From an uncultured Hungatella sp. (GTDB lineage: Bacteria; Bacillota; Clostridia; Lachnospirales; Lachnospiraceae): a stretch of 40,003 nucleotides of DNA. The stretch lies in NCBI GenBank assembly GCA_947066955.1, contig CAMTAF010000024.1:1-40003 (forward strand), in the 5' to 3' direction. Below are positions 1 through 40,003 of the stretch, one piece after another (within the stretch, counting starts at the first letter, position 1; every line of letters begins with the position of its first letter). Below the pieces are notes generated by a model. It worked only from the letters and a program-made list of their open reading frames with translations. It had not been told where the DNA came from and searched no databases. A program made the translations under genes and the position numbers.

Positions 1-46
1 GCCCCAGCGCAGCGAGTAGGGGGAAGGCCTCCCCTACTCGATTGCA
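1..46. repeat. Dispersed palindromic repeat, family A (partial copy A1)
   Basis: The window opens inside a hairpin with arms gcgagtaggggg and cccctactcg followed by attgc. The same right-hand module recurs at 2350-2385, 4483-4516 and 4568-4600, and diverged at 10082-10115. It ends only a few bases beyond the stop codon of the helicase gene. Only the right half of the element is inside the window. Confidence 0.7.
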
Positions 47-53
47 TACAGGC

Positions 54-2129
54 TCACCGGATTTCTACCAGGTTCCGGGAACCGGCGAGAAGCTCGGTCA
101 GCTCCCCGCAGCAGAGGATGTGGAGCTCGTGGAGGGCCCGGGTAATGGCCACATACAGCAGGTTGGGTTCGCCCTCCCCGGGGGAGTAGGCGCTCCGGTC
201 AGGGTTCCACAAGATGACGCAGTCAAACTCCAGTCCCTTGGTGAGATAGACAGGAAGCACCATGGTCCCCTTGATGAAGGTATCCTGGTCAGTGCTGTCC
301 CCGGACTCCTCCGAGCCTGGGGCGTCCAAGCCCAGCATTTCCCGGACCTGGATGGTCTCCTCCTGATTCCGGCAGATCACCGCTATGGTGTCGTATCCCC
401 TGGACCGGATTTGGGCGATAAGCTCCGCGGCTTTCCGGGCCATCTCCCGGGGCGGCGCCTGGTAAAAGGATACCGGGGCGCCGTGGCGTATAACGGGCTG
501 GATCTTATACCGGCCAAAGGAGGCGGCATCCAAAACCTTTCCAGCCACCTGGGAGATCTCGATGGTGTTCCGGTAGCTTTTGGCGAGGACGTAAAAGGAG
601 GTTTTTTCCGGCTCAAAGATTGTCTCGGTGAGAGAATTCCACTCATTGAGACCTGTGCGGTAGTAAATGTTCTGGGACACATCCCCCATGATGGTAAAGT
701 AGCACTGAGTCAGCACCTGCCTGAGGGCGTAGTAGACAGACGGACCAAAGTCCTGAGCTTCGTCGATGATGATCTGGCCGTACTCGTCGTGGAACTCCTT
801 TTCCGTCATCCGCTTTTGAATCAGTGCCAGGGCCGATAAGTCGCAGACGTCGAAGACCCCTTTTTTCACATGGGCGAGAACGTTTTCCACAGGAATCCCC
901 CGGCTTTTCCCATAGTTTTCCACAAAATCCTGATACAGCTTCACCAGATTTTTGTGGAGGGGGTCCAAGTGAAAATATTTCCCGTATTCTTTGGCCTTGG
1001 CTTTTCTCCTCTCAGGGCTGTCGTCGGTCATGAGAAAATGGATTCTTGTTTTGAGACGCTGGTTCAGAAGGGTGTAAAGGCTGGCTATGGAGGCGTTCCG
1101 GTTCTCCAGGAGGGTCCGCCCGATGCTGTCCGCGGACAGGATTACCCCCAGGGCCTGGTCTTTTACCTCCCGTCCCCCCAGCAGTTCGCGGCGGATGGAG
1201 GCCAGGTAACGGTCCAGGGCCGTGATGAAGTCCAGGGTGGATTTGAAAGATTCCCGGTCAGGGAGGGACTGGATTCGATATGATTTTTTCCATTCCCTTC
1301 CCAGAAGCTCCCGGAAAAAGGCATCCATCCGTTTTTGGCCCACATGGTATACATCCAGCTCCGGCAGGCCGCCGGCAATATAGTTCAGCAGCATGTCGGT
1401 GTTTCCGATGATGCAGAACTGGTCAGGGGAAAATCGCTTTTCGTAGTTGTACAGGATGTAGGAGATCCGGTGCATGGCCACAGTGGTCTTGCCGCTTCCG
1501 GCCACCCCCTGGACGATGATATTTTTGAAGGGAGACTGCCGGATGATCTGGTCCTGTTCTTTCTGTATGGTGGAAATAATGTCCCCCAGGACGGCCTCCT
1601 TGTTCTGAGATAAATATTTCACCAGAAGCTGGTCCGTTGCAGCCGTGTCATTGTCATAGTAGCCTGCCAGGACCCCGTCCTCAATGTCAAAGGTCCGCTT
1701 CAGTTTCAAGTCCACGGATATGGAGTCAGAACCAGGGACTAAGTAACAGCCGGGCCCAAGGTCATTTTCATAATAGAGGGTGGAGACAGGAGCCCTCCAA
1801 TCCACGATGAGCACATCGGTCCGGTTCCTGGAGATGCCGTTCTTTCCTATATAAAGCTGTTCGGCCTGTCCTGTCTCGGTCTCAAGATAATCGATGCGGC
1901 CAAAATAGGGTTTCTTGTACGCTGCCTGGTTCTTTTTCAACTGCCGTTCCTGGTGTTCTTTGATATCCAGGCTGACCATGAGCTGGTTGTACAGCTCCAC
2001 ATTGCCGGAAGTCACGGCAGCGTAGAGGCTTTCCGTCTCCCGCTTCATCTGGTCCGCCCGGTCCTGATAATAGGCGATATTCTGGCGGATTACCTGGCGG
2101 CACTGGTCAAAATGCTTCTGTTCATCCAT
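54..2129 (-). CDS. helD: HelD-like RNA polymerase recycling motor ATPase (UvrD/Rep superfamily 1)
   Basis: This 691-residue protein has the HelD layout. A charged helical N-terminus of about 60 residues would form the arm that enters the RNA polymerase secondary channel. Then comes the conserved VDWRAP segment, a Walker A motif (GVAGSGKTT, near residues 208-216), a Walker B motif (IIDEAQDFG, near 455), a TKGLEFD motif and a C-terminal YVAITRA helicase motif VI. HelD proteins release stalled RNA polymerase from DNA using ATP, so the product is expected to be cytoplasmic. I chose the ATG at 2129 because AAAGGAGG lies 11 bases upstream; an in-frame ATG at 2171 would add 14 Lys/Arg-rich residues but has only a poor ribosome site. 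The gene is monocistronic and divergent from the dehydrogenase. Family assignment is firm; calling it HelD rather than another UvrD-like ATPase rests on the N-terminal arm and WRAP motif. Confidence 0.88.
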   Translation of the reverse strand: MDEQKHFDQCRQVIRQNIAYYQDRADQMKRETESLYAAVTSGNVELYNQLMVSLDIKEHQERQLKKNQAAYKKPYFGRIDYLETETGQAEQLYIGKNGISRNRTDVLIVDWRAPVSTLYYENDLGPGCYLVPGSDSISVDLKLKRTFDIEDGVLAGYYDNDTAATDQLLVKYLSQNKEAVLGDIISTIQKEQDQIIRQSPFKNIIVQGVAGSGKTTVAMHRISYILYNYEKRFSPDQFCIIGNTDMLLNYIAGGLPELDVYHVGQKRMDAFFRELLGREWKKSYRIQSLPDRESFKSTLDFITALDRYLASIRRELLGGREVKDQALGVILSADSIGRTLLENRNASIASLYTLLNQRLKTRIHFLMTDDSPERRKAKAKEYGKYFHLDPLHKNLVKLYQDFVENYGKSRGIPVENVLAHVKKGVFDVCDLSALALIQKRMTEKEFHDEYGQIIIDEAQDFGPSVYYALRQVLTQCYFTIMGDVSQNIYYRTGLNEWNSLTETIFEPEKTSFYVLAKSYRNTIEISQVAGKVLDAASFGRYKIQPVIRHGAPVSFYQAPPREMARKAAELIAQIRSRGYDTIAVICRNQEETIQVREMLGLDAPGSEESGDSTDQDTFIKGTMVLPVYLTKGLEFDCVILWNPDRSAYSPGEGEPNLLYVAITRALHELHILCCGELTELLAGSRNLVEIR

Positions 2130-2171
2130 GATTTTTAAGGCCTCCTTTTGTTTTTTTCTTGTTTTTCGCAT

Positions 2172-2418
2172 TAACAGGATAGCAAAAAAATGACAAAAGT
2201 ACTAGACTTTAATTCCCAGGTATGATATGCTGTGTAATGTAGTAGTGCCTGAAATTGGGAACCATGTTTTCGAACGTGCGTTCCCTTACTTTTTATGCGC
2301 AGGCCTGCGCAGTGGAAGTTTGCCGCTAAAGCGGCGCACGGGCCGCGAGGCGAGTAGGGGAAAAGGCCTCCCCTTCTCGATTGCGTTTTATCATTTACAG
2401 AAGGGAGCGGTATTGATC
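2172..2418. other. Divergent intergenic region with repeat A2
   Basis: This gap separates helD (minus) from the dehydrogenase (plus). Its left 110 bases are AT-rich and should hold both promoters; a TATGAT at 2221-2226 could be a plus-strand -10 box but no good -35 box sits upstream of it. The rest is occupied by palindromic repeat A2 (2291-2385). Open frames crossing this gap in both directions are translations of the repeat and are not credible genes. Confidence 0.5.
2291..2385. repeat. Dispersed palindromic repeat, family A (copy A2)
   Basis: Full-length copy of about 95 bp. Module 1 is an imperfect inverted repeat around a core hairpin gccgc-taaa-gcggc. Module 2 is gcgagtagggg paired with a cccct.ctcg arm, ending attgc. 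The copy closely matches A4 (4514-4600). It lies directly upstream of the dehydrogenase start and would be transcribed as its leader if the promoter lies at the left of the gap. Confidence 0.75.
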
Positions 2419-3360
2419 GTGAAAGTAACATTTTTAGAGCCCTTGGGCATTTCTCAGGAAGAGCTGAAAGCCATGGCGGGGAAGGTCTTAGGGGACAGGG
2501 CGGAGATTGTCTATTACGACACCAGGATCGAGGACACAGAAGGCCTGATCGAGAGGAGCCAGGGGGCGGACTGCGTGGTGCTGTCCAATTTTAAATATGG
2601 GAGAGACGTGATCTCTAAGTGCCCGGACTTAAAGATGATCTGCGTGGCCTTTACAGGGGTGGACCATGTGGATGTGGAGTACTGTCGGGAGAGGGGCATC
2701 ACGGTGTGCAACTGCGCCGGATATTCCACAGTGGCTGTGGCGGACTTAGTGTTTGGCTTTATCATCGCCCTGGCCAGGAACGTGATTCCCTGCGATCAGG
2801 CTGTGAGGCAGGGGGGCACCAAGGCCGGGCTTGTGGGCTATGAGCTGGAGGGGAAAAAGCTTGGAGTCGTGGGGACGGGAGCCATCGGGAACCGAGTCAT
2901 CCGCATCGCCCAGGCATTTGGCTGCCAGGTCTATGCCTACAGCAGAACAAAGAAGGAGATCGAGGGAGTGCGGTTTGTGTCCTTGGATGAGCTTTTGGAG
3001 ACCTGCGACATCGTGTCCCTCCATGTGCCGCTAAACGACAGCACGAGGGGCCTCATCGGGGAAGAACAACTGAGAAAGATGAAAAAGAGCGCCATCCTGA
3101 TCAACACGGCCAGGGGACCGGTGGTGGACAGCCAGGCTCTGGCCCGGGCCCTGAAGGAAGGGGTGATCGCAGGGGCGGCGGTGGATGTGTTTGAGATGGA
3201 ACCGCCTGTGCCCCAGGATCATGCCCTCTTTGGAGCCCCCAACTTAATCGCCACCCCCCATGTGGCGTTTGCCACCCAGCAGGCCTTTGAGAAGCGGGCC
3301 GTGATTGTGTGCGACAATATCAGAAAATGGATGGACGGGGAGCCCCAGAACCTGGTGTAA
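2419..3360 (+). CDS. D-isomer-specific 2-hydroxyacid dehydrogenase (NAD-dependent)
   Basis: A 313-residue protein of the D-2-hydroxyacid dehydrogenase family, which interconverts 2-keto acids and D-2-hydroxy acids with NAD(P)H in the cytoplasm. The Rossmann motif GVVGTGAIG is near residues 148-156. The catalytic triad is visible as Arg in NTARGPV (about 232), Glu in FEMEPP (about 261) and His in TPHVAF (about 281). The chosen start is GTG 2419, which gives the natural N-terminus MKVTFLEPLG with AAGGGAG 11 bases upstream; TTG 2413 is an alternative. The longer open frame back to 2227 only translates the palindromic repeat. The substrate cannot be read from sequence; phosphoglycerate, glycerate/glyoxylate and lactate-type enzymes all share these motifs. 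It is not obviously co-transcribed with the rhamnose genes. Confidence 0.85.
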   Translation: MKVTFLEPLGISQEELKAMAGKVLGDRAEIVYYDTRIEDTEGLIERSQGADCVVLSNFKYGRDVISKCPDLKMICVAFTGVDHVDVEYCRERGITVCNCAGYSTVAVADLVFGFIIALARNVIPCDQAVRQGGTKAGLVGYELEGKKLGVVGTGAIGNRVIRIAQAFGCQVYAYSRTKKEIEGVRFVSLDELLETCDIVSLHVPLNDSTRGLIGEEQLRKMKKSAILINTARGPVVDSQALARALKEGVIAGAAVDVFEMEPPVPQDHALFGAPNLIATPHVAFATQQAFEKRAVIVCDNIRKWMDGEPQNLV

Positions 3361-3404
3361 GGCCCACGCCCCGGTGAGGAAAGGCGCTGGCAGCGCCATG
3401 GGCC
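3361..3404. terminator. Possible bidirectional terminator hairpin between convergent genes
   Basis: Between the convergent dehydrogenase and araC-type genes there is a nested hairpin: outer arms ggccca (3361-3366) and tgggcc (3399-3404), inner arms ggcgc and gcgcc (3383-3397). It has no T-run on either side, so intrinsic termination is only a guess from position and structure. Confidence 0.3.
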
Positions 3405-3437
3405 GGGTTGACCGGACGGAACAAGGCCTGTCCGCGG

Positions 3438-4400
3438 TCAGGGGACACGCAGCCGGTACTCCCGGGGGGACATGTCATAATGCTGCCGGAAGATCCTGTG
3501 AAAATAGCTGGTGTTGTCATACCCCACCGCGGCGCAGATATCCGTGACAGGAAGCTTAGTGGTCTGGAGGAGGAATGCCGCCTGGTTTAAGCGTTTGGTC
3601 TGGAGGAGTTCCTTGTAGGTCCGCCCGGAGAGCTGTTTGATGGCCCGGCTGAGCCAGGGGACATCTCTCCCCAAGGAGGCTGCCAGCTGTGACAGCTGCC
3701 CATCCCGGTAGTGCTCGTCGATGTACCGGAGAACTTGAAAGACCAGCTGCCTGTCACAGTCCCCCTCCCCTGCGCCCAGCCTGTCCGTGTGGTGCACTAA
3801 CTGCAGCAAAAGAAGTCCCATGGTGAACTGGTTGATGCTCCTCTTGGAGGGCTGGTTATTTAAGAGGGTCCAGACCATGTTTTCCACAAGGTTCTGCACC
3901 GGGAGCACGTCCGCCACCTTAAAGTGGAGGTAACGGCCATAGCTGCCCTCCTGCCTCAGACAGTCCACCAGAAAATCCCGGAGGATATTTTCATCCTCCC
4001 CCATCATCCGGAAGGTGGTGTCAAAAAATTCCGGAAGGATGATGAAATTCACGGCAATATCCTCCCTGCCCGCGGGGAGGATCTCCTGGACAGCGTTCTG
4101 GTTAAGGAAGAGAAGCTCTCCCTCCTCAAGCACCACCTCATTGTTGTCCACGATGTGGGTGGTCTGTCCCTGGCACATGTAGATGACTTCCACATAGTTG
4201 TGGCGGTGCCGGGGAAAATGGACAAAGCGGGTGTGGGGCCGGATCCGGATGAGCTTTCCGCTCTCCAGCATTTTCCGGCTGTCGATGATCAGCTGGGACT
4301 GCTCTGTGTAGAGAGTCCGGTCGATCTCGCCCCGGCCCGAGAGGAGCTCCTGCTCCTCCTTGGTGATAACGCTCAATTTTTCAATAAGTTCTCTGTTCAT
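3438..4400 (-). CDS. AraC-family transcriptional regulator, probable rhamnose regulator
   Basis: A 320-residue regulator. A cupin-like N-terminal sensor domain (HRHNYVEV and the following beta-rich segment, about residues 63-105) would bind a small ligand. A C-terminal double helix-turn-helix (about 222-320) carries the AraC signature VGYDNTSYFHRIFRQ and SPREYR. ATG 4400 is preceded by an ideal aggagg at a spacing of about 6; upstream in-frame codons to 4619 translate two copies of repeat A and should be excluded. It is transcribed divergently from rhaB, and AraC proteins next to rhaBMAD loci usually activate them in response to rhamnose, so that role is inferred from position. Likely targets lie in the 4601-4728 interval. 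Confidence 0.85.
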   Translation of the reverse strand: MNRELIEKLSVITKEEQELLSGRGEIDRTLYTEQSQLIIDSRKMLESGKLIRIRPHTRFVHFPRHRHNYVEVIYMCQGQTTHIVDNNEVVLEEGELLFLNQNAVQEILPAGREDIAVNFIILPEFFDTTFRMMGEDENILRDFLVDCLRQEGSYGRYLHFKVADVLPVQNLVENMVWTLLNNQPSKRSINQFTMGLLLLQLVHHTDRLGAGEGDCDRQLVFQVLRYIDEHYRDGQLSQLAASLGRDVPWLSRAIKQLSGRTYKELLQTKRLNQAAFLLQTTKLPVTDICAAVGYDNTSYFHRIFRQHYDMSPREYRLRVP

Positions 4401-4420
4401 GGCCTCCTCCTGGGGGGTTC

Positions 4421-4516
4421 TTTTTATGCGCACGGGCCCCAAGAGGAAATTTGCCAGCAAAAGCTGGCCGGGGCCCGGCGCGGCGAGTAGGGGGAAGACC
4501 TCCCCTACTCGATTGC
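4421..4516. repeat. Dispersed palindromic repeat, family A (copy A3, tandem with A4)
   Basis: Full copy in the araC-rhaB divergent region. Its core hairpin is gccagc-aaaa-gctggc instead of gccgc-taaa-gcggc as in A2 and A4, so both arms changed together. Outer arms gcacgggcccc and ggggcccg pair as well. The gcgagtaggggg/cccctactcgattgc module follows. A4 follows directly. Confidence 0.75.
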
Positions 4517-4600
4517 ACAGGCCCGTGCAGTAGAAGTTTGCCGCTAAAGCGGCGCACGGGCCGCGCGGCGAGTAGGGGAAAGAATTCTCTGCTCGATTGC
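4514..4600. repeat. Dispersed palindromic repeat, family A (copy A4)
   Basis: The second copy follows A3 head-to-tail in the same orientation. The left module is nearly identical to A2, with outer arms gcccgtgc and gcacgggc around gccgc-taaa-gcggc. The right module is diverged (gcgagtagggg / ctctgctcgattgc). With A3 it fills about 180 of the 328 bp between the regulator and rhaB. Confidence 0.75.
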
Positions 4601-4640
4601 TCAACCTCCATCCTACCATAAAAAATTAGCATATGCAAAT

Positions 4641-4673
4641 AAGGACGCAGTTTTGGACAAGCTGCGTCCTTAC
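4641..4673. promoter_or_regulatory. Strong inverted repeat upstream of rhaB (operator or leader attenuator)
   Basis: Perfect 11-bp arms taaggacgcag (4641-4651) and ctgcgtcctta (4663-4673) flank an 11-base loop. A run of seven or eight T residues follows (4674-4681). A wider pair, gcaaata and tatttgc, brackets it. This could be the AraC-type regulator's binding site or an intrinsic terminator/attenuator. A TAAAAT at 4693-4698 could be the -10 box of rhaB; if so the hairpin lies in the promoter, which favours the operator reading. Confidence 0.5.
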
Positions 4674-4728
4674 TTTTTTTGTATTTGCAGGGTAAAATAG
4701 TCTCATGGACAATAAGAAAGGGGACGTT

Positions 4729-6144
4729 ATGGAACAGTATTTTCTTGCGGTGGACATAGGGGCGTCCAGCGGCCGCCATATACTGGGAAAGGTGGAAAAG
4801 GGCCGGATGTCTCTTGAGGAGATTTACCGTTTTCCCAACGGCATGAAGGAGGTTCAGGGGCAGCTGTGCTGGGACTTAGAGGAACTGTGGAACCATGTGA
4901 AGGCCGGCATGAAAAAGTGTAAGGAGCTGGGCAAGATTCCCGTGAGCATGGGCGTGGACACCTGGGCCGTGGACTACGTGCTTCTGGATGACCGGGACAG
5001 GGTTGTGGGAAACACGGTGGGCTACCGGGACCAGAGGACAAAGGCCATGGACGCAGAGGTGAGCCGGGTGATCCCCCTGGAGGAGCTGTACGGGCGCACA
5101 GGCATCCAGAAACAGATTTTCAACACCATCTACCAGTTTATGGCAGTGAAAAAGAATCACCCGGAGTACTTAGAACAGGCCAGGGCTATGCTGATGATTC
5201 CGGATTATTTTCATTTTCTCCTCACAGGAAAAAAGTGTCAGGAGTACACCAATGCCACCACCACCCAGCTGGTGAACCCGGAGGCCGGGGACTGGGATTA
5301 TGAGCTCATTGACAGGCTGGGGTATCCCAGGCAGTGGTTTAGGGAGCTGTCCGCGCCGGGGACCGTTGTGGGGGAATTGTCGGAGGAGGTAAAAGCAGAG
5401 GTGGGATTTTCCTGCCAGGTAGTGCTTCCGGGAACCCACGACACAGCGTCAGCGGTGGCTGCGGTGCCATCCAATGAGAAGGATATCCTCTATATCAGCT
5501 CCGGCACATGGTCCCTCATGGGAACGGAGAGGAGCCGGGCAGACTGCTCTCAGGAAAGCAGGGTACATAATTTTACCAACGAGGGGGGCTGCGAGTACCG
5601 ATTCCGGTATCTGAAAAATATCATGGGGCTGTGGATGATCCAGTCCGTGAAAAAGGAGCTGGCCCAGGCCGGGGAGGACTACTCGTTCGCCCAGCTGTGC
5701 TCCATGGCCGGGGAGGAGGACATCCAGTCCCTGGTGGACTGCGACGACGGCCGCTTCCTGGCCCCGGACAGCATGACTGAGGCGGTGAGGGGATATTGCC
5801 GGGAGTCAGGGCAGAGAGAACCCCGGACAGCCGCTCAGGTGGCGGCGGTGATCTACCGCAGCCTGGCGGACTGCTACAGGAGGACAAAGGAAGAGTTAGA
5901 GGAAGTGACGGGGAAAGCCTACGGGCAGATCCATATTGTAGGCGGCGGGGCCAACGCGGACTTTCTGAACCAACTCACAGCCGATGGGGCCGGATGCCCC
6001 GTGTACGCGGGCCCCACAGAGGCAACAGCCATTGGAAACCTGGCAGTGCAGATGATCCGGGCAGGGGTATATAGGAACTTAAAGGAGGCCAGAGAAGGAA
6101 TCTTCCGCTCCTTTGATATCAAGAAATACGAGCCCCGGGTGTAG
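4729..6144 (+). CDS. rhaB: L-rhamnulokinase
   Basis: A 471-residue FGGY-family sugar kinase that phosphorylates L-rhamnulose to L-rhamnulose-1-phosphate with ATP in the cytoplasm. Family marks are the N-terminal phosphate-binding DIGASSGRH (about residues 9-17), the segment with YRDQRT, the ATP-site motif SSGTWSLMG, and the C-terminal adenosine motif VGGGANADFLNQLTAD. ATG 4729 is preferred because AAAGGGG sits five bases upstream and the encoded MEQYFLAVDIGAS matches the family N-terminus; ATG 4705 would add eight residues. It is the first gene of the operon rhaB-rhaM-rhaA-rhaD, divergent from the AraC-type regulator, so it is likely rhamnose-inducible. Confidence 0.95.
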   Translation: MEQYFLAVDIGASSGRHILGKVEKGRMSLEEIYRFPNGMKEVQGQLCWDLEELWNHVKAGMKKCKELGKIPVSMGVDTWAVDYVLLDDRDRVVGNTVGYRDQRTKAMDAEVSRVIPLEELYGRTGIQKQIFNTIYQFMAVKKNHPEYLEQARAMLMIPDYFHFLLTGKKCQEYTNATTTQLVNPEAGDWDYELIDRLGYPRQWFRELSAPGTVVGELSEEVKAEVGFSCQVVLPGTHDTASAVAAVPSNEKDILYISSGTWSLMGTERSRADCSQESRVHNFTNEGGCEYRFRYLKNIMGLWMIQSVKKELAQAGEDYSFAQLCSMAGEEDIQSLVDCDDGRFLAPDSMTEAVRGYCRESGQREPRTAAQVAAVIYRSLADCYRRTKEELEEVTGKAYGQIHIVGGGANADFLNQLTADGAGCPVYAGPTEATAIGNLAVQMIRAGVYRNLKEAREGIFRSFDIKKYEPRV

Positions 6145-6213
6145 AAAAGGCCTGGGAAGCCTGCCCCGGAACAGGGGGCTGAGGCGGAAAAGGGCCGGGA
6201 TTTGGAGGATAAG

Positions 6214-6528
6214 ATGACAAGGAAAGGGTTTAAGATGTTTTTGTACCCTGGCATGGCCCAGGAGTACGAGAAAAGGCACAGGGAACTGTGGGATGAGATG
6301 AAAGACATGATCCATGAGCACGGCGGCCGCAACTATTCCATCTATCTGGACCCGGAGACCAATGTGCTCTACGGGTATCTGGAGGTGGAGGACGAGGAGC
6401 TGTGGGCGAAGTCGGCGGATACGGCCATTAACCGGAAGTGGTGGGATTATATGGCGGATCTCATGGAGACCAATGAGGACAACAGCCCGATATGCGTAGA
6501 TTTAAACCAGGTATTTCACCTGGATTAA
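6214..6528 (+). CDS. rhaM: L-rhamnose mutarotase
   Basis: A 104-residue protein, the usual size for RhaM/YiiL, which interconverts alpha and beta anomers of L-rhamnose so that the isomerase gets its preferred form. The dimeric alpha+beta barrel family is recognisable from KGFKMFLYPGMAQEY, the following KRHRELW with its catalytic-type His, the GGRNYSIYLD strand, and the C-terminal WWDYMADLME. ATG 6214 is chosen because GGAGG lies five bases upstream; the TTG at 6202 that would extend it overlaps this ribosome site. It lies 69 bp after rhaB and 33 bp before rhaA in the same operon. Confidence 0.93.
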   Translation: MTRKGFKMFLYPGMAQEYEKRHRELWDEMKDMIHEHGGRNYSIYLDPETNVLYGYLEVEDEELWAKSADTAINRKWWDYMADLMETNEDNSPICVDLNQVFHLD

Positions 6529-6561
6529 GAAAAACGAATATGTGAAAGGAGAAAATAAAAA

Positions 6562-7812
6562 ATGACTGTGAAAGAGCGCTATGAGGCGGCCAGGGAAATG
6601 TACAAGGCCATGGGAGTGGACACGGACAAGGCTTTGGAGGAGCTGAAAGCCATTCCCGTTTCCATGCACTGCTGGCAGGGGGACGACGTAGTTGGATTTG
6701 ACGGGGCCGGGGCTCTGTCTGGGGGGATTCAGACCACGGGAGACTATCCCGGGAGGGCGAGAACCCCTGAGGAGCTGATGGCGGATATGGATAAGGCCTT
6801 AAGCCTGATCCCCGGGAAACACAGGATCAATCTCCACGCCAGCTACGCCATTTTCGAAAAAGGCCAGGAGGTGGACAGGGATAAGATTGAGCCGAAGCAT
6901 TTTAAGAAATGGGTGGAGTACGCCAAGGAGAGAGGGCTGGGGATCGATTTTAATCCCACCTGCTTTTCTCACCCCAAGGCGGCCACCGGCACTTTGTCCA
7001 GCGAGAACCCGGACATCAGGAAATTCTGGATCGACCACTGCAAGGCCTGCCTGAAGATTTCCCAGTATATCGCTGAGGAGCTGGGGAGTCCGGTGACCAT
7101 GAACATCTGGATTCCCGATGGATTTAAGGACATTCCGGGGGACCGGATGGCGCCGAGGGCCAGGCTTAAGGATTCCCTGGACCAGATTTTGTCCCAGGGC
7201 TATGACAGGGATAAGGTGTATGTGGCCGTGGAATCCAAGGTGTTCGGCATCGGCATGGAGAGCTTCACCGTGGGATCTCACGAATTCTATATGAACTACG
7301 CTGCTAAGAATGATCTGCTGTGCCTGCTGGACAACGGACATTATCACCCCACAGAGGTGGTGTCGGACAAGATCTCCTCCATGCTGCTGTTCTTTGACAA
7401 GGTGGCCCTCCATGTCACCAGGTCCGTAAGGTGGGACAGCGACCATGTGGTGCTCTTTGACGATGAGACAAAGGAGATCGCCAAGGAGATCGTGAGAAAC
7501 GGGGCAGACCGGGTGCTTCTGGCCCTGGATTTCTTTGACGCCAGCATCAACCGGATCTCGGCGTGGGTGACAGGCATGAGAAATATGCAGAAAGCCCTGT
7601 TATTTGCCCTTCTCCAGCCCAACAAAGAACTGGCCAGGCTCCAGGAGGAGAGGAATTTCACAAAGCTTATGATGATTATGGAAGAGTTAAAGAGCTATCC
7701 CTTCGGCGATGTGTGGGATTATTTCTGCGAGACCAACGGGGTTCCCGTAAGAGAGACGTGGTTTGAGAACGTGATGGAATACGAAAAGGACGTGCTTAAT
7801 CAAAGACAGTGA
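6562..7812 (+). CDS. rhaA: L-rhamnose isomerase
   Basis: A 416-residue TIM-barrel metal-dependent isomerase converting L-rhamnose to L-rhamnulose, close to the usual family length of about 420. Conserved segments are visible: MHCWQGDDV near the N-terminus, [10 protein letters not shown] around residue 133, [27 protein letters not shown] with metal-binding residues, and [19 protein letters not shown] lies nine bases before ATG 6562. It is followed by palindromic repeat B1 that separates it from rhaD. No truncation or frameshift is evident. Confidence 0.96.
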
Positions 7813-7896
7813 GGAGGAAGGCAAACGCGTAAGCGTTTCTAGGATGCCTTCCGACGAGTTGGCAGGTGGCGCTTGCGCCGCGTGCCGATACCAATT
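7811..7896. repeat. Two-hairpin repeat, family B (copy B1)
   Basis: An 86-bp element between rhaA and rhaD. Hairpin 1 has outer arms ggaaggc and gccttcc and inner arms aaacgc and gcgttt. Hairpin 2 has ggca/tgcc outer and ggcgc-tt-gcgcc inner arms. A second copy at 13236-13321 matches across the full length. The element overlaps the rhaA stop codon. In the transcript it would be a double stem-loop between two operon genes, which might affect mRNA stability. Confidence 0.65.
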
Positions 7897-7915
7897 AAGA
7901 GGAGGAAAGAAAGTC

Positions 7916-8743
7916 ATGAGAGTGTTAGACGCGCCATTTGTTCAGGGGTTTATCCGGATGTGTGACGACGGGTTTAATCAGAACTGGCATGAGAGAAACG
8001 GCGGCAATTTAAGCTACCGCATGAAAGAGGAGGAACTGGAGAGCGTAAAGGAGGAGCTGTCCTGGGAGAAGCCGTGGCAACCCATCGGGACCAGGGTGCC
8101 GGGGCTTAAGGGAGAGTATTTCCTGGTGACGGGAAGCGGCAAATATTTCCGCAACGTGGCCCTGGACCCGGCGTCCAACATCTGCATCGTAGAGGTGGAT
8201 GAGACGGGAGAAAATTATCGGGTCTGTTGGGGGCTGACAAATGGCGGGCGGCCCACCAGCGAGCTGCCCTCCCACCTGATGAACCACGAGGTGAAAAAGC
8301 AGGTGTCAGGGGGAAAGCACAGGGTTATCTACCACGCCCACCCCGCCAACATCATCGCCCTGACCTTTGTGCTGCCATTGGAGGACAAGGTATTTACCAG
8401 AGAGCTGTGGGAGATGGCCACAGAGTGCCCGGTGGTGTTCCCGGACGGAGTGGGAGTGGTGGGCTGGATGGTGCCCGGAGGCAGGGACATCGCCGTGGCT
8501 ACCAGCCAGCTGATGAAAAAATATGATGTGGCCATCTGGGCCCATCACGGGTGCTTCTGCTCCGGGGAGGACTTTGACCTGACCTTCGGGCTGATGCACA
8601 CGGTGGAGAAGTCGGCCGAGATCCTGGTGAAGGTGCTGTCCGTCAGACCGGACAAACTGCAGACTATCTCGCCCCAAAACTTCAGGGACTTGGCAGAGGC
8701 CTTTCAAGTGACCCTGCCGGAGGAATTTTTGTTTGAGAAATAG
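7916..8743 (+). CDS. rhaD: L-rhamnulose-1-phosphate aldolase
   Basis: A 275-residue class II zinc aldolase that splits L-rhamnulose-1-phosphate into dihydroxyacetone phosphate and L-lactaldehyde. The catalytic Glu is at residue 116 (TSELPSH) and the zinc ligands at His140, His142 (HAHPAN) and His211 (AHHGC). These are each one position before the E. coli enzyme's Glu117, His141, His143 and His212. The start ATG 7916 has GGAGG about ten bases upstream and gives the family-typical length; the frame extended to 7844 translates repeat B1. It is the last gene of the rhamnose operon, convergent with the next gene 26 bp away. No lactaldehyde reductase or propanediol genes are in the window. Confidence 0.95.
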   Translation: MRVLDAPFVQGFIRMCDDGFNQNWHERNGGNLSYRMKEEELESVKEELSWEKPWQPIGTRVPGLKGEYFLVTGSGKYFRNVALDPASNICIVEVDETGENYRVCWGLTNGGRPTSELPSHLMNHEVKKQVSGGKHRVIYHAHPANIIALTFVLPLEDKVFTRELWEMATECPVVFPDGVGVVGWMVPGGRDIAVATSQLMKKYDVAIWAHHGCFCSGEDFDLTFGLMHTVEKSAEILVKVLSVRPDKLQTISPQNFRDLAEAFQVTLPEEFLFEK

Positions 8744-8769
8744 CCCCGCCAGAAGCAGACCGGGAACGT

Positions 8770-9546
8770 CTAATGCCGCTGGGTCATGTCGCTGAACACC
8801 TCGCAGAACCTGGCGGAAAAGGCGGGGGGCTCCTGCCCGGCATACAGGTGGGAAATGTCCCCTGCCCGCAGAACCCGGAACACGGCGATGCCCTGTTGAC
8901 GCTCTTCGGACACCACCTCTGTCACGGAGGTGGGAGCCAGGGCAATGCCCTGCCACAGGACAAAGGGCGACACATTCCACAGGTGGGACAGGAGGGCGCA
9001 TATGATGCCGAAGTGGCAGTAGCAGGCAATGGTCTTTGTGTTTTCCCTGACCACCTGGTAGCGGCGGCCGGACCTGACATACCCGTAGGATTCCAAAAGC
9101 AGGTCAAATTCCCGGCACACATGTTCATAGACAGCCACGGCGTCGCCGCTCTCCGCCACAGCGGACCGGCGCCACTGGTCAGAGTCCCAGTATTCCGGGC
9201 GGCCGGTCCAGTAGGAGGGGACCATGTCCCAGACCACATTGCGGACCCCGTAGCGGGTATTTTCCTCAGGGCCGTCACCGTAGGCACAGGCCAATTCCCG
9301 GGCTGCCCCTAAATCCGCTTTGGCGGGAAATTCTCTCAGCCAGTCAAGGACCTTAGCAGTTTTCCCCATGGCCTTTAAAGAGTAGGAGGCCGTGTCCCGG
9401 GCCCGGCCTAAAGGGGACATGTAACAGTCGTCAATGTTCATAGAAGGGGCCATCCGGCCCAGAAGAGCTGCCTCCCGGCGGCCTTTTTCCGTTAAAGTGT
9501 CATTTTCATAGTCCGGATCTCCGTGCCGGATTAACAGGATTCTCAT
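8770..9546 (-). CDS. Histidine phosphatase family protein (phosphoglycerate mutase-like fold)
   Basis: A 258-residue member of the histidine phosphatase superfamily, which forms a phosphohistidine during phosphate transfer. The N-terminal RHG motif (LLIRHGDPDY, catalytic His about residue 8), the second arginine motif SPLGRARDTA, and the later HFGI segment near residue 200 that supplies the second active-site His are all present. ATG 9546 has GGAGGT six bases upstream; the frame extended to 9594 lacks support. The substrate is not predictable; members range from cofactor-dependent phosphoglycerate mutases to sugar and nucleotide phosphatases. It is probably co-transcribed with the phosphatase gene upstream of it (78-bp gap). 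Confidence 0.85.
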   Translation of the reverse strand: MRILLIRHGDPDYENDTLTEKGRREAALLGRMAPSMNIDDCYMSPLGRARDTASYSLKAMGKTAKVLDWLREFPAKADLGAARELACAYGDGPEENTRYGVRNVVWDMVPSYWTGRPEYWDSDQWRRSAVAESGDAVAVYEHVCREFDLLLESYGYVRSGRRYQVVRENTKTIACYCHFGIICALLSHLWNVSPFVLWQGIALAPTSVTEVVSEERQQGIAVFRVLRAGDISHLYAGQEPPAFSARFCEVFSDMTQRH

Positions 9547-9624
9547 GAAATTACCTCCGTTTTTCTTTAAAAGTTCCATCGCCGTCAGGCACATGCAGTC
9601 TAAGGTTCAGGAGAGGGTTTCGTG

Positions 9625-10866
9625 TCACGATGGCGTCTCCTGGCGCAGTTCTCCCTGATACCATCCACACACACCGTTCTTTTTCACAAAATACCCCCGG
9701 GACGTCTGTTCCATTAGGGACAGCAGGTCCCCGGTCTCCACGGGAAGCCGGTAATCTGTGAAGCCAGTACAGACTAACCGGTCGCCCTGGTTATAGATCA
9801 AGCTGCTGAGAACCTCCAGTTTCCGGCCGCTGTCCACATGCTCCACCAGGGAGAATTCCTTCCCCTCCTCCAACAGGCGGATCGTTCCGTTAAGAAAGTG
9901 GAGACTGATGGGGTCCGCGGAGGCCTTCTGAGAGGACATGGCCCGGAATAAGGGGAGCTGGTCACAGGAGATAAAAGAGATTTCGCTGATATCTTGGCAG
10001 GTCAGCGCGCTGACGGGCGGCGGCATGATAGGCGCACGGGGCGGATAAGAAATGTGGCCGCCTGCGCAGCCCCACTCCGGCGCAGCGAGCAAGGGGTCCC
10101 TCCCCTCCTCGATTCCTGGAATGATCACCAGATTCAGCTGTCCCCCGCGGGAGAGACCGCAGCCCCCGTCTATAGAGATAATCCTCTGGCGGCGGTTAAT
10201 AATAGGATTGTGCTGGAGGATCCTGTCATTGTAAACATTTACAGGCCAATGGCCCGCCACAATATATTTTTCAAAACAAAGCCCTGCTCCCATAAAGTTG
10301 TCCAACTTGAGAACCTGCCGCCGATCCCTGCCCTTTAGAGACTCGAGATCCTCTGTGGGAAGTCCGCCGTGGACAAAGATATAATTCCTGGTCTCAAGAA
10401 TGTCAGGGAGGCTCCGAAGAAAATCCCACTCCTTTTGAAAATTTTCCAGAAGAGGCGCTTTGAGAGACAGAGCCTTTGAGGGGGAATCCATATCAACTCC
10501 CAGTTCAGCCGCCATATCCTCAAAAATGCTGGATCCCCACCGCCTGTGGGCCATACAGCAATATTCGTAAAACTTCTCGCAGGTGTCTTTGCTCAGGGAT
10601 TCCACCATCTGCATCCGCAAAAGATCCACATTTCCCATAATCACTTCCACATTGCGCCTTTTGGCAAGTTCCATGACATAGCGGAGGGAAGCGAGATTGT
10701 CGGGCCCCTTCTCAATCAAATCCCCCAATATAAAGAGCATGTCGTCATCAGAAAATCCTGCCTGGTCCAGGAGATTCTCAAGCAGCGCTCCGTGCCCGTG
10801 GATATCGCTGGTCACCAGGATGCGGTGTCCATTTGGCACATCAATTGGCTTTATAGAAATCGGCAT
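9625..10866 (-). CDS. Calcineurin-like metallophosphatase with a palindromic repeat inside the reading frame
   Basis: A 413-residue serine/threonine-phosphatase-like metallophosphoesterase. Metal-binding motifs are ordered as SDIHGHG (about residues 20-26), LGDLIEKGPDN, GNVD (the usual GNHD with Val for His), FVHGGLPT and AGHWPVN, followed by SIDGGCGLSRGGQLN. Right after this final strand, residues of about 251-279 are encoded by a diverged copy of repeat A (10031-10115). The frame stays open and the normal C-terminus continues. ATG 10866 is preceded by AAAGGAC and a near-consensus promoter (10906-10934). The physiological substrate is unknown; dinucleotide polyphosphate hydrolases and protein phosphatases share these motifs. 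The Val in GNVD may modify metal or substrate handling. Confidence 0.82.
   Translation of the reverse strand: MPISIKPIDVPNGHRILVTSDIHGHGALLENLLDQAGFSDDDMLFILGDLIEKGPDNLASLRYVMELAKRRNVEVIMGNVDLLRMQMVESLSKDTCEKFYEYCCMAHRRWGSSIFEDMAAELGVDMDSPSKALSLKAPLLENFQKEWDFLRSLPDILETRNYIFVHGGLPTEDLESLKGRDRRQVLKLDNFMGAGLCFEKYIVAGHWPVNVYNDRILQHNPIINRRQRIISIDGGCGLSRGGQLNLVIIPGIEEGRDPLLAAPEWGCAGGHISYPPRAPIMPPPVSALTCQDISEISFISCDQLPLFRAMSSQKASADPISLHFLNGTIRLLEEGKEFSLVEHVDSGRKLEVLSSLIYNQGDRLVCTGFTDYRLPVETGDLLSLMEQTSRGYFVKKNGVCGWYQGELRQETPS
10031..10115. repeat. Dispersed palindromic repeat, family A (copy A5), inside a coding region
   Basis: Diverged copy, recognisable by ggcgcacgggg at the left, a central part with ggccgcctgcgc, and a right module cgcagcgagcaagggg / cccctcctcgattcc. 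It has the same orientation and order of modules as A3. It lies within the calcineurin-like phosphatase gene and is read in frame without a stop. Confidence 0.6.
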
Positions 10867-10905
10867 GGTTTTGTCCGTCCTTTCCAGAATCGGTATCTGG
10901 TTTCT

Positions 10906-10934
10906 ATTATAATCAGGACAGGCGGGGTTGTCGA
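10906..10934 (-). promoter_or_regulatory. Sigma-A-type promoter of the calcineurin-like phosphatase gene
   Basis: On the minus strand, TCGACA (10929-10934) and a perfect TATAAT (10906-10911) are separated by exactly 17 bp. This is one mismatch from the vegetative consensus. The -10 box ends about 40 bp before the ATG at 10866. The two downstream phosphatase genes probably share it. Confidence 0.75.
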
Positions 10935-11092
10935 GGGGAAATCATTATGGGAGAATGGCGGGGGTAATTTTAGCCTTTGGCAAAAACATGCCAAACCCAG
11001 CGGGCATTGCAAAGAGAGGGGAAATGTGATAAGGTAAGGGGAAGAAAAGGGGCAGAAAAGGGCAGACCCCAGGAAGTGAGAGGACTACAGCT

Positions 11093-13249
11093 ATGGACAT
11101 GGAATATATAAATCTGGTTCCGGGTTTCCGGACAGCTCTGGGGGACGGAGTGATGGTGGGAGACTCGCCGAAGCATATGGCCACATGGGAGCTCTACCGG
11201 GCAGCGCCTGGCAGCAGGATCCATCTGAGGGAGGAGGGCTATGTGTTCGCGCCGGCTATATTTTCCATGGATAGAAGGCCGGAGTATATCTACACCTACG
11301 CGTATGAGCCGGAGGAGAACTGGACTACCTACACAAAAAACCTGACCCCTGACAGCTATGGCAGTGAGGATTATATTTTTAAAGAGGACTGCTGGTTCCG
11401 GCTGTGCGTTAAGCGGGAGGACGGGGCGGATCTGACAGAGGAGGACCGAGGGAAGGCAAGGGAATTGGCGCAGTACTGGAGCGATCCGGTGTCATACCAG
11501 GAGAAGCCGTGGCTGAAAGAAGAGGCAGAGGCAGTGGTCCGGAGGATCAGGGAGAAAGAAAAGCCTGGAACGTTGAAGCTCTGTCTTCTCACAGATACCC
11601 ATTACACCGTCAACGGCATATGGGAGGACACGGCCCGCTCCATCCAGACAGTGGCGGGGGAGGCGGGGTATGAGGCCATCGTCCACTTGGGGGATCTGAC
11701 AGACGGCATGATGCCAAAAGAGATCACGTCAAAGTATGTAGGCCGGATAATGGCGGACCTGAAAAAATGCGGGGTCTCCGTGTATATCACTCCGGGAAAC
11801 CATGACAACAACTATTTCCGCAACAGGCCCAATACATTTTCCGCGGAAGAGATGAGGGAACTTTATCACCTCTGCGGAGACGGGGACAACAGAGGCGGGG
11901 CAAAGAATCTCCCGGAGACAGGGGGAGACATCAGCTATTATATAGACAAGCCGGAATATTCGGTGAGAATGATCTTTTTGTCCTCTTTTGACGACAGAGT
12001 CCCTGTGCGGTACGGCTACACGGACAGCCAGCTGATCTGGCTGGAAAAGGTGCTGGGAAGCGCCCCAAAAGGCACAAGGTTTCTGGTATTTTCCCACGAC
12101 GCCCCCTTAGGGAAGCTGGATTTCTGGAGTTTTACTGTGCGCAACGGGGAGAAACTCCTTAAAATCCTGGAGGAGTGCAACAGCAGGGAAGAGTACCAGA
12201 TCGCGGGGTTTTTCTACGGCCACACACACGGGGACTATGTGTTCGAGGGTTGCAGTTTTCCGGTGCTCTCGGTGGGGTGCTCCAAACTGGAATACATGCT
12301 GGAAAAAAAGCCGGAGGGCTGCGTCACGCCCCCAAGGGAGCCGGACACCAGGACCCAGGAGCTGTGGGACAGCCTGCTGGTGGATTTTGAGGAGGAGCGG
12401 CTTCGCCTGATCCGCTTTGGGGCAGGGGAGGACAGGGAGATTTCCTTTAAAAAGAAGAGAGAAACCTACACAGAGAGGACAGCGGCTTTGCGAGCCCGCA
12501 GAAGACCGAAGATCTGGGCTCACCGGGGCGAGAGCGGACACGCCCCGGAGAATACCCTTCCGGCCTTTGAGCTGGCCTGGGAAATGGGGGCCGACGGCAT
12601 TGAGCTGGATGTGCAGATGTCAAAAGACGGCGCATTGGTGGTAATCCACGATGAGACCGTGGACCGGGTCAGCGACGGTACGGGCTGGGTGAAGGATCTG
12701 ACCCTGGAGGAACTGAGGGCTTTGAATGTAAATAAATTGTTTCCAAGATATGGGAGGGTGGGGATTCCCACGCTGGAAGAGGTGTTGGACTTCATCAAGA
12801 CCACGGATATGACGGTGAATGTGGAGCTTAAGAATCATGTGGTTTCTTATAAGGGGCTGGAGGAGAAGGTCATCGGGTTGGTCCGGGAGAAGGGGCTGGA
12901 GGAGAGGGTCATCTGCTCGTCTTTTAACCATTACTCTGCTAGGAAGATCCAAAGGCTGGCGCCGGAGGTGAAGACGGGATTTTTGTATTCCGACGGGATC
13001 CTGGATGCGGCGGAGTATGGGGGAAAATATGGAGTGTACGCTCTGCATCCGCCTGTGAGGCTGTTGAGGATGGGGATGGAAGGAAATGGAGATGCGGAAG
13101 GCAGGGCTTGGGAACTGGTGCGGCAGTGCCGTGAGAGGAATCTGAAGGTTCATGTGTGGGGGGTGAATGAAGAAGAGGATTTTGAGAGGATGAGGGATTT
13201 GGGGGTGGATGCGGTGATTACGGATTTTGTGGAGAGAGGAGGAAGGTAA
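11093..13249 (+). CDS. Metallophosphoesterase-glycerophosphodiester phosphodiesterase fusion
   Basis: A 718-residue protein of three parts. Residues 1-150 look like a beta-rich accessory domain (GSRIHLREEGYVFAP, YIYTYAYEPEEN) without an assignment. Residues about 160-440 are a calcineurin-like phosphoesterase with TDTHY, HLGDLTDG, PGNHDNN, FSHDAP and YGHTHGD. Residues about 472-715 are a GDPD TIM barrel with AHRGESGHAPENT, IELDVQMSKDG and VIHDETVDR, carrying the HR, E/D and HD catalytic residues. GDPD enzymes hydrolyse glycerophosphodiesters to glycerol-3-phosphate and an alcohol; the first domain could remove a phosphate or cut a second diester. No signal peptide is visible, so it is probably cytoplasmic. 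Start ATG 11093 has AGAGGA seven bases upstream. Its 3' end, including the stop, overlaps repeat B2. Confidence 0.85.
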   Translation: MDMEYINLVPGFRTALGDGVMVGDSPKHMATWELYRAAPGSRIHLREEGYVFAPAIFSMDRRPEYIYTYAYEPEENWTTYTKNLTPDSYGSEDYIFKEDCWFRLCVKREDGADLTEEDRGKARELAQYWSDPVSYQEKPWLKEEAEAVVRRIREKEKPGTLKLCLLTDTHYTVNGIWEDTARSIQTVAGEAGYEAIVHLGDLTDGMMPKEITSKYVGRIMADLKKCGVSVYITPGNHDNNYFRNRPNTFSAEEMRELYHLCGDGDNRGGAKNLPETGGDISYYIDKPEYSVRMIFLSSFDDRVPVRYGYTDSQLIWLEKVLGSAPKGTRFLVFSHDAPLGKLDFWSFTVRNGEKLLKILEECNSREEYQIAGFFYGHTHGDYVFEGCSFPVLSVGCSKLEYMLEKKPEGCVTPPREPDTRTQELWDSLLVDFEEERLRLIRFGAGEDREISFKKKRETYTERTAALRARRRPKIWAHRGESGHAPENTLPAFELAWEMGADGIELDVQMSKDGALVVIHDETVDRVSDGTGWVKDLTLEELRALNVNKLFPRYGRVGIPTLEEVLDFIKTTDMTVNVELKNHVVSYKGLEEKVIGLVREKGLEERVICSSFNHYSARKIQRLAPEVKTGFLYSDGILDAAEYGGKYGVYALHPPVRLLRMGMEGNGDAEGRAWELVRQCRERNLKVHVWGVNEEEDFERMRDLGVDAVITDFVERGGR

Positions 13250-13321
13250 ACGCGCAGCGTTTTTAGGATGCCTTCCTCCGACTTGGCAGGTGCCGCGGGG
13301 CGGCGCGTGCCGTTACTGATT
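13236..13321. repeat. Two-hairpin repeat, family B (copy B2)
   Basis: Matches B1 along its length: gaggaggaagg, aaacgc/gcgttt, aggatgccttcc, then ttggcaggtg and a second hairpin gccgc-gggg-cggc. Hairpin 2 arms differ from those of B1 but remain complementary. It overlaps the last codons and stop of the upstream gene, as B1 does at rhaA. Confidence 0.65.
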
Positions 13322-13341
13322 AAATAAGGAGGGGAGATTTA

Positions 13342-14925
13342 ATGGGAACCTTTATTAACCGGGGAAATGGCAGTTTCGCGAGAGCCAGAAGATCACAGAT
13401 TTATGTAGACAAAACAGGATTTTTGAATTATACAAATTCTGTTTTGGATACGGAACAGAGTTTCATCTGTATCAGTAAACCCCGGCGTTTCGGAAAGACC
13501 CTGACTGCCGGGATGCTGACGGCATATTATGGGAAAGACTGTGATTCCCTGTCCCTGTTTCAGGACCTGGAGATCGGAAAATCGGACTCCTTCCGTGAGC
13601 ATCTCAACCAATACGACGTGATTTATCTGGATATCGCCTATGTGATGGCGCAGGTAGAAGATCCGTCAAAGACTGTACCTTATCTTCAGGAGAGTGTGAT
13701 CGAGGAACTGAAAACAGTCTATCCGGGAATCCTTTGTGATCAGGACCGTATGCTGCCTTTTGCCCTGTCCAAGATCCATGTGAAGACAGGTGCTGACTTT
13801 ATTTTTATCATCGACGAGTGGGATGCCATTTTCCGCGAGGCGAAATATGATACAGACGCTCAAGAGGAATATATGAATCTCCTCCGGGCGCTTTTTAAGG
13901 GGGAACCGTCCAGGGATTTTGTGAAGCTGGCCTATTTGACAGGGATTCTTCCTATTAAAAAATATAAAAGCGAGTCAGCCCTCAACAATTTTGATGAGTT
14001 CACCATGACCAGCCCGGGACGCTTAGCGGAATACGTGGGATTTACCGAACGGGAGGTGAAAAGCCTCTGCGAAGAGTACGATATGGACTTTTCTGAGGCA
14101 GCCAGGTGGTATGACGGGTACTCGTTTTTCCGGGAGAAGCATGTATATAATCCCAATTCCGTGGTAAAAGCCATGCTCTCCGGCGAGTTTGACAATTACT
14201 GGACAAAGACAGTGGCCTATGAGTCGCTGAAGGATTACATCAGCATAAATTTTGACGGGCTTAAAGACTGTGTGGTTCAGCTGCTGGCCGGAGGGAGGTG
14301 CCGGGTTAACACGGATACTTTTGAAAATGACATGACCACGTTCAAAAGCCGGGATGATGTGCTGACGGTGCTGGTTCACCTTGGATATCTGGCCTATGAC
14401 AAGACCCGCAGGGAGGTCTATGTGCCAAACGAGGAAGTGCGGGGGGCATTTGCCAACGTGATACAGGGCATGGACTGGACGCCGGTGATCAATGCCATAC
14501 AGAAGTCGGAGCAGCTGCTTGCAGACACTTGGAATCAGGACAGCGCGGCGGTGGCGAAAGCTGTGGGGGAAGTTCATATGGCAAACACGTCCATCTTGGA
14601 ATATAACAACGAGAACTCTTTAAGCTGTGTCATAACGTTGGCGTATTACAATGCTGTCAATGAGTATATTTTGATACGAGAACTGCCGTCAGGGAAGGGT
14701 TACGCGGATATCGTATTTCTCCCCAGAAAATATTCGGACAAGCCCGCCATGGTGGTGGAACTGAAATATGGCCAGTCGGCGGGGGGAGCTATAGGGCAGA
14801 TCAAAGAAAAACGCTATCCTAAGGCGTTGGAAGAATATGGGGGAGAAGTGCTTCTGGTGGGGATCAACTACGAGAAGGGGACGAAAGAATATACATGTGT
14901 AATTGAGAATTGGAGGCTGCAATAG
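13342..14925 (+). CDS. AAA-ATPase-like protein with C-terminal PD-(D/E)XK nuclease domain
   Basis: A 527-residue protein of the AAA-ATPase_like/PDDEXK_9 type, common in gut Clostridia and Bacteroidetes. The P-loop is the degenerate SKPRRFGKTLTA (about residues 44-55) and the Walker B is FIIDEWD (about 153-159). A WYDGYSF segment typical of this family sits in the middle. At the C-terminus, YADIVFLP (about 454) and VVELKYG (about 471) form the nuclease-like active site, followed by the QIKEKRYP segment. The role of the family is not established; defence, mobile-element and toxin-like roles have been suggested, but nothing here decides. ATG 13342 follows a strong aggaggggag. It stands alone between repeat B2 and the MITE. 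Confidence 0.82.
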   Translation: MGTFINRGNGSFARARRSQIYVDKTGFLNYTNSVLDTEQSFICISKPRRFGKTLTAGMLTAYYGKDCDSLSLFQDLEIGKSDSFREHLNQYDVIYLDIAYVMAQVEDPSKTVPYLQESVIEELKTVYPGILCDQDRMLPFALSKIHVKTGADFIFIIDEWDAIFREAKYDTDAQEEYMNLLRALFKGEPSRDFVKLAYLTGILPIKKYKSESALNNFDEFTMTSPGRLAEYVGFTEREVKSLCEEYDMDFSEAARWYDGYSFFREKHVYNPNSVVKAMLSGEFDNYWTKTVAYESLKDYISINFDGLKDCVVQLLAGGRCRVNTDTFENDMTTFKSRDDVLTVLVHLGYLAYDKTRREVYVPNEEVRGAFANVIQGMDWTPVINAIQKSEQLLADTWNQDSAAVAKAVGEVHMANTSILEYNNENSLSCVITLAYYNAVNEYILIRELPSGKGYADIVFLPRKYSDKPAMVVELKYGQSAGGAIGQIKEKRYPKALEEYGGEVLLVGINYEKGTKEYTCVIENWRLQ

Positions 14926-14972
14926 AGGGGCAAAAACAACCCAAACGGGCGGCAACAGAAGGGAGGGAAGCC

Positions 14973-15040
14973 TAGGGCTGTTTCACGAAGAAATATAAAT
15001 CATATAATATCACATTGGCATCTTTCGTGAAACAGCCCTA
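14973..15040. mobile_element. MITE-like element with 17-bp terminal inverted repeats
   Basis: Perfect arms tagggctgtttcacgaa (14973-14989) and ttcgtgaaacagcccta (15024-15040) enclose an AT-rich core of about 34 bp. Each outer end is TA, as expected if an IS630/mariner-type transposase duplicated a TA target. It carries no coding capacity. An intrinsic terminator is an alternative, but the long loop and lack of a T-run argue against it. Confidence 0.55.
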
Positions 15041-15180
15041 TACAAATTTTTAATCCACTTGCGCTTCCAGAAACTCTATGATACAATACCATCAAAGCAA
15101 TGATTTCTGCGGCCAACTCCGACATGGAGCGCAAAGGCCGGTTTTGCAGCACAGCTGTATCTTTGAGAGCTCTTATCTTT
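15041..15180 (-). pseudogene. Possible gene relic truncated by the MITE
   Basis: The minus strand has an open frame of about 50 codons with natural-looking content (ALKDTAVLQNRPLRSM, ELAAEIIALMVLYHRV). It has no plausible start codon with a ribosome site, and it runs into the MITE before a stop. It could be the C-terminal remnant of a transposase or another gene. I do not recognise it and the call is weak. Confidence 0.25.
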
Positions 15181-15240
15181 CTATTGAAATCCTGCTTTTA
15201 AAATTCACCAAATAAATATAAAAGCAGGAGGAGATGTTTT

Positions 15241-15423
15241 TAGGCTGATTGCGTCTATGCGACCTGCGGGAGCAACGCTAACAAGCGGCAAAAAAGCAGC
15301 AGGGTTACAGATGTTACAGAAAAGGTTACAGATGTTACAGAAAAAATGATTCTAGAGTTATTGAAAGATAATTCGAAATACAAAACTGTTGAACTTGCTG
15401 AAATGCTTGATAGGAGGTTTTCT
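15241..15423 (+). pseudogene. C-terminal fragment of an AlbA/Schlafen-type winged-helix protein
   Basis: In the frame of the following glycosyltransferase, the codons before its start encode a duplicated VTDVTEK motif followed by MILELLKDNSKYKTVELAEML. This is the typical linker and helix-turn-helix tail of AlbA_2/Schlafen-type ATP-binding regulators, such as the gene at the right end of the window. No N-terminal part is present. The fragment ends exactly where AGGAGG and the ATG of the glycosyltransferase begin, so it looks like a recombination scar. Confidence 0.5.
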
Positions 15424-16461
15424 ATGAATCCAGATATCCCAACAAAATTTCCAAATAACCCCCCCCGCCCCAAGATTGCCGTCCTCCTGGCGTCTTTCCA
15501 GGGGGAGGCCTACATTGAGGCCCAGTTGGATTCCATCCTGGCCCAGACGGTCCCGGGCATTCAGATTATTGTTTCCGACGACGGTTCCACGGACCGGACC
15601 CGCCAGATTTTAGAGCGGCACCAGAGGTATTATCCAAAGCAGATCATCCTGCGGCACCGGGATAAGGACGGGGAGTTTAGGAACCGGGAACCTTTTATCC
15701 CCGCTCCTGCCATGAATTTTTTCTGGCTCATGTCCCAGACAGACGCGGATTATGTGCTTTTAAGCGACCAGGATGATGTGTGGGATTCCCGGAAAGTGGA
15801 GAAGCTTTTATGGATGATGAGAGAGTTCGAGGTGCCAGGGCTTCCGGCGCTTGTGTTCTCGGACATGGAGGTGGTGGATGCGGAGCTGAGGGAGATTAGT
15901 CCCAGCTTTTTTGCCTACAGCCATATAGACCCTGACCGGTACATGTTTCCTAAGATTCTGGTGGAGAATGCGGTGACAGGTGGGGCGCTGATGATGAACC
16001 GTTCTCTGCTTCAAGTGGCGAGGAAGGTTCCCAGGGCGTGTTTTATGCATGACTGGTGGATCGCCCTGTGCGCCTGCTGTTTTGGGCACATGATTTGTGT
16101 CCGGGAACCCCTGTCCCTGTACCGCCAGCACCAGGACAATGTGCTGGGGGCGAGAGCCACAGGGAGCGCGGGGGACTTGTGGCAAAGGCGTTTCTGGAAG
16201 CAGCAGGTGGAGGACAATTACTGCCGCATGTTCATGCAGGCAGCGGCTTTTGGGGAAATGCACTGGAAACGGATGGAGACTTATGAGCGGGCTGTCCTGA
16301 AAGCTTTTCTGTCTCTGCCTGAAAAGACGCCAATCGAAAGGCTGCGGACCATCGGCGGGTACTATTTTTATAAGACCTCCTGGCTCCAGACCATAGCCCA
16401 GGCCGTGACGATCCCAAGGGATGTGAGGGCAAGGGCCAGAAGTCTGGGGCAGCGGGGCTGA
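15424..16461 (+). CDS. GT2 glycosyltransferase, rhamnosyltransferase-like
   Basis: A 345-residue GT-A fold family 2 transferase. The nucleotide-sugar site is seen as LLASFQGEAYIEAQLDSIL, the SDDGSTDRT motif (about residue 50), and SDQDDVW (about 115). That last motif is characteristic of the RgpB/GacC-like rhamnosyltransferases of Gram-positive rhamnan pathways. The acceptor-side motif is MHDWW, followed by YRQHQDNVLG. ATG 15424 is preceded by AGGAGG at a spacing of about seven; the frame upstream to 15346 belongs to a different gene remnant. It is the first gene of the polysaccharide locus. Donor sugar identity (rhamnose) is inferred from family resemblance and RmlC downstream. Confidence 0.85.
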   Translation: MNPDIPTKFPNNPPRPKIAVLLASFQGEAYIEAQLDSILAQTVPGIQIIVSDDGSTDRTRQILERHQRYYPKQIILRHRDKDGEFRNREPFIPAPAMNFFWLMSQTDADYVLLSDQDDVWDSRKVEKLLWMMREFEVPGLPALVFSDMEVVDAELREISPSFFAYSHIDPDRYMFPKILVENAVTGGALMMNRSLLQVARKVPRACFMHDWWIALCACCFGHMICVREPLSLYRQHQDNVLGARATGSAGDLWQRRFWKQQVEDNYCRMFMQAAAFGEMHWKRMETYERAVLKAFLSLPEKTPIERLRTIGGYYFYKTSWLQTIAQAVTIPRDVRARARSLGQRG

Positions 16462-16481
16462 CGGGAAAGGAGACAGACTCT

Positions 16482-17504
16482 ATGAACATCATCTATGCGT
16501 CCAATGATTCCTACGCCAGGCATTTGGCCGTGTCCATGTGCTCTCTTTTTGGCAGAAACAGGCAGTGCCCATCCGTCACCGTGTATGTGCTGTCCGCGGG
16601 CCTCTCAGAGGACAGCCGGGACAGGCTCCGTCAGATTGGGGATCAGTATGGGAGGAATCTTGAGATCCTGGAACTGGGGGATTTGAAAGAGCGGTTTGAC
16701 TATACAGTGGACACGGGCGGGTATGATATCAGCATCATGGGGCGGCTGTTTATGGGGGAAATGCTTCCCGAAAGCGTGGACAGGGCGCTTTATTTGGACT
16801 GCGACACCGTGGTGGCTCAGTCCCTGGAGCGGCTTTGGGACACGGACCTTGGGGGAAATATCCTGGGGGCTGTGATGGAGCCCACGATCTACGAGGCGGT
16901 GAAAGAGTCCGTCGGCCTGGGACACGGGGATCCCTACTTCAATTCCGGCATCCTTCTGGTGGATTTAAAGCAGTGGCGCGAGGAGGGGGTTCAGCAGAGG
17001 CTCCTGGATTACTGGAGGGAAAAGGGCGGGAAACTGTTTGCCAGCGACCAGGATGTGCTCAACGGTGCTTTGAAAGGGCGGATTAAGGCGCTGCCCCCTA
17101 AGTATAATTTTTTTACAAATTACCGGTATTTTTCCTATGGGGACTTGATCCGCCGCAGCCCCTCCTACAAGGCAGTGACAGAGGAGATGTTTGTCACAGC
17201 GAAAAAGCATCCCGCGGTGATCCATTACGCGGGGGACGAGAGGCCCTGGGTCCGGGGAAATTTGAACCATTACCGCAGGGCCTATGACATTTACCTGGCA
17301 AAGACCCCGTGGGCAGGGACGCCCAGGGAGAGGGGGCGGGAGATGTACATGCTGGCGTACCATGGGCTGGACTATGTGACGGTGCTGTGGCCGGAGGTGA
17401 GATGGATCATCAGCCGGAGGTTTGGCATGAAGCTGGTGGAATCAAGGAGAAGGGATATTGAAGGGGACATTGATGAAAATAAATTGCGTGATCGTCAATT
17501 ATAA
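16482..17504 (+). CDS. GT8 family glycosyltransferase
   Basis: A 340-residue GT8 transferase, the family of LPS galactosyl/glucosyltransferases and glycogenins, which retain the anomeric configuration. The DxD metal/nucleotide motif appears as YLDCDTVV (about residues 105-112). YFNSGILLVDL and the late HYAGDERPW supply the other family motifs. AAAGGAGA lies nine bases before ATG 16482. It is 20 bp after the preceding GT gene and overlaps the next by 32 bp, so the three are surely co-transcribed. It should act at the cytoplasmic face, adding hexose to a growing repeat or carrier. Donor and acceptor are not predictable. Confidence 0.9.
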   Translation: MNIIYASNDSYARHLAVSMCSLFGRNRQCPSVTVYVLSAGLSEDSRDRLRQIGDQYGRNLEILELGDLKERFDYTVDTGGYDISIMGRLFMGEMLPESVDRALYLDCDTVVAQSLERLWDTDLGGNILGAVMEPTIYEAVKESVGLGHGDPYFNSGILLVDLKQWREEGVQQRLLDYWREKGGKLFASDQDVLNGALKGRIKALPPKYNFFTNYRYFSYGDLIRRSPSYKAVTEEMFVTAKKHPAVIHYAGDERPWVRGNLNHYRRAYDIYLAKTPWAGTPRERGREMYMLAYHGLDYVTVLWPEVRWIISRRFGMKLVESRRRDIEGDIDENKLRDRQL

Positions 17505-18327
17505 TGACGCGGGTACGGTCTTGGAGCTGGTGGGCCGCATCCGCGGATACCGGTGTTTTGACCAGATTGTGGTGGTGGACAATGCCTCCACGGACGATTC
17601 CTGGCAGCGGCTGGAGCCTTTGAAAGACCACAAGGTGGCCGTGATCCGGGGGGAGAAAAACGGAGGCTATGGCTACGGCAATAATCTGGGGGTTAAGTAT
17701 GCGGCCCAGGTCAATGAGGCCACCCATGTGGTGATCGCCAACCCGGATGTGGAATTTTCCGAGAGCCTGGTCCTGGCTATGGGGCGGATCTTTAGTCAGC
17801 ACCCGGATGCGGGGGTTGTGTCGGCTGTCATGGAGGACATGGAGTACGGCGGCCTGGGCCGGGGCTGGCCCCTTCGAGGGTTTGTGGGGGAGCTCTTGGC
17901 CATGGGGCCTGTGAGCAGGCGGATCTTTGGAAGATTCTTAAACTACCCTGAGAAGTATTTTGAGGGGAAGAAGGCGGTCTGGGTGGATGTGGTCCACGGT
18001 TCCATGCTCATGGTGGACACGGCGGCGTTTTTGGGGTGCGGCGGCTATGATGAAAATATTTTCCTCTACCAGGAGGAAGCTGTGCTGGGGTGGAAGATGA
18101 GAACCGAGGGTTACAGGACAGCCCTCCTCCTTGCGCAGTCCTATGTACACCGCCACGGAGTCTCTGTGGGAAAATCCGTGGGCCAGGCTTTGGAACGCCA
18201 GAAGCTGCGCCATGAGAGTGTTCTGTATTATATGAAACACTATCTGTATATCAATCCCTTTCAGGCCGCAGTGGCCAGGATGTGGTTTTGGGGGATTCTG
18301 ATGGAGATCAGGGTCATGTGCAGATGA
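17473..18327 (+). CDS. GT2 family glycosyltransferase
   Basis: A 284-residue family 2 transferase resembling WbbL/rhamnosyltransferases. The N-terminal strand INCVIVNYND, the DNASTDDSW nucleotide-binding motif (about residues 37-45), IANPDVEFS in place of the DxD, and the FLYQEEAVLGWKMR acceptor motif are visible. The start ATG 17473 lies inside the GT8 gene with AAGGGG six bases upstream; a TTG at 17458 is less likely. Translational coupling with the upstream gene is expected. It is followed by repeat C1 and then by an AAA/nuclease gene that interrupts the glycosyltransferase series. Confidence 0.85.
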   Translation: MKINCVIVNYNDAGTVLELVGRIRGYRCFDQIVVVDNASTDDSWQRLEPLKDHKVAVIRGEKNGGYGYGNNLGVKYAAQVNEATHVVIANPDVEFSESLVLAMGRIFSQHPDAGVVSAVMEDMEYGGLGRGWPLRGFVGELLAMGPVSRRIFGRFLNYPEKYFEGKKAVWVDVVHGSMLMVDTAAFLGCGGYDENIFLYQEEAVLGWKMRTEGYRTALLLAQSYVHRHGVSVGKSVGQALERQKLRHESVLYYMKHYLYINPFQAAVARMWFWGILMEIRVMCR

Positions 18328-18362
18328 GTGGAAGAGCCAGAAAGAGAAGGCAGAAAACCCTC

Positions 18363-18482
18363 GTGCGCCCGGCAGCGGACGCGCCACCGTCCCATGAAAG
18401 TCTGGCGGGCGCACTTGGCATACCTGAATTTAGATCGCCTGACGGCGATAGAACTTTCACAGTAAATAGGGAGAAAGCGTGT
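18363..18482. repeat. Hairpin repeat, family C (copy C1)
   Basis: Outer arms gtgcgcccg and cgggcgcac bracket about 35 bp. Then follows ttggcatacctgaatttag and a small perfect hairpin atcgcc-tgac-ggcgat (18434-18449). The part after the big stem matches 32176-32259 up to the start codon of the next gene, and the whole element resembles the units of the tandem array at 27530-27850. Confidence 0.65.
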
Positions 18483-20081
18483 ATGGGAAAAATATTTAAC
18501 ACAAGCGGAGACTGCAAGCCATCCCAGCATTATATGGTGGATATCCATGGGCGGCTGCTGAAGATAAAAGAGATGATAGACAGAGGAAATTATTTTTCCA
18601 TCAATCAGGCCCGCCAGTACGGAAAGACTACAATATTGCGGAACCTCCGCCGCTTTCTCCAGGAAGAATATCTTGTGATAAGCCTGGACTTTCAAAAGGA
18701 AATGAGCGACGCGAAATTTCAAAATGAAAATGTGTTTTCCATCGCATTTGCTAACGGCTTTTTGTGGGATATAAAAAAATACAAATTGTCGGATTCCCTG
18801 AAGGAGGCCACAGACTTTTTAAAGGAAGAGTTGAGAGATCACCGCGATGAGTTGGAGCTGGTGGAATTGTTCCGGCATCTGAGTTTGATCTGCGGCGCTT
18901 CGGAAAAACCCATTGTTCTTTTGATCGATGAAGTGGACAGTGCAGCTAATAATCAGGTGTTTCTGGATTTTCTCGGACAACTGCGGGGGTATTATATTAA
19001 CCGTGATGAGGAACCAACGTTCCAATCCGTGATCCTGGCGGGGGTTTATGATGTGAAAAATATGAAGCGAAAGATCAGACCGGAGGAGGAGCATAAGTTT
19101 AACAGCCCTTGGAACATTGCAGTGGATTTTGATATTGATATGAGTTTTTCTGAGACAGATATTGCCGGGATGCTTGCAGAGTATGAAAGGGATCATGGGA
19201 CAGGGATGGATATTGCCGGGATTTCAAAGGAAATCTGGAGTTATACATCCGGCTACCCGTTTTTGGTTTCCCGCATATGCAAACTGCTTGATGAAAATGT
19301 GGCGGGAACTGAGAATTTTCCGGATCGAAGGTCAGCCTGGACAGTGTCGGGGGTCCAGGAAGCGGTGAAAATGCTTTTGATGGAAAAGAATACTTTGTTT
19401 GAATCCCTGATCAATAAACTTACGGATTATCCGGACCTCCGCCAGCTTCTTTATTCTATCCTTTTTACGGGTAGGGGGATGCCGTATAACCAGCTGACGG
19501 AGACGGTTGATGTGGCGGCTATGTTCGGTTTTGTGAGAAAAATTGGGGGGAATGTGGCGGTTTCCAACCGGATCTTTGAGACTGTGCTGTACAACTGGTT
19601 TCTTGCCCAGGAAGCCTTGGAAAGTGATCTGTATAAGGCGGCTCTGCAGGATAAGAATCAGTTTATTGAGCATGGCATGCTGAATATGGAGTTGGTTCTG
19701 GCAAAATTTGTTACACACTTTCACGACCTTTATGGGGAGCATGGAGATGCTTTTGTGGAAGATGTGGGGCGGCGGTACTTTCTGCTTTATCTAAAACCGA
19801 TCATCAATGGCACAGGAAATTATTATATTGAAGCTCAGACCCGTGATATGGAGCGCACGGATGTTATTATTGATTACAGAGGGCAGCAATTTGTAATCGA
19901 AATGAAGGTGTGGAGAGGAAATGCGTATAACGAGAGAGGGGAACGGCAGTTGTCCGATTATCTGGAATATTATCACCTGGAGAAGGGATATATGATCAGC
20001 TTCAATTTTAACAAAAAGAAAGAGACTGGAGTAAAGAAAGTTATTCTGGGGGATAAGATTCTTGTAGAGGCGGTTGTCTGA
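18483..20081 (+). CDS. AAA-family ATPase with C-terminal PD-(D/E)XK nuclease-like domain
   Basis: A 532-residue protein. The P-loop is QARQYGKTT (about residues 41-49), the Walker B LLIDEVDS (about 144-151), and a later SGYPFLVSRICK segment is typical of this AAA-like family. The C-terminal part has RTDVIIDY (about 458) and FVIEMKVWRG (about 470), the D...ExK pattern of PD-(D/E)XK nucleases, followed by QLSDYLE. It is related in architecture, but not closely in sequence, to the protein at 13342. Its function is unknown. ATG 18483 is chosen with GGGAG about nine bases before; codons upstream translate repeat C1. It seems an insertion into the glycan locus rather than part of the pathway. Confidence 0.82.
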   Translation: MGKIFNTSGDCKPSQHYMVDIHGRLLKIKEMIDRGNYFSINQARQYGKTTILRNLRRFLQEEYLVISLDFQKEMSDAKFQNENVFSIAFANGFLWDIKKYKLSDSLKEATDFLKEELRDHRDELELVELFRHLSLICGASEKPIVLLIDEVDSAANNQVFLDFLGQLRGYYINRDEEPTFQSVILAGVYDVKNMKRKIRPEEEHKFNSPWNIAVDFDIDMSFSETDIAGMLAEYERDHGTGMDIAGISKEIWSYTSGYPFLVSRICKLLDENVAGTENFPDRRSAWTVSGVQEAVKMLLMEKNTLFESLINKLTDYPDLRQLLYSILFTGRGMPYNQLTETVDVAAMFGFVRKIGGNVAVSNRIFETVLYNWFLAQEALESDLYKAALQDKNQFIEHGMLNMELVLAKFVTHFHDLYGEHGDAFVEDVGRRYFLLYLKPIINGTGNYYIEAQTRDMERTDVIIDYRGQQFVIEMKVWRGNAYNERGERQLSDYLEYYHLEKGYMISFNFNKKKETGVKKVILGDKILVEAVV

Positions 20082-20106
20082 GAAAGGCTAAGTTCTCAAA
20101 ATAAAG

Positions 20107-20140
20107 GCAGGCCGGAGTATGGCTTCGTACTCCGGCCTGC
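20107..20140. terminator. Rho-independent terminator, likely bidirectional
   Basis: A 13-bp perfect stem, gcaggccggagta and tactccggcctgc, with an 8-base loop, flanked by aaagg on the left and tttc on the right. It lies between convergent genes, the AAA/nuclease gene and the L,D-transpeptidase, and can serve both. Confidence 0.8.
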
Positions 20141-20257
20141 TTTCATCCCGGCTATTGTGCCTGGAAACTGAATTTCTGCCCATGCTTGTGCCCATGCCTT
20201 GGAGGGGCAAGCCCTCTCTTTCCTTCACGAGGGTGTGGGAAATGTGGCATGAAAATC

Positions 20258-21958
20258 TTACTGCGGATGCGCCGCGATAATCCTCGCGCTCTCAGCCGCG
20301 ATGCCCTCAGGAGTCACATTGGGATCAGTGGGATCCCAGGTCTGCTCGAAGGGAATCTCATAAGCGATGGTGGGACGCTCAAAGGGTCCCGGTATGGAGC
20401 TGTTGTACACAGTCACCGTGGTGCCCAGAGGGCAGTTGTCAAAGATCCACTTGGAGTCCGCGGTGGTCAGGCGGATACAGCCTGCGGACCGGGCGATTCC
20501 AAGATTGTTGTAGGTGCTGGCCCACACGGTGTATGGGTCGGGCGCGTCGTAGATGATGGAATGCATCAGGATGGAAAGCCCGGATCCAAGGCGTGTGGCG
20601 TACTGGGTGTACAGGTCATGGATCATCAGGCGCCAGCGGTATTTCTCCGGTGTGCGGAAGGTGCCGATGGGCGTGTCGTCGCCGGTGGAGACCAGGAAGG
20701 ACTTGACAGGAACAATAAATCCGTTGTCTCCGTCGGAGGTGTAGATGGTCAGGCAGTCCATCTGCTTGTTGATCTTGATCTGGAAAGGCCCTCCGGTGCC
20801 GATGATGGGCTCAATGTCCGTGAACAGCTTTCCGTCCTCGCCGAAATAGTACTTGTATCCGTCGATGTACTGCCATCCGGTTACGGGGTAGGAGTCTACG
20901 AAATAGTAGCGGTCATTGCCCAGCCATCCCCATCCGGTGAAGTTGGAGCCGTCGCCGTGGATGTAGCGCATGGCGCCGTCTATGTACTGGATCCCGTCGG
21001 GATGAGCGGATACCACAGGGTTCTCAAAGCTTACGTCAGGGGTGTCCCCTTTGCGGAAGAACGCCAGGCGGTAGCCGGTGATATAGAGCCCGGCGTTCAT
21101 GGTGCCGCAGGTCTCGCCGTTCTTGGCCCATCCGGTCTGCTCGCCGTTGCTTAATGTGGTTGTATAGTAGATGTCGTAGTCATTGTTCACAGGCCCGGCA
21201 AAGCGGCACTGGATGGCCTCCACTGGGGCGAAATCTGCCGGGATGTTGGTCTGCTGGCCGTTCATCACCCACAGGCTCCAGCCGTTGGAGGTGGAGTAGG
21301 TGCGGTAGAGGAAATTGCCGTGGATATTCTCCAGGAATGTGGAGATGGAGTAGAAGGGACGTCCGTCTACGGTGATCCACTGGTCATTGACAAATGCCTG
21401 AGACCACTGGTGGGCGTCGGCCAGCAGGATAGTGGTCTGCAGTCTGGGGGATCTTAATGGCACGGTGAGGATGTTGGGAACTTCCTCTTCCTGGGGAGGC
21501 TGCTCTTCCCCAGTGGAAGTGCCTTCTCCCGCGGTCACGTCTTCTCCTGTGGAAGTGCCTTCTCCCGCAGTTGTCCCTTCTCCTGTGGAGGCGCCGTCTC
21601 CAGTGGTTGTCCCCTCGCCAGCGGCGGCATCCCCGGTTCCGGTGCCTTCTGTGCCGGTGCCCTCCTGTTCAGGAGCCGTGGTTTCCTCTGAGGGAGCTGT
21701 CTCCCCCGGTCCGGCAGGTCCTGTCTGGGAGGAGCCGGTGGTATCTGTTGAGGGATCTTGTCCCTGGGTATCCTGGTCAGGGTCTATGGGGTGGAGCTGG
21801 TCAGACGAGTCTGGCGGTGTCTCCTGTACGGCAGGGTTCAGTGCCGGGTCAAAGGCGGGACCAAAGTCCTCCGGCGCGGCGAAAGCGTTCAAGATGCTTC
21901 CGGCTGTCATGGCCGCGGTGAGGAAGAAAGTCAGTCCCAATTTTTTGTATTTATGCAT
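20258..21958 (-). CDS. Secreted L,D-transpeptidase with wall-binding repeats
   Basis: A 566-residue exported protein. A Lys-rich start and hydrophobic core end in NAFA|AP, a signal peptidase I site near residue 28. Residues about 30-160 are an acidic Thr/Gly/Glu/Pro-rich linker with repeats of the GEGTSTGE type. W/Y-rich glucan/choline-binding-like repeats (GWGWLGNDRYYFV, GWQYIDGYKYYFGEDG) lie around 325-385. The YkuD domain (about 400-520) has HSIIYDAP and SAGCIRLT with the catalytic Cys near 494; Ala replaces the His seen in the common SHGC form. The enzyme would make 3-3 cross-links in peptidoglycan or anchor polymers. AGGAGG precedes the ATG. It is divergent from the GT2 gene at 22108. 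Confidence 0.9.
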   Translation of the reverse strand: MHKYKKLGLTFFLTAAMTAGSILNAFAAPEDFGPAFDPALNPAVQETPPDSSDQLHPIDPDQDTQGQDPSTDTTGSSQTGPAGPGETAPSEETTAPEQEGTGTEGTGTGDAAAGEGTTTGDGASTGEGTTAGEGTSTGEDVTAGEGTSTGEEQPPQEEEVPNILTVPLRSPRLQTTILLADAHQWSQAFVNDQWITVDGRPFYSISTFLENIHGNFLYRTYSTSNGWSLWVMNGQQTNIPADFAPVEAIQCRFAGPVNNDYDIYYTTTLSNGEQTGWAKNGETCGTMNAGLYITGYRLAFFRKGDTPDVSFENPVVSAHPDGIQYIDGAMRYIHGDGSNFTGWGWLGNDRYYFVDSYPVTGWQYIDGYKYYFGEDGKLFTDIEPIIGTGGPFQIKINKQMDCLTIYTSDGDNGFIVPVKSFLVSTGDDTPIGTFRTPEKYRWRLMIHDLYTQYATRLGSGLSILMHSIIYDAPDPYTVWASTYNNLGIARSAGCIRLTTADSKWIFDNCPLGTTVTVYNSSIPGPFERPTIAYEIPFEQTWDPTDPNVTPEGIAAESARIIAAHPQ

Positions 21959-22028
21959 TGGATTGTCCTCCTAAGATGATATTATCTATGTTAATTTACC
22001 ACATCTGGAGGGAAAATGCCATATCCGA

Positions 22029-22095
22029 TTTACAATTTATGGCCTATATTGTAAAATGAAAGGGATTGGCAAAGGAAACGTAAGGATATTGTAAA
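22029..22095. promoter_or_regulatory. Candidate operator: three ATTGTAAA boxes between divergent genes
   Basis: TTTACAAT (22029-22036) and ATTGTAAA (22048-22055) form an inverted pair, and a third ATTGTAAA lies at 22088-22095, exactly 40 bp after the second. They sit in the 149-bp divergent region between the L,D-transpeptidase and a glycosyltransferase. A minus-strand TTGCCA...TATAGG promoter would overlap the boxes. The binding protein is unknown. Confidence 0.4.
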
Positions 22096-22107
22096 TGGAG
22101 AATGCTT

Positions 22108-23205
22108 ATGGTACGGAGTTCTGAGAAAATTATGGTCAGCATTTGCTGCATCACATATAACCAGAGAGAGTATATCCGGGACGCTCTGGATGGATTTTTG
22201 AGCCAGAAGACGGATTTTTCCTATGAGGTGCTGATCCACGACGACGCCTCCACAGACGGCACGGCGGAGATTATCGCGGATTACGCGGCCCGGTTCCCGG
22301 ACATCATAAAGCCCATTCTGCAGACAGAGAACCAGTACGCCAAGGGCCTCACCAATGTGAGCGGAACCTACAATTTCCCCCGGGCTAAGGGCAGGTACAT
22401 TGCCATGTGTGAGGGGGATGACTACTGGACGGACGAGAGCAAGCTCCAGCGGCAGGCGGATTATCTGGAGGCCCATCCGGATTGCTCTCTGGTGTTTCAC
22501 AGCGCCAAAGTGGAGGTTCAGGGGAGGGCCCTGACGGAACACGCCATGAGGCCGTACCGGAGAAGCAGGAAGGTGACGGCCCGGGAGATCATAGACAAGA
22601 CCTCCGGCTACCCCACTGCCTCTCTGATGTTTCGGAGGGAGATGGTGGAGACATTGCCGGATTTTTATGTGCAGGCACCCATTGCGGACATCCCTCTCCA
22701 GCTCATGGCGGCCGCACGAGGCTGGGCCTACTATATGGACCGGCCCATGTGCGTGTACCGCTTAGGCGGGGCGGCTTCCTGGACAACCCTGATGAAGCAG
22801 GGGGATTATGATAAAAAGCAGAGAGAATACGCCAAGGCCATGAGGCGGATGTACCAGGGCTTTGACAAAGAGACAGGCGGGAGGTTCCATGACACGGTGG
22901 AGAAGGCCATCCGGCGGCTTTACTATTTAACCCAGGTGAACAGGAGAAAGTTTTCCGTAATCCTGGCCCGGGAGAACCGGGATTTATACCGGGAGCTGAA
23001 CTTGAGAACCCGCTTTTTTATCAGGTTCGAGAGCCGGATGCCTGGATTATACGGGCAGCTTCAGAGCTGGTTCCACAGCAGAGGGAGGGGAGAGCGCGAG
23101 AGGCCAGCCCAGGCGGAGTGCTTCCGGCAGGGCAACGGGCCAGGCGGAGCGCTTCCGGAGGGCAGCTGCTCAGGGGAAAAGCACGAGAAAGACAGGGAGA
23201 TTTGA
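22108..23205 (+). CDS. GT2 family glycosyltransferase
   Basis: A 365-residue family 2 transferase: VSICCITYNQREYIRDALDGFL, HDDASTDGT (about residues 47-55), and CEGDDYWTD (about 100) as the DxD-type motif. MRPYRRSRKVTAREI and the ASLMFRREMV segment follow, as in capsule and exopolysaccharide transferases. ATG 22108 has GGAG seven bases upstream; ATG 22102 is too close to it. The last 35 or so residues are rich in Arg/Glu/Gly and contain a 31-bp direct DNA repeat (23109-23165) in two different frames, so the tail is probably not conserved. It starts the second segment of the polysaccharide locus; its stop lies 3 bp before the flippase start. Confidence 0.87.
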   Translation: MVRSSEKIMVSICCITYNQREYIRDALDGFLSQKTDFSYEVLIHDDASTDGTAEIIADYAARFPDIIKPILQTENQYAKGLTNVSGTYNFPRAKGRYIAMCEGDDYWTDESKLQRQADYLEAHPDCSLVFHSAKVEVQGRALTEHAMRPYRRSRKVTAREIIDKTSGYPTASLMFRREMVETLPDFYVQAPIADIPLQLMAAARGWAYYMDRPMCVYRLGGAASWTTLMKQGDYDKKQREYAKAMRRMYQGFDKETGGRFHDTVEKAIRRLYYLTQVNRRKFSVILARENRDLYRELNLRTRFFIRFESRMPGLYGQLQSWFHSRGRGERERPAQAECFRQGNGPGGALPEGSCSGEKHEKDREI

Positions 23206-23208
23206 AAG

Positions 23209-24675
23209 ATGGCTGACGCGGAGATGAAACAGAAGGTAGTAAAGGGCCTGTTCTGGAAGATTCTGGAAAATGGGGGGGCCCAGGGGGTCCAGTTTGTCAT
23301 CGCCATTCTCCTGGCCCGTCTTCTCACGCCGTCGGAGTACGGGGTGGTGGGGATCATCATGATCTTTATCACCATTGCCAACGTGTTTGTGCAGAACGGG
23401 TTCAGCACGGCTCTGATTCAGAAAAAGCAGGCAGACCAGGTGGATTTTTCTTCCGTGTGCTGGTTTGAGCTGGCCCTGGCTCTGGGGCTTTACGGTGTTT
23501 TGTGGCTGGCGGCAGGGCCCATAGCGGAGTTTTATGAAATCCAGGTGTTAAAGCCCATTGTCAGGGTTCTGGCCTTTGTGCTGTTTCCAGGGGCAGTGAT
23601 CTCGGTGCAGACAGCCTACGTGTCCAGGAATCTGGAGTTCAAGGGACTTTTTTTGTCCACCCTGGCGGCCTCCTTGGTCTCCGGGGCCATAAGCATCTGG
23701 ATGGCGTACTCAGGCTGGGGGGTGTGGGCCATGGTGGGGCAGCAGCTGTCCTACTATCTGGCCCTCATGGGGGCGCTGTTTGTCACCGTGTCCTGGAAGC
23801 CCCGGCTGTGCCTGTCCATGAGGCGGATCGGGGAAATGTTCTCTTTTGGGTGGAAGCTGCTGTGCGCCTCTCTTCTGGACACAATATTTAACAATTTGTA
23901 TGGACTTTTGATTGGAAAGATATATAATGAAGAATTACTGGGAAGTTATAATCGGGGGGAGCAGTTCCCCAAGCTCATTGCCAGCAATCTGGGCGCAGCC
24001 ATCCAGGCAGTGCTCCTGCCGGCTTTTTCCGCAAAGCAGGAGGATTTGGGCCAGGTGCGGCAGATGGTCCGGCGGGCTGTCCGTTTAAGCTCTTTTGTTG
24101 TCCTGCCCATGCTCATGGGTCTGTTTGGGGTGGCGGACACCCTGGTGCTGGCCTTGCTGGGCGGGGACTGGCTGGTCTGCGTCCCGTTTTTGAGGATCAT
24201 GTGCATCTCCTATTGCTTCTGGCCCATCCATATCACCAACCTCCAGGCCATCAATGCCCTGGGGCGGAGCGATGTGTTTCTGAAGCTGGAGATTGTGAAA
24301 AAGATTTTAAGCCTTGGGGCCCTGCTGGTGGGCATGAGGTATTCGGTGTATGTGATGGTGGGGCTCAAGGCTTTCCAGGATTTTCTGTGCACCTTTGTCA
24401 ATGCCGCGCCAAACCGGAAGCTGCTGAAATACGGCATTTTTCACCAGTGGATGGATGTGATGCCCCCGGCGGCGCTGTCGGCGGTGATGTGCGTGGCTGT
24501 GATGGCGGCGGGGGGCCTTATGGGGGAAATATCTGTGTGGCTAAAGCTTATTCTCCAGATCTTCTGGGGCGCGGCAGTGTACGTGCTGCTGGCGTGGGCT
24601 TTCAGGCTGGAAAGCTTCCGGTATCTGCGGGACATGGTGATGCCCAGGTTAAAGAGGGGCGGGAACCGCGCTTAG
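23209..24675 (+). CDS. MOP-family oligosaccharide flippase (Wzx/WzxC-like)
   Basis: A 488-residue integral membrane protein with about 12-14 hydrophobic segments. It matches the polysaccharide biosynthesis/oligosaccharide translocase family from the N-terminal GLFWKILENGGAQ and LLARLLTPSEYGVVG, the NGFSTALIQKK segment, and the central FGWKLLCASLLDTI and LGSYNRGEQFPKL. Such proteins flip undecaprenyl-linked oligosaccharides across the cytoplasmic membrane. GGGAG lies nine bases upstream of ATG 23209. It is one of two flippases in a locus that also carries an ABC exporter, which raises the question of whether two glycans are made here. Confidence 0.9.
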   Translation: MADAEMKQKVVKGLFWKILENGGAQGVQFVIAILLARLLTPSEYGVVGIIMIFITIANVFVQNGFSTALIQKKQADQVDFSSVCWFELALALGLYGVLWLAAGPIAEFYEIQVLKPIVRVLAFVLFPGAVISVQTAYVSRNLEFKGLFLSTLAASLVSGAISIWMAYSGWGVWAMVGQQLSYYLALMGALFVTVSWKPRLCLSMRRIGEMFSFGWKLLCASLLDTIFNNLYGLLIGKIYNEELLGSYNRGEQFPKLIASNLGAAIQAVLLPAFSAKQEDLGQVRQMVRRAVRLSSFVVLPMLMGLFGVADTLVLALLGGDWLVCVPFLRIMCISYCFWPIHITNLQAINALGRSDVFLKLEIVKKILSLGALLVGMRYSVYVMVGLKAFQDFLCTFVNAAPNRKLLKYGIFHQWMDVMPPAALSAVMCVAVMAAGGLMGEISVWLKLILQIFWGAAVYVLLAWAFRLESFRYLRDMVMPRLKRGGNRA

Positions 24676-24708
24676 GCGGCTCCTGTAAAAAAGCGTAAGG
24701 AGATTGAT

Positions 24709-25725
24709 ATGAAAAAAACAGCGGTTGTGACGGCCATTGGTTCCTTTTCCGCTCAGGAAGTGATTGAGGGGTGCAGGCGGGCCGGCCTGCGGGTTGTGGG
24801 ATGCGACATCTATCCCGCCGCCTGGGTAGTGAACTCCAAGGATGTGGACAGGTTTTACCAGGCCCCCTACGCGGTGGACAGGGACAACTACAAGGCATTT
24901 CTCATAGAACTATGCCGCAGGGAGGGGGCGGGATATTTGCTGCCACTCACTGACGCGGAGATTGACGTTCTCCAGGACTGGCCGTCAGCGGAGGAGGAGC
25001 TGGGGGTCACGGTGTGCATGTCAGGCCATGACGCCATTACTCTGTGCAGGGACAAGGGGAAGATGGAGCGTTTTCTGGCTCCCAAGGCAGTGTGCAGGAT
25101 GATCCCGGGGACTTATCTCACCCAGCTGGACCAGAAGGCCCTTGTCTACCCGGTGGTGATGAAACCGGTGGACGGGAGAAGCAGCCAGGGGCTGCGGGTG
25201 GTGAACAGCCCGAAGGAGATGGAGCTGGCATGGGAGCTGTGCAGGGACAAGGCGGAAAAATACCTGGTCCAGCCCTACGTGGATGGGAGGATCGTCACAG
25301 TGGATGTGGTTCGCAGCCCTGCCACGGGCCAGGTGGCCTGCCTGCCCAGGAGGGAGCTGGTGAGGACCCACAACGGGGCCGGGCTGTCGGTGTACATGTT
25401 CCGGGACGAGAACCTGGAAGCACAGTGCCGCGCCATGGCAGAGTTCATCGGAATCCGGGGGTGCGTGAATTTTGAGTTTATTGAGTCAGAGAAGGATGAC
25501 GGCAAAGGGCGGTGGCATTTTCTGGAATGCAACCCAAGGTTCTCCGGCGGCGTTGCATTTTCCTCAATGGCAGGCTATGATATGGTGAAGAACCACTTAA
25601 ACTGCTTTATGGGCAAGCCCTTAGAGCCCATGGGGGAGATCAGGAAGCAGTATATCGCCCGGCGGTACGGAGAATACCGGATGGACCCGGAGCGTGCCGA
25701 TACAGCAACTAGGAAGGAAGAATGA
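24709..25725 (+). CDS. ATP-grasp family ligase (carbamoyl-phosphate synthase-like)
   Basis: A 338-residue ATP-grasp protein. The N-terminus (TAIGSFSAQEVIEGCRR) is a preATP-grasp Rossmann-like domain. The ATP-binding part shows YPVVMKPVDGRSSQG (about residues 145-160), YLVQPYVDG, and FLECNPRFSGG (about 270) with the metal-binding E-x-N. These enzymes form carbon-nitrogen or carbon-sulfur bonds via an acyl phosphate. In polysaccharide loci they often sit beside DegT aminotransferases, where they may couple an amino acid or acid to an amino sugar. That role is inferred from context. The gene overlaps the next by four bases (ATGA). Confidence 0.83.
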   Translation: MKKTAVVTAIGSFSAQEVIEGCRRAGLRVVGCDIYPAAWVVNSKDVDRFYQAPYAVDRDNYKAFLIELCRREGAGYLLPLTDAEIDVLQDWPSAEEELGVTVCMSGHDAITLCRDKGKMERFLAPKAVCRMIPGTYLTQLDQKALVYPVVMKPVDGRSSQGLRVVNSPKEMELAWELCRDKAEKYLVQPYVDGRIVTVDVVRSPATGQVACLPRRELVRTHNGAGLSVYMFRDENLEAQCRAMAEFIGIRGCVNFEFIESEKDDGKGRWHFLECNPRFSGGVAFSSMAGYDMVKNHLNCFMGKPLEPMGEIRKQYIARRYGEYRMDPERADTATRKEE

Positions 25726-26858
25726 TGAGAGGGAAAACAGAAGACCCCATACTGGTGACCCGGTCGTCTCTGCCGCCTCTGGAGGAGTACGTGGAGATGT
25801 TAAAGCCCATCTGGGAGAGCGCCTGGCTGACCAACATGGGGGCTTACCATGAGGAGTTTAAAGAGAAACTGAAAGAATATATGGATGTGCCCTGTCTGGA
25901 GCTGTTTGTCAACGGCCACATGGCCCTGGAGCTGGCCCTGCAGGCCATGAACCTGGAGGGGGAGGTGATCACCACCCCGTTCAGCTTTTCATCCACCACC
26001 CACGCCATTGTGAGAAACGGGCTGACCCCGGTATTTTGCGACATCAACAGGGAAGATTATACCATAGATGTGGAACTTCTGGAGAGTCTGATTACGGAGA
26101 GGACTTCCGCCATTGTGCCGGTTCACGTCTACGGCAACCTGTGCGATGTGGAGAGAATCCAGGAGATCGGGGAGAGGCATCACCTGAAGGTGATCTACGA
26201 CGCAGCCCATGCTTTTGGGGAGGAGCTTGACGGCCGGGGCGTGGGACAGTGGGGGAATGCCTCCATGTTCAGCTTCCACGCCACCAAGGTGTTCCACAGC
26301 ATTGAGGGCGGGGCCGTGGCCTTTGGGGACAAGTCCCTGGAGCCTCTTTTTTACCAGCTGAAAAATTTCGGGATCACGGGCTATGAGACCGTGGAGTATG
26401 TGGGAACCAACGGCAAGATGAATGAGTTTCAGGCAGCCATGGGATTGTGCAATTTGAGGCATGTGGACCGCTCCATTGAAAAGAGAGGCATCCTGGCGGC
26501 CCGCTACAGGGAAAGGCTTGAGGGGGTGGAGGGCATCCGTCTGTGCCGGGAAAATCCCAGGGTGCGAAAAAATTATGCCTACATGCCTGTGGTCTTTGAC
26601 GGGTACCGGCTGGGGCGGGATGAGATTTTCCGGATCCTTAAGGAGCACAATATCTACGCGAGGAAATATTTTTATCCCTGTATCAACAGCTACCAGTGCT
26701 ACAGGGACCGTTTCAGGGCAGAGGATACCCCGGTGGCCGCGGACATTTCAAAGAAGGTGCTGACCCTTCCGCTGTACGAGGACCTGCCTCTGGAGGCGGT
26801 GGACCGGATCTGCGATATTATTCTGGAAAGTGGGAAGGGTGCAGGTGGAACGGAGTGA
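25722..26858 (+). CDS. DegT/DnrJ/EryC1-type PLP aminotransferase
   Basis: A 378-residue sugar-nucleotide aminotransferase of the DegT/ArnB/WecE type, which transfers an amino group from glutamate to a keto sugar nucleotide. Visible motifs are TTPFSFSSTTHAI, PVHVYGN, YDAAHAFGEE, and SFHATKVFHSIEGGA with the PLP lysine at about residue 189. ATG 25722 overlaps the stop of the ATP-grasp gene, with AGGAAGG just upstream, so the two are translationally coupled. The sugar product is unknown; a 3- or 4-amino-deoxyhexose is the family norm. It likely supplies an amino sugar that the ATP-grasp protein then modifies. Confidence 0.92.
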   Translation: MMRGKTEDPILVTRSSLPPLEEYVEMLKPIWESAWLTNMGAYHEEFKEKLKEYMDVPCLELFVNGHMALELALQAMNLEGEVITTPFSFSSTTHAIVRNGLTPVFCDINREDYTIDVELLESLITERTSAIVPVHVYGNLCDVERIQEIGERHHLKVIYDAAHAFGEELDGRGVGQWGNASMFSFHATKVFHSIEGGAVAFGDKSLEPLFYQLKNFGITGYETVEYVGTNGKMNEFQAAMGLCNLRHVDRSIEKRGILAARYRERLEGVEGIRLCRENPRVRKNYAYMPVVFDGYRLGRDEIFRILKEHNIYARKYFYPCINSYQCYRDRFRAEDTPVAADISKKVLTLPLYEDLPLEAVDRICDIILESGKGAGGTE

Positions 26859-27540
26859 GAAGGTGCTGGTGGTCATACCAGCTTACAATGAGGAAGTCAA
26901 CATAGAGGCAGTTGTGGGGGAGCTGGAGCGGGACTATCCGGAGCTGGACTATATTGTGGTCAACGACGGCTCCCGGGACCGGACGGCCTCCATCTGCCGG
27001 GAGCAGGGGTATGAGCTTTTAGATCTTCCGGTGAACTTAGGGCTTGCGGGGTGCTTTCAGACAGGCATGAAGTACGCTTATTTAAAAGGATACGGATACG
27101 CCATCCAGTTTGACGGCGACGGCCAGCACCGCCCGGAGTACATCGGGGCCATGAGGGAGAAGATGGACGAGGGGTACGATATGGTCATAGGGAGCCGGTT
27201 TGTCCAGGGCAAAAAGGATCTGTCCCCCCGGATGATCGGCAGCAGGCTCATAGCCGGAGCCATTTTCCTCACAACAGGGGTCAGGGTTAAGGATCCCACT
27301 TCCGGGATGCGGATGTTCAACAGAAAGATGATCAAAGAGTTTGCCCTGAACTTAAATTACGGCCCGGAGCCGGACACGGTGTCCTACCTGCTGAAGCAGG
27401 GGGCTAAGGTGGCGGAGGTTCCGGTGAAGATCGGGGAGAGAACCGGAGGAGAGAGTTATCTGAAGCCCATGGTGGCGGCCCGGTATATGGCCAGGATGCT
27501 CATCTCCATCCTGCTCATCCAGAATTTCAGGAAGCGCTGA
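26845..27540 (+). CDS. GT2 glycosyltransferase, dolichyl-phosphate mannose synthase-like
   Basis: A 231-residue single-domain GT2 enzyme: VIPAYNEEVNIEAVV, VVNDGSRDRT (about residues 36-45), and FDGDGQHRPEYI (about 90) with the DxD. The family transfers a sugar from a nucleotide donor to polyprenyl phosphate or another lipid carrier; lacking C-terminal membrane segments it resembles DPM1-type enzymes. The start is uncertain: GTG 26845 has GGGAAGGG five bases upstream and overlaps the aminotransferase gene by 14 bp; GTG 26830 and 26839 are alternatives. Its last codons, encoding NFRKR, are part of the first unit of the tandem repeat that follows. Confidence 0.85.
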   Translation: MERSEKVLVVIPAYNEEVNIEAVVGELERDYPELDYIVVNDGSRDRTASICREQGYELLDLPVNLGLAGCFQTGMKYAYLKGYGYAIQFDGDGQHRPEYIGAMREKMDEGYDMVIGSRFVQGKKDLSPRMIGSRLIAGAIFLTTGVRVKDPTSGMRMFNRKMIKEFALNLNYGPEPDTVSYLLKQGAKVAEVPVKIGERTGGESYLKPMVAARYMARMLISILLIQNFRKR

Positions 27541-27870
27541 CCAGCGTGCGCCCGGCAGGTGACGTGCTGCCGTACGGGACGGACAGGCGGGCGCGGCATA
27601 CCGGAATCTCAGGAAGCGCTGACCAGTGCGCCCGGCGGGTGACGTGCTGCCGTACGGGACGGACAGGCGGGGCGGCATACCGGAACCTCAGGAAGCGCTG
27701 ACCTGCGCGCCCGGCGGGTGACATGCTGCCATACGGGACGGACAGGCGGGGCGGCATACCGGAATCTCAGAAAGCGACAGCGTGGGCGCGCCTGGCAGGC
27801 GGCGTATTGCCGCCCGGGACCGACGGGCTTGGCATATGAGAAGTCAGATCGCCTGGGGCGACGGACCTGC
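27530..27870. repeat. Tandem array of about four 79-82 bp hairpin units (family C, copy C2)
   Basis: Units start at 27530, 27612, 27691 and 27770, each with ggaagcgctgacc (diverged in unit four), a gcgcccggc...gcgggcgc type inverted repeat, and ggcataccggaat. Units two and three are nearly identical; unit four is diverged and runs on into agatcgcctggggcgac, the tail seen in C1 and C3. The first unit begins inside the 3' end of the glycosyltransferase gene. No gene is seen in the 353 bp before 27894. Spacer length and sequence similarity rule out a CRISPR array. Confidence 0.85.
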
Positions 27871-27893
27871 GTAGGAAGAGAAGGAAATAGAGG

Positions 27894-29231
27894 ATGGCGG
27901 ATATGGAAAGACGGTGGGCCGGGCTTTTGATGAAGACCGGGGCCAACAGGGAAAAACAGGATATTGTCTGGAACATGGCCGGGAGCTTTTGCTATGCTTT
28001 TGCCAGCATGGTGCTCTCTTTTCTGGTTATGAGGCTGGCGGGGGAGGAGAAAGGCGGGATCTTTGCCTTCGGCTACAGCACTTTTGGGCAGCAGATGTTC
28101 ATTCTGGCCTATTTCGGGATCCGGCCCTTCCAAATCACGGACAGGGGAGGGGACTACCGGTTCGGGGATTACCTGCGCCACCGTTTTGTGACCTGCGCCG
28201 CCGCAGTGGCCGCGGGGCTTGGGTACCTGATGATAGCCGGGTACACGGCGGAGAAATCGACGGTGATCTTTCTCCTGGTGTGCTACAAGACAGCGGATGG
28301 GTTCGCGGATGTGTATGAGTCGGAGTTTCAGCGGAACGGCAGTCTCCACCTCACAGGAAAATCCAACACCTTCCGGACATGTCTGTCCGTGGGAACCTTC
28401 CTGACGGTTCTGGCAGGCAGCGGCAGTTTGACAGCTGCCTGCTTCGGGGCTTTGCTTGCCCAGGGGGCGGGAATTTTTCTGTTTGATGTGGTGATTTTGA
28501 GGCATCTGGATGGGGTGGATTACAAGTGGAGCCCCGAGAGGCTGATCCCCCTGACAAAGGAGACAGGGCTTTTGTTCGTCTCTGTGTTTTTGGATTTTTA
28601 CATCTTTTCAGCGGCAAAATATGCCATTGACGCAAATCTGGATGACGCGGCGTCAGGGTATTTCAATATTATTTTTATGCCAACATCGGTGATCAATCTG
28701 GCGGCGGGGTTCGTCATCCGCCCGGTGTTGACAGATCTCACCGACGCGTGGAATAAGAAAGATTTTGACCGGTTTTCCGGAAAGCTTGTGAATATTTCCC
28801 GCATAATCGGCGCTTTGAGCGTCCTTGCCCTGGTGCTGGCGGCAGGCCTGGGGAAGCCGGTTCTGTGGATTCTGGAGAGGATTCTGGGGACGGCCTATGA
28901 GGGGCGGCTCACGGCCTGCCATGTTCCCTTTGTGCTCATCGTCCTGGGCGGGGCGTGGTACGCGTTTTTAAATCTCCACTATTATGCCCTGGTGATCATG
29001 AGAAAACAGAAGGTGATCTTCGGGATCTATGCCGCCCTCACGGGCCTGGCGGCAGTGCTGGCTCCGGCTATGGTGAGAAGGAGGGGCATTGACGGCGCTG
29101 CCATGGCTTACCTGATTCTCATGGTAATTATGGCGGCCGGATTTATCCTGTGGACCTGGGCAGGGATAAATAAGAAGAAAAAGGAGAGGAAGGAGGGAAC
29201 CCATGGAAGCACAGTTTCGTCCCACAGTTGA
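27894..29231 (+). CDS. Polysaccharide flippase-like multi-span membrane protein
   Basis: A 445-residue membrane protein with about 12 hydrophobic segments and a Lys/Arg-rich C-terminus. N-terminal NMAGSFCYAFASMVLSFLV and RLAGEEKGGIFAFGYS, and the central YKTADGFADVYESEFQR, are typical of the Wzx-like proteins of Clostridia. It should move a lipid-linked glycan across the membrane. ATG 27894 is used, with AAGGA nine bases upstream; ATG 27903 is also possible. It is only distantly related to the flippase at 23209. Its 3' end overlaps the next glycosyltransferase gene by 29 bp, indicating coupling. Confidence 0.83.
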   Translation: MADMERRWAGLLMKTGANREKQDIVWNMAGSFCYAFASMVLSFLVMRLAGEEKGGIFAFGYSTFGQQMFILAYFGIRPFQITDRGGDYRFGDYLRHRFVTCAAAVAAGLGYLMIAGYTAEKSTVIFLLVCYKTADGFADVYESEFQRNGSLHLTGKSNTFRTCLSVGTFLTVLAGSGSLTAACFGALLAQGAGIFLFDVVILRHLDGVDYKWSPERLIPLTKETGLLFVSVFLDFYIFSAAKYAIDANLDDAASGYFNIIFMPTSVINLAAGFVIRPVLTDLTDAWNKKDFDRFSGKLVNISRIIGALSVLALVLAAGLGKPVLWILERILGTAYEGRLTACHVPFVLIVLGGAWYAFLNLHYYALVIMRKQKVIFGIYAALTGLAAVLAPAMVRRRGIDGAAMAYLILMVIMAAGFILWTWAGINKKKKERKEGTHGSTVSSHS

Positions 29232-30165
29232 CATATTGGTGCCGGTGTACAGGCCGGATAAAAAATTTGTCCGTCTCCTGGAGATGATCAGGCGCCAGAC
29301 CTACCCTGTCCGGCGGATCATTGTTATGAACACGGAGAAGGGATACTGGAACGAAAAGGGGTACGCGGGTATCCGGGAGCTGGAGGTTCATCATCTGAAA
29401 AAAGAGGAGTTTGATCACGGGGCCACCAGGAACGTCGCGGCAGGGTACTCAAAGGCTCAGGTGATGATCTTTATGACCGATGACGCGGTTCCCCGGGACC
29501 GGTATCTGGTGGAGCGCCTGGTGGAGGCCCTGGGCAGAAAGGGACCCGGGGGGGAGACCGTGGCTATGGCCTACGCCAGGCAGATGGCGGCAAAGGACTG
29601 CCGGCTGGTGGAGCAGTTTACCAGGAAGTTCAACTATCCGGACCAGAAGAGGGTGAAGACCATAAAGGATTTGCCGGAGCTGGGGATCAAGACCTATTTC
29701 GCCTCCAACGTGTGCTGCGGGTACAGGAAAGAGATTTTTGAGGAGACAGGGGGATTTGTGGAAAGCGCTGTCTTCAACGAGGATATGATCTACGCGGCCG
29801 GGGTTATCAAGGCAGGGTATGCCGTCGCCTATGTCCCGGAGGCCAGGGTGGTCCACTCCCACAACCTGACATTTGGGGAACAGTTCAGGCGGAATTTTGA
29901 CCTGGCCGTATCTCAGACAGACCACCCGGAGGTGTTCGGCGCCCTGCCTTCCGAGGGGGAGGGGATCCGCCTGGTGAAGGAGACAGCCATGTGGCTGCTG
30001 AAAACAGGGCGGTTCTGGCTGATCCCATCCCTTATAATGGGAAGCGGATGCAAATACCTGGGATACCGCACAGGGAAGCTGTACCGAAGGCTTCCCAGAA
30101 CAGTGATTTTGCGGTGCACCGCGAACAGGGAATACTGGAAGAGGAAATGGAGGAATCCGGCATGA
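29203..30165 (+). CDS. GT2 glycosyltransferase, rhamnosyltransferase-like
   Basis: A 320-residue GT2 enzyme. VDILVPVYRPDKKF is the first strand; KKEEFDHGATRN (about residues 66-77) is a hallmark of bacterial rhamnosyltransferases of the RfbF/RgpF-type group; FMTDDAVPRD (about 88) is the metal site; and the SNVCCGYRK and FNEDMIYA motifs form the acceptor part. ATG 29203 lies within the flippase gene and has AAGGAGG about nine bases upstream. The C-terminal part is basic and hydrophobic, suggesting membrane association. A rhamnosyl donor fits the RmlC gene three genes downstream. Confidence 0.88.
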   Translation: MEAQFRPTVDILVPVYRPDKKFVRLLEMIRRQTYPVRRIIVMNTEKGYWNEKGYAGIRELEVHHLKKEEFDHGATRNVAAGYSKAQVMIFMTDDAVPRDRYLVERLVEALGRKGPGGETVAMAYARQMAAKDCRLVEQFTRKFNYPDQKRVKTIKDLPELGIKTYFASNVCCGYRKEIFEETGGFVESAVFNEDMIYAAGVIKAGYAVAYVPEARVVHSHNLTFGEQFRRNFDLAVSQTDHPEVFGALPSEGEGIRLVKETAMWLLKTGRFWLIPSLIMGSGCKYLGYRTGKLYRRLPRTVILRCTANREYWKRKWRNPA

Positions 30166-30509
30166 TGACCACAACCCTCAGGGCTGCCCTGATCCTTGTG
30201 TCAGTGGGAACTTTTTTTCTGATGATGAGAAAGATACGCCAGTCCAAGGTGCAGATCGAGAGCGCCATTTTCTGGATCGTCCTGGCCCTGGTTTTGGTAA
30301 TCTACAGCATCTTCCCGTCCGCGGCGGATCTGTGCGCCCGGATCCTGGGAATCTATTCCACGGCCAATTTCCTGTTTCTGTTTGCCATCTTCCTGCTCAT
30401 CGTGAAGGTGTTTAATATGACCATCCACATTTCCCAGCTTGAGACCAGGATTAAGGAGCTGGTGCAGCAGATGGCTCTTGAGGAGAAAAAACATGAAGAA
30501 GAAAAATAA
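30162..30509 (+). CDS. DUF2304 small membrane protein
   Basis: A 115-residue protein with three hydrophobic segments (about residues 6-22, 35-52 and 65-82) and a C-terminal helix with heptad-like pattern (QLETRIKELVQQMALEEKK). The QSKVQIESAIFWIVLALVL and FNMTIHISQLE patterns match DUF2304. These proteins are commonly found next to polyprenyl-phosphate glycosyltransferases and DUF2142 proteins in Gram-positive glycan loci, and may assist lipid-linked sugar handling. ATG 30162 has GGAGG about seven bases upstream and overlaps the preceding stop. The gene overlaps the next by 17 bp. Confidence 0.85.
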   Translation: MMTTTLRAALILVSVGTFFLMMRKIRQSKVQIESAIFWIVLALVLVIYSIFPSAADLCARILGIYSTANFLFLFAIFLLIVKVFNMTIHISQLETRIKELVQQMALEEKKHEEEK

Positions 30510-32166
30510 CCCCTGGCTTTGGGGCCCTGCAGTGGTTCTGGCGGCAGGAGCCTGGCATTACCTGGACGTGAGGGCCGGAGCCCTGGAGAGCGGGGATCTG
30601 TGGCTCACAGGAGGGTATTTATGGCTGCTGGGGGCAGTGGTCCTGGGGCTTGGGGGGCTGGGGTATCTGCTGTGCGCGAAAGACGGCAGGGCCAGGAGGC
30701 CGGGGATTGGGATCCCGGGTCTGGAGTACGTGTATCTCCGGGCAGGCCTGTTCTTTGGAATCCTGTACCTTCTGGTTCTGCCGCCCCTGTCCGCCCCCGA
30801 CGAGGTGAGCCACTATATCACGGCCTACCAGCTGTCCAGCCGCATGCTGGGGAAGCCATCTAACGCGGCCACGGGCCATGTGCTTGTGAGGGCCCAGGAT
30901 ATGTGGCTCCAGGATGTAGGGGATCAATATGAGTACGAGACAGGGGAGGACGGATATCTCCGGCCCGTGGCAGAGAGCACGGAAAATGCCTGGCCTTTGG
31001 GGCAGACCCTGACGGAGGACACCTACAAGGTTATCAGGCAGCAGGGGCTTTGGGGCCGCAGGCAGTTGTCCGCGGCGGACAGCGGGGATCAGCCTGTGGT
31101 TTCGGTCTATCCTCCGGTGGTCACCACGGATGTCGCCTATATCCCCCAGGCAGCGGGGATCTCCCTGGCCCGGGCGCTGAACTTAAACAGCATCTGTCTT
31201 GTGTATCTGGGAAGATTTTTTAATCTTCTGTTTTTTGCGGCCATGACATTTCTCTCCATAAAAAGGCTTCCTTTTGGTAAGGAAGTGATGATGGGGGTCG
31301 CCCTGCTTCCCATGACCCTTCACCTGTCGGCTTCATTTTCCTACGACGTGATGATTCTGGGCTGCATGTTCTACCTGACGGCGGTGTGCCTTGACCTGGC
31401 ATACGAGAAGGAGAGGGTCCGCCTGGGGGACGTGGCTGTCCTGGCCCTTCTCATGGCAGCGGCAGGGCCCTGCAAGATGATATACGGGGTGCTCATGGGC
31501 CTGTGCCTGCTGATTCCGGTGAGAAAATTCGGAGGCTGGAAAAGGTGGGCGGCTGCCGCCGGGGCGGTGGCTCTGGCCTGGGGGCTGTCCATGGCAATGG
31601 TCAACGGACAGACCATTGTCTCCTATGCTGCCAGGACAGAGGGGGATGTGCCCTGGGCTCAGGAGGCGGGGTACAGCCTGACCCTGCTTCTCCACCAGCC
31701 CATGCAGCTCATCCGGATGCTCTACCAGACCCTTTTGTGGCAGGCGGAACAGTATCACCTTTCCATGATCGGCGCGTGGATGGGGAATCTTGATGATGTT
31801 CTGGATGTCCCTTATCTTGTGGTGGTTCTTTTGACCGGATGTCTTTTGTGCCTGGCAGCGAAAAAGCCCGGGGAGTCCATCCTATTGCCCTTTAAAGCCA
31901 GGGTCTGGATCTGGGTGCTGTGCGGCGCCTGCGCCGGGGCCGCCATGCTGTCCATGCTCATCGCCTGGACGCCTTTGAGCTCCCCGGTGATCAGCGGTGT
32001 CCAGGGGCGGTATTTTCTGCCTTTTCTGCCAATGCTTCTGATGTCCTTAAAAAATGATTTCATAATTTTGACAAAGAATGGAAACCGTAGTATATTGTAT
32101 CTGATGTGCTGCGCCAACGGGTATGTGCTGCTGCGCCTGTATTCCATTGTGAGCATGCGGCTGTGA
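30493..32166 (+). CDS. DUF2142 multi-span membrane protein (GT-C-like candidate)
   Basis: A 557-residue protein with about 11-13 membrane segments. DUF2142 marks are PPLSAPDEVSHY (about residues 98-109) in the first large loop, YLGRFFNLLFF, the ASFSYDVMILG segment, and GVQGRYFLPFLPM (about 510) near the end. The acidic D-E pair after the first segments recalls GT-C transferases that use polyprenyl-phosphate sugars, so it may add a side-chain sugar or extend the polymer outside the cell. That is inference. ATG 30493 has GAGGAG eight bases upstream; the longer frame from 30439 reads through the DUF2304 gene. It may substitute for a Wzy polymerase, since no other candidate is seen. Confidence 0.83.
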   Translation: MKKKNNPWLWGPAVVLAAGAWHYLDVRAGALESGDLWLTGGYLWLLGAVVLGLGGLGYLLCAKDGRARRPGIGIPGLEYVYLRAGLFFGILYLLVLPPLSAPDEVSHYITAYQLSSRMLGKPSNAATGHVLVRAQDMWLQDVGDQYEYETGEDGYLRPVAESTENAWPLGQTLTEDTYKVIRQQGLWGRRQLSAADSGDQPVVSVYPPVVTTDVAYIPQAAGISLARALNLNSICLVYLGRFFNLLFFAAMTFLSIKRLPFGKEVMMGVALLPMTLHLSASFSYDVMILGCMFYLTAVCLDLAYEKERVRLGDVAVLALLMAAAGPCKMIYGVLMGLCLLIPVRKFGGWKRWAAAAGAVALAWGLSMAMVNGQTIVSYAARTEGDVPWAQEAGYSLTLLLHQPMQLIRMLYQTLLWQAEQYHLSMIGAWMGNLDDVLDVPYLVVVLLTGCLLCLAAKKPGESILLPFKARVWIWVLCGACAGAAMLSMLIAWTPLSSPVISGVQGRYFLPFLPMLLMSLKNDFIILTKNGNRSILYLMCCANGYVLLRLYSIVSMRL

Positions 32167-32175
32167 ACCGGTTCA

Positions 32176-32259
32176 AGGGCGGGCGCATTTGGCATACCTG
32201 AATTTAGATCGCCTATTCGGCGATGAAATTTCTAAAGTAAAGAAAAGGAGAACCGATTT
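32176..32259. repeat. Hairpin repeat, family C (copy C3, right half)
   Basis: It begins with gggcgggcgca and continues ttggcatacctgaatttag and the perfect hairpin atcgcc-tattc-ggcgat (32208-32224). Similarity to C1 (18402-18482) runs up to the ribosome site and to the first ATGGGAAA codons of the next gene in both cases. It sits at the start of the last transcriptional block (rmlC-wzm-wzt-giant GT). Confidence 0.65.
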
Positions 32260-32823
32260 ATGGGAAAGATAACCGTAACGCCATGTGAGATCGAAGGGCT
32301 CTATGTCATCGAGCCGACGGTGTTCAAGGATGAGAGAGGATATTTTGTGGAGACCTATAATCAGAATGATTTTAAGGAGGCCGGCCTTGACATGGTGTTT
32401 GTCCAGGACAACCAGTCCATGTCCGTGAGGGGAGTTTTGAGAGGGCTGCATTTCCAGAAGCAGTTTCCCCAGGGAAAGCTGGTGAGGGTGGTAAGGGGAA
32501 CCGTGTTCGACGTGGCGGTGGACCTGCGGGCCAACTCTAAGACTTATGGAAAATGGTTCGGCGTGGAATTGTCCGCGGAGAACAAGAAGCAGTTCTATAT
32601 CTCAGAGGGGTTTGCCCACGGCTTCCTGGTGATGTCTCAGGAGGCGGAGTTTGCCTACAAGTGCACGGACTTTTATCATCCCGGCGACGAGGGCGGGGTG
32701 GCCTGGAATGACCCGGAGATCGGGATCTCATGGCCTATCGATCAGGATATGAAGCTGATCATCTCCGAGAAAGACCAGAAGTGGGGAAGCCTAAAGGAGA
32801 CCTTTAAATTTCAGGAAGTGTAA
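32260..32823 (+). CDS. rfbC: dTDP-4-dehydrorhamnose 3,5-epimerase
   Basis: A 187-residue cupin-fold epimerase (RmlC), the third step of dTDP-L-rhamnose synthesis. The catalytic His lies in LRGLHFQ (about residue 65). The substrate region VRGTVFDVAVDLR, the GFAHGFLVMS strand, and YKCTDFYHPGDEGG with the active-site Tyr are all present, as is the C-terminal DPEIGISWP. AAAGGAG lies ten bases before ATG 32260. The other dTDP-rhamnose genes (rmlA, rmlB, rmlD) are not in the window and must be elsewhere if the pathway is complete. The product would feed the rhamnosyltransferase-like enzymes of this locus. Confidence 0.95.
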   Translation: MGKITVTPCEIEGLYVIEPTVFKDERGYFVETYNQNDFKEAGLDMVFVQDNQSMSVRGVLRGLHFQKQFPQGKLVRVVRGTVFDVAVDLRANSKTYGKWFGVELSAENKKQFYISEGFAHGFLVMSQEAEFAYKCTDFYHPGDEGGVAWNDPEIGISWPIDQDMKLIISEKDQKWGSLKETFKFQEV

Positions 32824-32835
32824 GGATTTAAACTT

Positions 32836-33654
32836 ATGAACTATGTGATTTCCCTGATAAAGGACATTGTAAAAAAGAGAAGGCTGATCGCGGATTTAGC
32901 CAAGGCCGACTTCCGGAAGCGGTTTGTAGGTTCCTACTTTGGGGTGGTCTGGATGTTTGTCCAGCCCATTGTCACTGTGGCGATCTATTACTTTGTCTTC
33001 GGGGTGGGGTTCCGCAGCGTCAACCCTATAGAGGGGGTTCCCTATGTGCTGTGGCTGGTTCCGGGAATCGTGCCCTGGTTTTATTTTAACGAGGCATTAA
33101 ACGCAGGCACCAACTGTCTTCAGGAGTACAGCTATCTGGTGAAGAAGGTGGTGTTCCGGGTGGAGATTCTCCCCATTATCAAGATGCTGTCCTGCCTGAT
33201 CGTCCATGTGATCTTTGTGATTATCATGATCTGCCTGTTTTTTTGTTTTGGCTGGCTCCCGAAGATCACCTGGATCCAGACCATTTACTACTCTTTGGCA
33301 GTCACCATGTACACCATGGCCCTGGTATATTTTACCTGCTCCATCCAGGTGTTTTTTAAGGACATGTCCCAGATTGTCAGCATCTGCCTTCAGTTCGGCA
33401 TGTGGCTCATCCCCATTATGTGGCGGGAGGAGCAGTTTCTGGACAGGGCTTTTTATCCGCTTCTGTCCGCTGTCATGAAGCTGAACCCTATGTACTATAT
33501 CGTAGTAGGCTACCGGGACAGCATGCTCCTGGGCAACTGGTTCTGGCAGCGCCCCACCATGACCCTGTACTTTTGGGCAGTGACGGCCTGTCTGTTTTGG
33601 GGGGGGCTTAAAGTGTTCAAGAGGCTCCGGCCCCATTTTTCCGATGTGCTGTGA
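32836..33654 (+). CDS. ABC-2 type polysaccharide exporter permease (Wzm/RfbA-like)
   Basis: A 272-residue permease with six membrane segments and the ABC2_membrane layout. The N-terminal amphipathic part contains LAKADFRKRFVGSYFGVVWMF, then QPIVTVAIYYFVFG, and a central block VPGIVPWFYFNEALN. It ends LNPMYYIVVGYRDSML and a final hydrophobic helix. With the next gene's ATPase it forms a transporter that carries fully built lipid-linked polysaccharide or teichoic-type polymer across the membrane. The gene follows rfbC by 12 bp and precedes wzt by 23 bp, in one operon. Confidence 0.93.
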   Translation: MNYVISLIKDIVKKRRLIADLAKADFRKRFVGSYFGVVWMFVQPIVTVAIYYFVFGVGFRSVNPIEGVPYVLWLVPGIVPWFYFNEALNAGTNCLQEYSYLVKKVVFRVEILPIIKMLSCLIVHVIFVIIMICLFFCFGWLPKITWIQTIYYSLAVTMYTMALVYFTCSIQVFFKDMSQIVSICLQFGMWLIPIMWREEQFLDRAFYPLLSAVMKLNPMYYIVVGYRDSMLLGNWFWQRPTMTLYFWAVTACLFWGGLKVFKRLRPHFSDVL

Positions 33655-33677
33655 TCGAACCCCTGAGGTGAAAGAGA

Positions 33678-35021
33678 ATGGAAAACGCGATTGCTGTCAC
33701 CAATGTGACAAAAGTATATAAGATGTATGACAAACCCATCGACCGTCTCAAAGAGTCTCTCCATCCCCGTCACAAGGAGTACCACAAAAAGTTTTATGCC
33801 CTGAACAACATCTCTTTTAATGTGGGGAAGGGGGAGACCGTGGGCATCATCGGGACCAATGGTTCGGGAAAATCCACGATCTTAAAGATCATCACCGGAG
33901 TGCTGTCCCCCACAGAGGGGACCGTGGAGGTGGAGGGAACCATCTCCGCTCTTCTGGAGCTGGGGGCAGGGTTCAACTCTGACTATACGGGGATCGAGAA
34001 CATCTACATGAACGGCACCATGATGGGATTTTCCAGGAAGGAGATGGACGCGAAGCTGAAAGATATCCTGGATTTCGCGGATATCGGGGACTTTGTGTAC
34101 CAGCCGGTAAAGACCTACTCCAGCGGCATGTTCGTCCGCCTGGCCTTTGCCCTGGCCATCAATGTGGAGCCGGAGATCCTGATTGTGGATGAGGCCCTGT
34201 CAGTGGGGGATGTGTTCTTTCAGTCCAAGTGCTACCGCCGCATGGAGGAGATCCGGGAGAAAGGCACCACCATCCTCATGGTGACTCACGACATGGGAAG
34301 TATCATCAAGTACTGTGACAGGGTGGTGCTCTTAAATAAAGGAAATTTTGTGGCCCAGGGAGAGCCGGGGCACATGGTAGATTTATATAAGAAGATTCTG
34401 GCCAATCAGATGGATTCACTGGAGGAAGAGCTGGAGGAGATGAATGATTTTTCCGGAGAACAGGAAAAAGAGCATCAGAAAGAGAAGGCCCACAGCCATG
34501 GGGAGGGGCTTATGAAGGAGAAGATCACTATCAACGCCAACCGCACCGAATACGGGGATGGCAGAGCGGAGATCTACGACTTGGGGCTCTTTGACCAGAG
34601 GGGCAATCTCACAAACCTGCTTCTCAAGGGGGAAAATTTTACCATCAAGGAAAAGATCCGCTTTAACGCCAGCCTGGAGAGCCCCATATTTACTTACACC
34701 ATCAAGGACAAGAAAGGCACGGATTTAAGCGGCACCAACACCATGTACGAGGGAGCCGACATCCGGCCCGTGGGCCCGGGTGACGAGTACGAGGTGTCAT
34801 TTACCCAGAAGATGACCCTTCAGGGCGGGGAGTATCTGCTGTCCATGAGCTGCACCGGGTTTGAGATGGGGGAGCATGTGGTGTACCACCGTCTGTACGA
34901 TGTGGCCAACATCACGGTGATCTCCAACAAGAACACGGTGGGGGTCTTTGACATGGAGTCCGTGGTGGAGGCCCACAGGATCCAGGGGCAGCAAGGTGAA
35001 AAATCCGGAGGTTTATCATGA
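33678..35021 (+). CDS. ABC exporter ATPase with C-terminal carbohydrate-binding domain (Wzt-like)
   Basis: A 447-residue two-domain ATPase. Residues 1-250 are the nucleotide-binding domain: Walker A GTNGSGKST (about 59-67), signature YSSGMFVRLAFA (about 147), Walker B ILIVDEALSVGD (about 166), and the switch His in VTHDMG. After an acidic Glu/Lys-rich linker, residues about 285-440 form a beta-sandwich of the Wzt_C type, including GENFTIKEKIRFNASLESP. In E. coli O9a-type systems this domain recognises the terminal modification on the glycan before export. The gene overlaps the next by four bases, so ATPase and putative terminating enzyme are made together. Confidence 0.93.
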   Translation: MENAIAVTNVTKVYKMYDKPIDRLKESLHPRHKEYHKKFYALNNISFNVGKGETVGIIGTNGSGKSTILKIITGVLSPTEGTVEVEGTISALLELGAGFNSDYTGIENIYMNGTMMGFSRKEMDAKLKDILDFADIGDFVYQPVKTYSSGMFVRLAFALAINVEPEILIVDEALSVGDVFFQSKCYRRMEEIREKGTTILMVTHDMGSIIKYCDRVVLLNKGNFVAQGEPGHMVDLYKKILANQMDSLEEELEEMNDFSGEQEKEHQKEKAHSHGEGLMKEKITINANRTEYGDGRAEIYDLGLFDQRGNLTNLLLKGENFTIKEKIRFNASLESPIFTYTIKDKKGTDLSGTNTMYEGADIRPVGPGDEYEVSFTQKMTLQGGEYLLSMSCTGFEMGEHVVYHRLYDVANITVISNKNTVGVFDMESVVEAHRIQGQQGEKSGGLS

Positions 35022-38000
35022 CAGAGAAAAGAGAAAGCAGAGATATCAGCAGAGAGCTGATGGAGGCTTTTAAGACATATGGCGGGGACAGGCATCAGCT
35101 CTTAAAGGACCACATCAGGGTGGATTACCTGTATGCCCTGTCGAGCCAGAGGGAGAGCCTGGTGGACTGGTATCCTTTTCGGCCGGAGGCCTCCCTTCTG
35201 GAGGTGGGTTCTGACTATGGCGCCCTGACCGGGGTGTACGCAAGGAAGGTGTCCCAGGTGGATGTGCTGGACGAGTCCGGGGAGAACCTGGCCATGAACC
35301 GGCTCAGGCATGTGGAGACAGAAGGCCGGAACAATGTGGAGTATCACCAGGGAGGCATCTGCCTGTACGCTGCCAGGTGTGAGAAGCAGTATGACTATAT
35401 CGTCTTTGTGGGGAGCCTGGGGGACAACGCCGAGAAGCAGATCCAGGCGGCAAAACGGATCTTAAAGCCCGGCGGGGAGATCCTTGTGGCGGCCTGCAAT
35501 CCCCTTGGCATCAAGTACTGGGCAGGAGTGCCAAAAGACCAGTACAGTTTTACGAAAAATGCCCTGACCAGTGTCCTTGAGGGCAGTGGGAAAGAGGGGA
35601 AAGTAAAATTCTGCTACCCCATGCCGGATTACCGCCTGCCTGTGACCATTTTTTCTGATGAATATCTTCCCGTAAAGGGGGATTTGACGGACACGGTGGC
35701 AGCCTACGACTATCCCCGGTATATCGGGCTTGACGTGGGGGCCAAGTTTGACGAGGTCTGCGAGGACGGGCAGTTTGACCGGTACGCCAACTCCTACCTG
35801 GCTGTCTGGAAAGACGGGGGAGAGGAAGAGGGCAAAAGGGCTGTGGAGTATATCAAATACAACCGCACCAGAAGGGACCGTTTCCAGATACGAACCGTGA
35901 TCTGGGGCAAACCCCGCTATGTGGAGAAAACAGCGCTGGAAGAGGCAGGCGCGGTTCATATACAGGCCTTTGAAGAAAACTCCAGAAGGCTCAACAGCCA
36001 GCATAAAAACTTAAGATTTGCCCCGCCTGAAATCAGCGGCAGCCGCACTGCCGGATTCCCTTACCTGGTGGGCCGGACCCTGTCTGAACAGCTGGGGCAG
36101 ATCATCCTGGACGGCCAGGCCCCTGTGGAGGCTGTCAGGCGGGCCATGGCCATGGTGCTTGATGTCCGGGAAGAGTGCAGGAGCCCCTTTGAGGTTACAA
36201 GAGAATTCACGGAAGTGTTCGGCCAGCTGCCTGAGAACCGGCCCGACGGATGGGAGAGCCTGGACATTTCCAACATTGACGCGCTGTTTGAAAATATCCT
36301 TTTGGTGGGGGAGGAGTGGTTCTGCCTGGATTATGAGTGGGTGTTTTCCTTCCCCATACCCATGGAGTACATCCGCTACCGGATCCTGTTCTACTTTTTC
36401 CGCCAGTACAAAAGCCTGCTCACAGGGTATAAGGACGCGGATGCATGGCTGGAAGAATTTCACATCACCCCGGAGGCGCTTGAGATCTACGAGGCCATGG
36501 AGAGGAATTTCCAGAAATACGTCCACGGGGAGAACCAGAAGATCTACCTGGAAAATTACTACGGCGAGACCAAGCATGTAGAGGAAATGGCCGGCATGGA
36601 GAGGGAACTGGAGATGAGGCAGGGCCGCATCGAGGACCTTCTCCTGCGGCTGGAGGAAAAGGACGTGGCGGTGAGCAAGATCACGGAGCTGCAGCGCCTT
36701 ACCCAGAACCATGTAAACAATTTGGAGGCAATCATCGGGAACTTAAGGCGGGAGATCGGGGAGATGAGCGGTACCCTGGCGTATCTGGAGCGCCACGAAT
36801 CCAAGATCTTCAAGGTCAAGAGAAAACTCAGCGACAAGCTCAATGAGAAATACCCGGTGGGGAGCGTGGGCAGGAAGAAGCTGTCCTACCTAAAGGAGTA
36901 CGTCCGCCATCCGGTCCGGTCCGCCCTGCTCTACAGCAGAGAGGAGGGGAGGAACCTGCGGGAGGGGGATTTCGCCATCGGAAGCGTGTACAAAGAACAC
37001 GGTCGCCTACATTTCCCCAAGGTGGAAAACCCGAAAGTGTCGGTGATCATCCCCGTGTACAACCAGATCGGGTACACCTACGCCTGCCTGGTGTCCATCT
37101 TAGAGCACACAAAGGATGTGAGCTATGAGGTGATCATCGCCGACGACGTGTCCACCGACGCCACAAAAGATCTGGACCGGTACGCCAAAGGCCTTGTGAT
37201 CTGCCGGAACCAGACCAACCAGGGCTTTCTGCGAAACTGCAACAATGCCGCCAAGTCCGCCAGGGGACAGTACCTTATGTTTTTAAACAATGACACCCAG
37301 GTCACAGAGGGGTGGCTTAGTTCCCTGGTGAAGCTCATAGAATCCGACGATTCCATCGGCATGGTGGGCTCCAAGCTGGTGTTCCCCGACGGGCGTCTCC
37401 AGGAGGCAGGAGGCATCATCTGGAGCGACGGCTCCGGGTGGAACTACGGAAGGCTGGATGACCCGGACAAGCCGGAGTACAACTACGTGAAAGATGTGGA
37501 TTACATCTCCGGCGCCGCAATCCTCCTGTCCAATGACCTCTGGAAACAGATCGGAGGATTTGACGACCGCTTCGCCCCGGCCTACTGCGAGGACTCGGAC
37601 TTAGCCTTTGCCGTGAGGAAAGCAGGATACCGGGTGGTGTACCAGCCCCTGTCCAAGGTGATCCATTTTGAGGGCATTTCCAACGGAACCGATGTGACAG
37701 GAACCGGGCTTAAGCGCTACCAGGTGGTGAACAACGAAAAGCTCAAGGAAAAATGGGCAGCAGAGTTTGCCGGTCAGTGCGTCAACAACGGAAACCCCGA
37801 CCCCTTCCGCGCCAGGGAGCGGAGCATGGGGAAACCCATGATCTTGGTGGTGGACCACTATGTGCCCACCTATGACAAAGACGCCGGTTCCAAGACCACC
37901 TGGCAGTATCTGAAGATGTTTTTGAAAATGGGGTACGCGGTAAAATTCCTGGGCGATAATTTCCTCCACGAGGAGCCCTACTCCACAGAGCTGATGCAGA

Positions 38001-38956
38001 TGGGAATCGAGATCCTCTATGGGGAGGAATACCAGTCAGGGATCTGGGACTGGCTTAAAAAACACGGCGATGATATCCAATTCGCCTACCTAAACCGTCC
38101 CCACATCGCCTCCAAGTACGTGGACTTTATAAAAGAAAATACCAAGATCAAGGTCATTTACTATGGACATGACCTCCACTTCTTAAGGGAGAGCAGGGAG
38201 TTTGAGCTTACCAGGGACCCGGAGAAGAGGAAAGCGGTCTCCTACTGGCGCTCCATCGAGCTGGCCCTGATGTACAAGGCAGCAGTGTCCTACTATCCCT
38301 CCTACGTGGAGCGGGAGGCCATCAAGGCTTTGGACAGCCAGATCCATGTAAAAGATATTGTGGCCTATGTGTATGAGAAATTCCGTCAGGATATCCCCCA
38401 GGACTTCGCAAAGAGGGAAGGAATCCTGTTTGTAGGAGGATTCGCCCATCCGCCCAACGCGGACGCGGTGCTGTGGTTTGTCAGGGAGGTCTATCCCCTT
38501 GTGCGCAGGAAAGCGGAAGAGGCAGGAGCGGAGCCACCCCGGTTCTTCGTGGTGGGCTCCCATGTGACAGAGGAGATCAAGGCCTTAGAACAGCCCGGCA
38601 ACGGGGTGGTCATCAAAGGCTTTGTCACCGAGGAGGAGCTGGCGCGCCTCTACGATACCACCCGGATCGTGGCAGTCCCCCTGCGGTACGGCGCCGGGGT
38701 CAAGGGCAAGGTGGTGGAGGCCCTGTACAACGGGGCTGCCATCGTGACCACCTCCATCGGAGCCGAGGGAATCAAGGCCGCCAGGGAGGTGATGGCGGTG
38801 GAAGACGAGCCGGAGGCATTTGCCGGGGAACTGGCCAGGCTTTATGGTCAGCCGGAGGAGTGCCGGAAGATGAGCGAGAAGACCCAGGACTATGTAAAGA
38901 ACCACTACAGCGTGGAAGCGGCATGGAGTGTGGTGGGGGAGGATTTTACGGTGTAG
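35018..38956 (+). CDS. Giant methyltransferase/kinase-like/coiled-coil/GT2/GT4 polysaccharide enzyme
   Basis: A 1312-residue protein read as five parts. Residues about 40-215 are a SAM methyltransferase (LLEVGSDYGALTG, ILKPGGEILVAA). Residues about 225-490 look kinase-like: YVEKTAL, YLVGRTL (about 348), and FENILLVG followed by FCLDYEW (about 422-440), which resembles the N and D of an APH-type catalytic loop, though an HxD is not clear. Residues about 515-608 form a coiled coil. About 670-930 is a GT2 domain (VSVIIPVYN, ADDVSTD, FLNNDT, CEDSDLAF). About 950-1300 is a GT4 domain (FVGGFAHPPN, GAGVKGKVVEAL). The first three parts match the order in WbdD, which caps and sizes ABC-exported O-antigens. 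ATGA overlap with wzt supports a joint role. Cytoplasmic, probably at the membrane. Confidence 0.85.
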   Translation: MTEKRESRDISRELMEAFKTYGGDRHQLLKDHIRVDYLYALSSQRESLVDWYPFRPEASLLEVGSDYGALTGVYARKVSQVDVLDESGENLAMNRLRHVETEGRNNVEYHQGGICLYAARCEKQYDYIVFVGSLGDNAEKQIQAAKRILKPGGEILVAACNPLGIKYWAGVPKDQYSFTKNALTSVLEGSGKEGKVKFCYPMPDYRLPVTIFSDEYLPVKGDLTDTVAAYDYPRYIGLDVGAKFDEVCEDGQFDRYANSYLAVWKDGGEEEGKRAVEYIKYNRTRRDRFQIRTVIWGKPRYVEKTALEEAGAVHIQAFEENSRRLNSQHKNLRFAPPEISGSRTAGFPYLVGRTLSEQLGQIILDGQAPVEAVRRAMAMVLDVREECRSPFEVTREFTEVFGQLPENRPDGWESLDISNIDALFENILLVGEEWFCLDYEWVFSFPIPMEYIRYRILFYFFRQYKSLLTGYKDADAWLEEFHITPEALEIYEAMERNFQKYVHGENQKIYLENYYGETKHVEEMAGMERELEMRQGRIEDLLLRLEEKDVAVSKITELQRLTQNHVNNLEAIIGNLRREIGEMSGTLAYLERHESKIFKVKRKLSDKLNEKYPVGSVGRKKLSYLKEYVRHPVRSALLYSREEGRNLREGDFAIGSVYKEHGRLHFPKVENPKVSVIIPVYNQIGYTYACLVSILEHTKDVSYEVIIADDVSTDATKDLDRYAKGLVICRNQTNQGFLRNCNNAAKSARGQYLMFLNNDTQVTEGWLSSLVKLIESDDSIGMVGSKLVFPDGRLQEAGGIIWSDGSGWNYGRLDDPDKPEYNYVKDVDYISGAAILLSNDLWKQIGGFDDRFAPAYCEDSDLAFAVRKAGYRVVYQPLSKVIHFEGISNGTDVTGTGLKRYQVVNNEKLKEKWAAEFAGQCVNNGNPDPFRARERSMGKPMILVVDHYVPTYDKDAGSKTTWQYLKMFLKMGYAVKFLGDNFLHEEPYSTELMQMGIEILYGEEYQSGIWDWLKKHGDDIQFAYLNRPHIASKYVDFIKENTKIKVIYYGHDLHFLRESREFELTRDPEKRKAVSYWRSIELALMYKAAVSYYPSYVEREAIKALDSQIHVKDIVAYVYEKFRQDIPQDFAKREGILFVGGFAHPPNADAVLWFVREVYPLVRRKAEEAGAEPPRFFVVGSHVTEEIKALEQPGNGVVIKGFVTEEELARLYDTTRIVAVPLRYGAGVKGKVVEALYNGAAIVTTSIGAEGIKAAREVMAVEDEPEAFAGELARLYGQPEECRKMSEKTQDYVKNHYSVEAAWSVVGEDFTV

Positions 38957-38974
38957 AGAGATAACATTTCGGAG

Positions 38975-39015
38975 GGCATCTGCCCCATCGCATAGCGATT
39001 TTTATGGCAGATGCC
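38975..39015. repeat. Nested palindrome after the glycosyltransferase operon
   Basis: Outer arms ggcatctgcc (38975-38984) and ggcagatgcc (39006-39015), inner arms atcgc and gcgat (38987-38999). There is no T-run on the right. It may end the long operon's transcript or be one more member of the hairpin repeats of this genome. The gap continues to 39070 without a gene. Confidence 0.5.
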
Positions 39016-39070
39016 GAACAGTTCAAGAGTTATCTGAACCGTAGAAGAGCTCCACATGTGAGGAGGCTAG

Positions 39071-40003
39071 ATGGCGGAGAAAACATATTTCGGCGAAGGG
39101 AAAAACATCGAATTCAAAAGAGAAATTCCTCAAAAGCGAGAGAAGTTTTTGAAAGATATTATCGCGTTCTCCAACTGCGTCGGCGGCAAAGTGATTCTGG
39201 GCATTGAAGATGGCACCAATATTGTCCGGGGCATCGGGGAGATGAATCCTTTTAAGCTGTCTGACGATATTTCCAACATGATTTCGGATGCCTGCACCCC
39301 GCAGATTAATCCGGATATCACAGCGCAGACCATAGACGGAAAGACGGTGCTTGTGATTGACATTGCCCCTGGGAGGTTTCGTCCCTACTATTTGAAATCC
39401 GCTGGCAAAGAGTCCTCCTCCTATATCCGTATCAATGGTACCAGCCGGCCCGCGGATGCCCGGATGCTTCAGGAGCTGGAACTGGAGGGGCAGCGCATTT
39501 ATTTCGATACCATGCAGGAGATTGGTATGGAATATGATGAGGAGGCCGCGAAAAAATTATGCGCTTCCATGAAAGAAGTGGCGTTGTCTGCCTGCAGGAC
39601 AGAAGAAGAAAAAGCGGAAATTCCGGATATGACCATTGCCAAGCTGGAGGATATGGGACTTTTGTGTATGGTGGGACGGGATTTTGCTCCGACCCACGCC
39701 TTTAATCTGATGACTGTCAACCGGATGAAACACGCGAAAATCCAGTGCGCTCTTTTTAAGGGCGTAAGCAGAGATGAGTTTATTGACCGCAAAGAGTTCC
39801 GAGGGCCAATCTATCAGCAGATTGAGGAGGCATATCAGTTTGTTCTCCGGCATATTAATATGGGTGCTCGAATAGACGGCATTGTCCGGCGGGATGTCTA
39901 TGAACTGCCGGTACGGGCGGTGCGTGAGGCCATCGTTAACGCCGTTACGCACAAATTATGGAAAGCTTTCCATAAGCGATGTTATGCGAAGTCAATAGTT
40001 ATG
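39071..40003 (+). CDS. AlbA/Schlafen-type ATP-binding regulator, partial and apparently interrupted
   Basis: An open frame of 311 codons running off the window end. The N-terminus is the AlbA_2/Schlafen module: EGKNIEFKREIP (about residues 10-21), FSNCVGGKVILGIEDG (about 38-53), and SYIRINGTSRPA (about 120-131). Further on, FKGVSRDEFIDRKEF and LPVRAVREAIVNAVTH match the ATP-binding part of this family. After NAVTH the conserved R-x-Y and the following strand are missing; the sequence becomes a perfect 20-bp palindrome (39956-39975) and unrelated codons. The gene is therefore probably broken by an insertion. The role of the family is regulatory or unknown. ATG 39071 is preceded by GAGGAGG at a short spacing. 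Confidence 0.75.
   Translation, partial: MAEKTYFGEGKNIEFKREIPQKREKFLKDIIAFSNCVGGKVILGIEDGTNIVRGIGEMNPFKLSDDISNMISDACTPQINPDITAQTIDGKTVLVIDIAPGRFRPYYLKSAGKESSSYIRINGTSRPADARMLQELELEGQRIYFDTMQEIGMEYDEEAAKKLCASMKEVALSACRTEEEKAEIPDMTIAKLEDMGLLCMVGRDFAPTHAFNLMTVNRMKHAKIQCALFKGVSRDEFIDRKEFRGPIYQQIEEAYQFVLRHINMGARIDGIVRRDVYELPVRAVREAIVNAVTHKLWKAFHKRCYAKSIVM
39956..39975. repeat. Perfect 20-bp palindrome at the disrupted motif
   Basis: Self-complementary sequence with half-site ttatggaaag, starting one codon after the conserved NAVTH codons of the AlbA/Schlafen-type gene. It may be the end of an inserted element that continues beyond the window. Confidence 0.5.

Follow-up and report, generated by a model that had tools for sequence, protein, structure and literature searches.

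Two dispersed repeat families within the reading frame of a phosphatase gene from an uncultured Hungatella sp.

The closest described systems are the Rickettsia palindromic elements (RPE; Ogata et al. 2000, reviewed in PMC2229807 and PMC10969869), nearly half of which are located in open reading frames. Gmk, one tested RPE-carrying enzyme, is still active (PMC10969869, PMC2229807), and a 2024 review considered the same process conceivable in other prokaryotes (PMC10969869). Intragenic REPs in several species add 20 to 30 residues (Di Nocera et al. 2013, PMC3733652), and in-frame ORF fusions are known for ERIC, NEMIS/Correia, YPAL and QMITE (Coxiella) (PMC2229807, PMC5896051). A text search of PMC3733652 revealed no mention of Firmicutes or Clostridia, and a small search of open-access papers found no earlier report of such a case from Clostridia.

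We analyzed a stretch of 40,003 nucleotides (the window) from one uncultured Hungatella genome, an assembly of 240 contigs with 92% completeness. A preliminary description of the window placed a diverged copy of the palindromic repeat family A at 10031-10115, inside a calcineurin-like phosphatase gene, and these limits were right within a few bases (Table 1). Family membership was confirmed in two ways. BLAST with the genic stretch against its own genome gave 45 matches, the best of which reached an E value of 3e-18, with identities of 81-83% along 83-88 nt. When a covariance model was made from 20 other copies, with the genic copy left out, it scored the genic copy at 70.9 bits (E 5e-12). The genic copy has 83 nt against 86 nt in the consensus and differs by a 3-nt deletion and 12 substitutions.

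Table 1. Coordinates of the insert, its host gene and the family A copies in the window.
Feature	Position	Strand	Evidence
Calcineurin-like metallophosphoesterase gene (PPP/ApaH-like), 413 aa, host of the insertion	9625..10866	-	ORF, Pfam PF00149, fold match
Segment absent from orthologues, codons 251-291	9994..10116	-	codon alignment, 40 orthologues, pLDDT
Family E fragment, 34 nt, beside the A element	9997..10030	+	31/34 nt equal to E consensus
Family A copy, antisense to the phosphatase gene, in frame	10032..10114	+	BLAST, covariance model
Family A copy, truncated by contig end, intergenic	1..43	+	
Family A copy, variant loop, intergenic, behind CTTTTTAT	2297..2382	+	
Family A copy, variant loop, intergenic, behind CTTTTTAT	4428..4514	+	
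Family A copy, variant loop, in tandem with the 4428..4514 copy	4515..4598	+	

The insert is a composite of two unrelated repeat families, A and E, which was recognized only in the present follow-up. Codons 251-291 comprise 123 nt, of which the two parts, separated by 1 nt, cover 118. When the genome was searched with the 60 nt adjoining the A element, we found a match at C83 with 89% identity over 36 nt (E 8e-7), together with similar matches. About 29 extra residues had been proposed; an in-frame insert does exist, but it is longer because the E fragment adjoins A, and the net gain in the window gene is 37 codons (111 nt), with 41 codons at the site against 4 in the closest relative. An exact-pattern search found the direct order E then A nowhere else and thus gave no donor for a composite block, and no target-site duplication was recognised at the genic site.

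The host gene matched PF00149 with an E value of 8e-14 and its fold matched lambda Ser/Thr phosphatase (1g5b); among proteins of solved structure, this phosphatase and ApaH-type enzymes are the nearest relatives. The reading frame is kept, as the preliminary description held: the 413 codons contain no internal stop, residues 292-407 align with the orthologues in the same frame, and the part downstream of the insert keeps 53% identity to the orthologue of the closest relative. The metal-site residues D21, H23, D49, N79, H166 and H206 are invariant, and the metal-site motifs are intact. In an AlphaFold2 model from 16 sequences, the mean pLDDT was 86.7 and the blocks outside the insert were mostly above 90, with residues 256-290 the sole stretch below 50 and modelled as disordered. 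This stretch, a predicted surface loop, lies between beta strand 244-249 of the catalytic domain and strand 297-301. The insert had been described as standing immediately after the last conserved strand; it does follow the conserved strand 244-249, but not at the end of the fold, since strand 297-301 and then the conserved C-terminal part come after it. The phosphatase with its insert is predicted to stay folded and catalytically competent.

The family A DNA in the gene shows clear signs of having left the constraint seen in the intergenic copies. The hairpins of A covary strongly, with 252 double-changed cells in 118 copies against 54.6 (sd 5.6) in shuffles; slid controls gave no more than 57. 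Two intergenic copies gave folding z values of -3.4 to -6.1 over both strands, while the genic copy gave only -1.1 and -1.3, so that the strong fold is lost. The genic copy is also the most diverged of 21 aligned copies, with substitutions at 12 of 83 positions (14%) compared with 2 to 10 of about 86. In the frame used by the gene, the consensus of A carries a TAG stop where the genic copy has GAG; TAG stands there in 13 of 20 intergenic copies and CAG in the other seven. Apart from the lost codon, ten codons of the genic A part are changed, eight nonsynonymously and two synonymously, therefore no sign of selection on the new residues, or of their usefulness, is visible. The inserted residues thus look free to drift within a frame that has been maintained, and they are most likely a neutral loop.

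We consider it highly probable that a rare, tolerated in-frame insertion of A and an E fragment became a loop of the phosphatase. A copy of A and a fragment of E, both intergenic families, would have come to sit antisense in this loop, either by two successive insertions or as one block by illegitimate recombination. The insertion may have been tolerated through a permissive loop and the few stops in the repeats; the hairpin constraint would then have been lost, and the DNA would have drifted as a coding linker. The main alternative is that the phosphatase is a decaying pseudogene, still open by chance, in which the insert is neutral debris and not a tolerated loop. The excess of nonsynonymous changes, with no conservation signal at the amino-acid level in the insert, would agree with decay, and the relative G005 keeps only a 186-aa fragment of the gene, which means that the gene can be lost. 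However, the frame is open over its whole length with intact metal-site motifs, the identity to the closest relative is maintained behind the insert, and a confident fold is modelled on both sides. The copy is further from the consensus than the intergenic ones, and yet its deletion is in frame and no stop has arisen. Decay is thus an improbable reading.

The orthologue comparison agreed with the expectation that the segment should be missing elsewhere. Codons 251-291 were absent in all 40 aligned orthologues, including the distant ones of Holdemania and Faecalicoccus, and a comparison across 397 genomes of the family found the inserted peptide in its own genome only, the 396 others lacking it. 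The closest relative, the Hungatella sp. MAG G001 (L010/L070), has a phosphatase with 56% identity; in the codon alignment it shows IIPEIDCDIDRIS at the site where the window gene shows IIPGIEE...LTCQDISEIS, and in the longer readings ...LIIPEIDCDIDRISHVSCD corresponds to ...VIIPGIEEGRDPLLAAPEWGCAGGHISYPPRAPIMPPPVSALTCQDISEISFISCD of the window. In G010 (L011) and G016 (L012), the same loop was lengthened independently with low-complexity sequence (GRIAGAERIAGAGRIAG...), therefore the insertion site is considered permissive. The L012 orthologue has a serine/glutamine/asparagine-rich stretch elsewhere too.

Two other origins of the segment were weighed against the insertion of A and E. The first is that the segment is ancestral and was lost in the other lineages, the repeat family having arisen from the phosphatase gene. 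We found nothing in favor of it, the direction of change resting on parsimony; the absence from all 40 orthologues speaks against it, and the genic copy, with its high divergence and weakened hairpins, is the reverse of what a source would be, so this origin is very unlikely. Equally small is the probability that replication slippage in the coding DNA lengthened the loop, as in G010 and G016, with the repeat match secondary. This loop is indeed prone to changes in length, but no periodicity is visible in the peptide and nearly the whole segment matches two dispersed repeat families, by which slippage is refuted for the window gene.

The match to A was also compared with what the encoded protein would give. 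When residues 251-291 were shuffled 3000 times among synonymous codons, with the encoded protein kept, the A-score had a mean of 27.6 (sd 4.7) and a maximum of 43, while the real segment scored 55; the 3874 background stretches of the window reached at most 18. Since the real score exceeds both, the DNA match to A is not a by-product of protein sequence or base composition, which answers the scramble test suggested in the preliminary description. For E the match was weaker, with a score of 28 against a maximum of 27 in 3000 synonymous shuffles. Chance similarity, that is, a GC-rich linker resembling a repeat that is itself GC-rich like the gene, can be dismissed as practically nil, being refuted by the shuffle test; the genome-wide E value, the background stretches and the adjoining 34 nt that match a second family also speak against it.

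Family A has at least 149 matches in its own genome by the covariance model; the true number is probably higher because only 150 candidates were scored. The model gave five matches in G001 and 15 in G005; most of the other genomes in the genus had none. A run of at least four T within 14 nt before the element was found at 74 of 92 sites, against a background of 6.8%. The 36 nt before the T-run had a mean folding energy of -15.5 kcal/mol compared with -6.9 kcal/mol after shuffling (73 sites tested), and in 58 of the 73 cases the stretch exceeded nearly all its own shuffles in stability. From these T-runs and the stable hairpins before them, family A sits behind intrinsic terminators, and the A copies that follow T-tracts are mostly behind terminators. 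The T-tracts directly before A elements read CTTTTTAT/GT. The genic copy, unlike most A copies, is not behind a terminator, and it either came by another route or missed the usual target. Tandem arrays (window 4428-4598; L049, L051, L163 and L179) consist of alternating A units with different first-hairpin loops, and the second half CGAGTAGGGG...CCCCTACTCGATT is common to all of them.

A search for other A copies within genes had been proposed. Among the 92 sites examined with flanks, only the phosphatase copy lies deep in a conserved ORF. The count took in open frames of 180 codons or more in which the element had a minimum of 40 codons to either side, and it would miss insertions near gene ends or gene-breaking ones. 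Eight other A sites inside open frames of 180 codons or more were rejected as genic copies. Those of L183 and L200 have a Pfam hit, with the domain wholly downstream of the A element; the remaining frames around A sites have no family match, and an apparent 478-aa frame at C35 is broken by the stop of the element and looks non-coding. Family A is not a gene coloniser.

Family E, with the consensus GGAAGTGCGCTGAGGCGCACGCAGGTCAGCGCCCTGACGGGCGGTGACATGATATAATA, has at least 54 matches in the same genome, many of them in tandem arrays that repeat every 59 nt, and none of the 40 listed copies is deep in a conserved ORF. E usually lies 7-80 nt upstream of a start codon on the same strand, for example in L104 (1510-1568), L065 (1490-1548) and L127 (1501-1559). 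The sequence TGATATAAT within the consensus resembles an extended -10 box, and family E may be a promoter-carrying repeat. Other repeats were also observed in the window. The repeat AGCGTTTnTAGGATGCCTTCC...TTGGCAGGTG occurs at 7832-7872 and 13256-13296, 88% identical and just upstream of genes; three tandem repeats of 79-80 nt are present at 27510-27747, with identities of 61 and 92% to the reference copy; and tandem 18-nt DNA repeats are located at 21504-21629.

Concerning the mobiliser of family A, no match to the RAYT domain (Y1_Tnp, PF01797) was found in the 92% complete genome, while control genomes were positive, and RAYT was ruled out on this ground. The genome has two RVT_1 genes, but the flanks examined around them have no A element and no Rfam intron matched, so a reverse transcriptase or group II intron as the terminator-targeting agent received no support. 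Rfam gave zero matches for the window or for ten repeat loci. As a tentative proposal, to which we give slightly less than an even chance, A would be a covarying hairpin element, not described before, that belongs to Lachnospiraceae and inserts immediately behind intrinsic terminators by a non-RAYT mechanism. In one lineage it would have expanded to some 150 copies or more and, with the family E that lies close to start codons, would occasionally make new protein sequence.

The findings support the earlier interpretation that a nucleic-acid repeat has made new protein sequence in Clostridia. The Rickettsia-type process, in which selfish or structural DNA repeats turn into protein, is now seen in one case in a gut-type Clostridium, with two unrelated families combined and clear signs that the hairpin constraint has given way to drift as coding sequence. 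The analysis also brought out a large, strongly covarying repeat family associated with terminators, for which no mobiliser is known.

Compared with the known systems, the window gene has dispersed-repeat DNA in a conserved ORF, absent from the orthologues and with the frame kept on both sides, and family A is a structured nucleic-acid element, its hairpins carrying compensatory changes. As in the RPE, a small structured repeat is translated in frame in a conserved gene and lengthens the protein by a few tens of residues without destroying it. The RPE differ in host phylum, in length (105-146 bp vs 83 nt here) and in frequency, nearly half of them being in ORFs compared with one of 92 sites for family A; and the present insert joins two repeat families. 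Of the likeness to RPE that had been suggested, the in-frame translated repeat at a tolerant site stood, and membership and frequency did not. Family A resembles the GTAG/CGTC REPs in being a mostly intergenic palindrome, predominantly downstream of genes and occasionally genic, where 20-30-residue inserts result, but the GTAG REPs are linked to RAYT tyrosine transposases, and the Y1_Tnp domain of these was not found in this genome. With ERIC, NEMIS/Correia, YPAL and QMITE it shares a MITE-like, mainly intergenic occurrence and sometimes in-frame fusion; its internal hairpins are strong. It differs from them in its position behind intrinsic terminators, and no terminal inverted repeats or target-site duplication were shown for it. 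By the features tested, the family A copy works like an RPE insertion, and is itself neither an RPE nor a RAYT-linked REP.
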